A DNA stretch of 54,196 nucleotides, from positions 1 to 54,196 of IMG/VR virus record IMGVR_UViG_3300045741_000133; one strand, given 5' to 3'. Source of the DNA: a virus. This document shows positions 1 through 54,196 of this stretch, piece by piece. The first letter of the stretch is position 1. The number at the start of each line of letters is the position of its first letter. Below the pieces are notes generated by a model, which worked only from the letters and a program-made list of their open reading frames with translations, was not told where the DNA came from and did not search any database. Made by a program: the position numbers and the translations under genes.

Positions 1-1926
1 CTCTCCGTAGATGTCTTGCTCCGGAGGAGTCATAGGATCTTCCTCGTCGCCGCCAGTCATGCTGGTCTTAGCGTCGAGCTGCGCCTTCATCTGCTTAGCT
101 TGGTGCTCTTGGTCGCTCTTCTGCTTCTCTAAAGCTTTGGGAGAGAACTGAGCGTACCAAGTCATGTACTCAGGACCTAGGATGAGATCATCACCGCCGG
201 GAAGCGGCGCGAGACCATCTTCAGCTCGAATCTCGTTCAAGGTCTTCTTGAACTTAGACTCTTCCTTCTGACGATTCAGAACCTGAGTTGATGAGTCAGT
301 AGTTACGCCACAGAATGTCAGCTTAAATCTGGCGTCGAATGGCTTGATGATCTCTTCGTTGATGTAGTTCTCAAGGTGGGTAAGAAGCGGATACAGTCCG
401 CGGTTCTTAGAGTTCTCAGTCTTATCCTTGGTGTCGTCCTTACCTCCAAGCGAACCACCAGAACCTTCCGCCTTAAGATGGATGCCCATCTCCGCCGGAT
501 CGATCTGGTAGATGGCGCCGATCATGGTGATCAGGTACCGCATCCAGCCTTCAAAACCGATGTCATTGTGGTTCTGAGTCAGCGGGATCCAGTTAACGTC
601 CTCAACTCCTGCGAAGATCGGGGTGCTGAACGAGTTTCTAGTACCCTTCAGCATGTGCTGCCACTGAGTTCGGACGGTGTCAACTTTACGACGATTAAGA
701 GCCGCTTTGATATGAAGGATGCCCTTCGCGCTAAAGCCTTGAGTGAAATAAGCTTGGTTGTAGTACTCGGCGTTCAGATGACCAGTAACCATCGAGATCA
801 GCAGCTCAAGCTCAGAGATGCCGTAGCCATTATTGTAGATGTCGGTGTTCATGTTTCTGATGCCGACAGCTAGCTCGTCAGCAGTATAGGCTCTCTCGAC
901 CTTGCCCTTGATGACTTGAACCCACTTGTAAGCGTCCTTCTCGAGGAGGTCTTCCTTGAGGTCGATAACCTTCTGCTTTTCTTCAGAGGCTTCTGTACGC
1001 TCCGGGTACAAGATGTCTAGGTTGACAAAGTTCTCAGCAGCGTCTTTGTACCGACGAAGATCCTTAGAGGCCTTCTTAACGGTTCCGCCATCCACAGGAA
1101 AGAAGTGGTGCGGGCGCCCAGCTCGATCTGGGACCTTCTCAGTAGCGTAGAGATCGTAGGTGTAAGCGTCTCTGACCCAAGCGCGAAGCGCCGAATCGAA
1201 GTTCCAGCGCAGCGTCTCAAACGGGCGGTTGTCAGTCTTGCCGCAGTTACGAATGTACTCTTCAACTGCTTTACGCTGATCCGCGAACTGCTCTTCCATC
1301 TTCTTGCGAGCCTTACGCTCTAGCTCGAACTCGGAGAGCTCAACTTCATCATCAGACTTTGAGTTATCCTCAGTCTTATCATCAGTGACACCTTCTAAAG
1401 AGGTGTCGTCGGACTGACCAGCTGCTGCGTCTTCAGCATCAGCCTTCATGACTGGCGCCTCATTCGCGGTATCCTCAGCTTCGTCAGCTGGAGAGTCTTC
1501 GCCTGACATGATCGCGTCGGCGGTCATCTCAGCTTTGAGCTCTTCCTTGATCTTGGCAAGGATAGCGTCTTCATCGCGGAGCTCGATCATGAAGCCTTTC
1601 TCAAGCTTCGACTTAACTAATTTAGAGTGTCCGGCAACTTGATTCTGACGGGTCTGGATCACTGCCGCTACGGCGGTGTCCTGATACGACATCATCTTGA
1701 GGTGTGAGTTTTGAAAGCGGTATGGCTTGTCAGTCCAGCCCTGGGCGTGGATGGCGTAGCTAGGGTCCTCGACGATAGCTTTACCGAAGAAGAAGTCCGC
1801 AGGATCTTCTACGTTGGAGTTGAGGATGGTGGTCTTAGCTTTGAAGATCTGGGTGTCAAGATAGGCGTTTCCAGCCTCAAGTATCTTCTGAAAGATTGAC
1901 GCATTCTTGTTATCGGGTGTTGACAT
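1..1926 (-). CDS. Phage portal protein (C-terminus cut by window edge)
   Basis: One open frame of 642 codons runs from an ATG at 1926 to the window edge without a stop, so the C-terminus is missing. The start is preceded by AAGGAAG. The product should form the dodecameric ring at the capsid vertex through which DNA is packaged. Seen: an N-terminal domain with YQDTAVAAVIQTRQNQ-type helices, an Asp/Glu-rich low-complexity linker around residues 160-200, then segments such as ITMIGAIYQIDPAEMGI and LKAEGSGGS that are typical of portal proteins of large tailed phages. It lies directly downstream of terL in the same orientation, the classic packaging order. The family call rests on these motifs and position; no alignment was run. 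Confidence 0.8.
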   Translation of the reverse strand, partial: MSTPDNKNASIFQKILEAGNAYLDTQIFKAKTTILNSNVEDPADFFFGKAIVEDPSYAIHAQGWTDKPYRFQNSHLKMMSYQDTAVAAVIQTRQNQVAGHSKLVKSKLEKGFMIELRDEDAILAKIKEELKAEMTADAIMSGEDSPADEAEDTANEAPVMKADAEDAAAGQSDDTSLEGVTDDKTEDNSKSDDEVELSEFELERKARKKMEEQFADQRKAVEEYIRNCGKTDNRPFETLRWNFDSALRAWVRDAYTYDLYATEKVPDRAGRPHHFFPVDGGTVKKASKDLRRYKDAAENFVNLDILYPERTEASEEKQKVIDLKEDLLEKDAYKWVQVIKGKVERAYTADELAVGIRNMNTDIYNNGYGISELELLISMVTGHLNAEYYNQAYFTQGFSAKGILHIKAALNRRKVDTVRTQWQHMLKGTRNSFSTPIFAGVEDVNWIPLTQNHNDIGFEGWMRYLITMIGAIYQIDPAEMGIHLKAEGSGGSLGGKDDTKDKTENSKNRGLYPLLTHLENYINEEIIKPFDARFKLTFCGVTTDSSTQVLNRQKEESKFKKTLNEIRAEDGLAPLPGGDDLILGPEYMTWYAQFSPKALEKQKSDQEHQAKQMKAQLDAKTSMTGGDEEDPMTPPEQDIYGE

Positions 1927-2021
1927 CTAAACTTCCTTAAAAGATGAGCAATTTCAATATCTTAGCTCAAAGGGGTCAATACTGATGCGGCTATACTGCT
2001 TAATTATATCAGCTCCAACTA
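1927..2021 (-). promoter_or_regulatory. AT-rich spacer between terL and portal with possible promoter
   Basis: On the minus strand this 95-base gap holds TTGACC, 17 bases, then TGAAAT, which could serve as a sigma70-type promoter for the portal gene. A separate TATAAT (2003-2008) has no good -35 at the usual distance. The portal Shine-Dalgarno sequence AAGGAAG lies at the end. The promoter is an inference from base matches only. Confidence 0.3.
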
Positions 2022-3854
2022 TCAAAAGGCGAACTGAGGTCCGTCCGAGTCGTCATCGTCTAAGTCCTCTCTACGAACCAACTTTCCAGTGACGGGATGC
2101 TTTACGAAGCCGTCTGAGTTATCCATCACGTTCTCCGGGAGGTGGCCCGACTGAACTAGGAGCTCGGGGCTGGGGGCCTTTCCTACGGCACGGCCCTGGG
2201 AGTCTGTCGTTACTCCGTAGGTGTTGGTCGAGCTCGTCACTACCTCGAAGACCCCAGTTCCGATCTCCTGAGTAGCTAGGAACGCTGAGACTGCTAAGGA
2301 GTCTGCGAAGTCGTCAGTTCCACCGTTGGGGTGACCGATTCGGATGTTACCCGACTGGCCCTGCTCTACCACGAGCTCCTTGAGCTCTCGCGTCTGGATC
2401 TCGTTGTCTAGTAAGTCAGCCTGCTGCGAGTGGACCAGCTTCTTGAGGTTCCAGTAGATCTTCTTCTTAAAGACCGGTGTGAAGGTGTACTCTTTCAAGT
2501 TTACGCCGTAGGTGTTGAAGATCTCCTTAAGTGGCTGAAACGCGTACTGATCCGCCGCTACCTCGTCGATGTTGAACTGCTTGCAGATGTTCTTGATGAA
2601 CTCAGCTACCTCGAAGGAGGACACTGGTTTTTGCTTCGTGCCCTCCCAGCCCTTAGACACGAACTGCCTAAGGCGTCCGCCGGCGTAAGCCGTCACTGAG
2701 AACGTGAATCGGTCGCCCTTGTAAGCAGCGTCGATAGCAGCAGCGTACTTGATGTTGTCGCCTTCCGGGGCCATGAACGACACCTTCTTGACGACTGCCA
2801 TGTCTATGTACTCTGGCGTGATAAAGAAGCTTAAGGAGTCCGCGAAGTTACCACGATACTCTTGATCGAACGAGTCTGGATCTAAGTTGTACTCTTCAAC
2901 TAACTCGACGTCAGGCATGACATCTTCTGGAGCCATGACCCACGTTGGTGCTTTGAAAACCGCGTACGACGGTGGTAGGGTTCCAGCTTGGTGCTTCTTG
3001 TACTCATCGTGCAGAACACCCTGCTTGATGCCTGGAGAACTTAACTTCAATAGAAGCGCGTGCTTACCAAACTGCTTCATAGAAGGTCTTACGGCCTTCA
3101 TGATCTTGGTGTCGGTCTCCTTCATGTTCTCATCTAAGTTCCAGAACGCGATCTCGTCACATAGGATCGCGCAGCACGCCATTCCACGGGTGGTACGACT
3201 TGACGCCGCGGCGACCTTGATCTGAACTCTTGAGTAGTGGACTTGAACGTTGTTCACTATCCAAGGAACCTTCAGATTCATCGTAGAGGCCGTATTCTTC
3301 TTGTCCTTGTTGATCAGCATGCTGAGGACCGGCGAAGACTCGATCAGAGTACGAATAACCTCCAACACCTCATCAGAGAACTCTTTTGAGTGTGACATGA
3401 TCAACACCGTAGCGAACGGCGTCTTCTTCAAGAACGGCTTCCAGTTGTTCGAGATGGCGCAGTAGATCGATACCGCAGCAGAGATCAAGGTCTTACCGGA
3501 GCGTCGTCCGCAGATGAGGTCGATCTTGTTGACGTCAATCTCTTTAAGGTTGTTGGGATCGTAGATGGCTCCGGTCAGGAACTCGTATATCTCGTACTCG
3601 GTCATAAGCACGCGCTTGAACACTACGGTCGTGCCTTCGCGAGACTCCATCCGCACCGCTTTCTTGGTAATCGGATCTAAAGTCTTACCGAAGATGATCT
3701 TGAAAATGACTTCCTGAGCTGGGGTCGGATTTAAGTCTAGGAACCCTGGAGCTCTGACAAAGTTCTCGATCGGATCCTCTTTGATCCTAGCGATGAGCTT
3801 GGAGTAGAGTACAGCGAACTGTTGAGTACTGAGCTTCGTGACGTCTAGAGACAT
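2022..3854 (-). CDS. terL: Terminase large subunit
   Basis: This is the 610-residue packaging motor and nuclease that drives DNA into the prohead and cuts the concatemer. The ATPase domain has a Walker A motif GRRSGKT at residues 116-122 and a Walker B-like AILCDEIAFW. The C-terminal nuclease domain (RNase H fold) shows acidic residues in AAIDAAYKGDRF, DEVAADQYAF and TDDFADSLAVSAF. The length is typical for the family. It sits between a probable small terminase (two bases away) and the portal gene, all on the minus strand. Conserved ATPase and nuclease motifs together make the call firm. Confidence 0.95.
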   Translation of the reverse strand: MSLDVTKLSTQQFAVLYSKLIARIKEDPIENFVRAPGFLDLNPTPAQEVIFKIIFGKTLDPITKKAVRMESREGTTVVFKRVLMTEYEIYEFLTGAIYDPNNLKEIDVNKIDLICGRRSGKTLISAAVSIYCAISNNWKPFLKKTPFATVLIMSHSKEFSDEVLEVIRTLIESSPVLSMLINKDKKNTASTMNLKVPWIVNNVQVHYSRVQIKVAAASSRTTRGMACCAILCDEIAFWNLDENMKETDTKIMKAVRPSMKQFGKHALLLKLSSPGIKQGVLHDEYKKHQAGTLPPSYAVFKAPTWVMAPEDVMPDVELVEEYNLDPDSFDQEYRGNFADSLSFFITPEYIDMAVVKKVSFMAPEGDNIKYAAAIDAAYKGDRFTFSVTAYAGGRLRQFVSKGWEGTKQKPVSSFEVAEFIKNICKQFNIDEVAADQYAFQPLKEIFNTYGVNLKEYTFTPVFKKKIYWNLKKLVHSQQADLLDNEIQTRELKELVVEQGQSGNIRIGHPNGGTDDFADSLAVSAFLATQEIGTGVFEVVTSSTNTYGVTTDSQGRAVGKAPSPELLVQSGHLPENVMDNSDGFVKHPVTGKLVRREDLDDDDSDGPQFAF

Positions 3855-3856
3855 GC

Positions 3857-4441
3857 TTACTCTCCGTCTCTAGGCTTCTTAGCGAACAAATCGTTGAAGT
3901 CGGCATCGATAACGTTCGAGTCAAGCTTCTCAACATCCTTGGGCTTGTTGATGATGTCGTCGATCTGAGCCAGGGCTTGCTTCAAGCCCTCAGACAGCGT
4001 AAACGCTTCCTTGAGCGCTGAGATCTCGTGACTTAAGTTGGGGATCTTGATCTGCATGGGTATGCCGTTCACATCGTTGAGGATCTCGCCCGTGATCGGG
4101 TGGATCTTGTAGAAGTGACCGTGCTTGGCGAAGTAGCCCACGTAGTCTTGGAGCTGGGTCTCGATCTGGATGATGCGCATCCGCTTGAACTGGTTGTCGA
4201 GGTTCATCAGCTTCTCGGCCTGAGACAGCTGAATGTTCTGAAGCTCGGCCAGGCCGTGCTTGATGTAGGCGATCCTTAGCTCGTTGAGTCTGCCCTCAGT
4301 TATGATAGATTCAACAACGGGGACTGGTAAGTTGAACTTCTTCGACAGGTCAATAGCAGATAAGCCCTCAACAATAAAGGCGTTTCTTACAGCTTCGAGG
4401 GCTTGTGGGGCTGGTAAGTTTGACTCTTCTGAATCTGACAT
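3857..4441 (-). CDS. Probable terminase small subunit
   Basis: A 194-residue protein encoded directly upstream of terL. Residues 12-52 look like a helix-turn-helix (AFIVEGLSAIDLSKKFNLPV, then a recognition-like helix), followed by a long helical, oligomerisation-type middle region. That is the usual plan of small terminases, which recognise packaging sites and regulate TerL. The start ATG at 4441 has GGAG upstream and lies about 20 bases after a TATAAT box. Sequence similarity of small terminases is low, so the call depends mostly on position and the HTH. Confidence 0.65.
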   Translation of the reverse strand: MSDSEESNLPAPQALEAVRNAFIVEGLSAIDLSKKFNLPVPVVESIITEGRLNELRIAYIKHGLAELQNIQLSQAEKLMNLDNQFKRMRIIQIETQLQDYVGYFAKHGHFYKIHPITGEILNDVNGIPMQIKIPNLSHEISALKEAFTLSEGLKQALAQIDDIINKPKDVEKLDSNVIDADFNDLFAKKPRDGE

Positions 4442-4461
4442 CTACGTTTATCTCCAGGTCA

Positions 4462-4490
4462 ATTATACCCAACCCCCGGAAATAAGTATA
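4462..4490 (-). promoter_or_regulatory. Putative promoter for terS-terL-portal
   Basis: On the minus strand a perfect -10 box TATAAT (4462-4467) lies 17 bases from TATACT (4485-4490), which matches TTGACA only weakly. The spacer contains CCGGGGGTTGGG. It starts right after the stop codon of the lytic transglycosylase gene and would transcribe the packaging genes. Confidence 0.5.
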
Positions 4491-4493
4491 GTT

Positions 4494-5045
4494 TTAGAAG
4501 TATCGAGCTACTAGGTGCTTGTAGGTAGAGCGCTTAGCCTTGGTAACCGCGTCAAGCTTGTTGCCAGCGTTGTAACGGGTCCAGAACTCAGGATCCTTAG
4601 GGTACTTGGCCTTGAAGTCGGCAAGCACCTTAGCTGACGCGTCAACTGAGTAAGCTAAGTCCGAGAGCAGCTTCTTGGTGTCGAACTTGAAGTTCTTGAC
4701 GGTCTTGTGGTTGATCTGACCGATGCCGTAGTCGACCACTACGCAGTCTTGCTCGCCCGTGGTGATGGAGATACCACATCGCATGTTCTTAGCCGAGATA
4801 CGATAGGACGACTCTTGCATCAAGACAGCTGTCAATAACTTAGGCGATAGTCCGTACTTCTTGGCAGAAGAATCGATAGCTACGGCTAGTGTTGTCGCGT
4901 ACTTATCTTCAAGCTTTGGGTGGTTCTTCTTTATCTGCTTCAGGATTTGCTGCGGTGGTTTCGGCGTCAGGACGCGCGGTGGCACCATCGCTGAGCTCAG
5001 TCCGTGACTCGTGAGCATCGTCACGAGTATGATTAAGGTTTTCAT
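4494..5045 (-). CDS. Exported lytic transglycosylase (SLT fold)
   Basis: 183 residues. The N-terminus is a probable Sec signal peptide (short basic start, hydrophobic IILVTMLTSHGL, then SSA). The rest matches the soluble lytic transglycosylase/lysozyme-like fold: a catalytic Glu in ALMQESSYRISAKN and the family motif YGIGQIN. It should cleave peptidoglycan glycan strands, either for lysis or for virion entry. The start ATG has a strong AGGAGG Shine-Dalgarno. Its first 137 bases overlap the 3' end of the upstream gene in another frame, an unusually long overlap. Confidence 0.85.
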   Translation of the reverse strand: MKTLIILVTMLTSHGLSSAMVPPRVLTPKPPQQILKQIKKNHPKLEDKYATTLAVAIDSSAKKYGLSPKLLTAVLMQESSYRISAKNMRCGISITTGEQDCVVVDYGIGQINHKTVKNFKFDTKKLLSDLAYSVDASAKVLADFKAKYPKDPEFWTRYNAGNKLDAVTKAKRSTYKHLVARYF

Positions 5046-5385
5046 GATTGCCTCCTGTTATGGCTTTCTTTACCTTCTCAACCGCCATCCTCATGATCGT
5101 GGGATCTTCTGTTACTCGAACCCTGAACGACGGTAAAAGTTGACTAATGACTTCGTATACATCGGAGATGATCTGGCGCTGCTGAAACTTACGACCGAAC
5201 CAAGACAGTTCGACATACACCAGCATAGCTTTCTTCTCGCGATAAATTAAGAGCTCTACCTCCTTGATTCGTTTCGACGTGGAAAGTATGTTCAACTTGA
5301 TGGTGTTGATGGCTTGAGGATGATCTAGTAGATCCATCTCAAACAACCACTTAAGACCTTCGTATTGAAACTTGCGCTTATCCAT
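4909..5385 (-). CDS. Unknown protein, 3' end overlapping the transglycosylase
   Basis: 158 residues, no recognised family. The first 110 or so look like an ordinary folded protein (mixed helix and strand, AMLVYVELSWFG). The last 45 are polar and disordered-looking, rich in Glu, Asp, Ala and Thr, and are encoded in the bases that also encode the transglycosylase signal peptide. The start has only a weak ribosome-binding site. Without this gene about 340 bases would be empty in a tightly packed operon, which supports it being real. Confidence 0.6.
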   Translation of the reverse strand: MDKRKFQYEGLKWLFEMDLLDHPQAINTIKLNILSTSKRIKEVELLIYREKKAMLVYVELSWFGRKFQQRQIISDVYEVISQLLPSFRVRVTEDPTIMRMAVEKVKKAITGGNHENLNHTRDDAHESRTELSDGATARPDAETTAANPEADKEEPPKA

Positions 5386-5405
5386 AGGTCAATGGTACTG
5401 AAAGT

Positions 5406-6005
5406 TCAGTCGCGGGGACACTTAAACTTGAGGAACGCATCACCTAGACACACCGCGTCGCCTACGTCTGCATCATATTGATTCACTTGAGGATCTAGGG
5501 TGAGTTTGTATCGAAAGTTGGCATACCTACAAGCTAGATCCTTTGGACCATACTCTGGCATCTTATTCTTACCAGTCAAGTGCTTGTTGAGCTTCTTAGC
5601 TTCCTTATTGGCCTCTTTATCGGCGTCGGTTAGCTTGAGCCCGAGGTTGGTCCTCCAGCCGTCGGCGCCAGTCACATCATAATACGTCACGATGTCGATG
5701 ATCTCTGGGTTGAGCTGTAGCACGATCCAGTGGAGTCCGTCTAAGGTCTTCTGTCCTAGGCGCTGCTTCGACCCAGCGATCTCCTCGATGACGATGTACT
5801 TGGGCTTGTAGTTCTCCACTAGAGAACGTATCTTAAGGCCGAGATCATTCATCTTCTCAAGCTGCTGCCTAGGATACTCCATCTTATCTAGACCCTTAAC
5901 CTTGGGCTTCAAGGTTCCGTACGTAACCAAAGACTTGTCGTCTATGTTAAACACTGCCCACCCGGTGCAGGTCGTTGAAAGATCAAGTGCTAGAAGTGTT
6001 CTCAT
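5406..6005 (-). CDS. RuvC-like Holliday junction resolvase
   Basis: 199 residues with an RNase H-like nuclease fold. The first strand carries LALDLSTTCTGWAVF, the second acidic site is IVIEEIAG, and the third is DADVGDAVCLGDAF near the C-terminus. This is the acidic-residue pattern of RuvC-type resolvases. It likely resolves branched DNA before packaging. The start chosen is the ATG at 6005 because GGAGG lies six bases upstream; the preceding GTG (6008) is too close. It overlaps the end of the phosphoesterase gene. Confidence 0.75.
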   Translation of the reverse strand: MRTLLALDLSTTCTGWAVFNIDDKSLVTYGTLKPKVKGLDKMEYPRQQLEKMNDLGLKIRSLVENYKPKYIVIEEIAGSKQRLGQKTLDGLHWIVLQLNPEIIDIVTYYDVTGADGWRTNLGLKLTDADKEANKEAKKLNKHLTGKNKMPEYGPKDLACRYANFRYKLTLDPQVNQYDADVGDAVCLGDAFLKFKCPRD

Positions 6006-6579
6006 CACTATCCTCCGCAGGAGTCAAGCCGCTCATGCTGAACGGCGTCATCGTCTCATCTCGCTTAGTCATCTTGATCAGAGCTCTTCGGTCTTCCATG
6101 AGCATCTGAAGATCGTCCCAGCTTATCGGTCTTCCACCAACAGCTTCTACGCTCACGTTGATGTATCGTAGGTCATCCACAGATGCTTGGTGAACGTGCC
6201 CGTGGATGTTGAACTTACCTCTGAGCGATTGGACGTGCACTGGCGCGTGACTCAGCCAGGCTTGACCTTTGTACTTCATGAAGCCGTGTACCTTGTCGAA
6301 GTACTCCAGGTACGTCTTAAGCGAGAACTTATCGTGGTTGCCGATGATTAAGTGCTTGCTCCCTCTCATCTTCTTTAAGAGGTGCATCTTAGATTTGTCA
6401 AAGCAGACGTCACCCTGAACCATGACTAGGTCGTGCTTCGAGACTACCGAGTTCCACTGCTCAACGATCCAGGCATCATGTTCTTCCAATGATTTTACTC
6501 CGCCTCGGAACTCTCCCGAGAATACGTGTATCTTATCGTGACCTAGGTGCAGGTCTGAGATGAATCGTGTACAGCTCAT
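5983..6579 (-). CDS. Calcineurin-like metallophosphoesterase
   Basis: 198 residues showing the metal-binding motifs of the family in order: FISDLHLGH near residue 7, MVQGDVCF around 54, IIGNHDKF around 79, LSHAPVH around 110 and IHGHVHQ around 125. Substrate unknown; related phage and bacterial enzymes act on phosphoesters of nucleotides or nucleic acids. The start overlaps the stop of the upstream gene (ATGA), implying translational coupling. The last 60 or so residues beyond the catalytic core are polar and low in complexity. Confidence 0.85.
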   Translation of the reverse strand: MSCTRFISDLHLGHDKIHVFSGEFRGGVKSLEEHDAWIVEQWNSVVSKHDLVMVQGDVCFDKSKMHLLKKMRGSKHLIIGNHDKFSLKTYLEYFDKVHGFMKYKGQAWLSHAPVHVQSLRGKFNIHGHVHQASVDDLRYINVSVEAVGGRPISWDDLQMLMEDRRALIKMTKRDETMTPFSMSGLTPAEDSDENTSST

Positions 6580-6890
6580 ATATCGTCTATCTTCCTTCTA
6601 CGCTCTCCCTTGGAGTTCAACAAGTTTCGAGCTACGGACTCCTTGGAACCCATATCTAAGTTAGTTTGGATCGTCTCATCTGCCAGTACATCTCTAGAGT
6701 GGTTCCTAGATCTGGCTTTAAGGATCTTGTCTGAGTCCTTAAGCTTCGAGGTGCCAGTAGCAGAGTTTGCTGACACCATGAACTTCTGATTAGGAGCGGT
6801 AAGAACTACGTCCCACTCCTCCTTCGGAAGCTCTTTAAGCGATCGCTTCTCCTCGCCGGTTACCTTGTGGCGGTATATCTTAAGCGCCAT
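6576..6890 (-). CDS. Unknown small protein in recombination operon
   Basis: 104 residues. The N-terminus (MALKIYRHKVTGEEKRSLKEL, with a WDVVLTAPNQKFM segment) resembles short beta-rich phage proteins of unknown function; the second half is basic, polar and probably unstructured. Its start overlaps the end of the gp46-like gene and its end overlaps the phosphoesterase start, so it is part of one tightly coupled operon. No function assigned. Confidence 0.6.
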   Translation of the reverse strand: MALKIYRHKVTGEEKRSLKELPKEEWDVVLTAPNQKFMVSANSATGTSKLKDSDKILKARSRNHSRDVLADETIQTNLDMGSKESVARNLLNSKGERRRKIDDI

Positions 6891-9009
6891 TTACGACCTC
6901 CGATGTACCATCTTTCAGCAGGACTTGAAAGACGTTATCAACGATGTTCTTGAATACCGAGTTATGTTCGACCATCAGCACAGGGCACTTTCTAGCCTTA
7001 AGTAGATCCAGAGACTTCTCCATGCTGATCTCGCTCAAGTCCTTGAAGTACTCGTCGAAGATCAATAGATCGATCTTAGATCCCTTACGATACGACACGA
7101 TGTCCGCTAGAGCGAGATCCACAGCTAGGTTGAACCTGCGATTTTGACCGCCTGACAGCAAACCTAAGCTTCTCGGTACTCCGTCTAAGATCAGCGCCGT
7201 CTCGATCTTCTCGTCCTCAGATGAGAACTTGATCGACGCCTGAACCTCGAACAAGTCAGATAGATACTGATTCGCGCGGTACGTAAGCTCATTGAGAGCA
7301 TTCACGAACACGTACGACTTGATCTCCTTAAAACCGTCCTTGAGGACATCGAGCTGAGCAGCGTAGACTTTAGACGCGTCTAGTAGGTTGCTGAGCTCTT
7401 GAAGCTTCTCTGAGACGGTTGCGAACTCGCGCTCTAGACCACTCAACTTAGCGCGCTCTCCAGATACATCTGGAGTTGGAGTGCTAGCTATAGCCTCCTC
7501 TAAGGAAGCAACCTGTTGACTCTGGGAACTTACAAGATTCTGTAAGTTCTCAACTCGGCTCCTCAGGACCGCGAACTCAGTCTTCTGAGATCGAACGGAC
7601 GTTAGAGCTTCGTCGATCTGAGAGATGAGCGATCTTAGATCACCTTCCTCGCTAGAGGTCTCAGGTTGAACGACGTTCTCGTCTAGAAACTTGGCTACGG
7701 CATTAAGCTGCTCGATGATAGTCACAGCCTGCGCGTCGGCCTCGACGGCAGCCTTCTGTGCTCTAGCGACCATGTCAACCATCTCTTGGTTAGCGGCTTC
7801 CATAGTCTCTGCGGACTCTCTCGCGATCTGCTGCATCTGAGCCCTGACTTCGGCGATCTCGCGATCTACGTGAGACACGTCTAATGTGGTGCAGGATTGA
7901 CCGCAGGTTGGGCACTTCTTGTCTGGGTTCTTTACGTAGGCAGTTAATTCATCGAGCTTCTGAGCTAATCTTACGTACTGAGGTTGCTTATCATACTCGG
8001 ACGCTTTCTTGGCTCTCTGGACCACCAGAAGATACGCGTTCGACGTCGCTACGGACTCTGACGACTTCTTAGACTCAAGTAGAGAGTTGTATCGGTTAGC
8101 TAAGGTGTTACCTTCTCGCTGCTTAGCCGCGACCGCCGCAGCGAGCGTAGCTTGCTGAGACTTCGCGTATTGCGCCTTCGCCAGCTTCTCTTGAACTGAG
8201 GCGCGCTCGATGCCTAGTCCGACCTCGTCCGCCAAGATTCGCTTAAGATCGATGTTAGCGGCTGCGACCGAAACTTGGTCGAGCTCTGATTTAGACTTGT
8301 CTAGGTTCACGGAAGCAGCGGATAGCTGATCCGTGAGAACCTTACGCTGTTGGTCATACTTCTTTATCTTGTCATCGATGAAAGATTGAAGCATCGTGAT
8401 CTGAGACTCGATGTTACGCTGTGATCCATCAGTCAGCTGAATTTGATTCTTGAGCTTCTCGATCTTATCGTTCTCGATCTTGAGAAGGCCCATGACTTCC
8501 TTGCGTGCCTTGTCAAAGACTTGAAGGTTCTGGATGCTCGAGAGAATCTTGCCCTTGCCCTCTTGATCGATGGATAGGAACTTCTTATCGTAGTTCTGAG
8601 CAAAGTACACGCTTTGACAGAAGCTGTCAAAGTTAAGTCCTACGTACTCTTCGAGTAGCGTCTGGGTCTCTCTAAGGTCCTTGCCTCTGATTGGTTTTCC
8701 GCTCTTGGTGAAATATAGATCGTTAGGCTTTCTAGATCGAACGATAGTCTCGCCGTCGTCAAAAGTAAGCACTACCTCACAGCTAGTCTCTCCATCCTTG
8801 ATGACGTCGTCGATGTTAGCGTCCTTGGGAAGCTTACCAAACAGTAGCCAGGATATGGAGTTAAATATAGCAGACTTGCCGGATCCCTCCGACCTCTGAT
8901 CGTCTTCATTCCAGCCGTCCACAAGTGTGACACCGCGCTTGAACTCGAAGCTCAGCGCTCCCCATGACATGAAGTTCTTGGCTATCAAACTTGATAACTT
9001 ACTTCCCAC
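6880..9009 (-). CDS. SbcC/Rad50/gp46-like recombination ATPase
   Basis: 709 residues from a GTG at 9009, chosen because GGAGG lies six bases upstream; a longer reading from 9087 would lie inside the gp47-like gene. Domains: an N-terminal ABC half with Walker A GSGKS at residues 42-46, a coiled coil, a zinc hook CPTCGQSC in the middle, a second coiled coil, then the signature LSGGQNRRFNLA and Walker B LLIFDEYF. With the gp47-like nuclease it should resect DNA ends for recombination-dependent replication, as in T4. It overlaps the gp47-like gene by 11 bases. Confidence 0.9.
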   Translation of the reverse strand: MGSKLSSLIAKNFMSWGALSFEFKRGVTLVDGWNEDDQRSEGSGKSAIFNSISWLLFGKLPKDANIDDVIKDGETSCEVVLTFDDGETIVRSRKPNDLYFTKSGKPIRGKDLRETQTLLEEYVGLNFDSFCQSVYFAQNYDKKFLSIDQEGKGKILSSIQNLQVFDKARKEVMGLLKIENDKIEKLKNQIQLTDGSQRNIESQITMLQSFIDDKIKKYDQQRKVLTDQLSAASVNLDKSKSELDQVSVAAANIDLKRILADEVGLGIERASVQEKLAKAQYAKSQQATLAAAVAAKQREGNTLANRYNSLLESKKSSESVATSNAYLLVVQRAKKASEYDKQPQYVRLAQKLDELTAYVKNPDKKCPTCGQSCTTLDVSHVDREIAEVRAQMQQIARESAETMEAANQEMVDMVARAQKAAVEADAQAVTIIEQLNAVAKFLDENVVQPETSSEEGDLRSLISQIDEALTSVRSQKTEFAVLRSRVENLQNLVSSQSQQVASLEEAIASTPTPDVSGERAKLSGLEREFATVSEKLQELSNLLDASKVYAAQLDVLKDGFKEIKSYVFVNALNELTYRANQYLSDLFEVQASIKFSSEDEKIETALILDGVPRSLGLLSGGQNRRFNLAVDLALADIVSYRKGSKIDLLIFDEYFKDLSEISMEKSLDLLKARKCPVLMVEHNSVFKNIVDNVFQVLLKDGTSEVVNGA

Positions 9010-9973
9010 CGACTGCCTCCAATATGGATAGCCCAAGGGATAGAGTAGCAGGATCCAAGCTTCTGATGTCGCGCGCCCAGGACTCAAACTGAGCTTTGTT
9101 AGTTAGAGTCTCATCTAGAGAGACTCCGTCGAACTTCTCAGACTCAGACTTATCTTCCCACTTTATATCAGACCTGAACTCTGATTTATCGATAGCTACC
9201 ACCGATTCGGGCGTGCCCGTCAGCTGAATGCGTATCTTATTGCCTAAGTTCTCATCTAGGAACGTCGAGATCTTCTCTCGACATTTAGGATCCAGGGTAT
9301 CGATCTTGATCGAAACGTGTCTCGGAAACTTCGTAGGGATGAGCATCATCTCGTCAGAACCTACGTCGTAGGTAGCGATAGCTTTGTCTTGGTTAGCCTC
9401 GCCGAACGAGTGGCTGAAAGGAGTACCAAGATAGGTGAAGTTACCAGTCTGCTGAAGCTTATGAAAGTGCCCAGAAACGACGCGCTTGAACTTCGAGAAG
9501 TCGTCGTGCGTGATCCTAGCATCATCACACAAGTGACCGTTGCCGAAGTCGAAACCAGATACCTCTAGGTGGCCGAACAGCACGGAACCCTCTTTCATAG
9601 AGCCAAGAAGTTCCTTAAGCTTAATCTTGTCGTGGACGTACGGAATGACGTTGATGTCGCCGACCATAGTCGGTTGGTCGATGATCACCACGTTGGAAAG
9701 GGCCTTCAGTACCACTAGTGAGTGATCTTCACAGTCCAGGTTAAAATAGTCGTGGTTGCCGATGATGACATAGTGCGTTAGCTTTGATCGAAGAAAGTAT
9801 CTGAACAGCGCGTTTAAGCAGCGACCTCGGATGACTTCCTTAGTATTTAAGAAGTCACCGAGCCACATAGTAGGTCGATTCAAGCCTTCAACCAAGTTAA
9901 AGAGCTCCTCGACTTGGTCTAGATTATTCGGTTCTAAGTGTGGATCCCCAACAACTGTAAAAGTATCATGCAT
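8999..9973 (-). CDS. SbcD/Mre11/gp47-like nuclease
   Basis: 324 residues. Metallophosphoesterase motifs appear in order: FTVVGDPHLEPNN at the start, MWLGDFLNTK, VIIGNHDYFN, LFGHLEVSG and VVSGHFHKLQ. This is the exonuclease partner of the Rad50-like protein encoded immediately downstream with an 11-base overlap. The complex resects double-strand ends. The start has GAGGTGATTGTTCA-ATG. The length fits phage gp47 proteins. Confidence 0.9.
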   Translation of the reverse strand: MHDTFTVVGDPHLEPNNLDQVEELFNLVEGLNRPTMWLGDFLNTKEVIRGRCLNALFRYFLRSKLTHYVIIGNHDYFNLDCEDHSLVVLKALSNVVIIDQPTMVGDINVIPYVHDKIKLKELLGSMKEGSVLFGHLEVSGFDFGNGHLCDDARITHDDFSKFKRVVSGHFHKLQQTGNFTYLGTPFSHSFGEANQDKAIATYDVGSDEMMLIPTKFPRHVSIKIDTLDPKCREKISTFLDENLGNKIRIQLTGTPESVVAIDKSEFRSDIKWEDKSESEKFDGVSLDETLTNKAQFESWARDIRSLDPATLSLGLSILEAVGGK

Positions 9974-10075
9974 TGAACAATCACCTCATTCGCGACGATA
10001 GCTACCTTCTCTCGAAGAAAGAAGTTATAGTCTATCACGCTGAACACTATGTAGAGCAGGAACGCGTTCGATAAG
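9974..10075 (-). other. Gap between recombinase and gp47-like genes
   Basis: About 100 bases between the recombinase stop and the gp47-like start. A longer minus-strand frame crosses it (9934-10170) but overlaps both neighbours and has no ribosome-binding site inside the gap. I see no clear promoter or terminator. Confidence 0.4.
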
Positions 10076-10978
10076 TTACTCAGCGTCCTCAGCGCCCGCT
10101 TCAACAGGCGAGATACCATCGCTAGTGATCTTGAGCTCAACGAACTTCGGGAGTAGTAAGGTCTTTCCATCTTCGCCTTTCAATGCCTTGGCATAGTGAT
10201 TCTTGTATACGTTCCAGACAACAACTGCGCCAGCTCGTACCTTCTGCTTATCTACCGTTCGCTCGTACCAACCTTTACGAGCAGTCTGAACAGTCAGCAT
10301 CGAGAAGAAGTTGATAGCGTCGCCACCGGCGTTAGTCTTGCCGGGCGAGTTCAAGTTGTCGTAAGTTCGGTTGACCAGCAGTACCGCGATAGGATCCTTC
10401 ACCATCTTGGCTCGAAGCGCTGACAAACCTAAGCGGTTAGTTTTAGCGTGGCCACCAACCTGTTGACCCTTCTGAGTCAGCTCAAGACCGGAGTCTCGAA
10501 TAGAAGTAGTGTTACCAAACGAGTCGAACACCACTAGGAGCTTCTCTTTAGGATAGTCCACAAAGAATGAGTCGATGCCCTTGAGCATCAGCTCGAAGGC
10601 TTCCTCGGTGATGGCGGAGTAGATACAGATAACGCCGTCGGGATCAATCCCCGCTGCGATCAAGTCCTCCGGACCAGTCTTACCTTCAGTCTCAACGTAG
10701 ATGATGCCATAACCTTGCTCTTGGGCCTTCTTCATCGAGTAGAGCGAGAACGTGGTCTTACCGGAGTCGGACTTTCCGGCCCACTGGATCATGTGGCCAA
10801 ACTTGATACCGAGTACCCCAAACTTCTCTCGAAACCATGGATCCAATACCACATAGTCAGTAGGATTGGTCGAGATCGTCTCGAGGGCTTGCCCGAGACC
10901 GATCTGATCGGACATGCGCTTGTCGTTCTTGTAGTTGGCCTGTACTCGACCGATGGTCTTCTTGAAATCAAACTTCAT
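10076..10978 (-). CDS. RecA/UvsX-like recombinase
   Basis: 300 residues, near the size of small phage recombinases. Walker A is GKSDSGKT at residues 68-75; the Walker B-like strand is LLVVFDSFGN; a RecA-type segment GGHAKTNRLGLSALRAKM precedes LLVNRTYDNL. It should form filaments on single-stranded DNA and promote strand exchange. The C-terminus is acidic (EAGAEDAE), as in RecA proteins. The ribosome-binding site is GGAGAACTT-ATG. The genes on either side encode a probable UvsY-type mediator and the gp46/47 complex. Confidence 0.85.
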   Translation of the reverse strand: MKFDFKKTIGRVQANYKNDKRMSDQIGLGQALETISTNPTDYVVLDPWFREKFGVLGIKFGHMIQWAGKSDSGKTTFSLYSMKKAQEQGYGIIYVETEGKTGPEDLIAAGIDPDGVICIYSAITEEAFELMLKGIDSFFVDYPKEKLLVVFDSFGNTTSIRDSGLELTQKGQQVGGHAKTNRLGLSALRAKMVKDPIAVLLVNRTYDNLNSPGKTNAGGDAINFFSMLTVQTARKGWYERTVDKQKVRAGAVVVWNVYKNHYAKALKGEDGKTLLLPKFVELKITSDGISPVEAGAEDAE

Positions 10979-10986
10979 AAGTTCTC

Positions 10987-11373
10987 CTACTGCCTCTCGG
11001 CTGCGATTTGACGGAACATGACATGCGCGTTCTCAAAGATATCAAAGTGACGCTTTGTCCAGTTTAACTCGGCATCGATCCGCTCAACTACTTCTCGCGC
11101 GTTGGTGTAGCCTGGATCCGCCTCAGCTGAGATCTTGTTCTCAGTGACGTTCTTGCCGCCAGCTGAACCCATGGCTTGGGCGTATGAGGCCTTCTCGATC
11201 GTGGAGGCTTTTACCTTAGTGTCTTCTAACAGCTTGAGATGATTTGACAAGTGTGATTGAACGATCAAGAACTTAGCGGCCCGGTTCCTAGCGTCTAGGA
11301 TGGCGTCTCGATCGATCTCAACGAGGTCTAGGTACTTATTGACGAGTTCTTGTAGTTGTTGATAGTCCAGCAT
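10987..11373 (-). CDS. Probable UvsY-like recombination mediator
   Basis: 128 residues, mostly alpha-helical and charged. Size, predicted helicity and position immediately upstream of the recombinase match UvsY, which loads UvsX on single-stranded DNA covered by its binding protein. Features like DAILDARNRAAKFLIVQSH and a C-terminal ELNWTKRHFDIFENAH helix fit that plan, but no diagnostic motif exists. The ribosome-binding site is weak; translation may be coupled to the upstream gene. Confidence 0.5.
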   Translation of the reverse strand: MLDYQQLQELVNKYLDLVEIDRDAILDARNRAAKFLIVQSHLSNHLKLLEDTKVKASTIEKASYAQAMGSAGGKNVTENKISAEADPGYTNAREVVERIDAELNWTKRHFDIFENAHVMFRQIAAERQ

Positions 11374-11385
11374 GACTGGATACTA

Positions 11386-11793
11386 TCAAAACTCCATGCC
11401 TACGGAAACACCAACAGTTTTATCAGTTGACGCTTTAGCTCCTAAGAAGAACGGTCCGAGGATCCGGCGCTGTACTTGGAGATCATAAACGATGACATCT
11501 CGATTTGAGACATTGAGTCGCGCGCCCACGTCAAACATCCAGTCCTTCTTAGCCGCGATCTGAATGTCCTTGGTGCTGGTCTCATGCTTGACTGAGTGAT
11601 CGGTAGTCTCGGTAGTAGTTTCCTTAGTGCCGTCGGGACGCTCCACAGTCTTGACGATAGTCTTGACGTCGGTGCGAACTACTTCCTTCGTGACTTCGAC
11701 GTCGCGAAACTCGACTTTAGGAAAGTAGTATCTAGTGATACCCGCTGCCGCTACCGCGACGAGAACGATTAAGATGATCGATTTTAAGTTCAT
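11386..11793 (-). CDS. Membrane-anchored or exported protein with beta-strand C-terminus
   Basis: 135 residues. An N-terminal hydrophobic segment (residues 4-20) could be a signal anchor. A Val/Thr/Lys-rich stretch (VEVTKEVVRTDVKTIVKTV) follows, then short amphipathic strands ending in GVSVGMEF, a terminus like those of outer-membrane beta-barrel proteins. The exported protein at 46085-46600 has the same plan and ends ISVGIGIGF. Function unknown. Start has AGGAGAAGTT-ATG. Confidence 0.6.
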   Translation of the reverse strand: MNLKSIILIVLVAVAAAGITRYYFPKVEFRDVEVTKEVVRTDVKTIVKTVERPDGTKETTTETTDHSVKHETSTKDIQIAAKKDWMFDVGARLNVSNRDVIVYDLQVQRRILGPFFLGAKASTDKTVGVSVGMEF

Positions 11794-12434
11794 AACTTCT
11801 CCTGAACTAGCGTTTTAAGGTTGTTCGTTAGGTCTGCTAAGCTACCGTTGTTATCTAGAAGCTTGCAGCGATCTCTAAAAGTCTGCCAACCGCGCTCTGA
11901 AGCGTGTGAGTCTACAGACGCTCGGTTCTCTGCTTGAGCGTTGCTCACATACACCGGCAGGAAGTCTTCCCGACCGACTAGAGCGTCGAACTCTTGAGGA
12001 AACCTAAGATCTGTCACCAGAGTGAGAACATCGGGATCTACCTTCTTAAGGGTGATGTTGATGTGGATAAGCTTGTCTAAGGGGTGCAGAAGCTCGGTTC
12101 CGACGTACTGAAGAGTCTTTCTCGGAGTGTCGAATACTTGACCAACGTGCCGCCGAATGTGAGTCTCGTAGTCGTAGTTGGTGATCTCGAACTCCTTAAA
12201 GATCTGCTCGATGTACTCGCGAGTAAGGTGAATGTACGTGTCGAGCTCGACTTCCTTAAGCTTTGGGTCCAGGAAGTACTTCATGTCGATGTTAAACACC
12301 TTAGAGCACGTCTCCTTGAGATGACCTGCGAAAGCTACCTCCTTGACTTGGCCAGCGTATATCTGCTTCAGCAGCTCAGCTGATGTAGACTTACCGCTCT
12401 CTTTAGCACCGCAGAACGCGATTAGCTTGATCAC
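11790..12434 (-). CDS. Deoxynucleoside monophosphate kinase
   Basis: 214 residues. P-loop GAKESGKST at residues 9-17 near the N-terminus, then a long helical lid region and TLVTDLRFPQEFDAL, which resembles the T4 gene 1 family of dNMP kinases. It should phosphorylate dNMPs to feed the dNTP pool for phage replication. Start is GTG at 12434 with AAGGAG five bases upstream. It overlaps the DNA polymerase stop and the next gene's start by four bases. Confidence 0.75.
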   Translation of the reverse strand: MIKLIAFCGAKESGKSTSAELLKQIYAGQVKEVAFAGHLKETCSKVFNIDMKYFLDPKLKEVELDTYIHLTREYIEQIFKEFEITNYDYETHIRRHVGQVFDTPRKTLQYVGTELLHPLDKLIHINITLKKVDPDVLTLVTDLRFPQEFDALVGREDFLPVYVSNAQAENRASVDSHASERGWQTFRDRCKLLDNNGSLADLTNNLKTLVQEKL

Positions 12435-15208
12435 TTTGACTCCTTAAGGTTGTCGCAAATAACGGGCTCAGCTATCATAACAACTTCACTCTTCAAAGGT
12501 ATAGTGTAAATGTTGTCCTCCATGCCGCTCTGGAGACACTCCTTCGCCGCCTCGGCTTGGTCCGCCCTAGCGTAGCAGCTGATCTCGTCGTGAACCTGGA
12601 GCGCGACCCAAGCATCTAGGTTACGCTGCCTGAACAACCTCTGAGCAGTAAGCATTCCCATGTTAGTGATGTGCCCCGCTAGTCCTTGAATAGGCGAGTT
12701 CTTCGAGTTGTTTAGGTCTGACTTGAGGAGACCACGAATATAGGCCCAGCCGCCTTTCTGCTTGACTCCGTCTTTGCCGAACTTATCTACAGAGTAGCTC
12801 ATTCCGAGGATCTCGGTTAAGTTGACTAGCGCTTCTTCAGTCAGCACGAACATGACCATGCCTGAGGCTTTGTCCTTGACGATAGCCTCGGTCCCGCTCA
12901 GACGCTTCTTAGAAGTCTCGACGAACGCCTCGATCTTGTCCATCTTGTCGTTGCGGTATCGAGCGTTGATCTGCCCGAAGAAGTCACCGATCTTCTTAGC
13001 GTATTGAAAGTGACGACGTCGACCGTACTTAGTCTCGACGAAGCCGTACTCTATGGCCATGTACTCTTGAAGAGACATGTACTCTTTGAGCTTAGGATAG
13101 GTGTTGAGATACTTGTCTCTGATCTCCTTGCCCTTCACCATGTCGGGACGAGATTCGTAAACTCCATACTCGTTAGGTTCTTTGTCCTTGATCATGGCTC
13201 CGATCATGTTAGCGCACTGGGCGTCTCCGGCTCCGTAAGGAATGCCGAGAACGATAGGTTTAACCATCTTACGACCAGGAGGGTACGCCTTCTTCAGGAA
13301 GTTCTTATCTTTTGGATTCGCTGAATACTGACCTAGCGAGTCGAACATGTCGCAATATACCTTGGAGTAAAGATCGAGACCATCCTTGTAAACTGCCTTA
13401 ATCTTATCCTCGTTAGACATGTAAGCGAAGCATCTTGGCTCTAGGGACGAGTAGTCCGCGTTGATGATCTTGTAGCCTGGAGGAGCGATGAAACCCTTCT
13501 TGATGGCTGACGGGCGCGGGATATCATACTCGACGTGCCCACAATCCTTGCAGTGACGGTTAGCCATACACTCGATGTACTCGTCGATCTGAACGTTCTT
13601 AGAGTGGCACTTATCACACATCTCTAGCGCTTCGTTCTCATCATCTACCCGAGGGAGTGTCTGAAGGTTGTAACCACCCGAGCACGAGAAGCGGCCGGAG
13701 GTCGTACCATTCTGCTTCATGTCCATGTACAGCCAACCATTTTGGTTAAGCTCCAACGCAGGCTCGATGTATGTCGACTGCATCTTCATGATTCGTTTGT
13801 ACTTAAGTAGAAACGACACCCACGGGTACTTCGGAAGAAGGTGCTCCTTAATCGCGTCAGCTTCTAAAGATGGAACCCAGTCCTGAGTCGTAGAGCCATC
13901 AGTCTTAGGGAACTTACGGCGATTCTCGCCTAACTTATCGATGAACAACCAGATCAAGTGAGCTGGAGAGTTCACGTTGAAGCGGTAGCGCCGTCCTTCT
14001 ACCTCTTCATACAGCTTCTGCTTGATCTCGTTGACTTTGGCGTCAGAGTATTTGATCTCGTCTTGATCAAGGAGGTATCCCCAGATCCAGTGAGGGTTCT
14101 TATCGTTCTCAGCCTTAACTGCGGCCTTAGCGATGCTCTCCTTATACTCGCCAGTCTTCTTATCGAGAACCTGAGGAACTGACAAGTTCTCCATCTCAAT
14201 GATGCGCTTAACCAAGCGCTGGTGCGATACCGCTTCGTCTAAAGACTTGCCCTTGTCAAAGGTATCTAGGAACGGCGTTATGTTCTTCATGAACTCATCT
14301 TCGAGCTCGATCAACTTCTTAGCGTTCTGATCGTAGAGCTTCTTGAAGTAAGGAACATCGGTGTAGACTCCCCGGCGCTTCATGTCAATGACGACCTCTT
14401 TACAGACCGGCATCAGCTCCTCGTCAAACATCCACTTCTCTATGCGCTCGTAGTCCTTGCCGCGCTCTCTAGCGATCTCACCCAAAACTACCTCAACTAG
14501 GCCGTGGGTCAGGAACGTATCCGCGCAAGCGTACTTCATCTGAGGCTCGAGATCTGCTCTCCATACCTCTCTAGAATCTCCGCCGTTGCGAAGGATGGAT
14601 CCTTTGAGCTCTCTCTTTTCTTGGTCAGCCATGGCGAACGGGTTGATGCCTAGAACATCTTTATAGACGACTGCGGACTCCTTAAGACCAACTGACTCGT
14701 TCTCGTCTCGTACGTGAACTAGAAGACCTCCGTCAGCCACCAGGTTATTCTTGAGATCTACCCCGAAGTTGATGTAGGTGTGGTTTACGTCAAACGGGGC
14801 GTTCCACATGAATAGGTTGGCTTGCTTGAACCAGCGCTCTAGGATGGCCGGGACCCACTCAGGGTAGTCGACATCTTTCGGCTTAACGAACTCGTCATGG
14901 TACTTACCCGTCCAAGGATTGAGCAGGCGACCATCCGTAAACACATCTATCTTCTCTTTATTCTTGGTGCGAACCTTGAAAGACTTGGGATCTGGTTCCC
15001 AGATGAGTAGTGGGATGTAGAAACCTTTGTATCGATCGACGGAGAGTGAGAAGCCTACAACCGAGGTCTTAAAGTACTCAAGACCATTGGTCTCAGTATC
15101 GTATGAGACGAGGTTAAAGTTAGGCTTCCCGCTCGGACCGATCAGGTAGTCGTCGAGCAGCTTGATCTTTTCTGGCGTGTTAATTAGATTGTACTTTTCC
15201 CACTTCAT
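12431..15208 (-). CDS. DNA polymerase, family A, with zinc-ribbon insertion
   Basis: 925 residues. The 3'-5' exonuclease domain begins with SYDTETNGLEYF (D37, E39). The polymerase domain has motif A INADYSSLEPRCFAY, a motif B region with PIVLGIPYGAG and motif C VHDEISCY. Between NLQTLPRVDD and the motif A strand lies an insertion with two CxxC pairs (CDKCHS, then CKDCGH), probably binding zinc. It replicates the phage genome with the primase-helicase encoded just upstream. The start overlaps the primase-helicase end. Confidence 0.95.
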   Translation of the reverse strand: MKWEKYNLINTPEKIKLLDDYLIGPSGKPNFNLVSYDTETNGLEYFKTSVVGFSLSVDRYKGFYIPLLIWEPDPKSFKVRTKNKEKIDVFTDGRLLNPWTGKYHDEFVKPKDVDYPEWVPAILERWFKQANLFMWNAPFDVNHTYINFGVDLKNNLVADGGLLVHVRDENESVGLKESAVVYKDVLGINPFAMADQEKRELKGSILRNGGDSREVWRADLEPQMKYACADTFLTHGLVEVVLGEIARERGKDYERIEKWMFDEELMPVCKEVVIDMKRRGVYTDVPYFKKLYDQNAKKLIELEDEFMKNITPFLDTFDKGKSLDEAVSHQRLVKRIIEMENLSVPQVLDKKTGEYKESIAKAAVKAENDKNPHWIWGYLLDQDEIKYSDAKVNEIKQKLYEEVEGRRYRFNVNSPAHLIWLFIDKLGENRRKFPKTDGSTTQDWVPSLEADAIKEHLLPKYPWVSFLLKYKRIMKMQSTYIEPALELNQNGWLYMDMKQNGTTSGRFSCSGGYNLQTLPRVDDENEALEMCDKCHSKNVQIDEYIECMANRHCKDCGHVEYDIPRPSAIKKGFIAPPGYKIINADYSSLEPRCFAYMSNEDKIKAVYKDGLDLYSKVYCDMFDSLGQYSANPKDKNFLKKAYPPGRKMVKPIVLGIPYGAGDAQCANMIGAMIKDKEPNEYGVYESRPDMVKGKEIRDKYLNTYPKLKEYMSLQEYMAIEYGFVETKYGRRRHFQYAKKIGDFFGQINARYRNDKMDKIEAFVETSKKRLSGTEAIVKDKASGMVMFVLTEEALVNLTEILGMSYSVDKFGKDGVKQKGGWAYIRGLLKSDLNNSKNSPIQGLAGHITNMGMLTAQRLFRQRNLDAWVALQVHDEISCYARADQAEAAKECLQSGMEDNIYTIPLKSEVVMIAEPVICDNLKESK

Positions 15209-17201
15209 CTGAACTTCCCGGCTTCACTAATCCCAGGCGCGCTCGTACTATCTCAGCTTGAGCAGCGTCAACTTGGATAGAGTAGCCGATTCCCCCTTCT
15301 TTCTTAGCTAAGTTCTTGCGAATCTCATTAGCGAGAGGATATAGTCTCAGGAACTCTTGATAGTCGTCCGGCTCAGTTACAGTCAAATCACCGGTAGCCA
15401 TGTTGTAAGTCAGTAGCTTAGCCTCGTGAGTTCTGATCTGATCATTCTCATGCTTGTTTCTGATCTTAACATACTGCCAAGCTAAGTACCATTTTTTGGC
15501 CTGAGCTTGCACCAATTTGAGAGGCTGCCATACCGTTATGATGCGATCCATGATGTTCTCGTAGTTGCTCATCCCGTAGGCGCCGTCCTTATCGATCGGA
15601 AGATCACCTACGCCCTTCTCCTTCGTGGTTTGTGTCAACACGATGATGTGAGTATCGAGCTTCTTGCACAAGACTTTGAGCTGACTGCACAGGCTGTTCA
15701 GACTAAGTGTCTTGATGTTGCCGTAGCCAGCGCCCTGCTCAGAGTCAATACCGAACGTATACTTCTTGCGACAATCGATGTGACGCGCCACGATGGCGAC
15801 GTGGTCGATGGCGACGATGCCGATGTTCTTGCCCGTCAGTCGCTTTAGCTCTTCGCAGTCTTCTAAGATCTCTTGAAGACCTACGTTCCTAGGCTCGAAA
15901 TTCTCGGTCTCGTTACCTACGACGTACAGTCGATCTGCTAGAGGAGACGCCTTACCGACTAGCTTGTTCCAGCGATCAACGATCTCGCCGACGGCCATCT
16001 CAAGAGTGAAGAACACATAGATGTCATCGTTATCTTGGTTGTTCTCGATGGCGTCTTTTACCCACTTCAAGGTGACCGTAGTCTTACCAACTCCAGTTCC
16101 GGCGATGAGACCAGTTAACTCACGCTTGCGCCAAGGGTTGCCAAGCACCGCGTAGTCGAAGTACCATGTAGATCTTACAGGCGCCCCGAGGTTCTTAATG
16201 TCGTCGATGGTGCGGTTGCGCTGACCTACCGTCAAGAACTTAGAGACCAACTTCTCGTTGTAAACTTTATCTACGGTCACTTCTGCGTAATGCTTTCTGT
16301 TAGCGTGGCTCAGCGCCTTCTTAGTGTTCGCGATGACTGCCAGAGCTTCCTTGCGGTTGAACTTACTCTTAAATAGGATGTTAGCTAGCTTCATGTCCGC
16401 GCCTGATCTATCACCGTAGGATCCGACTGGATCCATCCACAGGTCGTGGGCGATCTTGTTGGCGGGGTCTGCGATGAAGTCGAAGAACGTGTCCGGGATC
16501 TCGTCGATGTTGACGAACTCCTGGGCTATCGTTTGGAGCTTGCCGTCTAAGCGGTCTAGATGCTTCTGACCTCTGTTTATGTCCTCGCGCGTCAAGGCTG
16601 CAAACAGCTCCTTCGGAAACTGATCTAACGAGTAGATCTGTCCGCAAGACTCAGCCTCTAAGATCTGAGCTAAGACTAAGGCGTCGGGCTTCTTAGTGTT
16701 AAAGAACCCGGGAACCCGCATAAGCTGCTGAACTGTAAAGATAGACTCATCCGTGTTGAAGTGCTTTATCAACGCCAACTGCCCAAAAACGTGCTCGTCC
16801 CGAGTCAACTTATCGATCTGCCAGTAAGCGTGAACGCCGTTTCCAGAGTCTACGACGAAGGTGGGTTTGAGTGGAAACTGGCGAAGCTTGACCAAGAAGT
16901 CTTCCTTGGAAGCGTAGACCTTATCCTTAAGGTCCATGTCGACAAACAGAAAGTCGAAAACGTCGACGTGCTTTCCGCTAAGCCATTTTGTGCCTTCGGC
17001 ATATATGTCTTTCGAGGGGTGATTTGGATACCAGTAAATGTTGTATCCTTGATCGTTACGCTGCTTCAAGAACGCATGATCGAACTTATATCCCTCGATG
17101 ACGTCTGGTCCGCCTATCTCCCTGACGAACTCTGGATTAGCGTTTCCATTCTTTAATTTAGGTTGTGCCCAGTTGGGTTTAATGAGTCGAAAGAACTCCA
17201 C
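15180..17201 (-). CDS. Fused primase-helicase (AEP-type primase plus DnaB-like helicase)
   Basis: 673 residues from a GTG with AAGGAG five bases upstream. The N-terminal third has FLFVDMDLKD (D88, D90), VVDSGNGVHAYW (H124) and QQLMRVPGFFNTKK, the pattern of archaeo-eukaryotic/RepB-type primases. The C-terminal half is a RecA-fold SF4 helicase with Walker A GTGVGKTT at 368-375, FFTLEMAVGEIVDRW, and IVAIDHVAIV as Walker B. It should unwind DNA and make primers for the adjacent polymerase. It differs from T7 gp4, whose primase is of the DnaG type. Confidence 0.85.
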   Translation of the reverse strand: MEFFRLIKPNWAQPKLKNGNANPEFVREIGGPDVIEGYKFDHAFLKQRNDQGYNIYWYPNHPSKDIYAEGTKWLSGKHVDVFDFLFVDMDLKDKVYASKEDFLVKLRQFPLKPTFVVDSGNGVHAYWQIDKLTRDEHVFGQLALIKHFNTDESIFTVQQLMRVPGFFNTKKPDALVLAQILEAESCGQIYSLDQFPKELFAALTREDINRGQKHLDRLDGKLQTIAQEFVNIDEIPDTFFDFIADPANKIAHDLWMDPVGSYGDRSGADMKLANILFKSKFNRKEALAVIANTKKALSHANRKHYAEVTVDKVYNEKLVSKFLTVGQRNRTIDDIKNLGAPVRSTWYFDYAVLGNPWRKRELTGLIAGTGVGKTTVTLKWVKDAIENNQDNDDIYVFFTLEMAVGEIVDRWNKLVGKASPLADRLYVVGNETENFEPRNVGLQEILEDCEELKRLTGKNIGIVAIDHVAIVARHIDCRKKYTFGIDSEQGAGYGNIKTLSLNSLCSQLKVLCKKLDTHIIVLTQTTKEKGVGDLPIDKDGAYGMSNYENIMDRIITVWQPLKLVQAQAKKWYLAWQYVKIRNKHENDQIRTHEAKLLTYNMATGDLTVTEPDDYQEFLRLYPLANEIRKNLAKKEGGIGYSIQVDAAQAEIVRARLGLVKPGSSDEVGKVQSN

Positions 17202-17220
17202 CAGAACTCCTTGCTCAGGA

Positions 17221-17520
17221 TCATAGCTTTTCTACATCATACTGACTATCGAGATCGATGGTCACATTATGTGTGAAGCCGTGCTGAGCGATGCTCTGAG
17301 GCATTCCGTTCTTTGGAGCTGATACTTGCATGGACTTAACCATGTAGTAAGTTCCGTCAGCATCAAGCCACAACAAGGTGCCAGTGAAATACTTGTTGGG
17401 AGTGCCGTCTTTGTTGACTGGCTTGCTCTCGCACAAGATCTTCTGCATGACGCCGTACTGTGTGTTGACGTTCTTAACTTTGCCCGCGTAGCGTAGGTTC
17501 TTCTTCTTGCCTTCTGACAT
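17221..17520 (-). CDS. Unknown small protein beside primase-helicase
   Basis: 99 residues, beta-rich by eye (LRYAGKVKNVNTQYGVMQKI, FTGTLLWLDADGTYYMVKSM), possibly an OB-like or similar small barrel, but no family recognised. AAGGAGATCACT precedes the ATG. It lies between the primase-helicase and a probable ssDNA-binding-type protein, so a replication accessory role is plausible but unproven. Confidence 0.65.
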   Translation of the reverse strand: MSEGKKKNLRYAGKVKNVNTQYGVMQKILCESKPVNKDGTPNKYFTGTLLWLDADGTYYMVKSMQVSAPKNGMPQSIAQHGFTHNVTIDLDSQYDVEKL

Positions 17521-17530
17521 AGTGATCTCC

Positions 17531-18046
17531 TTACTTCTGCGCCTGGATACCGAAGCGAGCCAGTACGTGGTTAGCAGCTTGCTGAACCGCTGGAGCTACC
17601 GGAGCCGCCGCGGGTGCCGCAGTAGGCTGCGGAGCAGGAGCTGCGAAAGCTTGAGGTGTCGGTGGTGCTGGCGGCGGTGCTACCGCGGCAGCGGGTCCAG
17701 TCGTAGGGTTACCAAACGCGGGAGCACCTTGAGTCGCTGGCGCTTGATCGTTCTCAGCCTTATACACCGGAGCCCATCCTTTAGGAAACAAGGCACCAGC
17801 TTCTTGGTCTTTCAACTGACCGAAGCGGTACTCAACTTGCTCCTTCTCGGAGACGAGAGAGTAGTAGGTGTATCCGTCTTTGGTTTGTCGGAACGACAGT
17901 TTAAGATCGTTCGATCCGCCTGGAGCAGTTTTAGGCAAGCTTGAGTAGAAGGACATCTTCTCGAAGAACTCTTTCTCGTCCTTTACGTCAGCCTTGATAA
18001 GAAACTCGTCTTGTCCCAATTTGAGACGGTATTCAACTTGAAGCAT
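17531..18046 (-). CDS. Unknown replication-region protein with Ala/Pro-rich tail
   Basis: 171 residues. An N-terminal domain of about 100 residues (beta strands VEYRLKLGQDEFLIKADV, then an FFEKMSFYSSLP helix) is followed by a low-complexity Ala/Pro linker and a short conserved-looking C-terminal helix (VQQAANHVLARFGIQAQK). A folded core, flexible linker and terminal peptide is the layout of single-stranded DNA-binding proteins, but the tail here is not acidic, so SSB is only a guess. Its Shine-Dalgarno lies inside a long hairpin (18050-18099), suggesting translational control. Confidence 0.6.
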   Translation of the reverse strand: MLQVEYRLKLGQDEFLIKADVKDEKEFFEKMSFYSSLPKTAPGGSNDLKLSFRQTKDGYTYYSLVSEKEQVEYRFGQLKDQEAGALFPKGWAPVYKAENDQAPATQGAPAFGNPTTGPAAAVAPPPAPPTPQAFAAPAPQPTAAPAAAPVAPAVQQAANHVLARFGIQAQK

Positions 18047-18049
18047 TTG

Positions 18050-18099
18050 ATCCCTCCTAAGGTTTAAGATCTTCAGCGTCGATCTTATCTAGGAGGGAT
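18050..18099 (-). promoter_or_regulatory. Hairpin burying the Shine-Dalgarno of the downstream gene
   Basis: Two nested perfect inverted repeats: a 10-base outer stem (18050-18059 with 18090-18099) and a 7-base inner stem (18065-18071 with 18081-18087), separated by an asymmetric internal loop and closed by a 9-base loop. On the minus-strand transcript the 3' outer arm is TAGGAGGGAT, which is the Shine-Dalgarno three bases before the ATG at 18046. No U-tract follows, so this is not a terminator. It could act as a translational switch (protein-bound, thermal or by coupled translation). Confidence 0.75.
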
Positions 18100-18115
18100 T
18101 GGTCAGGTGAACTGA

Positions 18116-19893
18116 TTAGTCGTTGAGGCGCCACTCACCATAGATGTTGGTGATAAGCTGTCTAGAACCATCCCGGTGCTGGATAAGGTGCGTCTTAGTC
18201 CAACCAGACGGTCCATCATTATATGATAACTGAAGCTCGGTAGCTGTACCAACTCGGAACACTGATCGGAAGATCGCGGCAGAGTGGTTATGCCCCACGT
18301 TGGAGGCACCGTAGCACTCTTCGATCTCGGCCATTCATGGGCTCCGTTCTCGATACCATTGACTTTGAACGAGTCGTTGATGCTGAGGAACTTAACCTTG
18401 TCAGGTTGCTCAAGCCCGAAGAGCTCGCGCATAGCATACTCGAACGGCATGAGCTCTTGCTCTTCCATGGCGATGTTTAACTTCATGGCCATGATCTTGT
18501 TCATCGGTTCCTTCATGAACTGGCCGTCAGCGATGTAGCGCTTAAGGAAGTCCTCGTGGTTGCCGTACTTAAGAACGATCTGCTGAGCTGGCCAAGCACA
18601 AATGTCGTCAATCTCCTTGCGGCAAGCTTCTAGCTCCATCTCAAGAGATAGAAGACCCTTCTTAGACTTTTGTGACAAAGCTACTAGATTGTTTCGCTCG
18701 TGGGGATTGATGGTGATACCGTCAAAGAAGTCTTCAAAGGTAACGACGTCCGGCTTAACAGCTTCAACGATCTCCTTAGCCATCCTCTTAGCGTCTTTGC
18801 AGGTCGATAGAACGTGCCAGTCACCGGTCTGAACTAGGTCAGCGGTGATCTTGTCTACGGTTCCGTCAGCGTTGTACTTCTTATCGATGTCAGAGAATGA
18901 GCCAGTCTTTGCGTTGATCTGAACCACACGCGAGAAGAAGATACGGCCGTTCTTGATCTCAACGATGACGCCGCCGAGAGTATGATCTAGCTCAGCGAGG
19001 GACGCAGTTCTCTCAGACATGTACATCTCAGTCGCGTAGTTAGCTACGGTGATAGCACCGGTAGACATCAGCGCTCGCGGGATCTCAGTCTTGTTGTTCG
19101 AGTTTGCTACGTACTCAAGGAACTGCTTCGGAGATGCTACGATAGTAGAACCTTTCTTCTGAGAAAGGCGCTTCATACCGGTAAGTGGTTGAAGCTGCTT
19201 AGCGCTCATCTTGATGGTGGAAAGAACGAGGTTATCGTTGAGCGATACGTCCTTGAAGACGATAGACTTCTTAGGAAGCTTAGGTGACAGCGTCCACTTG
19301 TTCTTATGCTCTTTCTGATGCGCTGGATCCGAGCAAGGGAGAATCAAGAGCATGGCTTTGTTCTTCTTACAGAATGTCTGAACCGCAGCGAGAGCGTCGT
19401 CGTGCACGTCGCATCCAGTGACCGCGGTCGTGATGAAGAACCTGTTGTGGTTCGAGATGTTGGCGCGAAGTTCTCTGAAAGCTTCGTCGGTAAAAGACGA
19501 CTCATCGATGATGTTTCTAAATGCTTTCGGATCCTTCTTTTTTGAAGCTTCAACCAGCCCGTCGAAGTTGCCAAAGTGCTTAACTATGGTCTCAGCGTGG
19601 AACGTAGAGTGACGCAAGAACTCAGCTAAGATTGGAACATACTTACGTTGGGAAACCAACGCGAGAAGATCAGAAATCATGCGAGCTTGCATGATGTCCG
19701 CTTTTACCTCAGCGCTGCTCTTGAGAGACTTAAGGTCATACTCACCTTTGTACCGTCGATAGATGGCCTCGAGAGCACTCGTAGACTTCTTGATCCCGAA
19801 CTTCTTAGCGAAGTTGATCGAGATCTCGCCGTATGTTTTACCTTGTTTTCTGCCGTTTATGATGAAGTCTATATGTGATCGTTTGGTAGCCAT
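18116..19893 (-). CDS. Large metallophosphoesterase, C-terminus split by a frameshift
   Basis: From ATG 19893 (AAGGA upstream; the ATG six bases earlier is less well placed) a long frame encodes an HTH-like N-terminus (YGEISINFAKKFGI), then a metallophosphoesterase domain: TGDWHVLS, FEDFFDGITINPHER and LKYGNHEDFL. Around 18334-18339 the coding potential moves to another frame. There, 72 residues carry the expected last metal motif VGHNHSAAIF and a domain end (GPSGWTKTHLIQ, LITNIYGEWRLND) stopping at 18116. The original frame continues to 18103 as nonsense. A one-base loss (GGAATGG to GAATGG) would explain it; a sequencing error is possible. Confidence 0.75.
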
Positions 19894-19938
19894 GGCCATC
19901 CTTCGTTACTCCCTACCCCCGGCAGTAGAGAGATTATA

Positions 19939-20493
19939 TCACTTACGCGCGCTAGCCGTTGGGTTCTCTAACTGAGCCAGAAGATATCCAGCCATGTTAA
20001 ATAGCGCGTTGACCTGCTTACCAGAAGTGATCTGGGTGGTTCCTTTGAACACTCCCTGGAAGTTGATAAACCACATACGGTTGAACTCGTCTAGCATAGA
20101 TGAGTTCTTGGTTATGAAGTACATGGCTTCTCGAAGGTCTTGGTTAAACTTAACTCTCGCGATGAATCCTGAGATGCCCGCTAGAGTGCTCTTTTGCTTA
20201 GGTGTAAGTCTTCGCTTGAAGGCGAAGTGAGTTCCGATAGCCTCTAGATCATCTCTAGAGTTGAAGTCGAGGCAGTTGACGTTCTGGTTGCAGAAGTCGA
20301 TGTGACGCTCGTTCGAGTCTTTCATGTTGGGGTTAACGGAGTTAAGTTGATCCTTGCGAACTCGCAAGAGCATCGACTTAGCTAGAGGATGCGACAAAAG
20401 TACGGTGTCTTGCTCGACCGTGTCTACGATGAAGGTATTCGAGGCTTGGTTGCCGAGATCTACCGTGACTATGCTTCCCTTTTGTGCGTCCAC
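19939..20493 (-). CDS. Unknown protein in nucleotide-metabolism operon
   Basis: 184 residues from GTG at 20493, chosen because GAGGAC lies just upstream and the dCMP deaminase stop is at 20495; an earlier TTG at 20538 would lie inside that gene. The first 50 residues look like a small beta barrel (GSIVTVDLGNQASNTFIVDTV). The rest is helical (LREAMYFITKNSSMLDEFNRMWFINFQGVF). No family recognised. A TATAAT (19933-19938) lies just past its stop and may drive the next gene. Confidence 0.7.
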   Translation of the reverse strand: MDAQKGSIVTVDLGNQASNTFIVDTVEQDTVLLSHPLAKSMLLRVRKDQLNSVNPNMKDSNERHIDFCNQNVNCLDFNSRDDLEAIGTHFAFKRRLTPKQKSTLAGISGFIARVKFNQDLREAMYFITKNSSMLDEFNRMWFINFQGVFKGTTQITSGKQVNALFNMAGYLLAQLENPTASARK

Positions 20494-20494
20494 T

Positions 20495-20950
20495 TCAAGT
20501 CCTCTTAGGTTTAAGCTCGATTCTACTGAATTCTCCAAGAGATGTAACTGAGAGATCTAGATCAAGCATCGCGACCGACGCGTCGAAGTCCGCATAAAAC
20601 CCCTTGACGTACACTTCCTTGATCCCTGCTTGGTAAAGCATGCGAACGCACCTTATGCAGGGCGAGATAGTGCAGTACAAGACGCAGTTGTTGGTAGAGA
20701 TGCCGTGACGAACCGCGTTACAAAGTAGGTTAGTCTCGGCGTGGATGATGTAGTCGTACTTCTCTGGTCGAGTATTCGGGAGCTTATCGTCTGGAGCTCC
20801 TCGGATGAACCCGTTGTACCCCTCCGCGATAACTGCACCTGACTCTCCGTGGATAAGAAGCGCACCTACCTTCGTCGAGGAGTCTGGTGAGGCGCTAGCC
20901 GTAGCAAGCGCCCTAAGGTGGTAGTAGTTAAGCTTCTTCTCTGAAATCAT
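20495..20950 (-). CDS. dCMP/cytidine deaminase-family enzyme
   Basis: 151 residues starting at an ATG that overlaps the ribonucleotide reductase stop (ATGA). The zinc-binding and catalytic motifs are clear: HAETNLLCNA (H and E) and CTISPCIRCVRM (two Cys). A further segment, KVGALLIH followed by EGYNGFIRGAP, is typical of dCMP deaminases. It should turn dCMP to dUMP, the substrate of the ThyX encoded further right. Length is normal for the family. Confidence 0.9.
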   Translation of the reverse strand: MISEKKLNYYHLRALATASASPDSSTKVGALLIHGESGAVIAEGYNGFIRGAPDDKLPNTRPEKYDYIIHAETNLLCNAVRHGISTNNCVLYCTISPCIRCVRMLYQAGIKEVYVKGFYADFDASVAMLDLDLSVTSLGEFSRIELKPKRT

Positions 20951-22803
20951 CGAATCTCGCAAACTCCACCGGCACACGCTAGCTGCTCAGCCATATTAGT
21001 GTTGTCGTCAGTCTCCATGACTTGAGTTAAGTCGATGTTCTTGACGAGCTTATCATACCGGTTAAAGGTGTCCTCGTCGCAAGATTCAAACGGAGCCTGT
21101 TGATAGCTTCCGCCGTCGAACGGAAGCAAGCTGATGCCTGAGTAAGACATCCGGTGCTCCCACATTGCTTTAGCTAAGCCTTCTACTTCTACTTCTTCGG
21201 GCTTGTAGTTGATAGTGCACGACACGTTGTGGTAGTCGTTGCCCGAGCGGTGACCTGGCTTTACCCAGTTGTCATTGTAGAACAAGACTCGCTGGAACAG
21301 CTGAAGCGCAGTCTCTTCTCCGCGGATGATAGAACCTTCGGGAGACTCTTGCGGAATCGTGACCACGATGTCGCGGTCGTTCGAGATATCGTCCTCTACG
21401 AGCTCTGGGATGACGAGCTTAAAGTACTTGGCGATAGGCTCTGACTTACCTACCCGGATGCGGCGGAGGTAGAACCGGTCGTGCCTAGCGTGGATCCCTG
21501 ATGAAGATCCTAGAACGCATGAGGCAGTTCCTTCTGGTTTGATGGCGGTAGCTCTAGCCGCTTGGTTGATCCCTAAGATCTTAGAGTACTTCTCGTTGAC
21601 CTCTAGAACTAGAGCCGCGGCTTTTCTGAGCTGATCTCCAGTCATAGAAGGAGCATCCGCTATACCGGTGAAAGAGCACCCGAGCAGAGCTTCGGCCTCG
21701 GTAACCTGCTTCCACTTCTCACCTAGATAGTGGAAGTCAGTGTAAGACGCTTGCAGGGTTCCAAGAAGAGCTGCGGCGTATATCCGGTTCATGAAGTCCT
21801 TCTCAGACTTGATGCCAGTCATGTTCGTAGTAGTTAAGTTGCAGAACTGGTGCGAGTTGAGGGCGATCTCGGCGCACGGGTTCTTTCCCATGTCAAGGTC
21901 GTCCGTCCAAATGAAGCCAGGTTCTCCGGAGTTAGACTTGATGCACGCGTCGAAGACGTTCATGAACTCGTCGTGCGTAGTCTCAGACCTCAGCAGGAGC
22001 GCGCTGTTGTTGGCTCTAGCGCGATAAACGGCCTTAGTCCACCACTCTCCGTGCTTGCAGGTCAGCATCAGCTGATCATCTCGGTCGAACAACGAGATCA
22101 GCGCTGCGCGGCGGATACCACCAGATAGAACGCAGTCCGCGAGCATGCAGATCACATCATGAGCTTCTAGGGAGGTCAGCTGGCGCCCGATCGCGGTCTT
22201 GAGCTTCGACTCTACTAGCGCGAGAGCTAGTCGAAGCGGCTCTGGACCCGGAGCTTTCGATCCGGTCGTAGCTAGGTAGGTTCCTTTCGGCGAGATCTGA
22301 GAGAAGTCAAAGATCGGACGAATAGCGCCGTAAAAGTACGCGTTCGCTAAGGCGTCCGCGGCGTCTGCCCATCCCTCGATCGAGTCGTGGATGACATGAG
22401 TGTTCTCGCGCCTTGGTTGGCGAATCTTAGGAAGATCCTTCAGGTGACGCTTCTGGACTGAGAAGCCGACGCCCGCGCCGCACAGCAGCAAGTAGAAGAT
22501 CTCCGCGAATACGCGCGTGTACTTGACGTGCACGAACGAGCAGTTGTAGATTCGAGTGTTGTTCTTCATGATGGCGTCGCCGCCAAACTGGAGCGAGCGC
22601 ATAGAAGGCATGACCTTAAGATCATGAACCTGCTTATACGCCTTGATGATGTCTCTAGACAGCTTCGGAAACTTATCCAGGTGCATGGTCATGTTGCGGT
22701 TGATGCTCTCATCGAGAGACTCTCGGCGCGATCGGTGTGGAAGATACTTTGAGTATGTTTTGAATGTGACTAGATCTGACAGAAGCTTGTTCGACTTGTT
22801 CAC
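20947..22803 (-). CDS. Adenosylcobalamin-dependent (class II) ribonucleotide reductase
   Basis: 618 residues from GTG 22803 (GGAGAGTGA upstream). It matches the monomeric ribonucleoside-triphosphate reductase type. The first redox cysteine is in RIYNCSF (C88). NPCAEIALNSHQFC has two cysteines 11 residues apart, as with C408 and C419 of the Lactobacillus enzyme. The C-terminal shuttle pair is CAGGVC. It makes dNTPs and needs vitamin B12, so the host must supply or import cobalamin. It is shorter than the Lactobacillus enzyme. No intein was seen. Confidence 0.9.
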   Translation of the reverse strand: MNKSNKLLSDLVTFKTYSKYLPHRSRRESLDESINRNMTMHLDKFPKLSRDIIKAYKQVHDLKVMPSMRSLQFGGDAIMKNNTRIYNCSFVHVKYTRVFAEIFYLLLCGAGVGFSVQKRHLKDLPKIRQPRRENTHVIHDSIEGWADAADALANAYFYGAIRPIFDFSQISPKGTYLATTGSKAPGPEPLRLALALVESKLKTAIGRQLTSLEAHDVICMLADCVLSGGIRRAALISLFDRDDQLMLTCKHGEWWTKAVYRARANNSALLLRSETTHDEFMNVFDACIKSNSGEPGFIWTDDLDMGKNPCAEIALNSHQFCNLTTTNMTGIKSEKDFMNRIYAAALLGTLQASYTDFHYLGEKWKQVTEAEALLGCSFTGIADAPSMTGDQLRKAAALVLEVNEKYSKILGINQAARATAIKPEGTASCVLGSSSGIHARHDRFYLRRIRVGKSEPIAKYFKLVIPELVEDDISNDRDIVVTIPQESPEGSIIRGEETALQLFQRVLFYNDNWVKPGHRSGNDYHNVSCTINYKPEEVEVEGLAKAMWEHRMSYSGISLLPFDGGSYQQAPFESCDEDTFNRYDKLVKNIDLTQVMETDDNTNMAEQLACAGGVCEIR

Positions 22804-22853
22804 TCACTCTCCTATTCTGTGTTGATTTACCTCATGGTATCGACTTTTAGTCT

Positions 22854-22904
22854 TAAAAGAAAACGCCTCGTGCGACTTTCAGGGGGAGGGATCATCGCAC
22901 GAGG
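22854..22904 (-). terminator. Rho-independent terminator after groEL
   Basis: A perfect 11-base inverted repeat (GCCTCGTGCGA at 22864-22874 with its complement at 22894-22904) around a 19-base loop, followed on the minus strand by GTTTTCTTTT. It lies downstream of groEL and upstream of the reductase gene, so it likely ends the groEL transcript. Confidence 0.75.
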
Positions 22905-22982
22905 CTAGAAAGGTGGTGTCTGCTAGAATTGCGGCACGACCGCCTTACGGGTATCGTACCGCGACGCGATGGCCGCAGTACA

Positions 22983-24605
22983 TCATTTTGGATTAACGTA
23001 GACGATGGCTCCGCCAGCGGTGGACAGCAGCCCCGCGATGGAGACCGCGTTCTCGAGAGCGGTCCTCGTGACCTTGACGGGATCGATGATCCCTGCGGTG
23101 AGGGCTCGAACGACCTCGCGGTTGCGCGCGTCGTAGACGAGTGACTTACCTTGTTGAACTCGAACCGCGCACTCGGCGGCTTGACTCTCTGTGTAGCCGA
23201 TGTTCTCGAGGATCTGAAAGAACGGTGCTTGGAGAGCTTGGCGAAGGATCTGGTGACCGACTGACTTTCCTGGGATGCTCCTAGCGATGCGAAGTAGAGT
23301 CGAACCTCCGCCGGGGATGACGCCTTCCTGGAGAGCCGCGCGAGCCGCGTTAAGCGCGTCCTCGATACGGTCGTACTTCTCCTTGATCTCGAACTCAGTG
23401 ACTCCACCCACACCAATCTTGGCGATGCCCGAGGTCAGGGCAGCGATTCGGTCGTTTAAGACCTGAGCGTCGTACGGCGACTCGGCTCGCTCCTTAGCGG
23501 CCTTGAGCTGGTCAACGCGCTCGAGGATGTCGTCCTCAACGCCTTGACCGTCGTAAAGTGTAGTCTTGTACTTGTCAACGACCACCCGGCTGACGAGCCC
23601 GATGTCCGCCTCCTCGATCGACTCGAGGTTGCGGGCGCCGTTCCCGAGGCGGGTGCCTCCGGAGTAAGCCGCGAGGTCGTCGTAGTATCCTGTACGGACA
23701 TGGGTGGTGTGAGGTCCGGTGACCGGAACCACTACCATACCAGCTTGGTCCTTCTGGATGAGGAGAAACTGGAGAACCTCCGGAGAGAACTCGTTCGCGA
23801 GGATCATGATCGGAGGCATCTTCTTGGTGGGTTGCTCGGTTCCTGGCTCCACACCTGCGAGTATGCGGAACGCCGGGATCAGCTGGGTGTAGCTGATGAG
23901 TCTTCCGTCGTACACGATGAGAGCTACGTCCTGAGCCTCGAACTGGGTGTTCTCACGGTTGTTAAAGAAAGCATTTCGCCCCTCAGCTCCCCGCTGGAAC
24001 TGGTAGCCGTCGACCTTGTCTAGGGTGACTCGGTTGGTGTGACCCTCGTCGACGGTGACTACACCCTCAGCTCCTACGTGGTCGAAGGCGGCAGATATGA
24101 TGCTGCCGATCTCCTCGTCCCCGTTGGCTGAGATCGTGGCTACCTGGTGGATCATCTTGGTGGACTTGACCGGGATCGCGAGCTTCTTGAGCGCCTTGGC
24201 CACGTCCTTAGCGGCGACCTCGATCGACTCCTTGACGAGCTGCGGGTTCAGGGAGGAGTTTTCAGCGAGGACCTTCTCGGTCTCCTTGACGATCGCCTCT
24301 CCTAGGACGATGGCGGTGGTGGTTCCGTCGCCAGCTACCGTGACCGTCTTTCGGCATATACCCTTGACGGCTTGGATGACGATGTCCTCTTCCTCGTTGG
24401 GCGAGGAGCACTCGTCCGCTACGGACACGCCGTCCTTCGTGATCTTGGGTCCGAGGGGCGTTCCCTCTAAGGTTTGTCCTAGTCGACCGAGGATGATGGG
24501 AAGTCCACCAGGTCCTAGAGTTCTCTTAACGATACCCGCGATCTGAGAGAGTCCAGCCAGCTTCGGCTTCATGAGCTCTTCTCGTGTGACGATCTTCTTC
24601 TGCAC
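22983..24605 (-). CDS. groEL: Chaperonin GroEL
   Basis: 540 residues from GTG 24605 with GGAGG five bases upstream. Nucleotide-site motifs are present: TLGPGG near residue 29, TKDGVSVA, and AGDGTTTAIVLG around residue 90; later GGGSTLL. It lacks the Gly-Gly-Met tail of bacterial GroEL. It should form a folding chamber, perhaps for phage proteins, working with a host or phage co-chaperonin; no GroES gene is in this window. It has its own upstream spacer and downstream terminator. Its bases look more GC-rich than the neighbours. Divergence from typical GroEL suggests a phage lineage rather than recent capture. Confidence 0.95.
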   Translation of the reverse strand: MQKKIVTREELMKPKLAGLSQIAGIVKRTLGPGGLPIILGRLGQTLEGTPLGPKITKDGVSVADECSSPNEEEDIVIQAVKGICRKTVTVAGDGTTTAIVLGEAIVKETEKVLAENSSLNPQLVKESIEVAAKDVAKALKKLAIPVKSTKMIHQVATISANGDEEIGSIISAAFDHVGAEGVVTVDEGHTNRVTLDKVDGYQFQRGAEGRNAFFNNRENTQFEAQDVALIVYDGRLISYTQLIPAFRILAGVEPGTEQPTKKMPPIMILANEFSPEVLQFLLIQKDQAGMVVVPVTGPHTTHVRTGYYDDLAAYSGGTRLGNGARNLESIEEADIGLVSRVVVDKYKTTLYDGQGVEDDILERVDQLKAAKERAESPYDAQVLNDRIAALTSGIAKIGVGGVTEFEIKEKYDRIEDALNAARAALQEGVIPGGGSTLLRIARSIPGKSVGHQILRQALQAPFFQILENIGYTESQAAECAVRVQQGKSLVYDARNREVVRALTAGIIDPVKVTRTALENAVSIAGLLSTAGGAIVYVNPK

Positions 24606-24946
24606 GCAATCCTCCGGATTCTAGATTGACATATAGTAGCTGGAAACCAGCGCGGCGTCCACCTCGGCGAAAAGTCAAGTCGGATAAGAATTGAATTATA
24701 GTTTTCTTATTGTGTATTTAGTTACAAGTAGCATGTAACGAGTAACAAGTTGTGAGGTTGTTTTGAAGATAGTTGTTTGTGTGGGTGTTTATCAGTGGAT
24801 ATGTTTCAAGTAATATGTAATCAGTATTTTATTCTATAGCCGGACGAAAATGCTGGTAAACCAAAATGTTCCGCCGGCGCAAACTTTTTTCACGAAAAGT
24901 AAAGTTTTAGTTCACAGACTTGGCTTTTGGCGGAGAAAATGCTCTG
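24606..24946. promoter_or_regulatory. AT-rich divergent spacer with direct repeats
   Basis: This gap separates groEL (minus) from the helicase gene (plus). Much of it is AT-rich with a run of G/T-rich sequence. It holds an imperfect 20-base direct repeat, 16 of 20 matching, at 24725-24744 and 24807-24826 (core CAAGTA-ATGTAA-AGTA). On the minus strand GACTTGACTTTT (24670-24681) matches a motif found upstream of several plus-strand genes. It must contain both divergent promoters and could be a replication origin, but neither is proven. Confidence 0.5.
24725..24826 (+). repeat. Imperfect 20-base direct repeat pair
   Basis: Copies at 24725-24744 and 24807-24826 match at 16 of 20 bases. They lie in the spacer between divergent transcription units. 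Two copies are few for an origin with iterons; a regulator-binding site is the simpler reading. Confidence 0.55.
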
Positions 24947-26398
24947 ATGAGAGTAACTATCGACAATTCTTTCTCGTACGTTGAGGGTCAGATCACAGCT
25001 CACGCAGAGTCGCTGCTCAAGCAGGTCATGACCTACAAGAACGACATCGAGGCTGAGAAGGGCCAGCTCTTCTACCAGATGAAGATGGCGAGAAAGTACG
25101 GTAACGACAAGCAGTTCTACGCCTGTAAAGCTAGGATCAAGCACCTAGAAGACAATGAGTTCGTCTGCCTCTACAAGGATAGAAAGTTTCCGACAGGACT
25201 TCTCAACCTAGCTCTCGAGTCCTTGAAGGCGCTGAACGTCGCGTTCGAGATCAACGACCTCAGGAAGTCTCCAGGTGAGACAGTCATGCTTCGCTGGAAC
25301 AACGAGCCCTGGGAGCCCAGGTACTACCAAAAGGAGATGATCGAGCTAGGTCTCAAAGCTGGACGTGGGGTGTTCGAGGCCGCAGTTGGAAGCGGTAAGT
25401 CGCTGGTGATGGCGTACCTAGTCAAGGAGCTATCATGCCGATCTCTCGTCATCGTGCCATCGCGGGGGTTGAGCGGTCAGCTGTTCAACGATTTCTCGAG
25501 CTGGTTCGGCTCCCAGAACGTAGATCTGCTAGACGCACAAAAGATTCGCAAGATCAAGCGCCCTAAAGCGATAAGCATCGTAACGGTGCAGTCTCTGGGG
25601 TCTCTAGTTAAGTCTGGTGAGTTCGCTGAGTTCGCCAAGTGGATAGACGCAGTCTTCGTGGACGAGGTGCATCATGCTGGGGCGCTCACGTACACGTCGC
25701 TCCTCAAGGACCTAGAGCACGTATATTATAGATATGGGTTCTCTGGCACGTTCCTCAGAAACGACTCGAAGACGCTCGAGATGTGGTCGTTCTTGTCGAA
25801 TGTGCTGTACCAGTTCCCAGCTTGGCGCGCCATCCAAGAAGGCTTCCTGACACCCGTGCAGGTTCTGATGCATGGCATGAACGGCAGAGCTAGCCAGAAG
25901 TACCCGACCGAGTACGACAACCACTACTGCAAGAACCCAGCTCTATTGGAGCGGGTGGGCGAGATCGTCACTAAGTTCGACTCGGAGCAGATCTTGATCC
26001 TAGTGAACAAGAAGGATAAGTGCGGTCTAGTGATCCACGAGTTCTTGAACTCGATCGGGGTTGACAACGCCTACATCTCGGGAGACAATGACAAGGATGA
26101 GATCAACGGAACCATTCGACGATTTAATGAGAAAGCTATCAGAGTGCTCATCGGAAGTTCAGTCGTCGGTGAAGGTATCGACGTCCGATCTACGGATCAC
26201 CTTGTCATGTGCCAAGGCGGAAAGTCTGAGATTGTCATGGTCCAAGCTGCAGGTCGAGTCCTTCGGTTGTTCGAGGGAAAGTCTCAAGCATACATCCATG
26301 ATTTTAGATTTAAGAACACCAGATACATGGAGAAGCACGCGTTAGAGCGCGCTGAGATATACTCACGTAACTTACAATGCCCGATAACGGAGATCTGA
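24947..26398 (+). CDS. UvsW-like SF2 DNA helicase
   Basis: 483 residues from ATG 24947 (GGAG upstream; a TTG at 24920 gives a longer but less likely reading). An N-terminal accessory domain of about 130 residues precedes the helicase core: PRYYQKEMI Q-motif region, Walker A AAVGSGKSLV, motif II DEVHH, motif III-like GFSGTFLR, motif V GSSVVGEGIDV and motif VI QAAGRVLR. T4 UvsW has the same plan and remodels stalled forks and R-loops. It begins the plus-strand replication/nucleotide block. Confidence 0.88.
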   Translation: MRVTIDNSFSYVEGQITAHAESLLKQVMTYKNDIEAEKGQLFYQMKMARKYGNDKQFYACKARIKHLEDNEFVCLYKDRKFPTGLLNLALESLKALNVAFEINDLRKSPGETVMLRWNNEPWEPRYYQKEMIELGLKAGRGVFEAAVGSGKSLVMAYLVKELSCRSLVIVPSRGLSGQLFNDFSSWFGSQNVDLLDAQKIRKIKRPKAISIVTVQSLGSLVKSGEFAEFAKWIDAVFVDEVHHAGALTYTSLLKDLEHVYYRYGFSGTFLRNDSKTLEMWSFLSNVLYQFPAWRAIQEGFLTPVQVLMHGMNGRASQKYPTEYDNHYCKNPALLERVGEIVTKFDSEQILILVNKKDKCGLVIHEFLNSIGVDNAYISGDNDKDEINGTIRRFNEKAIRVLIGSSVVGEGIDVRSTDHLVMCQGGKSEIVMVQAAGRVLRLFEGKSQAYIHDFRFKNTRYMEKHALERAEIYSRNLQCPITEI

Positions 26399-26409
26399 GG
26401 TAGGTAAAG

Positions 26410-26649
26410 TTGAAGAGCAGGACCTTTCCGAAAGAGAACCAGAAGAAGCTAAACGAGACCATCCGAGACCTGAAAGCGCTGTTGCGTCAACGTGATCGGG
26501 AGATATCTTTCTTGCGCCGAGAGCTAGAAAACCTGGTAAAACCCGTAAGAGATCGAAAGCCTCACATAGATCGCTCTAAGCTAGAGCTGGAGGAGTGGCG
26601 AAAGGACTTCATTCGCCGATGGCGCAAAGAAGTTCAAGGGAAGGAATAG
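26410..26649 (+). CDS. Small basic coiled-coil protein
   Basis: 79 residues from a TTG start with GAGGTAG upstream and no ATG in frame. Almost the whole chain is one predicted charged helix (LNETIRDLKALLRQRDREISF), likely a coiled coil. It ends just before the ATG of the nucleotidase gene. No function known. Confidence 0.6.
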   Translation: MKSRTFPKENQKKLNETIRDLKALLRQRDREISFLRRELENLVKPVRDRKPHIDRSKLELEEWRKDFIRRWRKEVQGKE

Positions 26650-27144
26650 ATGCCTAAGAAGATAGTGTACATAGACATGGACAACACGGTCGCTGACTTC
26701 TACAAGTCGGCCCGCCATGAGAAAGACTCCCACGTCGAAGAGTATAAGATGTGGAATCGTCACTTCTTCCTGGATCTCGAGCCCATCCCCGGCGCCCAGG
26801 GCGCGATCTTCAACCTCGAGCGAATGGGCTTCGACGTTTACATCCTCACGCAACCCCTGGTTGGTTGCCCAGAATCATACACTGACAAAGTTCTATGGGT
26901 TCAGCGCTACATGCCGACGCTGGCGTCGAAGATAGTCATGACCCAGAACAAGGGTCTTAACATCGGAGACTACTTGATCGATGATAACGCCGCCGAGTGG
27001 AAAGAGAAGTTCGAGCGCAACGGTGGAACATTCATCTACTACCCGTACAACAAGCACACTAATTATGACCTCACCGAAGAAGGTCATATCCGTGAGTGGG
27101 CGCGCATAGTAGAATACTTCAAAGGAATTGATCCCAACAAATAG
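26650..27144 (+). CDS. 5'(3')-deoxyribonucleotidase (HAD family)
   Basis: 164 residues. HAD motif I is IDMDNTVADFY at residues 8-18, motif II ILTQP, and motif IV GDYLIDDNAAEW. This is the 5'(3')-deoxyribonucleotidase pattern. It would dephosphorylate dNMPs and so balance the nucleotide pools shaped by the reductase, deaminase and ThyX. Its last codons overlap an upstream extension of the thyX frame but not the chosen thyX start. Confidence 0.85.
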   Translation: MPKKIVYIDMDNTVADFYKSARHEKDSHVEEYKMWNRHFFLDLEPIPGAQGAIFNLERMGFDVYILTQPLVGCPESYTDKVLWVQRYMPTLASKIVMTQNKGLNIGDYLIDDNAAEWKEKFERNGGTFIYYPYNKHTNYDLTEEGHIREWARIVEYFKGIDPNK

Positions 27145-27157
27145 ACAGGGGGGACGA

Positions 27158-28030
27158 ATGATCTCAGCTGAGATTGTCGCCGATTCGCAAGCTCCGTCCG
27201 GAGCTAGACTCACTACTTTCATCCTCAAGTACCCAAGATTCATCCACTCAGAGTTCATGACCCACCGGGTGCTCTCCAGGAACGCGTCAAGCTCTAGAGC
27301 TATTCCGATCTCTAAGATGATCGAAGCTATCCAGAAGGAGCCAGCGGCTCCGCTCGCGTTCACGAAGAACTGTCGCGGCATGCAAGCCAAGGACACCATA
27401 GAGAACCAAGATGAGGCGATGAGGATCTGGCTAGAAGCTAGAGATGCCATGGTCAGCTTCACCCAAAAGCTGTCTGATCTTGGAGTCCACAAGCAACACG
27501 CGAACCGGTTGCTTGAGCCGTTTCAGCACATCACCGTCATCGCGTCCGCTACGGACTGGGCCAACTTCTTCGCGCTCAGATACCACCCAGACGCTCAGCC
27601 CGAGTTCGTCGAGCTAGCCAAGCAGATGTGGGACAAGTTCAACAACGCGACGCCTATGGATCTCGGCGGTGGCGAGTGGCACCTGCCGCTGGTAACCGTC
27701 GAGGAGTACCAGGCGCTACGCTTGGCTAGCGTGCTGCCGAACACTAAGGGAGAGTACTTTAAGCTGCTGAACAAGCTGATCACCCAATCGGTCGCTAGGT
27801 GCGCGAGGGTGTCATACAACACGCTCGACGGCACCGCCAACTCGTACGAGAAGGACCTGGAGCTGTTCCAGAGGCTAGTCGGAAGCGCCCCGATCCACGC
27901 GTCACCTACCGAGCACCAGGCTATGGCTTCGCTCGACTCAACTTTGCGATCGGGCAACTTTAGGGGCTGGAGTCAGTACCGCAAAACACTTAGCAACGAG
28001 AACATCTTAGAATTCACCGGACCCAAGTAA
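27158..28030 (+). CDS. thyX: Flavin-dependent thymidylate synthase
   Basis: 290 residues from ATG 27158, preceded by AGGGGGG. The signature around residues 35-50 is THRVLSRNASSSRA, a variant of the ThyX motif (RHRxxSxNxxSxRY) in which Thr replaces the first Arg and RA replaces the final RY. Large-phage ThyX proteins often show such variants. It converts dUMP to dTMP using flavin and folate, following the dCMP deaminase step. The later RCARVSYNT and SPTEHQA segments are typical C-terminal ThyX features. Confidence 0.88.
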   Translation: MISAEIVADSQAPSGARLTTFILKYPRFIHSEFMTHRVLSRNASSSRAIPISKMIEAIQKEPAAPLAFTKNCRGMQAKDTIENQDEAMRIWLEARDAMVSFTQKLSDLGVHKQHANRLLEPFQHITVIASATDWANFFALRYHPDAQPEFVELAKQMWDKFNNATPMDLGGGEWHLPLVTVEEYQALRLASVLPNTKGEYFKLLNKLITQSVARCARVSYNTLDGTANSYEKDLELFQRLVGSAPIHASPTEHQAMASLDSTLRSGNFRGWSQYRKTLSNENILEFTGPK

Positions 28031-28043
28031 AGCGCAGTACAAT

Positions 28044-28571
28044 ATGACCATGATCACTGATATGTACCAAGAGTATCTATTCGTCATCGGTAAGCTTAAG
28101 GATCAGTTTAAGCTAGACCTAGAGGTGTCACACCGCGAGGTGCACACCTTCTTCAAGGACAAGCGACCGATCTTTAAGCTGCTGTACGGCACCTTCGAGA
28201 AGGAGGCGAGTCCGGTCATCGTCGTATCGTTCCACATCGACTTGACTCACTCCGAGGCCATTATGTGGTTCGTCGACCTGTACAAGATTCACCCGCTGAT
28301 CAGACTTCACGACTCTTGGATCGAGGACTCTAATGGTGAGACTTACCTAGGCGAGGATGCGGATGCTATAAAGCATGTGTTTACCACCCAAGAGATCTTG
28401 AGCGACTGGCTAGACAACCACGACGAGGAAGATACTCGAGAGTTCGTTAACGCCAAGGTCGTAGGTCGCGATCGACAGCTTAAGCCGTTTGACTCACTTA
28501 ACCAGAAGGCCCAAGCCATACAAGAATTCGTGCGCATCAAGAAGCCTGATGACGGGGAGAGCGTGCATTGA
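28044..28571 (+). CDS. Unknown protein downstream of thyX
   Basis: 175 residues, no recognised family. The middle has beta strands (ASPVIVVSFHIDLTHSEAIM) and the C-terminal third is polar and charged. The start has no good Shine-Dalgarno; an ATG six bases later is an alternative. It is followed by four genes that overlap or abut by a few bases, so it opens a small operon-like group. Confidence 0.65.
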   Translation: MTMITDMYQEYLFVIGKLKDQFKLDLEVSHREVHTFFKDKRPIFKLLYGTFEKEASPVIVVSFHIDLTHSEAIMWFVDLYKIHPLIRLHDSWIEDSNGETYLGEDADAIKHVFTTQEILSDWLDNHDEEDTREFVNAKVVGRDRQLKPFDSLNQKAQAIQEFVRIKKPDDGESVH

Positions 28572-28774
28572 GACGTTCTAAGCTTAAACCCACCACCGAA
28601 GAGACCTTCGCGGTTGGAAAACTAGAGGGTGAGCGAGAAGTTCTTCTCGAGATGCAGGAGTACTTAGATTGCAACTTCACTGTTGAGCAACTTCGCGCTA
28701 TAGTAAAGTCGCGCATCAAGATCCTGATGGCTAGACAGCTCAACGATCCCTTTAAGACCAAGGAGAAGCGGTGA
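28568..28774 (+). CDS. Small unknown protein
   Basis: 68 residues from a TTG start overlapping the previous stop, with GGGGAGAG upstream. Helical and charged, with a short hydrophobic-heptad region (EREVLLEMQEYLDC). No function recognised. Confidence 0.55.
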   Translation: MRRSKLKPTTEETFAVGKLEGEREVLLEMQEYLDCNFTVEQLRAIVKSRIKILMARQLNDPFKTKEKR

Positions 28775-28983
28775 CCTACAAGATTCGTCTAGACGACCTT
28801 AAGAAGGCAGTTCAATGGGTTGAAGCCAACTCTCGCGACGTCATGGTTCGGATAGAGCAGCACTACGACGGGCGCAACATCGTCATCAAGTGCGTCGACA
28901 AGTACGAAGCCACAGTAGAGATCAAGCTGTTCAACGACGGTGCTATGAACGTTAAGATCATTAAAGAGGAAGATCTAAAGTGA
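28771..28983 (+). CDS. Small unknown protein
   Basis: 70 residues from a GTG that overlaps the previous stop (GTGA), with AAGGAG upstream. One helix (DDLKKAVQWVEANS) then four likely strands (VMVRIEQHYDG, IVIKCVDKYEATVEIKLF), a compact alpha-beta layout. No function recognised. Confidence 0.65.
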   Translation: MTYKIRLDDLKKAVQWVEANSRDVMVRIEQHYDGRNIVIKCVDKYEATVEIKLFNDGAMNVKIIKEEDLK

Positions 28984-29372
28984 AGTTCGAGGATCTTACG
29001 CCGTGGGACATCCACATGATAAAGGATCGCGGTGTATGGTTGCTGGCCAACACTAGACTCGACAATCGCTACATAGCGATACTCTCCGTAACGATAGACT
29101 GCATCGAAGCTAAGGGGTACGATCTTAGCTCTAAGCCTAAAAATCTACAAGACGTATTCGTCTCTAAGTACGACGAAGGATCCGGCTACCGTTCTAGCTC
29201 TGGATCTAGAACGACGTTCTCGGCTACCGAGCTCATCTCTAAGGTGTTTGACTTGTTGGCAGAGCAGAACATCGAACTCGTCAAGTCTCAGAGAGAACCT
29301 ACGTGGACTCAGCCCCGGGAGTCTTGGTATATTAAGGCCGATAGCCAAATCAAGAAGCCATGGATGTACTGA
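28980..29372 (+). CDS. Unknown protein
   Basis: 130 residues from a GTG overlapping the previous stop, with GAGGAAG upstream. A Ser-rich segment (SGYRSSSGSRTTFS) lies in the middle. The C-terminus overlaps the exonuclease start. No family recognised. Confidence 0.6.
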   Translation: MKFEDLTPWDIHMIKDRGVWLLANTRLDNRYIAILSVTIDCIEAKGYDLSSKPKNLQDVFVSKYDEGSGYRSSSGSRTTFSATELISKVFDLLAEQNIELVKSQREPTWTQPRESWYIKADSQIKKPWMY

Positions 29373-29977
29373 TGCAAGATTTAATGATCGACTTCGAGAC
29401 CCTCGGACAAGACCCCAGCACGACCGTCATCTCTATCGGAGCTTGCTTCTTCAACGAAGATACAGGCGAGATCGGACCCACGTTCTACATGGCGTTCGAC
29501 GTTGACGAGCAGATCCGTAAGGGTCGAACCATCACTGGCGACACTTTGAAGTGGTGGATGGGTCAGTCTAACGCTGCCAAGAAAGTGTTCAACGAGAAGG
29601 CGAAACCAGCCAAGGAAGTCCTGACGCTCTTCAGTCAGTGGGTATTGTCTCAAAACACTATTTCCAAGATCAGACCTTGGGGAAACGGGAGCACCTTTGA
29701 CATCTCTATTATTGAGGATATGTTTAGGATGTATGACGTTAAGTGTCCTTGGCTTTACTATAATGTTTTCGATCTTCGCACGTTTCGCAGATATGTGGCT
29801 AACGGCGCAAAGGTGGACAAGTCGTCGGGCGTAGACCACAACGCTTTAGACGACGCTAAGAACCAGGCTAAGTTCGTCATCGAGCATAAGAAGTTCTTCA
29901 ACGAGATGCTGAGCGCGTTCGCTCAGATCGCGCAAGCGAAACCAGCGGAAGGAACCAATGCGCCAGTTCAAGGATAA
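29372..29977 (+). CDS. DnaQ-like 3'-5' exonuclease
   Basis: 201 residues from ATG 29372, which overlaps the previous stop (TGATG). Exo I is LMIDFETLG, Exo II lies in WGNGSTFDISIIEDMF, and Exo III is DHNALDDAKNQAKFV, giving the DEDDh set. Phage members of this kind degrade single-stranded DNA or RNA ends; T4 DexA is an example. Its role here (repair, primer removal or degrading host nucleic acid) cannot be told from sequence. Confidence 0.85.
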   Translation: MQDLMIDFETLGQDPSTTVISIGACFFNEDTGEIGPTFYMAFDVDEQIRKGRTITGDTLKWWMGQSNAAKKVFNEKAKPAKEVLTLFSQWVLSQNTISKIRPWGNGSTFDISIIEDMFRMYDVKCPWLYYNVFDLRTFRRYVANGAKVDKSSGVDHNALDDAKNQAKFVIEHKKFFNEMLSAFAQIAQAKPAEGTNAPVQG

Positions 29978-30179
29978 AGGATCAACTAGAATCAACCTAG
30001 ATCAGATAACGTCTTACTCGAAAGACTTCGACATCACACCACCGAACGGCAAGACTGACACCTTGATCCTCACTATCGGTTCAGCGCTTCGGAAGATGAG
30101 CTACTTAAATCAAGAGGATCGTGATGCGGACTTCAAGGCGCTCGACGCCTACTTCAAACTGGATAGTGATCTACGATAG
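29958..30179 (+). CDS. Small unknown protein
   Basis: 73 residues with AAGGAACCA before the ATG; it overlaps the exonuclease end by 20 bases. Short strands at the N-terminus (GSTRINLDQITSYSKDFDI) and a helical C-terminus. No function recognised. Confidence 0.6.
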   Translation: MRQFKDKGSTRINLDQITSYSKDFDITPPNGKTDTLILTIGSALRKMSYLNQEDRDADFKALDAYFKLDSDLR

Positions 30180-30423
30180 ACACTACGTCTACGTTCGGCA
30201 TCAATCATCTCGCTTTGAGACATCCTCAGCGCTTCTGGCGTATCTCGTTTACTGGGCATGGCACTTCAGATATGTTATGACCTGGCTACCGGTCAAGCGT
30301 CTAGTCTTGTATCGGACCATAGGTAACGTAGTTGATTTAGGCTCGTATTTAGAGAGCACAGAAGGGGACCATGGTAGACTTCGACGAAAATCACAAAGGG
30401 AGCGAAACTTACATCGCCTATAA
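30166..30423 (+). CDS. Possible small aromatic/basic membrane-type protein
   Basis: 85 residues if read from GTG 30166. The middle (LLAYLVYWAWHFRYVMTWLP) is hydrophobic and aromatic enough for a membrane-associated helix; the C-terminus is basic and overlaps the next gene by about 50 bases. There is no clear ribosome-binding site. It fills an otherwise empty 190-base gap, the main reason to keep it. Confidence 0.35.
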   Translation: MIYDRHYVYVRHQSSRFETSSALLAYLVYWAWHFRYVMTWLPVKRLVLYRTIGNVVDLGSYLESTEGDHGRLRRKSQRERNLHRL

Positions 30424-30688
30424 AGCGATTGAGAATCGACTGACCGACGAGTTTCAGACATTGACTCTAGAGATCATGGTCGAGAACTATATCCGTCGCG
30501 AGATGCGTCACCGCGGTCTTATGTCAGACCGAGACTTTCAGAACATCAAGAACATCTGGAGATCGATAGCTGAGGAGCTTAAGGTTCTTCAGAAGTATCC
30601 ATACTCTATGGAGTCGTTCCCGCACGCGCACCCGATGACGGTGATCGCAGTTAAACTTGCTAAATCACGTTTAGGAGTTGAGGTATGA
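30371..30688 (+). CDS. Unknown helical protein
   Basis: 105 residues with GAAGGGGACC before the ATG. Mostly charged helices (YIAYKAIENRLTDEFQTLTL, NIKNIWRSIAEELKVL). It ends four bases into the ligase gene. No family recognised. Confidence 0.65.
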   Translation: MVDFDENHKGSETYIAYKAIENRLTDEFQTLTLEIMVENYIRREMRHRGLMSDRDFQNIKNIWRSIAEELKVLQKYPYSMESFPHAHPMTVIAVKLAKSRLGVEV

Positions 30689-31554
30689 TAACGCAACCGA
30701 TGCTAGCCGCCAAGAAGCCGGTGTTCGAGAAGATCGAGTTTCCGGTTCTCGCGACTCCCAAGATCGACGGCATCCGCTGCGTAAAGGTTAACGGCAAAGC
30801 CTTGAGTCGGTCGTTCAAGCCGATCCCGAACGTCCACATCCGAGGTCTTATCGAGACGCTGCCAGACGGCCTCGACGGCGAGCTGGTTGCTGGCTCTAAC
30901 TTCAACGAAGTACAATCTGGGATCATGACTCACGCGGGAGCGCCCGACTTTAAGTACCTGGTGTTTGACTACGTGAGCAAATCATTGATCGAGCCGTATG
31001 CTGCTCGAGTGATGAACCTTAGAGCGTTGTCGCTTCCGTCGTTCGTCGAGGTCTTGTACCCAGAGGTAGCCAACAACTTGGAAGAACTTCAAGTCATCAT
31101 CGACAAGCACCTAGCTCAAGGTTTTGAAGGTACCATGATCCGCAGCCCAGGCTCGCCGTACAAGTGTGGACGCTCTACACTCAAAGAAGGATATCTGACC
31201 GCGATAAAACACTTCGTCGATGCAGAGGCAGAGCTCATCGGTTTTGAGGAGCTGTTTCACAACGAGAACGAGCAGGAGCTGAACGAGCTCGGGTACAAGG
31301 ATAGATCGTCTCACAAGAGCAACATGGTTCCTGGAAACACTCTCGGTGCGTTCATAGTTAAGTCTGAGGACGGTACCGTGTTCAAGATCGGGACTGGAGT
31401 CGGTCTTACCCAAGCCTTTCGCAAGGAGATTTGGGACAACCAGTCTAAGTTCCTAGGTAAGCTCGTGCACTACCGCTACCAACCGCACGGAGTCAAGGAT
31501 CGCCCCAGGGTTCCCAGCTTCTACGGGTTTCGCAGTCGGGAGGACATGTCATGA
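30685..31554 (+). CDS. ATP-dependent DNA ligase
   Basis: 289 residues, a minimal ligase. Motif I with the AMP-binding lysine is ATPKIDGIRCVK near residue 25; motif IIIa-like YLVFDYV; motif IV EGTMIRSPG; motif V in YLTAIKHF. The C-terminal part (GTGVGLTQAFRKEIW, KDRPRVPSFYGFR) is an OB-fold like that of other phage ligases. It seals nicks in replication and recombination. GGAGTTGAGGT precedes the ATG. Confidence 0.92.
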   Translation: MITQPMLAAKKPVFEKIEFPVLATPKIDGIRCVKVNGKALSRSFKPIPNVHIRGLIETLPDGLDGELVAGSNFNEVQSGIMTHAGAPDFKYLVFDYVSKSLIEPYAARVMNLRALSLPSFVEVLYPEVANNLEELQVIIDKHLAQGFEGTMIRSPGSPYKCGRSTLKEGYLTAIKHFVDAEAELIGFEELFHNENEQELNELGYKDRSSHKSNMVPGNTLGAFIVKSEDGTVFKIGTGVGLTQAFRKEIWDNQSKFLGKLVHYRYQPHGVKDRPRVPSFYGFRSREDMS

Positions 31555-31775
31555 CGAAGATAACCTCGCAGATAAAGAAGCTTAGTACCGGAGTCTGGTT
31601 TACGTACCCGGACGGTCTCATCTTTAGAACAAATCCAAACGACAACCGATTCATAGCTAAGCACCTAGACGTTGCAGTCCTCAAGAAGGCGACGATATCT
31701 ATCGTAGTTCGGGAGGACAGCGAGCTGCTTAGCGTAGCTTTTCGAGGAGCAGACCATGCTAAATCGTATTATTGA
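31551..31775 (+). CDS. Small unknown protein
   Basis: 74 residues, start overlapping the ligase stop (ATGA) with GGGAGG upstream. Beta-rich by eye (TGVWFTYPDGLIFRTN, ATISIVVREDSELLSVAF). It overlaps the next gene by 20 bases. No function recognised. Confidence 0.6.
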   Translation: MTKITSQIKKLSTGVWFTYPDGLIFRTNPNDNRFIAKHLDVAVLKKATISIVVREDSELLSVAFRGADHAKSYY

Positions 31776-32328
31776 GAAGATAGTTCAGGCCTTGATCAGG
31801 TCGTGCGTAAAACGCGGGAAGATGTTTAAGATCACTGGAGAGCCTTCTCAGAAGGAAGACGTCTACTTAGTTAGGTACGTCGTCTTCAAGACCAGGTTCT
31901 TGTCGCTCTACATCCACCGATTCATGAGGTCTGACTCATCTGATCCACACGACCATCCCTGGAACTTCTTCACGTACGTAGTTTCTGGGTCATATAAAGA
32001 ACACTTCTACGACACGATGAAGCCTCGCGAGCGCAAGGACTACTTCTTCACCGCTAGCAAGAAGCGTCAGTTCACCTCGCTGTGGACTCCTAAGATCAAC
32101 ATCCGCAAAGCAGGCTCGCTCGCGTACCGAAGAGCCGAAGACATCCACTGGGTAGAGACCGATAAGGTTAGATCCATCTGGGAGATCAACGAGGCGCCAC
32201 TCACGATCTGCTTGATCTTGCGCCGCCGTCGAAGATGGGGTTTTTGGACCTCTAGTCATACTTTCGTTGATTGGCGCAAATTCCTTAAGGTTAGGCCGAA
32301 CGATCCCCGAATCGAGGGAGCCGAGTAG
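31756..32328 (+). CDS. Cupin-like phage protein
   Basis: 190 residues with GAGGAG before the ATG. A segment DPHDHPWNFFTYVVSGSYKE, preceded by an IHRFMRSD strand and followed by hydrophobic strands, has the HxH...G layout of a cupin barrel with metal-binding histidines. Many phages carry similar cupin-like proteins of unknown substrate. A basic run (LRRRRRWGFW) lies near the C-terminus. Confidence 0.6.
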   Translation: MLNRIIEKIVQALIRSCVKRGKMFKITGEPSQKEDVYLVRYVVFKTRFLSLYIHRFMRSDSSDPHDHPWNFFTYVVSGSYKEHFYDTMKPRERKDYFFTASKKRQFTSLWTPKINIRKAGSLAYRRAEDIHWVETDKVRSIWEINEAPLTICLILRRRRRWGFWTSSHTFVDWRKFLKVRPNDPRIEGAE

Positions 32329-32546
32329 TGAAGCGCAGCGAGATCATAAAAAACGTAGTTAATGACTCAGAGGGTAAGTACTCCGAGAACACCGTCAACG
32401 AGATCTTGTTCTTGCTCGAGAGCTACGGCATAAAGCCTCCAACGTATCGTGAGAAGTCGATCATGCCTGGCTACGAGTACTTCGAGGTCGATAAATGGGA
32501 GCCTGAGAGTCAGCAGGCGTCCCAAGACGATACGAACATATCTTGA
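32328..32546 (+). CDS. Small unknown protein
   Basis: 72 residues from GTG overlapping the previous stop, with GAGGGAG upstream. N-terminal helix (RSEIIKNVVNDSE) and polar C-terminus. Its end runs 37 bases into the convergent minus-strand gene. No function recognised. Confidence 0.55.
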   Translation: MKRSEIIKNVVNDSEGKYSENTVNEILFLLESYGIKPPTYREKSIMPGYEYFEVDKWEPESQQASQDDTNIS

Positions 32547-32809
32547 TGGTGGTAGATCTCGTCGAAGCGCTCGTGATGGATCATCTTACGGACCCAGCGA
32601 CGCTCTTCGCGATTGCCGCGGTCCTTTAGATACCTTCTGCACTTGCACCAGGTTCGATGCTTAGATTGATCCTTGGCGAAGCCCTTGCGCTCGCGCCAAT
32701 CGTCCTTGACATGATCCTTATCCTTCTTGCGGTAAGATCCGTCTTGACGAAACTTAGATACGCCGGCGTGCATCAAGTGACGACGCGCCAGCCAAGCTTT
32801 TAATGTCAT
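32510..32809 (-). CDS. Isolated basic minus-strand protein
   Basis: 99 residues, strongly basic (KFRQDGSYRKKDKDHVKDDW, CKCRRYLKDRGNREERRWVR), so probably binds nucleic acid or is a highly charged regulator. It has a strong AAGGAG seven bases before the ATG, which argues it is real although it lies against the flow of its neighbours and overlaps a plus-strand gene tail. It must have its own promoter in 32810-32955. No family recognised. Confidence 0.65.
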   Translation of the reverse strand: MTLKAWLARRHLMHAGVSKFRQDGSYRKKDKDHVKDDWRERKGFAKDQSKHRTWCKCRRYLKDRGNREERRWVRKMIHHERFDEIYHHQDMFVSSWDAC

Positions 32810-32955
32810 AAAACAACTCCTTTAAGTTACCTAAAGAATTGTCATGACCAGCCTCCAAAGTGGTTAAAAGTTGAACATACGATCATACCAAGACCGTGAA
32901 ATATGCCTTCACATGGTTAAGTCGAGCTGGTAAAGTCTCGGTATTCGGAGGTCCT

Positions 32956-33177
32956 ATGAAGGTGTTTAACATAGTGGCGCTATCACTTGCTTTGGCGATC
33001 CTCGGTTCCCAGGGCGTAGCGATGTTGTTTGAGAGCTTACTTGGGCAGTCTGGTCAGCTTCCTGCGATGCTGGCTGCGGTAGCGATCGGTATCTCAGCTA
33101 GACGCTTGGTCGAGTACATTCTTGGCTACTCCCTCAGCAGCGCGCTCCGAGGCGAAGATGACACCCAGCAACGATAA
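32956..33177 (+). CDS. Small two-helix membrane protein, holin-like
   Basis: 73 residues from ATG 32956 with GGAGG upstream. Two hydrophobic segments (VFNIVALSLALAILGSQGVA and MLAAVAIGISARRLVEYIL region) joined by a short polar loop, and a charged tail. That layout suits a class II holin or another small inner-membrane protein. A holin role cannot be shown from sequence; the lytic enzymes are in other operons. Confidence 0.5.
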   Translation: MKVFNIVALSLALAILGSQGVAMLFESLLGQSGQLPAMLAAVAIGISARRLVEYILGYSLSSALRGEDDTQQR

Positions 33178-33457
33178 GATCACGAGAGAGCCTAGAGACT
33201 ACTGGCGCCCGGTAGCGATCCCGCTAGAGCAGCGATACGAGATGATCATGCAAGTCATGAACTCTACTCGCAAGTTCATGACGTCTAGGCAGATCGCCGA
33301 TTCTTACATCAACAACCCAACGACATCGGATGTTCTCGTGACGGGTTCGATCCTTAACGTATTGGCGCTCGCGAACTTGGTGACTAAGCGTCAGCTTAAC
33401 TTACCGTCAAAGGTCACTCGGTACGAGTATAAACTTCGGGGGAACAATGCGAAATAA
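33158..33457 (+). CDS. Probable winged-helix DNA-binding protein
   Basis: 99 residues from ATG 33158, overlapping the previous gene by 20 bases. Residues 20-85 look like a winged helix: YEMIMQVMNSTRKFMTSRQI, then a recognition-type helix VLVTGSILNVLALANLVTKR and a short beta wing ending VTRYEYKL. It could regulate phage genes. No specific family known. Confidence 0.55.
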   Translation: MTPSNDKITREPRDYWRPVAIPLEQRYEMIMQVMNSTRKFMTSRQIADSYINNPTTSDVLVTGSILNVLALANLVTKRQLNLPSKVTRYEYKLRGNNAK

Positions 33458-33680
33458 CAAACAAGTCGAGCTGTTCGACAACTGGTTCAAGGTTAAGATG
33501 ATGTCTCGCGTCATAAAGAACGATAGTCAACAGGTCGAGTACGCGTACATCGACGCGAAGGACGCAGACGCTGCGAAAGCTAGAGCCATAGCTTCCGCGG
33601 GACCTGGGTGGATCGCGAAGATAAAGCCCATCTCTTACCGACAGATGATCAAGGAGATCTCGTGCGAGCGATCTTACTGA
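33447..33680 (+). CDS. Small unknown protein
   Basis: 77 residues with GGGGGAACA before the ATG. A strand region (WFKVKMMSRVIKND, VEYAYIDAKDADAAKARAIA) and a short C-terminal helix. The last bases overlap the matrixin-like gene start. No function recognised. Confidence 0.6.
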   Translation: MRNNKQVELFDNWFKVKMMSRVIKNDSQQVEYAYIDAKDADAAKARAIASAGPGWIAKIKPISYRQMIKEISCERSY

Positions 33681-34210
33681 TCCTGCTCGTAGCTGGCTTT
33701 GGGTGCTGTAGACCTCCGTCGGAGCCCGACTGTGGGTTCGTACAAAACGAGTACTCACGCAGAGTATCATGGCCAAAGCATCCCGTCTCGTTCACGATCG
33801 ATGCTTCTGCTAAGGCATACGAGTCTGGCATCCGCTTCGCAGCCAGCGAGTGGAACCGTCAATCGGGAAGAACCTTGTTTCGAGAGGTAAGCCCTGATGT
33901 ACCTGCCGACATTATCATATTCGTCCTATCCCCGTGGGACGGGCTCGCAAGTGAGGAAGCTAGAACAACCATCTATTTTTCAGACGATAACATCAACCAC
34001 GCTCTCATTAAGATAAACCCTCAGTACGCGTTCTACAACGGTCCGTATGGCTTCGGGGTATCGATGGACTCGCTGATGATCCACGAATTAGGACACGCTC
34101 TAGGTCTCGCGCACCATCCAGGAACCGTGATGAACCCGTTGCTTGCGGAAGGCGAGTATCGCATCACTTTGAGTCAGCACGAGCTCGACGCCATGGCGTG
34201 CGAGTACTAA
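33662..34210 (+). CDS. Exported matrixin-like zinc metalloprotease
   Basis: 182 residues from GTG 33662, chosen because AAGGAG lies five bases upstream. The N-terminus is a signal peptide (ILLILLVAGFG) followed by two cysteines, perhaps a lipoprotein site though not a perfect lipobox. The catalytic zinc motif is HELGHALGLAHH, followed by a Met-turn-like GTVMNPLL. It would act in the periplasm or at the surface, perhaps during infection, release or superinfection exclusion. Such proteases are uncommon in phages. Confidence 0.75.
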   Translation: MRAILLILLVAGFGCCRPPSEPDCGFVQNEYSRRVSWPKHPVSFTIDASAKAYESGIRFAASEWNRQSGRTLFREVSPDVPADIIIFVLSPWDGLASEEARTTIYFSDDNINHALIKINPQYAFYNGPYGFGVSMDSLMIHELGHALGLAHHPGTVMNPLLAEGEYRITLSQHELDAMACEY

Positions 34211-34250
34211 ACGTCCCAGTCTGAGGCATCCTAAGTATTTTGTTGAGACA

Positions 34251-34298
34251 GACTTAACTTTTTAGCTCTACTTGCCGATAGGTACTCGTACGATGAGA
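34251..34298 (+). promoter_or_regulatory. GACTTAACTTTT motif and possible promoter before prepilin-like gene
   Basis: GACTTAACTTTT at 34251-34262 recurs upstream of several genes to the right. TACGAT at 34293-34298 could be a -10 box and is followed by GAGAGTAAC. Spacing between the two is larger than for a standard promoter, so the motif may be an activator site. Confidence 0.4.
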
Positions 34299-34315
34299 GT
34301 AACAAAGGAGCAAAC

Positions 34316-35032
34316 ATGAAGAACGTTATCGGAAATCAAAGAGGAATGAGCCTGATCGGAGTCGTGGTCGCCATGGGTATCATGGGTATCTTAATGATGG
34401 TGCTCGCGGACATGACGGTGATGATGACCAAGAACAACACCACCGCGCTAGCTAACTCGGACATCTTGGCTTACGTTAACCAGATTCGCAGCAACATCCA
34501 AGATCCTATGCGAGCTACGACGATGCTAGCTGGAAATCAGACTACTGGCGCCGTCGTAGTCAACGATCCGCTGGTGTCAGGAACTATCTTAGCTCAGGCC
34601 GGGATGAAGCCGAACAACGCGGTAGCTTGGAGCATTAAGCGCGTTGGTTTCGAGAACGTTCTTCCCGCCGGCGCTACCGGCTTGTATAGATTGACGCTGG
34701 TCTTGATCACCGAGAAGACTCAAGGAATGGTCATCGGGCCCACGATCGCTCGCCGCGTAGTAGGTGACGTGTACTGCTTCGTAGCTTCTAACGTGATCAC
34801 GACTTGCACCGGTGGAACCGATCCTGTAGCTCAGGCAAAGGTTCAGTGTCAAGCTCTGGGTGGAACCTGGGTCGACGCCGCAGCTTTCGGAAGTCAGTGC
34901 ACCCTCAGACTCCCAGCCTCAACCGGCGGCGGAGATGATGACAAGGACAAAGGCGACCACAACCATGACGGACACGAAGACAACGGTCACGGTTCATACG
35001 GTAACTCTAACGGTCACCCCTGCAACCACTAA
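34316..35032 (+). CDS. Type IV prepilin-like protein
   Basis: 238 residues with AAAGGAG before the ATG. The N-terminus has a prepilin-peptidase site: a short basic leader, NQRG, then MSLIGVVVAMGIMGILMMVL, a 20-residue hydrophobic helix. Position 5 after the cut is Gly, not the usual Glu, as in some minor pilins. The globular part has several cysteines (YCFVASNVITTC, KVQCQALG). The C-terminal 30 residues are Asp-, His- and Gly-rich, suggesting metal binding. It may enter the host pilus or secretion machinery. Similar leaders are common in Bdellovibrio-like bacteria. Confidence 0.75.
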   Translation: MKNVIGNQRGMSLIGVVVAMGIMGILMMVLADMTVMMTKNNTTALANSDILAYVNQIRSNIQDPMRATTMLAGNQTTGAVVVNDPLVSGTILAQAGMKPNNAVAWSIKRVGFENVLPAGATGLYRLTLVLITEKTQGMVIGPTIARRVVGDVYCFVASNVITTCTGGTDPVAQAKVQCQALGGTWVDAAAFGSQCTLRLPASTGGGDDDKDKGDHNHDGHEDNGHGSYGNSNGHPCNH

Positions 35033-35042
35033 GGAGGATGAT

Positions 35043-35369
35043 ATGAAGCAGTACGTTACGGAACATCCGAAGTTGACGATCATACAGAAGAAGTTCTTGC
35101 TCGAGGCGATCGAGCAAGGTCGCGAGGTTGAGGTAGTAGAGTCTAACTCTGAGTTGATCTCGACCAAGAACAAGATCTGGGTTCAGGCTACTGACCAGCG
35201 CGGGTACTACGATGAGATGCTCGATAAGTCGACATCCGTAGGCTTCGCGCTGATCTTAAAAGACCTGATCCAAGACGTACCGATCTGGGGCGAGCTTACT
35301 GACGATGACAAGCACCAGATCTTAGACTTGAAAGGTCTGCTTGAGGAGTCTGAAGAAGAGGCTGCATGA
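35043..35369 (+). CDS. Unknown acidic protein
   Basis: 108 residues from ATG 35043 with a perfect AAGGAGG eight bases upstream. Helical N-terminus (LTIIQKKFLLEAIEQGREVE) and an acidic tail (GLLEESEEEAA). No family recognised. First of four short genes that overlap or almost touch. Confidence 0.7.
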   Translation: MKQYVTEHPKLTIIQKKFLLEAIEQGREVEVVESNSELISTKNKIWVQATDQRGYYDEMLDKSTSVGFALILKDLIQDVPIWGELTDDDKHQILDLKGLLEESEEEAA

Positions 35370-35602
35370 CTTGGACGAAGATGGTAGTTTACATGCAGTC
35401 AAACCCCGTATCGGTGTGGGTCAACGAGAGCAACACAAGAGTAGTTACCTTCCATCAGTACGGTCGATATACTAGTCTTCGCTCAGACGTTAACGCGCTT
35501 GACTTCGCGCTTGACTTCTTGTTCGGGAACGACATGACGCTTGAAAAGTACTTAAACTCTCTCGAGGACACGCGGGAGATAGACATAAGGATGGTAGCAT
35601 GA
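35366..35602 (+). CDS. Small unknown protein
   Basis: 78 residues, start overlapping the previous stop. Beta strands (KMVVYMQSNPVSVWVNES) then a helix (ALDFALDFLFGNDMTLEKYL). No function recognised. Confidence 0.6.
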   Translation: MTWTKMVVYMQSNPVSVWVNESNTRVVTFHQYGRYTSLRSDVNALDFALDFLFGNDMTLEKYLNSLEDTREIDIRMVA

Positions 35603-35877
35603 AACGACTTAACCTTGAGCTGCTAGTACCGGACGACGTCTCGGTTCAAAACATCGCTGATTTGTTGTTCGCTGGAACTAAGCAGATCGCTCTCCCAGCT
35701 AAGGACCCAAACTTTAGAATCTTGCTTGACATAGAGTTCGTCTCAGACGGTAAGACCGCGGTGATCTCGAAGAGATCCGTAGCGATCCCGAAGGACATGA
35801 CTAAGTCTAACCCAGAGATGGAGCTAGTTAAGCGCGAGGCCGACAAGGACTCTAAAGCTTCAGACGAAGAGGAGTAG
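35599..35877 (+). CDS. Small unknown protein
   Basis: 92 residues, start overlapping the previous stop, AAGGATGGTAGC upstream. Short strands (NFRILLDIEFVSDGKTAVIS) and a charged tail (EADKDSKASDEEE). No function recognised. Confidence 0.6.
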   Translation: MKRLNLELLVPDDVSVQNIADLLFAGTKQIALPAKDPNFRILLDIEFVSDGKTAVISKRSVAIPKDMTKSNPEMELVKREADKDSKASDEEE

Positions 35878-35880
35878 TCC

Positions 35881-36108
35881 TTGGACAAGCACGAGAAGAT
35901 CATGATGGGATTAGAGAAGCTAGCGAACGCTGAGGGTTACGCCTTGAGCGTCATGACCGGTCGCGACGAGCAAGGTCGCTGGTTGATCAAGCTTCAAGCA
36001 GGCCAAGCCAAGCTCTACGTAGGACTCGGTGCTTTCGCGAGGGCACCGGGCATAGTGTTGGAGCCGTTCGTCGAGGAGCTGATAAAGCAGCTGAGAGCCG
36101 AGCGGTAG
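35881..36108 (+). CDS. Small unknown protein
   Basis: 75 residues from a TTG start with GAGGAG seven bases upstream. Helix, two strands (QGRWLIKLQAGQAKLYVGLG), helix. No function recognised. Confidence 0.55.
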   Translation: MDKHEKIMMGLEKLANAEGYALSVMTGRDEQGRWLIKLQAGQAKLYVGLGAFARAPGIVLEPFVEELIKQLRAER

Positions 36109-36145
36109 ATTTTTTAAGGTAACGAGTATCCTTAAGGAGGATGAC

Positions 36146-36445
36146 ATGAACTACTTAATCGCTTTGTTCGGCATCGCTACGGCGCAAGCCTCGATCCCGC
36201 CGATCACCTACGGCAACTTGTCTTACGAGTCAGACGTGAGACCTATCATGACTCGCCGCTGCGAGAAGTGCCACAACGGTACCAACCAGCTCCCGAACAT
36301 CCTCAAGTACGAGGTTGCCTTTCAGCTTCGCGAGGAGATCAAGGCTCGGGTGTCGGGCGATCGCAGCATGCCTAAGTACGGTCAGATCACCGAGAGCGAG
36401 CGAAACACGATCAAGCGCTGGGTCGAGCAAGGCGCTCAAAAGTGA
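36146..36445 (+). CDS. Exported cytochrome c-like protein
   Basis: 99 residues with AAGGAGG before the ATG. A short signal peptide (residues 1-15, cut after AQA) is followed by VRPIMTRRCEKCHNG with a heme-c site CxxCH (C39, C42, H43). SMPKYG offers Met75 as distal ligand, and ESERNTIKRWVEQGA is the terminal helix. This is the small cytochrome domain common in bacterial periplasmic proteins. If matured by the host it would carry heme in the periplasm. The leader also holds TTAAGG-10 bases-CCTTAAGGAGG, which could pair near the Shine-Dalgarno. Confidence 0.75.
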   Translation: MNYLIALFGIATAQASIPPITYGNLSYESDVRPIMTRRCEKCHNGTNQLPNILKYEVAFQLREEIKARVSGDRSMPKYGQITESERNTIKRWVEQGAQK

Positions 36446-37008
36446 GCATCAAGTCTGATCCTAATTTCATCAGACTCAAGAAGGAGCTGAGAGAGCTCCA
36501 CGGTCTACAGTGGACTAAGGTTCAGACCTTGCGAAGGTTCGTTCGAATACAAGCTGATCTTCAGCGAAGGATGCACAAGAACTCGGTCGTCATGGACGAG
36601 GCGTCCGGACACGGTGGTGCTAGGTACATTCCAGAATACGCCGCCACCGACTTCAGAAAAGTCAGCCGAGCGATCTCGAGACTGGCCAAGGACATTGAAG
36701 CTCGTCGAAAGATCATCTCGATGCGCGAGAGCGAGATCGAGTACGCTAAGAACACCGTAGTCATGAACGCGTACTTCGAGACCTCGACCGGTGTAGTTGG
36801 CATCCACGCGGTGTGCTTCAAGTGTCCCGACGGCACGATGATCCAGGAAGAGATCTGGGGAAACAACTACCGCAGGAACACGGATGGCAAGCTAGAGATG
36901 GCTGGAGGCTCGTTTAGAGTGTTCAACACCTTCGAGGCTACCGTCAAGGACTTGGAGTCAGATCCAGAGCTTAAGAGGATATCCGACGATCAGGAGGTAG
37001 CTCGATGA
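36442..37008 (+). CDS. Unknown protein
   Basis: 188 residues from GTG overlapping the previous stop. The N-terminal half is a long basic helical region (RFVRIQADLQRRMHKNS, AISRLAKDIEARRKIIS); the C-terminal half has strands with FKCPDGTMIQEEIWGNNYR. No family recognised. Confidence 0.65.
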   Translation: MSIKSDPNFIRLKKELRELHGLQWTKVQTLRRFVRIQADLQRRMHKNSVVMDEASGHGGARYIPEYAATDFRKVSRAISRLAKDIEARRKIISMRESEIEYAKNTVVMNAYFETSTGVVGIHAVCFKCPDGTMIQEEIWGNNYRRNTDGKLEMAGGSFRVFNTFEATVKDLESDPELKRISDDQEVAR

Positions 37009-37505
37009 CTAACGTAGCAACCATGAACACACAAGCGGGTCCGATCAAGATCTGCACGGTGTTCGACTTCATCCGCGAGGCGAAGCGCGAGATGCTTCCC
37101 AAGCACTACGAGGATATCGCGGTCGCTCAGAAGGAGTTCTACTCAAGTGCCAACCACTTTAAGTACGGGTTTCGCCCGGACGCTAGAGTCATCGCTGAGA
37201 CTCGTCACACCCTGAAGCTGAACCCGATGAAGCTCTTGACCGAGCTCAAGAAGACCACGACGACACTGTACCGCGAGTCAAAGAACCTGACGCTCGAGGA
37301 TCTCATCTACGGAGTCGTGAGCGTGTCGATGCACGAGTCCGGTCAACCGACCCACTTCTTCTGCATCGGTGAGGATCTGTACTGCCTGGTCTCGGTCGAG
37401 GACGTGGTGCTGTTTCTTACGGCCGACTATCACCAGCAGCTCGTGTGCACCAGACCCAACCGCAACTTTAACATCTATGCGCCTCACTTGAGGGTGGAGT
37501 TTTAG
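37005..37505 (+). CDS. Unknown protein
   Basis: 166 residues with GGAGGTAGCTCG before the ATG, overlapping the previous stop. Helical N-terminal half; the C-terminal half has hydrophobic strands (FFCIGEDLYCLVSVEDVVLF). No family recognised. Confidence 0.65.
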   Translation: MTNVATMNTQAGPIKICTVFDFIREAKREMLPKHYEDIAVAQKEFYSSANHFKYGFRPDARVIAETRHTLKLNPMKLLTELKKTTTTLYRESKNLTLEDLIYGVVSVSMHESGQPTHFFCIGEDLYCLVSVEDVVLFLTADYHQQLVCTRPNRNFNIYAPHLRVEF

Positions 37506-37506
37506 G

Positions 37507-37881
37507 ATGAATCGTCGAAGCTTTATATCATCGATCATGGGACTCTCAGCGCTTAGCCAAGTTCCGGCTAAGTTCTTCTGGTTTCAATCAGCCGCCGCAA
37601 GTGTCACCAATGCCAAGGCCGAGCAACTTAGGCGTGATCTCGCCAACGCCCGAAGAGGCGACGTGTTCATCGTCCGCAACAGCAAGTTCACTCGCTCGAT
37701 CAGGGTCCCTAGCGGAGTAACGTTCATCGCGGACGCCACGGATCCTAAGAGTCGCCTAACCTTCAGCGAGATCTGGGTGGACGGAACCATCTGGTTCTTC
37801 GGGATCGGGCAAGAATCAGCACTCAAGTTTCAGACCATCGCCAAGCGAGTAAAGAGATACGAGAACATCTATGAAGCGTAA
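37507..37881 (+). CDS. Exported protein with Tat-like leader
   Basis: 124 residues. The N-terminus NRRSFISSIMGLSALSQ has twin arginines followed by Ser, Phe and a hydrophobic stretch, close to a Tat signal, though a Sec signal is possible. The mature part (GDVFIVRNSKFTRSIRVPSG, TFIADATDP) looks like a short beta-helix or pectate-lyase-type repeat. It may act in the periplasm. The next gene overlaps its end by 11 bases. Confidence 0.6.
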   Translation: MNRRSFISSIMGLSALSQVPAKFFWFQSAAASVTNAKAEQLRRDLANARRGDVFIVRNSKFTRSIRVPSGVTFIADATDPKSRLTFSEIWVDGTIWFFGIGQESALKFQTIAKRVKRYENIYEA

Positions 37882-38083
37882 GAAGGCTAAGCCTAAGAAG
37901 GCGGAGCTTCCTCACGGGTATCTCTGCGCGGAGTGCGCGGAGGCTAAGGGACTTAAGTGGCCTGAGGGTCACTGCGCGACGTCTCACTACGACGAGTGCC
38001 CGTACTGCCGCGAGATCAAGGGTCTAACCTCCGTAACCGACTGGCTGAGGCCGGGTCAAAAGGAGCTCAAGTCATGGGACTGA
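37871..38083 (+). CDS. Small basic protein with CxxC pairs
   Basis: 70 residues. A basic Lys-rich start (KRKKAKPKKAEL) is followed by CAECAEA, CATSH and CPYCREI, giving two CxxC pairs and probably one zinc site. No family recognised. Ribosome-binding site weak; likely translated by coupling. Confidence 0.55.
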   Translation: MKRKKAKPKKAELPHGYLCAECAEAKGLKWPEGHCATSHYDECPYCREIKGLTSVTDWLRPGQKELKSWD

Positions 38084-38289
38084 AGCGAGTCATCAAGGTC
38101 CGAGAGGACAAAAAATCCGGCGAGTTTTACCTGAGATTGAAAGACTTCTCCAAGATGGTGGACGTGTCGAAGGTTAAGTCGTATACCCTGGAGCCGGTGC
38201 ACGACGACTCTCCGGAGCACGAGCCCGTACGCTGCTTGATCCTAAAGTTCTACGACGAGGACGGAAACCCAGTGGAGGCTAAGTCATGA
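38074..38289 (+). CDS. Small unknown protein
   Basis: 71 residues from ATG 38074 with AAGGAG eight bases upstream. Beta-rich (RVIKVREDKKSGEFYLRL, VRCLILKFYDEDGNP). No function recognised. Confidence 0.65.
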   Translation: MGLKRVIKVREDKKSGEFYLRLKDFSKMVDVSKVKSYTLEPVHDDSPEHEPVRCLILKFYDEDGNPVEAKS

Positions 38290-38537
38290 TCAAGAGATTA
38301 GCGCTGACCTTGGTGGTCCTAACCGTGCTAGCTTACGGGGCGCGAGACAAGATGCTGAACGACTGCTCGAGGGCTTGGACCGACGAGCTAGCGTGGGAAT
38401 GGCGCTTGAGGACCCGAGAAGTTCAGAACGACCCCGAGGTTCGCGAGATCACGAAGGGTATGTACGACCGAGCCTCCGACCTACGCGTGGAAGTCTGCAC
38501 GCGTCAGTACCGCTGGGGCTTATGGAGGTTGTTGTGA
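38286..38537 (+). CDS. Small protein with N-terminal membrane anchor
   Basis: 83 residues with GGAGGCTAAGTC before the ATG. Residues 5-18 are hydrophobic (LALTLVVLTVLAYG), a signal anchor; the remainder is charged and helical with two cysteines. Probably faces the periplasm. Its frame ends just where the next gene starts (GTGA). Confidence 0.6.
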   Translation: MIKRLALTLVVLTVLAYGARDKMLNDCSRAWTDELAWEWRLRTREVQNDPEVREITKGMYDRASDLRVEVCTRQYRWGLWRLL

Positions 38538-38866
38538 GAAGGATGTCACCTAGGCACAAGAACCAAAGACTGATGAAGCTCGCCAAGATCCAGATGAGCG
38601 TAGACTCGAGCGCCTACGGAACGCACGCTAGGATCCGTGAGCTATGCACGCGCGTCATAGAGACTCCTACTATGTCTCCTAAGCTTAGGGAGAACTTAAC
38701 TAACAACCTTAACGCGATGCTCACCCAGAACCGCTCGACCGCGGGCGAGTTCATGCAAAGATTCGTGAACGAGCGAACCATCGACTCGTACCTTGAGTTC
38801 CTCCAGGACCGACTAGGGATGTCGTACGAGGAGCTGGAGGCGGTTTACGGAGAGGCTAAGTCGTGA
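38534..38866 (+). CDS. Unknown helical protein
   Basis: 110 residues from GTG 38534, which overlaps the previous stop with GGAGG five bases upstream; an ATG nine bases on is an alternative. Basic start, then helices (IRELCTRVIETPTMSPKLRE, YLEFLQDRLGMSYEELEAVY). No family recognised. Confidence 0.65.
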   Translation: MRRMSPRHKNQRLMKLAKIQMSVDSSAYGTHARIRELCTRVIETPTMSPKLRENLTNNLNAMLTQNRSTAGEFMQRFVNERTIDSYLEFLQDRLGMSYEELEAVYGEAKS

Positions 38867-39060
38867 CGATCGAGCTCCCGCTTCCTGGGTACGACCAGTG
38901 TATCTTGACCGTGTCGATGGCTAACTTCCCTAGGCGCAAGCTATGGAGCCGAGCGCTACCGAGGGTAGTCAGCGTCGACTCCGTCGGACCCTGGGGTGAT
39001 CCTTACGTCCACCACGTCTTCAGGTGGGCTTGGCTCCGGATCGACTGGTACCGGTTGTGA
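38863..39060 (+). CDS. Small unknown protein
   Basis: 65 residues from GTG overlapping the previous stop, with GGAGAGGCTAAGTC upstream. Rich in Arg, Trp and Val (VFRWAWLRIDWYRL at the end). No function recognised. Confidence 0.55.
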   Translation: MTIELPLPGYDQCILTVSMANFPRRKLWSRALPRVVSVDSVGPWGDPYVHHVFRWAWLRIDWYRL

Positions 39061-39503
39061 TGGACCCGAGAGACGACGGCGTCACCCACGTGAACATCTA
39101 CTCCAAGGGGTCAACTGCTATCGGCAGGTTCCTCAGCAACTTCGCCGATTGCCACGTCAACACCGAGGACGGCTACTTCCGGACGATCGAGGGCTACTGG
39201 TACTGGCTCTCGACCAAGCACGAGCCGTTGAGGAACTTCCCTGGGTGGCAGTGCAAGAAGGTAGGTCGAAGCCTCAGAGGCGAGGATTTTCCAAGTGACC
39301 CTGACTTCCAATCGAAGATCCTGAAGGCGATAGCCTTAAAGATAACCTCGAGCGAGTGGGCCGTTCGCGAGCTCGTCAAGACCGATCCGCTCCCGCTGTA
39401 CCACTACTACGTGGCGGACGGCAAGTCCATCCCCGTCAAGGACGGTCTCTGGGTGGTCAGCTTCATATCGGAGCTTCGAGACGCCTTAAAAGGATGCACT
39501 TGA
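39060..39503 (+). CDS. NADAR/YbiA-like protein
   Basis: 147 residues from ATG 39060, overlapping the previous stop. The start VNIYSKGSTAIGRFLSNFA corresponds to the YbiA opening (INFYS...FSNFA). DGYFRTIEGYWYW holds the conserved Glu that follows, and KVGRSL then ILKAIALKITSSEWAVRELV match the later YbiA helices. NADAR proteins act on ADP-ribose-linked or riboflavin-pathway N-glycosides, and some remove ADP-ribose from DNA guanine laid down by DarT-type toxins. In a phage it could undo host ADP-ribosylation defence; that role is inference. Confidence 0.65.
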   Translation: MDPRDDGVTHVNIYSKGSTAIGRFLSNFADCHVNTEDGYFRTIEGYWYWLSTKHEPLRNFPGWQCKKVGRSLRGEDFPSDPDFQSKILKAIALKITSSEWAVRELVKTDPLPLYHYYVADGKSIPVKDGLWVVSFISELRDALKGCT

Positions 39504-39513
39504 TCGATTGTCG

Positions 39514-39542
39514 TTCACGACCTGACTTTCATTAAATATAAT
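39514..39542 (+). promoter_or_regulatory. Putative sigma70-type promoter
   Basis: TTCACG (39514-39519), 17 bases, then a perfect TATAAT (39537-39542). It stands in the gap before the 39583 gene and is followed by a leader hairpin. Confidence 0.6.
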
Positions 39543-39555
39543 GGTGCCAAGCTAA

Positions 39556-39570
39556 GGCGCTTCAAGCGCC
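39556..39570 (+). promoter_or_regulatory. Leader hairpin just before Shine-Dalgarno
   Basis: GGCGCT-TCA-AGCGCC, a perfect 6-base stem directly followed by AGGAGG and the GTG start at 39583. A similar GGCGCC hairpin precedes the gene at 43837. It may stabilise the mRNA 5' end. Confidence 0.45.
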
Positions 39571-39582
39571 AGGAGGTACCGA

Positions 39583-39930
39583 GTGTCCAAGATCGAGAGC
39601 TTTCTAGAGAGATACTTCAACGGCGCGTTGGTCGCCGCGTTCCTCGCGGCCGTCGCGATCGTCTTCTACCACGCCTCGGAGTCGACCCGCCGCTTCAACG
39701 CCGAGACGAAGGCTTACCGAAATGGCTGCGAGGACCTCAGCCCTAAGTTCAACGACCGGCTGATCGTCAAGGACGGGTTCTACGGAGGTTACGTCCTGGT
39801 GGTCAAGGGGAGAACCGACAAGTCAGTCTCAGGCAACCTCGTCACCGAGACCATCCTAGGAGACTTAGACGAGAAGAAGGACGTCCAGTTCTTGTGCGTC
39901 GACCTAAGGCAGAAGCGAGGTAGCAAGTGA
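39583..39930 (+). CDS. Membrane-anchored unknown protein
   Basis: 115 residues from GTG with AGGAGG upstream. One transmembrane segment at residues 15-30 (ALVAAFLAAVAIVFYH), then a soluble domain with strands (GFYGGYVLVVKGRTD, VQFLCVDLRQ). Probably inner-membrane with a periplasmic domain. No function recognised. Confidence 0.7.
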   Translation: MSKIESFLERYFNGALVAAFLAAVAIVFYHASESTRRFNAETKAYRNGCEDLSPKFNDRLIVKDGFYGGYVLVVKGRTDKSVSGNLVTETILGDLDEKKDVQFLCVDLRQKRGSK

Positions 39931-41003
39931 GCGAGGATAAACCACAGAGGCTCAAGATCACGGAAGCGTTCCAGCCTCTAGCCCCAAGCGACGCCAAGTG
40001 CACTATAGTGTCAGAGACCGTAAAGCAGCTGAGGGTAGATCTCTGGCTCGACGCGGATCCCAACCTCACCATCACCGACGTGGCCTGGAAGCTGAACGAG
40101 ATGGGATACCGAACCTCTATGGGCACCGTGATCAACGTGAACAACGTGTCCGCCGCCCTTCGCCGAAACTGGGGACTCAAGTACGCTCAGCGAGAGTACG
40201 TGCCTCACCGCGTGACGCTCAGAGCCAAGTGGAGCAAGGCCGTGATCGAGTCTGAGTTCCGGGTCCGGATCGAGCCCGCAGACGACCCGTACGCGAAGGT
40301 CTCCGAGGAGATCGCTAAACCTCAAGTCGAGACCAAGCCCCGGCAACCATCGGCTCCTAGAGCCTTAGAAGCTCCGTACGGCGAGAAGACGCCTCCGAAG
40401 CCGCTCGAGATCAACAAGACCCTCACGCCAGAGGAAGCGGAAGCACACTGGGCCCAGGAGCGGGAGAAGCTAGGGATCACCACAAAGAACAAGTCGCACG
40501 ATGAGTTCTTAAACGACTTGAAGAAGCACGCGGAGTCGACGACCGAAGAAGTTAAGTCGAAGCCTCTGACCCTAGACCGTAGGATGCTGCGGATCAAGGT
40601 AGTCAGCTTCCGAGAGCCAGAGATCAAGATGATCTCAGAGCTTCACTCGTCCTGGAAGGTATTGATCCCGACCGCCGACTACCGGCTCAACCGCAGAGGT
40701 ACCGGCTCGATGTCGACCGCCCATAAGTACACCCTCGTCAACGAGCCTAAGATCCAAGGAGCTTGCTACGTGGACGTGAGCTTGAGGAAGTACGTCTTGA
40801 TCCCCAAGGACCTGATCCTATCGAACCCGGAGTATCTGACCGAGTCGACCCGCCCCTTCGTGTGGGTCTTAAGCGTCCGAAGGATGCTCGAGGATCACCC
40901 AGATCGGCTGGCCCTGATCGACATACCCGTCGAGGGTAAGGACTACGTCCCGGACGATCCCGTCGCTAAGGATGTGCTCAAGAAGTTCCGAGGTGAGTCA
41001 TGA
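39927..41003 (+). CDS. Unknown protein, possible HTH N-terminus
   Basis: 358 residues from GTG overlapping the previous stop (CGAGGTAGCAA upstream). Residues 45-85 (LTITDVAWKLNEMGYRTSMG, then VSAALRRNWGLKYAQ) look like a helix-turn-helix. A Pro/Glu/Lys-rich linker follows (about 125-180) and then a C-terminal domain with KVLIPTADYRLN and a strand-rich stretch. It may be a DNA-binding regulator, but no family is recognised. Confidence 0.7.
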   Translation: MSEDKPQRLKITEAFQPLAPSDAKCTIVSETVKQLRVDLWLDADPNLTITDVAWKLNEMGYRTSMGTVINVNNVSAALRRNWGLKYAQREYVPHRVTLRAKWSKAVIESEFRVRIEPADDPYAKVSEEIAKPQVETKPRQPSAPRALEAPYGEKTPPKPLEINKTLTPEEAEAHWAQEREKLGITTKNKSHDEFLNDLKKHAESTTEEVKSKPLTLDRRMLRIKVVSFREPEIKMISELHSSWKVLIPTADYRLNRRGTGSMSTAHKYTLVNEPKIQGACYVDVSLRKYVLIPKDLILSNPEYLTESTRPFVWVLSVRRMLEDHPDRLALIDIPVEGKDYVPDDPVAKDVLKKFRGES

Positions 41004-41209
41004 GCTTCCGAAGGATGGAGAAGGACGAGATCATCTCGACCGCGGACCGTCAGCTGACAAAAGCTCTAGAGGAGAGAGGGATCAACCCTAGGGGAAAGAA
41101 CGTGCTAAAGCTCAGGGAGGCTTTAGTCGATAAGTTAAGTCAAGAGGTAGACTGGAGGGATCAGATATTCCCATGGATCCCAGAACCGCAAGGAGGGAAA
41201 GATGAGTAA
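41000..41209 (+). CDS. Small unknown helical protein
   Basis: 69 residues, start overlapping the previous stop. Helical and charged (EIISTADRQLTKALEERG, LKLREALVDKLSQEV). No function recognised. Confidence 0.6.
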   Translation: MSFRRMEKDEIISTADRQLTKALEERGINPRGKNVLKLREALVDKLSQEVDWRDQIFPWIPEPQGGKDE

Positions 41210-41438
41210 GATCCACACCAAGCTAGAGATGCCCCTGGAAGACTGGGTTCGAGTATACCAAGCCCTGGAGGTGAGTCTCGCGGTGACTAGGCTTCAGATC
41301 ACGGACGGTGATCCTGAGGCGATGATCTGGGTCGGTAAGAAGATGAGACGCATCCAGGGTACGCTCCTCAAGGTCCGTCACGAGCTCGACGCCGAGACCC
41401 GCAAGCTTAGAACCGAGGGAAGCTATGACCCGCTCTAG
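41202..41438 (+). CDS. Small unknown helical protein
   Basis: 78 residues with a strong AAGGAGG before the ATG. Mostly helix (EDWVRVYQALEVSLAVTRLQ, then a basic second helix). It overlaps the next small gene by 14 bases. No function recognised. Confidence 0.65.
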   Translation: MSKIHTKLEMPLEDWVRVYQALEVSLAVTRLQITDGDPEAMIWVGKKMRRIQGTLLKVRHELDAETRKLRTEGSYDPL

Positions 41439-41568
41439 ACCTAGGCCTAAGACCTACTCCATCCAGGTGGATAATCTTGGTCGCCTCATCCTTAGGGCTA
41501 ACACGTTGGTTCAGCTGATCGTGAGGCCGCAAGCTGCGAACACCATAGAGATACGAGCTGAGGATTAG
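41425..41568 (+). CDS. Very small protein (47 residues)
   Basis: ATG 41425 with GAGGGAAGCT upstream. The peptide has a basic Arg/Pro start, then strands YSIQVDNLGRLILRA and VQLIVRPQAANTIEIRAED, a compact beta-rich layout with phage-like codon use. It ends two bases before the next GTG start. Too short for family recognition. Confidence 0.5.
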   Translation: MTRSRPRPKTYSIQVDNLGRLILRANTLVQLIVRPQAANTIEIRAED

Positions 41569-41570
41569 CA

Positions 41571-41804
41571 GTGGGGTCGCAAGACGAGCAAGCTTACCAG
41601 CCTAAGTACCCTAGGATCAATAGGATGCAGCGAAGGTACCGAGACCTCAAGTCTTCCGCGAGGCTGACCCTTCATGGGTGGTTCTGGTGGACGCTCTTCA
41701 AGCTTCGCCTAGCGAGGCCTTACTCCGAGTTCATGTGCTGGAGAGGTTGGTACCGGAAGTACCTAGACGGACGATGCCACTACTGCGGTAAATACCATCG
41801 ATAA
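41571..41804 (+). CDS. Small basic protein with C-terminal zinc-like motif
   Basis: 77 residues from GTG with GAGGATTAGCA upstream. Arg/Lys/Tyr/Trp-rich, ending with CHYCGKYH, a possible zinc ligand set with the earlier Cys (SEFMCWRGWY). No family recognised. Confidence 0.55.
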   Translation: MGSQDEQAYQPKYPRINRMQRRYRDLKSSARLTLHGWFWWTLFKLRLARPYSEFMCWRGWYRKYLDGRCHYCGKYHR

Positions 41805-41872
41805 GCCCGCCTCTCTTAAGTGCAGAAAACAGGCCGCGGCCCCCTAAATCTGCGTTCATACGAGGCACTGAC

Positions 41873-41901
41873 TTGACTTTACCCGACGGCTCGGGTACGA
41901 T
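41873..41901 (+). promoter_or_regulatory. Promoter with an inverted repeat in its spacer
   Basis: TTGACT (41873-41878), 17 bases, TACGAT (41896-41901) is a good sigma70-type promoter for the gene at 41933. A 7-base inverted repeat TACCCGA-CGGC-TCGGGTA (41880-41897) fills the spacer and touches the -10 box, as operators often do. GACTTGACTTT also matches the motif shared with other leaders here. Confidence 0.65.
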
Positions 41902-41932
41902 GATCTTAAGCATTAAAACGGAGGTGATTTCC

Positions 41933-42169
41933 ATGACCCAACCTAAGACTAACAAGACGACCTTACTCATAACCCACCAGCTCGACGCGCCTGGAGCTCC
42001 ATTCTTCTCGGTCGAGTCCGAGATCTTCACCGGCTCCTTCAAGGACCGCAAGTCGCTCGTGCAGTTCATGACCGACCGGTTCCGGATGACCCCGGTCGCC
42101 GCCCAGGGATACGTGAACCTGGTGGTGGAGCGCGAGGAGTACGAGCTTACCGCGGAGGTGCGGTCGTGA
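41933..42169 (+). CDS. Small unknown protein
   Basis: 78 residues from ATG 41933, preceded by GGAGGTGATTTCC; a TTG at 41873 would lie inside the promoter. Strands (TTLLITHQLDAPGAPFFSVE) then a helix (KSLVQFMTDRFRMTPVAAQG). No family recognised. Confidence 0.7.
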   Translation: MTQPKTNKTTLLITHQLDAPGAPFFSVESEIFTGSFKDRKSLVQFMTDRFRMTPVAAQGYVNLVVEREEYELTAEVRS

Positions 42170-42372
42170 GACTCACCATCCCAGCGATAATGGCGGCGAT
42201 GCTAGCCACGTCCTGCGTCGAGTCTCGCGACCATAAGGATCCTAGGCCTAACGCTCCGGTCCCGGGCGACGCCAGGTTCCTGGACCGGTTCGAGGACCCC
42301 GAGAACGGAGTCATGTGCTACCGCGGCTCCGGCGAGACCTTGTCATGCGTGAAGGTGCGGGAGGTCAAGTGA
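42166..42372 (+). CDS. Small putative lipoprotein
   Basis: 68 residues from GTG overlapping the previous stop, with GGAGGTGCGGTC upstream. The hydrophobic N-terminus ends in LATSC, a plausible though imperfect lipobox, so Cys17 may be lipidated. The mature part is short and polar with two more cysteines (MCYRG, LSCVKV). Confidence 0.55.
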   Translation: MRLTIPAIMAAMLATSCVESRDHKDPRPNAPVPGDARFLDRFEDPENGVMCYRGSGETLSCVKVREVK

Positions 42373-42389
42373 GCGACTCGAGCCAGGGC

Positions 42390-42950
42390 TCAGACGTAGT
42401 AGACCTCGGCCTTCATCTGGATGAGGTCCACGTCGTTCCGCTCCAGCCGGATGCGTTCTTTGTTGAGGAGGTACTTGGTCAGCTCCTTCACGCGGTCTAC
42501 CGCCACTCTCCAGAGAGCGTACTCTAGACCGGACCTAGTCACCAGCCTCACCTCTACCGATCCTCCGCCCCCGGAGATCGTCCACCACACCTTAAACTCC
42601 ACCTTGGTATCGATCTGAAACGCCCGCAGCTCCTGGGAGGCGCCTGAAGCTATCAGCTCCGTCAGGACCTTCTCGTGGTGGAACGTGAGGTTTCGGACGT
42701 ACGGCCTCTCCTTGGAGGTCTTACCTCGGCGAGGCTTAACCCCAGGCTCGTTCTTCAGGTTGCGAGCGACTCGATCCGAGACGCAGCCGTGGCACACGTT
42801 GTGGTAGCCCGAGTCCCACGAGGCATCAGGCTTGAAGTCGGTGAGCGGAAGCATCGCTCTACAGCTAGAGCAGCTCTGGAGCTTCACCCCTTTGATGACG
42901 TGGATCTTGGTGTGCTTTAGGCGCTTGGGACGACTTGGCTTTTGGTTCAT
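42390..42950 (-). CDS. Isolated minus-strand protein with zinc ribbon
   Basis: 186 residues. After a basic start comes CSSCRAMLPLTDFKPD and later HNVCHGCVSD, two CxxC pairs about 30 apart, like the zinc ribbon found at the start of some HNH nucleases; no HNH catalytic motif follows. The C-terminal half is strand-rich (KVEFKVWWTISGGGGSVEVR). It is convergent with its left-hand neighbour and must use a promoter in 42951-43000, where the minus strand has TAAAAT. Confidence 0.6.
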   Translation of the reverse strand: MNQKPSRPKRLKHTKIHVIKGVKLQSCSSCRAMLPLTDFKPDASWDSGYHNVCHGCVSDRVARNLKNEPGVKPRRGKTSKERPYVRNLTFHHEKVLTELIASGASQELRAFQIDTKVEFKVWWTISGGGGSVEVRLVTRSGLEYALWRVAVDRVKELTKYLLNKERIRLERNDVDLIQMKAEVYYV

Positions 42951-43227
42951 AACGATTCTTATTTTACAGTGTATCGCGCTGAAACGGCCGCACGATGTTC
43001 GACTAGCCCTCCCAGATGCTATCTATTCTCCCTCTTCCACTCCCCACCCCAAACTATATCCTCTCAACCCCTCGACTTTTCGTCTTCCGACCAGCCCTCC
43101 CCAGCCAACACCCATCGCTTTCTCCTACCGGCCGTCTCGTTACGACACGGACTACACTTTTACCTTTACTGACTTAACTTTTCACCGTACTATTTTAACC
43201 ATACCAACCCTTTAAGGAGGTTCTCTA
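42951..43227 (+). promoter_or_regulatory. Pyrimidine-rich divergent spacer with promoter
   Basis: This gap separates divergent genes. Positions 43021-43080 carry a single G on the plus strand, and the stretch to about 43135 stays C/T-rich; the minus strand therefore has several G runs that might form a quadruplex. Near the plus gene, TTTACT (43165-43170), 17 bases, TACTAT (43188-43193) is a candidate promoter, overlapping GACTACACTTTT (43150-43161) and GACTTAACTTTT (43171-43182). TTTAAGGAGG precedes the ATG at 43228. Confidence 0.5.
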
Positions 43228-43713
43228 ATGGGATACACTACTGAGTTCTCCGGATCCTTCAAGATCGATAGAGTGCTTGACGCTGATACTGCTAAGCTAG
43301 TTCGTGGCTTGTCCAAGACTCGCCGGATGGCTAGGCGGCTTCCTGAGGCTTACGGGGTCGAGGGTGAGTTCTACGTCGATGGTGGCGGTCGCTTTGGTCG
43401 AGATCGCGATGAGAGCATCATCAACTTCAACCAGCCTCCCAGCACGCAACCAAGCTTGTGGTGCTGCTGGACCGTCGGCGAAGACCTTAAGTCGATACTC
43501 TGGAACGAGTCAGAGAAGTTCTACGAGTACGTCGCTTGGCTCAAGTACCTCCAGACCAAGATCCTGATCCCTAGGGGATACTCGCTCTCCGGGGAGGTGT
43601 CGTTTCAGGGCGAGGATCCTAACGACTTCGGGGTCATCCGGGTGGACGCCTCGACCCAGGACATTCTGGTGGCCGAGGGTCGCAGAGTCTTGGGCGAGTT
43701 CGAGCAGGCTTGA
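43228..43713 (+). CDS. Conserved-type unknown phage protein
   Basis: 161 residues with AAGGAGG before the ATG. The layout starting MGYTTEFSGSFKIDR with LRG/KTRRMARR and later QPSLWCCWTV resembles a family of unknown function seen in phages and bacteria. No catalytic motif is evident. It is alone between two regulatory spacers, so it is probably a single-gene unit. Confidence 0.7.
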   Translation: MGYTTEFSGSFKIDRVLDADTAKLVRGLSKTRRMARRLPEAYGVEGEFYVDGGGRFGRDRDESIINFNQPPSTQPSLWCCWTVGEDLKSILWNESEKFYEYVAWLKYLQTKILIPRGYSLSGEVSFQGEDPNDFGVIRVDASTQDILVAEGRRVLGEFEQA

Positions 43714-43744
43714 GGTATTTTGATCAGGTGCCTCGTTTCGGTAC

Positions 43745-43789
43745 CGACTTAACTTTCGACTGTACTTTTCGACTATACTTTTGTAGGAT
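43745..43789 (+). promoter_or_regulatory. Three tandem 12-13-base repeats before a promoter-like box
   Basis: CGACTTAACTTT, CGACTGTACTTTT and CGACTATACTTTT follow one another without gaps at 43745-43782, then TAGGAT at 43784-43789. The third copy contains TATACT, a possible -10 box. The following GATGATCTTAA also follows the 41896 -10 box. Likely binding sites for a regulator or a phage-modified polymerase controlling the gene at 43837. Confidence 0.55.
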
Positions 43790-43798
43790 GATCTTAAC

Positions 43799-43816
43799 GG
43801 CGCCGATCAAGGCGCC
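43799..43816 (+). promoter_or_regulatory. Leader hairpin
   Basis: GGCGCC-GATCAA-GGCGCC, a 6-base stem in the leader of the 43837 gene, upstream of its CGGAGGG Shine-Dalgarno. It resembles the hairpin at 39556-39570. Confidence 0.4.
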
Positions 43817-43836
43817 CGAAAACGGAGGGACGTAAC

Positions 43837-44256
43837 ATGACGAATCGACTAGAGTGGTTAGAGAGACAACTAGACCGAGCGGACATCTCAGACGAGCTGG
43901 CCGACCAGTACAACCGCGAGGCTAACGAGATCCAGTCAAAGATCAACCACGATAAGGCTAAGGCTCGGCAGCGCAAGGCCCTGGAGAACGCGGCTAGGAT
44001 CCAGCACGTCTTAGAGCTGGTCGAGGAAGGCCGCATGGTGGAGCTGGTCGAGACCTACGGCGGCGAGTTCCAAGACGACTACACCATCACCGACTCCTTC
44101 ATGGTGATCTCAGGGTGCTTCAACCCGAGGAACCCCAACGGTCAGAACTGCTGGCAGTGCGACGACTTGGCTTCCGCGCTCCAGAAGAAGTTTCAATTGA
44201 TCTACTACCGAGTCTACGACCACTACGTCCGGCTCCAAGACCAGAAGGTAGGCTAA
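43837..44256 (+). CDS. Unknown coiled-coil protein
   Basis: 139 residues with CGGAGGGACGTAAC before the ATG. The first 65 residues are a charged coiled coil (LEWLERQLDRADISDELADQ and following). The rest contains GCFNPRNPNGQNCWQCDDL with three cysteines. No family recognised. Confidence 0.7.
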   Translation: MTNRLEWLERQLDRADISDELADQYNREANEIQSKINHDKAKARQRKALENAARIQHVLELVEEGRMVELVETYGGEFQDDYTITDSFMVISGCFNPRNPNGQNCWQCDDLASALQKKFQLIYYRVYDHYVRLQDQKVG

Positions 44257-44257
44257 C

Positions 44258-44362
44258 ATGACGATCCGAAGAGCTATAAACATGATGCTTGGCTTCGTGG
44301 TCGGTTGGGCGCTGGTGACGGCGCTCGCCCTGGCGATGGTCCACTCCGGAGGTGGTTTATGA
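44258..44362 (+). CDS. 34-residue single-span membrane peptide
   Basis: ATG 44258 with GAAGGTAGGCTAAC upstream, ending with ATGA at the next gene's start. After a basic start (TIRRAIN) comes one hydrophobic helix (MMLGFVVGWALVTALALAMV). A small inner-membrane peptide; holin-associated or regulatory roles are possible. Confidence 0.55.
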   Translation: MTIRRAINMMLGFVVGWALVTALALAMVHSGGGL

Positions 44363-44607
44363 GTCGAGTGACGATGCTGGACGGCGGGGCGTTCGACGAC
44401 GGCTCCTTGGAGTGCCTGAACTTCTCGGTCGCGACTCAAGAAGAGGCCGTGGCGGTCTCGCTCGAGTGGCTGCGCTCGAAGTTCGGGAAGACCCACTTCG
44501 ACCAAGCCGTGGAAGCTAGGCGCCGGGCCGGCGAGAGCTGGATGAGCGTGAGAGACTTGACCGTCGACTGGGACGGGGACCTCATCTTAGAGGTTCACTG
44601 GGGCTGA
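44359..44607 (+). CDS. Small unknown protein
   Basis: 82 residues from ATG 44359 with GGAGGTGGTTT upstream, overlapping the previous stop. Helix (EEAVAVSLEWLRSKFG) and end strands (VDWDGDLILEVHWG). No function recognised. Confidence 0.65.
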   Translation: MSRVTMLDGGAFDDGSLECLNFSVATQEEAVAVSLEWLRSKFGKTHFDQAVEARRRAGESWMSVRDLTVDWDGDLILEVHWG

Positions 44608-44621
44608 GTCCAGCCGATATA

Positions 44622-44655
44622 AACTTAACTTTTGCCAGAATCAAACAACTTAACT
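44622..44655 (+). promoter_or_regulatory. Two ACTTAACT motifs in a leader
   Basis: AACTTAACTTTT (44622-44633) and AACTTAACT (44647-44655) lie before the gene at 44675, matching the motif seen at 34251, 41870, 43171 and 43745. No clear -10 box. Confidence 0.35.
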
Positions 44656-44674
44656 AACTCAAAGGAGAACTAAG

Positions 44675-45070
44675 ATGGAACTGTCTAAGGAAGCTCAAGA
44701 GAACTTGTCTAAGATCGCGTCGGGCGCGGCTAAGATCTTGTCCGAGGCCGTCGACGAGACGACCGGGCTCGTTCGCGAGAACGCCAAGGAGCTAGTTCGA
44801 GAGGTGGTCTTGTACCACGGGATAGTCGGCAACGCTTTCTCGGTTCTTGCTGCTCTCTCGTTGGCAGCGTTTACCTACTTCGGCTGGACTCATGCTCCTG
44901 AGACTGGAGACGGTCGATACTGGGCAGCTGGTGCGTGCTTGACTCTCGCGTTCGGAACCGCTATATGGGTGCTGTGCTCTGTGCAAGACGCGATCAAGGC
45001 GATCGTAGCTCCTAGGTTGTTTCTCATCGAGTACGCAGCGGACCTATTGAAGAAGGACGATGAGAAATGA
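44675..45070 (+). CDS. Two-span membrane protein
   Basis: 131 residues with AAAGGAGAACTAAG before the ATG. A helical N-terminal part (residues 1-48) is followed by two transmembrane helices (AFSVLAALSLAAFTYFGW and AAGACLTLAFGTAIWVLCSV) and a short cytoplasmic tail (KKDDEK). It could be a holin or an envelope-modifying protein. Confidence 0.65.
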   Translation: MELSKEAQENLSKIASGAAKILSEAVDETTGLVRENAKELVREVVLYHGIVGNAFSVLAALSLAAFTYFGWTHAPETGDGRYWAAGACLTLAFGTAIWVLCSVQDAIKAIVAPRLFLIEYAADLLKKDDEK

Positions 45071-45306
45071 ACTCTACCTTTACGTCCAAGTCCGTCGGTC
45101 GGTGCTTGACTGAGTACCGAAGGGTGAACTACGACGTGCTCGTCGCTAGAGCTAAGTCGTACAACCTGTACTCTCAGTTCGACGCAAACAAGTCGTCGCC
45201 GGTTAAGCTGACCGAGCCTAAGTGTGGCTACGGTCAGGTCTTGTTCGCGGTGCTCGAGACCGGCGAGGAAGTAGAGCTGATGAGCATCATCGACTCCTCG
45301 GATTAG
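45067..45306 (+). CDS. Small unknown protein
   Basis: 79 residues, start overlapping the previous stop. Basic N-terminus, then strands (VLFAVLETGEEVELMSII). No function recognised. Confidence 0.6.
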   Translation: MNSTFTSKSVGRCLTEYRRVNYDVLVARAKSYNLYSQFDANKSSPVKLTEPKCGYGQVLFAVLETGEEVELMSIIDSSD

Positions 45307-45386
45307 TGGTTCACTAACTCCAGGAGTCTTGTCACAATACTTAGGTAGTTTTTGTTACGAACTAACAACCTTTAAGGGGGTATTTA

Positions 45387-46088
45387 ATGAACAAGATCAT
45401 GAACTTAATCGTAGCTATCGCTGCGATAGGGTTCCTAGCGGGTTGCCAGCCCGTAGAGAACGAGGCTTACACCGCTCAAGGTCAAGCCGGAGCTGCGGGT
45501 AAAGATGGCAAGGATGGTAAGGACGGAGTCGGATGCTCTATCCTGAAGTTGTTGACCGGTGCTCGCGTTACCTGCTCGAACGGGTCCGTAGACTTGTCCA
45601 ATGGTAAGGACGGATCGAACGGTAAGGACGGATCGAACGGTAAGGATGGCGTCTCGGTAAAAGGAGATAAAGGCGATCCTGGACTTCCCGGCAAGGACGG
45701 AAAGCCTGGGGTGTGCACCAAGGGTGACGCAGGTCCTCAAGGTCCCGCCGGCAAGGATGGTAAGTCGACCTCGATTCAGATCTTCACCGCGGATGCTAAA
45801 ACTTGCCCAGACGGCGGAGTCCTGATCGTGACCTATATCGACACCAACGGATCCGGCAAGTACGAAGACTGTGACACCTTGATCCAGCGCGTTCCGCTTT
45901 GCAAGCCTAAGTGCGACTGCAAGAAGGACGATGGATCGGACTGTGATCATCACGACGACGAGTATGATGACGACGGTAACGATAAGGTCGAGATCTGTCA
46001 TCGAATGAGTAACAAGACTTTAAGAGTATCTCAAAAGGCCGTTAAGGCGCATCTCGCGCACGGCGACTACCTAGGAGGTTGTAAGTGA
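45387..46088 (+). CDS. Collagen-like lipoprotein
   Basis: 233 residues with AAGGGGG upstream. The signal ends in the lipobox LAGC, so Cys20 is likely lipidated. Two blocks of Gly-X-Y repeats (about residues 31-47 and 73-125, rich in GKDG) should form a collagen-like trimer. Next comes a Cys/Asp/His-rich segment, then a compact C-terminal motif VEICHRMSNKTLRVSQKAVK with AHLAHGDYLGGC, seen in bacterial surface proteins. It likely decorates the host envelope. It overlaps the next gene by four bases. Confidence 0.8.
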   Translation: MNKIMNLIVAIAAIGFLAGCQPVENEAYTAQGQAGAAGKDGKDGKDGVGCSILKLLTGARVTCSNGSVDLSNGKDGSNGKDGSNGKDGVSVKGDKGDPGLPGKDGKPGVCTKGDAGPQGPAGKDGKSTSIQIFTADAKTCPDGGVLIVTYIDTNGSGKYEDCDTLIQRVPLCKPKCDCKKDDGSDCDHHDDEYDDDGNDKVEICHRMSNKTLRVSQKAVKAHLAHGDYLGGCK

Positions 46089-46600
46089 GCAACAGAACTT
46101 TAACACTGATCGTTCTTTGGATGTCTGTCGTGGTAGCGCTGTCAAGCGCCTTCGCGGCCGAGAACAAGGTCGAGGGAACCGGCAACAACGTGAACATCTG
46201 CCAGCCCAAGATCGAGGTTAAGTCATGCGGGTCTTGTTGTCAAGCAAAGCCTCGCGTGATCGTCAAGACCGTGGAGAAGATCGTCGAGAAGCCGGTCGTG
46301 GTCGAGAAGATCGTTGAGGTAGATCGTCCTCACATCCTTCCCGTTCGCGAGGTGATCGTCGAGAAGAAGATCGATCGCACTCGAAAGAACCACGTTAGCT
46401 TGCTCGCTGGCTACGGAGCCTTGGGCAACTTGAAGGAGACTCAAGAGACTAACAAGACGGTAGTTCGCACTGAGAACGGTCCCGTCCTAGGACTTCAGTA
46501 CCTTCGAGAAGTTAGGTCTGGTGAGAAGTCTTCGCTTGATCTCTTGATCCAAGCGCAGACTAACCGCACGATCTCAGTCGGTATCGGCATCGGATTTTAA
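46085..46600 (+). CDS. Exported protein with repeat stalk and beta-strand end
   Basis: 171 residues from GTG with AGGAGG upstream. Signal peptide (cut after AFA), a Cys cluster (SCGSCCQ), a Val/Glu/Lys repeat stalk (VEKIVEKPVVVEKIVEV), then a domain of alternating strands ending ISVGIGIGF. The plan matches the protein at 11386-11793. It is coupled to the collagen-like lipoprotein and may work with it at the outer membrane. Confidence 0.65.
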   Translation: MSNRTLTLIVLWMSVVVALSSAFAAENKVEGTGNNVNICQPKIEVKSCGSCCQAKPRVIVKTVEKIVEKPVVVEKIVEVDRPHILPVREVIVEKKIDRTRKNHVSLLAGYGALGNLKETQETNKTVVRTENGPVLGLQYLREVRSGEKSSLDLLIQAQTNRTISVGIGIGF

Positions 46601-46606
46601 TAAGAT

Positions 46607-46646
46607 TTTAGGTGTGGGACGCGTCCAGCGACGGCTGGCACCTAAA
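46607..46646 (+). other. Two-part hairpin in intergenic region
   Basis: TTTAGGTG (46607-46614) pairs perfectly with CACCTAAA (46639-46646), enclosing a 5-base hairpin CCAGC-GACG-GCTGG (46625-46638) and a 10-base bulge. No U-tract follows, so a simple terminator is unlikely. The remaining bases to 46723 hold the leader of the next gene. Confidence 0.5.
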
Positions 46647-46723
46647 GATAACGCAACTTTAGCGCGTTACTCGGTCATGAAGAACACATAACTGGTCGAG
46701 GTTTGCTTACTAGGAGTTCTACG

Positions 46724-47722
46724 GTGAAAGCTCTAATCAGATGGAGTCTGTTCTTAACGGTAGGACTCTTGTTTCAAGTTCTGATCTACGTCGTCTATCC
46801 ACTCGCTTGGTTGTACTGGCGACTCAAGGTCTACTCTAAGCCAGGCGACAAGACAGTGTCCGAGCACGAGAGCATCTCTGGCTTTCGCGAGAAGCGAGAG
46901 CCTTACGGGATGTACCTCAACACTATCGATGATCACGCCTCGTTCTGCATGTATGGAGCTTTGACTACTCTAGCTCTAGAGCTGCTGGTTCAAGAAGGTA
47001 GCGTCGTTCGTCGAGTCAACGAGGACAAGACACTGAACCGATGGTCGGTATCAGGCGATGTCATCATATCGTGGTGCCTATCGTTCACGTATCCTAAGAT
47101 CGATCAGCGAGACCTAGTTCCGGCTCTCTTGGAGCTCGCGAACTCTTACCTGAAGTACCTAGGTACTAGATCCTGGGACGAGATCAACGACGGAGACGTC
47201 AGCAACCGATGCAACAACTTCGGTGTAAACTACTGTCCTGACTCAGATTTTCATAAGATAGGTCAGCCCGCGACGGGTCCTCAGTTCTACACCTCTTCAG
47301 CCTTGTTCGCGCTTGCCAGCAAGTACTCCTGGAAGTTCAAGATCGTGTTCTGGCTGCACTGGATCATCATGGGTGGTTGGTATTGGTGGTTCGCTCCAGC
47401 CTTGTGGACTAAGGATCGTCAGCTGGTGTACGTTCGAGACATGACGATGAGAGCGTTGTACGTCCATAAGTTCGTGTTCGGTGATCGCTGGTGGATCCGA
47501 AAGCCGATGGAGTGGATCGCTTTCAAGACCACGGATCGTAGGAACGATCTTTGGTACGCGATGCTGGGTATCAACCCCATCCGCGAGCTTCCGGCAGCTA
47601 TGGACGGGTTCTTCTCTCAGAAAGAGGACTTCACGTCAAGGATGAGCGATCGAATGAACGGTTACTACGGAGAAGCAATCTACAATCTAGCAGAGCAAGC
47701 TAGAATGCTTAACAAGAGGTGA
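46724..47722 (+). CDS. Large membrane-associated unknown protein
   Basis: 332 residues from GTG 46724 with AGGAG seven bases upstream (an earlier in-frame start at 46703 lacks a site). Residues 6-30 form a transmembrane helix (WSLFLTVGLLFQVLIYVVYP), and another hydrophobic aromatic region lies near residue 205 (FWLHWIIMGGWYWWFAPALW). The rest is soluble. No family recognised. Confidence 0.7.
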   Translation: MKALIRWSLFLTVGLLFQVLIYVVYPLAWLYWRLKVYSKPGDKTVSEHESISGFREKREPYGMYLNTIDDHASFCMYGALTTLALELLVQEGSVVRRVNEDKTLNRWSVSGDVIISWCLSFTYPKIDQRDLVPALLELANSYLKYLGTRSWDEINDGDVSNRCNNFGVNYCPDSDFHKIGQPATGPQFYTSSALFALASKYSWKFKIVFWLHWIIMGGWYWWFAPALWTKDRQLVYVRDMTMRALYVHKFVFGDRWWIRKPMEWIAFKTTDRRNDLWYAMLGINPIRELPAAMDGFFSQKEDFTSRMSDRMNGYYGEAIYNLAEQARMLNKR

Positions 47723-47725
47723 TTC

Positions 47726-47773
47726 ATGGACGAAGAAGTGAGCGATGTTCTTAAAGTAAAGGTGGTTCCATAG
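47726..47773 (+). CDS. Possible 15-residue peptide
   Basis: ATG 47726 has AGAGGTGATTC upstream and encodes MDEEVSDVLKVKVVP. The ribosome-binding site is good but the peptide is too short to judge; it may be a leader or chance. Confidence 0.25.
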   Translation: MDEEVSDVLKVKVVP

Positions 47774-47933
47774 CGGTGTGTCGACCGGACCGAATGGGCC
47801 ATAAAAATCGAGATGCGGGTTTTGGCGCTCCCGAAAAGCACTGAATGAGACGCTTACGGACACCGTTGCAACAGGACCGTGGGGTCAGCGAGGTGAAAGA
47901 CTCGTTACTTAGTATCTTGGTTCTTAGGATAGC
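47774..47933 (+). other. Non-coding stretch with possible structured RNA
   Basis: No supported gene. CGGTGT (47774-47779) pairs with ACACCG (47860-47865), enclosing about 80 bases that include smaller possible helices such as GGG...CCC around 47817-47832. It leads straight into the interrupted tRNA. It might be part of a longer non-coding transcript. Confidence 0.35.
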
Positions 47934-48053
47934 ACAGAGGTAGCTTAACGGGTAAAGCCCGTCATTGGAAGGCTGAGACGCTCGAGTCGGACCTCAAACG
48001 TAGGAGCAGATCACGCTGGACGGAGATTGTGCGTTCGAGTCGCACCCTCTGCC
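47934..48053 (+). tRNA. tRNA gene interrupted in the anticodon loop
   Basis: All cloverleaf arms are present. Acceptor ACAGAGG/CCTCTGC (six of seven pairs), then T8 and A9. D-arm GCTT-AACGGGTA-AAGC. Anticodon stem CCGTC (47959-47963) with GACGG (48019-48023). Five-base variable loop AGATT. T-arm GTGCG-TTCGAGT-CGCAC. The anticodon loop, however, is 55 bases instead of 7, so about 48 extra bases sit inside it. If the junction is at the canonical 37/38 site the anticodon would be TGG (Pro), but this is not certain. No CCA is encoded, the first acceptor pair is A-C, and position 26 is missing. It could be an intron-bearing, disrupted or decoy tRNA. Confidence 0.65.
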
Positions 48054-48063
48054 TAAGTTTTCT

Positions 48064-48498
48064 TCAAGGCTTGAACCATCTGGTTCCGCCTGGCTTGTAT
48101 GACCCAAACGGTTGGTTCTGGAAGTGGACCCAGTTTAGGTTGCCGTCCTCGCAGAATAGATTAGCTTCCTCAAGGGCTGCCTGACCCTCAGGAGTGTTCT
48201 TCATCCACTTAGTCAAGGCTAGAACTGGGTCTGCGATGTCTACGGCGGCTGCGCTCGTCACGTTCTCGAGATGCTTGGACTTCATAGGGATCTTCGATTG
48301 ATCGGTGATGCCCTTCTGAGCGTAGATTCGTAAGTGATCCTTAAGCGTGCGAACTCCAGAAGTAACGCTCATAGCCTTACCCCACTTAGCGCGGATGATG
48401 TTCACCCGATCGGTGAGGTCTTGGCACTGCTCGAGCTTCTTAGGATCGAGAGCAGACTCGTCGATGTCGGTGTGGATGATCTCCTTGAGCGTCATCAT
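48064..48498 (-). CDS. M15-type peptidase (endolysin-like)
   Basis: 144 residues. The VanY/M15 zinc-peptidase layout is visible: SVTSGVRTLKDH, then SKHLENVTSAAAVDIAD with His and Asp zinc ligands, and WVHFQ with the last His. Such phage enzymes cut peptide cross-links of peptidoglycan. No signal peptide, so a holin would be needed for release. Two ATGs in tandem; the second (48495) overlaps the next stop. Confidence 0.8.
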   Translation of the reverse strand: MMTLKEIIHTDIDESALDPKKLEQCQDLTDRVNIIRAKWGKAMSVTSGVRTLKDHLRIYAQKGITDQSKIPMKSKHLENVTSAAAVDIADPVLALTKWMKNTPEGQAALEEANLFCEDGNLNWVHFQNQPFGSYKPGGTRWFKP

Positions 48499-48839
48499 GA
48501 CTTGAGCCTCATCAAGCGCTTAGACTCTATGATCGGCTGCTCTACGAACTTAGGGAGCACCTTTTGCTCGCCGTCCTCATCTAAGATAGGCTCTCCGTCG
48601 TCGTCGAACGCGAGCTCGGTTCCTGATTGAACCATCTCGCATCCGCACTGGACCTCGCCGTCGTACGGCTCTAGGTTTGACAGAGGTTCTGATGCTAGAT
48701 TCGCTGGTATCAACACGTGCTCGAACTGGCTGGAGTCGTCCCAAGGACCACCGAAGCGGTTGGTTCCTTGCTCTGGACGACTAGACTCATAAGATGTAGC
48801 TACTGATTGATCTCGCTTTGAGACGATGGCGAACTTCAC
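48495..48839 (-). CDS. Unknown acidic protein in tail-fibre operon
   Basis: 114 residues from GTG 48839, with AAGGAGG eight bases upstream; a longer reading overlaps the fibre gene. Contains FDDDGEPILDEDGEQ, a short acidic repeat, and CGCEMVQ. It lies between a tail-fibre-like gene and the endolysin. It may be a fibre chaperone or small virion protein, but no family is recognised. Confidence 0.6.
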   Translation of the reverse strand: MKFAIVSKRDQSVATSYESSRPEQGTNRFGGPWDDSSQFEHVLIPANLASEPLSNLEPYDGEVQCGCEMVQSGTELAFDDDGEPILDEDGEQKVLPKFVEQPIIESKRLMRLKS

Positions 48840-48840
48840 G

Positions 48841-51168
48841 TTAGACCTCCTTAACCCTGAGAAGCTTGCTAGCGCCGACGATGTTACTCGTTCCTGCAAG
48901 AACGTACCAGTACACATCTACCTTGTGGATACCGGGAGCTACTTCTACTGAAGCAAACCCGCTCGAGCTGCAGATCGTTGATGATCCGTTCGGAGTGTCG
49001 AACTGGACTGGAGCACCAACTAGAACTCCGTTTACGGCAGCTTGGAAGTATGTTCTTCCGGCGCCGGCAGCTTGGTTGTTCGTGAATGACACAGACCAGC
49101 TTATCTCTAGAACGCTTCGCTTACCGTCAGCGCCTGAAGGAACTATGAGGGTCATCTCAGGTACCGGAACTGGGGTGGTGAACGTTGTTGAGTATCCAGT
49201 GGTTCCAAGCGTCATAGACCAAGACTTGCGAGAAGGATGAGTGCTAGGCGTAAGCTTAGCGCTGGTGCTGATGGAGCCGGTTCCGATCGGACTCTCGTTG
49301 TTGATGCAGCCGCCTTGGATGTTGCGGTAGGTATGAACCAAGCTTGCGATGTGCAAGCCCTGGAAGGTGAAGTTACCGGTGCCAGCCGTCTTCTGGATGG
49401 AGATGGTGTGGAGACCATACGACAAGCCGCTGAACTCGATGCGCACTGGTAGGTTTCCTTGAGCGCTGTTGGTGCTGCGGTACGATCCGCTGCCCAAGTT
49501 GCTTGCGTTAGACCTAGCTACACCAGTCGCGTTAAGGACGGTGTCCACGGTGACGGTGAAGTCGTATGTGCCAGCGACTGACGATGCCATGTGTAGCAGA
49601 AACGCGTTACCGATGAACGCATATGTGATCGGCTGAGTGTTATTCGCCAGCGTGGTAGTGCTGAGACCAGCAATGATGTTAGGATCGATCGAGAAGAACT
49701 GCTGGTTGGCGCCGATGTAGATGAACTCACGCATCGGAGCCTTGAACAGCCCGCCGACCGGCATCTGCATGTTGTCGATCAGAGTCGTGCCAGTTACACC
49801 AGATCCGTCAAACGTAGCCATCATGCAGTAGTCCGCTAGCTCAACCGCGTTGGCTGGGATAGCCGGCTTCTTCGGCTGGTAAACCAACCACTGCCAGATC
49901 TGCATCGCGATACCGGTGAAGTTCGTGCACATGATCTTAACCGTGTGAGATCCGTACTGAAGTCCTGAGGCTATCTTTAATGTTCTGTCTTTAGCAAGTC
50001 CGGTGACACCGGTCTGAACCGTTACGCCGTCCACTATGATCGAGTACGCGCAGGCGACCGTGCCTTGGGAGACGTACCTGAGATCGACTCCGGAGCCCAC
50101 GAAGGTGAAGGTGATGAAGTCGTTAGTGGCGTTAGAGAACAAGCCACCGACGCTCGAGCCACCGCCTAGATCGGCGATCGCGTTCGTCGACGAGACCATC
50201 GTGGTGGTACCGTCAGCGAGAGTGAACGCGTTGAGCTTAGCTGTGGTGGTCAAGGTGTTGAAGTCGTCCGTGCGACCGATACCGAACTCTCTCCAGTGGA
50301 TCGGCGCCCTAGCTAGCTCCTCGTTAGAGTGGTCGGCAGAGGTGTAGAAAGCGGCACTAGAGTTTACTTGGTTGATGACCTTGCCGATCGTTCCAGATTG
50401 GCTGATGTACTCGATCACGCGTCCGCCGCGGCCGTTCAGCGACGGGTTACCGTCGAACGACGCGTTGTAGGCCACCGACTGAGCCGTAGCGCTGTTGTAC
50501 TTGGACCCGTTAGCGATGATCTCGCCCTGAGGGGTTTTTACGTTGACGGACTCGTTCAAGATCTCGATGCCGCACATAGAGATGACTGAGGATGCGACGC
50601 GGATCTTTACGGTATGGAGGCCGTAAGCAAGATTGCTGACGATCGGGGTCAGCAGGTTAGCGGAGTACAGCCGGTTTCCTAGGACGTCGGCGTGTACAGT
50701 GAACAAGTTACCGCTCTCAGTTCCGCCGTCTACGGTAGCTCTGAAGTCCCGAGCACTACCCGCGGAGATCTGGAGCAAGTTAAGACCAGTTCCCATGAAA
50801 GCGATTTCGATATAGTCGTTCGCGAATAGGGACTGCAGGTAGCGACCGTAGGTGCTCTGCTTTACGACTTCCCAGCTGCCGACGAACCTGATGCGCCCGG
50901 TGTCGTCGTTCATGGCTCCGTAAACGTTCTCGCCGTTGGCCCCGCGCTCGTTCTCCATCAGAACCAGGTCGTGAGTCATGATGCGCTCTACTGCGATCGC
51001 GGGTCTGAGAGTCTTCGAGGGGTCTGGAAGCTGTCGAACCGAGCCGGATAGGTCGGTGACGGTCGAGTTTGGTGCTGAGATCATCGGAGGATTAACGAAC
51101 GACAAGCTTGCTGAGTTCAGCGAGTTGATCTCTCCGAGGGCCGTTAACTTTGCTTTTTGCTTTGCCAT
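48841..51168 (-). CDS. Tail-fibre/receptor-binding protein with three repeated jelly-roll modules
   Basis: 775 residues. Three modules share a pattern: a starting strand (IEIAFMGTGLNLL; ITFTFVGSGVDLR; ITYAFIGNAFLLH), a VDG-type turn, and an ending (LAYGLHTVKIRV; LQYGSHTVKIMC; LSYGLHTISIQK). They probably form carbohydrate-binding-like jelly rolls on a fibre. The C-terminal 150 residues look like a further beta domain. Such proteins bind host surface sugars. The gene has its own promoter-like box at 51186-51214. Confidence 0.7.
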   Translation of the reverse strand: MAKQKAKLTALGEINSLNSASLSFVNPPMISAPNSTVTDLSGSVRQLPDPSKTLRPAIAVERIMTHDLVLMENERGANGENVYGAMNDDTGRIRFVGSWEVVKQSTYGRYLQSLFANDYIEIAFMGTGLNLLQISAGSARDFRATVDGGTESGNLFTVHADVLGNRLYSANLLTPIVSNLAYGLHTVKIRVASSVISMCGIEILNESVNVKTPQGEIIANGSKYNSATAQSVAYNASFDGNPSLNGRGGRVIEYISQSGTIGKVINQVNSSAAFYTSADHSNEELARAPIHWREFGIGRTDDFNTLTTTAKLNAFTLADGTTTMVSSTNAIADLGGGSSVGGLFSNATNDFITFTFVGSGVDLRYVSQGTVACAYSIIVDGVTVQTGVTGLAKDRTLKIASGLQYGSHTVKIMCTNFTGIAMQIWQWLVYQPKKPAIPANAVELADYCMMATFDGSGVTGTTLIDNMQMPVGGLFKAPMREFIYIGANQQFFSIDPNIIAGLSTTTLANNTQPITYAFIGNAFLLHMASSVAGTYDFTVTVDTVLNATGVARSNASNLGSGSYRSTNSAQGNLPVRIEFSGLSYGLHTISIQKTAGTGNFTFQGLHIASLVHTYRNIQGGCINNESPIGTGSISTSAKLTPSTHPSRKSWSMTLGTTGYSTTFTTPVPVPEMTLIVPSGADGKRSVLEISWSVSFTNNQAAGAGRTYFQAAVNGVLVGAPVQFDTPNGSSTICSSSGFASVEVAPGIHKVDVYWYVLAGTSNIVGASKLLRVKEV

Positions 51169-51185
51169 GTTTATCCTCTAAGTAT

Positions 51186-51214
51186 ATTATATCTCAATTA
51201 AAATCGAGCGTCAG
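51186..51214 (-). promoter_or_regulatory. Putative promoter for the fibre gene
   Basis: On the minus strand CTGACG (51209-51214), 17 bases, TATAAT (51186-51191). It overlaps the end of the upstream fibre gene and lies just before AGAGGATAAAC-ATG at 51168. Confidence 0.55.
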
Positions 51215-52292
51215 CTGACCAGTGAAAGCGACATGCTGTGTTAGCCGTTAGTCCAGTTCTTTCTACTGAATTTCCGCTATCGGAAGTAGCTACGTTTACT
51301 ATGGACACGTTGCCGCTACCATCGGTAGCTAACGGAGTAGACGTACTGCCGGTGTTCGGGTTATAGTACGTCATAGTAGGCGTTGCTCGCTTAGCTTCTT
51401 TGAATTGTATCCAGCTCCAAAATATGCCAGTACCAGCGGAATAACCGCGTGTAGCTCCATCGAAATCATTCGATCCTCCGGCAACTCCAGGAACCGTAGA
51501 TAACGAGTAGCTCTTCTCGTAGTACCTTCTAGTTTTAATTAGCTCTTCCTGGAAGTTCCTTCCCGTCCTCAAAAAGGTATACTGGCTAGTATTGGTGGCC
51601 AGGGAGGACCAGTCGCCCGACAGAATCATCACGCCGGACAGGCTGAAGTCGTGGTTCGTTCCAGTCAGCCAGGTCGTGTCTTCGCCTGTAACCTGGAAGA
51701 ACTGGCCCGACAGCCACGAGCCCTGGGTGGAGCTCTGGTAGGTGGAGCCTGACACTATGTTCCAGTTTACCTGGAGGCCCAGCCCGTTCGTGCGGTTGAT
51801 GCTGGCCGGCGACGTACTCAAGGCTGGGAACTTGATGGCCTTGAGCTCCCACGTGTTGGCTGCCGAGATCGAGTACTGCTTGAGGTAAGAGTGCGTGGAG
51901 TTGGCGTACAGACCGACCGTTCTGCTGGATGCCACTGACGACTTAACCCAGAAGACCAGCGTCCACTCGGACTGGAACATCTTCAGTGTGTCGTAGCCCT
52001 CTACAAAATAGGACTTCACGATCGCCGTGTTCGCAGCCAAAGTGCCGGCCGCGGTCTTCGCTGACTGGCTGGAGAACGGGGCGTTCGAGCTGACCGGGAC
52101 TGAGGCTTGCTGAGACTCGGTGACGGTTGCGCCCGAGTTCAGGTTCGAGAGCTTCATCAAAACTGACCCGTATTTGGCCGCGTTAGAAACGGCTATCGAG
52201 GTTCCCTCGGGCCACACCTCGAAGCCGCCGTCGATGATGATGTTTGGCTCGAGTCGATTCAGTCTTGGGGTTAGTTGTTTTTTATTTCCCAT
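51198..52292 (-). CDS. Tail-fibre-like protein
   Basis: 364 residues. The opening NIIIDGGFEVWPEGTS is typical of phage fibre and tail-spike proteins with a carbohydrate-binding-like domain. LVFWVKSSVASSRTVGLYAN and the strands that follow fit a jelly roll. YEKSYSLSTVPG starts a C-terminal domain. It abuts the previous gene and probably builds the distal tail. Confidence 0.7.
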   Translation of the reverse strand: MGNKKQLTPRLNRLEPNIIIDGGFEVWPEGTSIAVSNAAKYGSVLMKLSNLNSGATVTESQQASVPVSSNAPFSSQSAKTAAGTLAANTAIVKSYFVEGYDTLKMFQSEWTLVFWVKSSVASSRTVGLYANSTHSYLKQYSISAANTWELKAIKFPALSTSPASINRTNGLGLQVNWNIVSGSTYQSSTQGSWLSGQFFQVTGEDTTWLTGTNHDFSLSGVMILSGDWSSLATNTSQYTFLRTGRNFQEELIKTRRYYEKSYSLSTVPGVAGGSNDFDGATRGYSAGTGIFWSWIQFKEAKRATPTMTYYNPNTGSTSTPLATDGSGNVSIVNVATSDSGNSVERTGLTANTACRFHWSADARF

Positions 52293-52293
52293 T

Positions 52294-52806
52294 TTATAGT
52301 CCTAGCGCTTGCTTGATGGTTTGAGTCTCAGTCCAGCCGACGATCGGTACTCTTACTCTTAGCTGCAGGGTGTTGCCTGCGCCGAAAGTCACCGGAGCCG
52401 CTTGATTCACGTTCGACAGAGCACCGCCGGTAGTAGACTGATACGCGAAGAGTATCGTACTAGACGTGATCGGGATCCCATGAAACAGTATTCCGCCGCC
52501 CGAGATACCCTCGCCACTTCCAACGATGTTCGACGTAGGACTCATCAACTTTGACTGATCGATAGTGAAGCCGGTAGGCATGTTGACGGTCAGAGAAGTA
52601 GCCGTAGGAGCTCCGGACAACGTCAATAAGTAGTCTATGAACATCCATCGACCCTCACGCCACCAAACGCCGGTGTATGTAGTGTTGCTGACCCACGATC
52701 CAGACGGAGTAAAGCTAGTCTGCGCGGTGATGATCGGAACTGGAGCCGCGAGGATCTGATCAATCGAGATGTTCGTGTCGTTAGAGGGTCTTCGTTTATT
52801 CGCCAT
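52294..52806 (-). CDS. Small tail-fibre-type protein
   Basis: 170 residues of beta-rich sequence (GVWWREGRWMFIDYLLTLSG). The C-terminal part (LQLRVRVPIVGWTETQTIKQ) resembles the end of the partial protein at 54105 (CPIAGWSNTPIEDL), a common terminal motif of phage fibre proteins. Start has GGGAGCATAAG-ATG. Confidence 0.6.
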   Translation of the reverse strand: MANKRRPSNDTNISIDQILAAPVPIITAQTSFTPSGSWVSNTTYTGVWWREGRWMFIDYLLTLSGAPTATSLTVNMPTGFTIDQSKLMSPTSNIVGSGEGISGGGILFHGIPITSSTILFAYQSTTGGALSNVNQAAPVTFGAGNTLQLRVRVPIVGWTETQTIKQALGL

Positions 52807-52807
52807 C

Positions 52808-54103
52808 TTATGCTCCCACGTATTCTGCGATCATGATCGCGCCGTTGTCTACGTTACCTGAGACGTGAGTGTAGGTACCAGTTCCAGTACTCATTCGAGT
52901 CTGCATCGAGAACGTTACCGGTGCTCCAGCCGTTAGCTGAACTATTGAGAACGGCATGGTAGATGTCTCCGCGCCGGTCCCGAAGATCTCAGTCATGTTA
53001 GTCACTAGAGTAGTTCCGCTGCCAGAAGTCAGGATGATCTGAGAGATGACTCGCTGTGAGGTACCGTTCAGCTGGATGTGACACGGAGCCGTCACCTTGT
53101 ACTTGCCCGTGAAGTTAGGCGTGAAAGTGATAGTCGGGCAAGAAGCATTAGTTCCGAACGTTGCCGAGCTTAAACCGCCGGTATTCGTAGTGTTGGCGGT
53201 ACCGATGTGCGTTCTTACCGTAGACTCAAGCGTAGTGATTCTAGCGTCGCGGGTTGTGTTGGACGTCTCTAGTCCCAAGACTCGATCGCCGAAGCTCTTA
53301 AGATCAGTGTTGTTTGGTGCCGCTTGAAAGTTCGACTCAGGAACCTCAGCAAGCTCCGCTACCGTAGGAACCAACGCGTCGATCTGGCCCTGGATGGTCT
53401 CCATCACTTGGAGCACGCTTCCGTTAGGCTTCTCGACCAAAGCTCCAACCGAGGTGACCACGATCAACCGATCGTTGATCGAGTCTGCCTGAAATCGTAG
53501 GATCTGGCCTAAGCCTCCGCCGGAGTCTACCTCGTAGTAGTCGCCGTCGATGCCAGCACCGAACGCGGCGTTGCCGTCGGTTCTGTAGGCTGGTTGACCG
53601 TCGATCTCTACCTTCAAGAAACCTACCTTGTAGTTAGGAAACTGGTTCACCTTGAAGGCGACGCCGACGTTGAAGTCTGTCTGACCTGCCGCGAGGGTTC
53701 CGCTGATGACGATCGGCTGACCGTCTACCAAGGTCATGCCTGACTTGACATTGTGATCGATGACGCCCTCAAAGATCTCAGCGTCTCGAGCAGCGTACAA
53801 AAGTTTGATCGTAGAAGCACCGTTCACGACGTACGACACGTTCTGGATCAGTCGTCCAGATATGGATGAGTACAAGCTCAGATTGCTCGACCACTGCATG
53901 AGGTTGGTCTGGGTGAGCTCTGAAGCATTTGGAGCCGAGTACCCGGTCACGCCGGTTGGGACCGTGAGAGACGACAGCTGGATCAGGGTGTCGCCGGAGA
54001 CCGCCTGGTGGAGGAAGCGGGTCTTCTTGTAGCCGACCGCGCCCAGCCTTGACTGGGAGTCGGACGACTTTCGGATGTAGGAGGATGTTTTGCCTGTGCT
54101 CAT
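52808..54103 (-). CDS. Tail-fibre-like protein with C1q/TNF-like end
   Basis: 431 residues. The first part (DTLIQLSSLTVPTGVTGYS) is beta-rich and the middle (GQIDALVPTVAELAEVP, then VLGLETSNTTRDARITTLES) is a short trimeric coiled coil. The C-terminal 130 residues (GKYKVTAPCHIQLNG, IMIAEYVGA) look like a C1q/TNF-type trimer head. Such architecture is usual for host-binding fibres. Confidence 0.65.
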   Translation of the reverse strand: MSTGKTSSYIRKSSDSQSRLGAVGYKKTRFLHQAVSGDTLIQLSSLTVPTGVTGYSAPNASELTQTNLMQWSSNLSLYSSISGRLIQNVSYVVNGASTIKLLYAARDAEIFEGVIDHNVKSGMTLVDGQPIVISGTLAAGQTDFNVGVAFKVNQFPNYKVGFLKVEIDGQPAYRTDGNAAFGAGIDGDYYEVDSGGGLGQILRFQADSINDRLIVVTSVGALVEKPNGSVLQVMETIQGQIDALVPTVAELAEVPESNFQAAPNNTDLKSFGDRVLGLETSNTTRDARITTLESTVRTHIGTANTTNTGGLSSATFGTNASCPTITFTPNFTGKYKVTAPCHIQLNGTSQRVISQIILTSGSGTTLVTNMTEIFGTGAETSTMPFSIVQLTAGAPVTFSMQTRMSTGTGTYTHVSGNVDNGAIMIAEYVGA

Positions 54104-54104
54104 T

Positions 54105-54196
54105 TTATAAGTCCTCTATCGGAGTGTTGGACCAGCCGGCGATGGGGCATTGGAAGGAGCTGCCCTGCTGATGCGAAGTCCCGGTCAGCGCGTAGC
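54105..54196 (-). CDS. Partial fibre-type protein (5' part outside window)
   Basis: Only the last 30 codons are in the window; they end SFQCPIAGWSNTPIEDL and a TAA at 54105-54107. The ending resembles that of the 52294 protein, so it is likely another tail-fibre or receptor-binding protein of the same operon. Confidence 0.6.
   Translation of the reverse strand, partial: YALTGTSHQQGSSFQCPIAGWSNTPIEDL

Follow-up and report, generated by a model that had tools for sequence, protein, structure and literature searches.

A phage proline-type tRNA gene interrupted by 48 nucleotides in its anticodon loop, probably a disrupted pseudogene

Degenerate tRNA genes are well documented in phages, among them those of CBA120 (PMC3184105) and of T4-like phages (PMC1524935). 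In Sulfitobacter phage phiCB2047-B (L021) two of the tRNAs are flagged as pseudogenes. To our knowledge, protein-based splicing of tRNAs is not known in bacteria. Bacterial group I introns of the anticodon loop are found in cyanobacterial tRNA-Leu and proteobacterial tRNA-Arg, and measure roughly 200–300 nt or more. The introns of archaeal and eukaryotic tRNAs range from 11 to 129 nt and from 6 to 133 nt, respectively (PMC4090602). According to a 2014 review, every group I intron observed in a phage by then lay in a protein gene (PMC3984707), and our search of the literature found no paper on a phage tRNA with a short intron.

The element discussed here was first described, in an earlier note made from the letters alone, as a tRNA gene at 47934-48053 with about 48 extra bases in its anticodon loop, lying in a stretch of viral DNA of 54,196 bp, the whole of which was analysed and is called the window below. 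This description holds. The Rfam tRNA model RF00005 covers exactly 47934-48053 on the plus strand, and the covariance-model check that the note had proposed thus came out above the gathering score, at 34.8 bits against 29 (E = 0.0013 across all Rfam families, 3e-7 for this family alone in this genome). In intron mode ARAGORN calls exactly one gene, a tRNA-Pro(tgg) in which positions 47971-48018 form a 48-nt insert, and in its default mode, which allows no introns, it reports zero tRNAs in the window. RF00005 is also the sole RNA family with a match in the window, and these single calls bear out the further statement that no other tRNA is present. Because the intron mode of ARAGORN also makes false calls on 200 dinucleotide shuffles of the window (3 with inserts of up to 100 nt, 13 with inserts of up to 3000 nt), the identification rests mainly on the covariance model, with ARAGORN as modest support. 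A reading of the element as two complete overlapping tRNAs was rejected, as ARAGORN run without introns at a low threshold gave poor alternatives only. Judged by its sequence, the element is a genuine tRNA gene of a phage, for which ARAGORN reads a Pro-like UGG anticodon, and its resemblance to tRNA is far beyond chance. Its parts and setting are as follows.

47723..48063, no strand: gap of 341 bp separating two convergent genes, free of ORFs of at least 100 aa and with the tRNA element as its only content
47934..48053, plus strand: tRNA gene resembling tRNA-Pro(UGG) when the joint is placed after ATTGGAA, anticodon loop interrupted (Rfam RF00005, ARAGORN intron mode)
47934..47970, plus strand: 5′ half, with acceptor strand ACAGAGG (47934-47940), U8 and A9, D-arm (47943-47958), anticodon stem CCGTC (47959-47963) and loop ATTGGAA (47964-47970) (sequence, Rfam alignment)
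47971..48018, plus strand: insert of 48 nt, GGCTGAGACGCTCGAGTCGGACCTCAAACGTAGGAGCAGATCACGCTG, whose exact junctions in the loop are ambiguous (ARAGORN)
47979..47993, plus strand: T-arm-like stretch CGCTCGAGTCGGACC within the insert, 13/15 identical to 48032-48046
48019..48053, plus strand: 3′ half, with anticodon stem GACGG (48019-48023), variable loop AGATT, T-arm GTGCG-TTCGAGT-CGCAC (48029-48045), acceptor strand CCTCTGC (48046-48052) and C as base 73 (48053) (sequence, Rfam alignment)

The convergent genes that flank the element lie at 46703-47722 (plus strand) and 48064-48498 (minus strand). Six of the seven acceptor pairs can form, the exception being A1-C72, together with all four pairs of the D-stem, all five of the anticodon stem (CCGTC/GACGG) and all five of the T-stem; the variable loop has 5 nt, and the sequence permits the tertiary contacts U8-A14, A15-U48, G18/G19 with the T-loop, and T54-A58. 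As the stems and contacts that bridge the 5′ and 3′ halves are intact, both halves belong to one tRNA. The 5-base anticodon stem, the 5-nt variable loop and the T-arm were all described correctly in the earlier note, and its claim that every other arm is canonical stands for most of them, but not for the first acceptor pair, which is A-C, nor for base 26, which is missing in the Rfam alignment, nor for the 3′ end, where base 73 is C and CCA is not encoded. The two strands of the anticodon stem are separated by 55 nt rather than by an uninterrupted 7-nt loop. Several junction points within the loop fit; ARAGORN prints the junction as 37-38 and draws the joint after AUUGGAA, which gives a joined loop with U33 and with a purine at position 37. 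This purine is A37, in a loop carrying a proline anticodon; G37 is usual in proline tRNAs, and A37 is unusual.

The heptamer CGAGTCG, which had been said to occur both in the insert and in the T-arm, does so, and lies in a longer match in which CGCTCGAGTCGGACC of the insert and CGTTCGAGTCGCACC of the gene's own T-arm region are the same at 13 of 15 positions, the insert being the only other such place in the 54-kb window on either strand. An equal alignment score to the tRNA halves was reached by 10 of 1000 shuffled inserts and by 12 of 1000 window segments, and in a version of the T-arm similarity test with a longer reference 144 of 5000 window segments scored as well. A later part of the insert gives a weak colinear match to the 5′ end of the tRNA, with a combined score met by 14 of 1000 shuffles. 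These comparisons are suggestive, not conclusive, of an insert that would be a degenerate piece of tRNA, gained by partial duplication or by recombination between tRNA genes. Of the origins that had been proposed for the extra bases, an insertion is thereby supported, with a tRNA as its source suggested by the shared CGAGTCG. Two observations weigh on the other side: the copy in the insert has degenerated much further than the intact T-arm, something that a simple recent duplication would not predict, and the duplication signal reaches a chance level of only about 1–3%. The predicted fold of the insert is ordinary (−12.1 kcal/mol, against a mean of −12.3 kcal/mol in dinucleotide shuffles, of which 476 of 1000 were as good), and the possibility of a structured insert was discarded on this equality.

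The explanation that we favour, at a probability of about 0.6, is that a phage tRNA gene was split in its anticodon loop by some 48 bp of tRNA-derived DNA and is now a recently disrupted pseudogene. Three features that can be read directly from the locus underlie this explanation, namely the matching tRNA halves, the size of the insert and the T-arm-like stretch within it. The element combines homology to tRNA with damage to the mature fold (the insert, the A1-C72 mismatch and the missing base 26), a combination expected of a tRNA pseudogene. The mismatch, the absent base 26 and A37 fit decay and so count for a pseudogene, as do the shuffle-like fold of the insert and the absence of any preference for the codon that the tRNA would read: CCA makes up 23% of the Pro codons and is not enriched, and a codon demand for CCA was rejected. 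The insert is likely to have come from a partial duplication of the gene's own 3′ half or from recombination with a neighbouring tRNA gene, and the disrupted gene would most likely be non-functional or barely functional. Against a pseudogene stands the intact state of the helices (bar pair 1-72) and of the tertiary contacts; as a dead gene would be expected to lose them in time, it implies that the disruption is recent or that the body is still under selection. We also considered an attP core taken from a host tRNA, and set this aside because no integrase was found in the ORFs scanned and the 24-nt 3′ end had no exact match in genome contigs, exact matching being an insensitive search.

Comparison with relatives gave little purchase on the locus. 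The terminase has relatives in viral contigs that are up to 77% identical, and the flanking genes have relatives there at 69% and 47%; none of these relatives, the contigs that carry homologues of the two flanking genes included, has a tRNA at the corresponding place, no contig found being close enough for a fair test, and among the close relatives found in viral contigs none spans the tRNA locus. Neither the 5′ nor the 3′ tRNA half had an exact match in the viral and genome collections searched, and blastn against named phages returned nothing beyond short and weak matches, lying within other tRNAs or in unrelated genes. A weak ARAGORN call of a 'tRNA-Asp with a 44-nt intron' on a distantly related viral contig (L010) was rejected, being unsupported by Rfam. 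The non-coding region 3900-4100 of that contig contains several clustered T-arm-like hairpins, such as GCTTGG-TTCGATT-CCAAGC at 3982 and GGTGG-TTCGATT-CCACT at 4049, and beyond them, at about 4115-4150, a hairpin and T run like those of a terminator. With no Rfam tRNA in it, this region could represent either a tRNA array that has decayed or a novel structured RNA.

An RNA that works unspliced, as a tRNA-like body with an enlarged anticodon arm that RNase P or the CCA enzyme acts on, or that is a decoy for a host anticodon nuclease, is an unlikely alternative to which some weight may be given. Even with the insert included, the predicted pairing probability of the acceptor stem is 0.99, and the contacts of the body are intact. 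Against this, the cloverleaf is not the preferred free fold of the 120 nt, with pair probabilities of 0.003 for the D-arm, 0.003 for the anticodon stem and 0.09 for the T-arm, and the exact searches of the viral and genome collections described above found no conserved relatives.

A functional tRNA, with a small anticodon-loop intron near the canonical position 37/38 that is cut by some nuclease of the host or the phage and sealed by a ligase, is decidedly unlikely. It has in its favour that the 48 nt and their position fall within the range of archaeal and eukaryotic tRNA introns (PMC4090602), that the insert leaves the tRNA body on its two sides intact, that U33 and a purine at 37 occur in the joined loop, and that keeping the insert apart in a cloverleaf fold costs only 2.3 kcal/mol relative to the free minimum, a gap below that of most shuffled inserts, though not an unusual one (83 of 500 had a gap no larger). 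The earlier suggestion of a novel small intron nevertheless finds no positive support. A scan of the 120 nt found no bulge-helix-bulge using the anticodon stem as its outer helix with a 4-bp helix inside the loop, only chance-like motifs elsewhere, and an intron of that type was rejected; the insert fold is ordinary, A37 is odd for a tRNA-Pro, and Rfam families other than tRNA, introns included, gave no match to the element even at E values up to 10. Family scans of some 50 window ORFs, mostly of at least 100 aa and including genes for DNA replication, nucleotide metabolism, GroEL and tail proteins, revealed no RNA ligase, polynucleotide kinase or tRNA-splicing endonuclease, and no homing endonuclease or integrase. 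The insert thus carries no splicing signature, and what speaks for an intron is its place, its size and the intact tRNA body. The nearest proteins to the GroEL, DNA polymerase and ribonucleotide reductase of this phage come from phages of bacteria, and its sequence gives it the look of a virus that infects bacteria, a further point against splicing by proteins. More doubtful still is a working tRNA whose 48-nt intron, not self-splicing, is taken out in a bacterial host through some new cut-and-ligate route, such as an anticodon nuclease of the host or the phage followed by RNA repair.

Several other genes of the phage deserve mention in their own right. The GroEL-type chaperonin is encoded at 22983-24605 on the minus strand (phrog_5725, E 5e-107; Pfam Cpn60_TCP1), and a protein like the phage 'DNA transfer protein' family at 18103-19899, also on the minus strand (phrog_1745, E 4e-55), the latter presumably recalling the two-step DNA injection of T5. 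A cysteine dioxygenase-like gene at 31756-32328 on the plus strand (phrog_4786) is an unusual auxiliary metabolic gene for a phage. At 34316-35032 and 33608-34210, both on the plus strand, a protein whose N-terminal methylation motif resembles that of type IV pilins (PF07963) adjoins one with a matrixin-like metalloprotease domain (PF00413), both of them odd in a phage.

That the locus is a chance resemblance or an error of assembly is very improbable. The misfires of ARAGORN amount to 1.5–6.5% of shuffles and the record is an environmental virus contig, assembled from a metagenome, but chance as the origin of the tRNA signal is ruled out by the Rfam E value of 3e-7, alongside the intact tertiary signature, and a 48-nt error falling precisely within a 7-nt loop would be improbable. 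Least probable of all is a remnant of a group I or other self-splicing intron, since, although bacterial tRNA group I introns do occupy the anticodon region (PMC4090602), the insert is, as the earlier note had observed, too short at 48 nt for a core that is usually >200 nt, Rfam offers no match to an intron or other known RNA, and the phage group I introns known as of 2014 were not in tRNA genes.

Were the insert removed in the cell, this would be protein-type tRNA splicing in a bacterial virus, which would be remarkable; if the gene is a pseudogene, it shows cleanly how a tRNA gene of a phage can be broken, the sequence that broke it being apparently derived from a tRNA. In size and, as far as its ambiguous junctions allow, in place the insert resembles the protein-spliced introns found at 37/38 in archaeal and eukaryotic tRNAs, but the bulge-helix-bulge that is the archaeal hallmark is absent from the loop, the virus is apparently one of bacteria and no splicing enzyme was seen in the ORFs scanned. 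With the group I introns of bacterial tRNAs it shares a position in the anticodon region, whereas those introns have a conserved catalytic core and the 48 nt here have none. Like the degenerate tRNA genes of CBA120 and the T4-like phages, the gene is a recognisable yet flawed phage tRNA, and it differs from them in that a single clean insert interrupts the anticodon loop while the rest of the body is near-intact.
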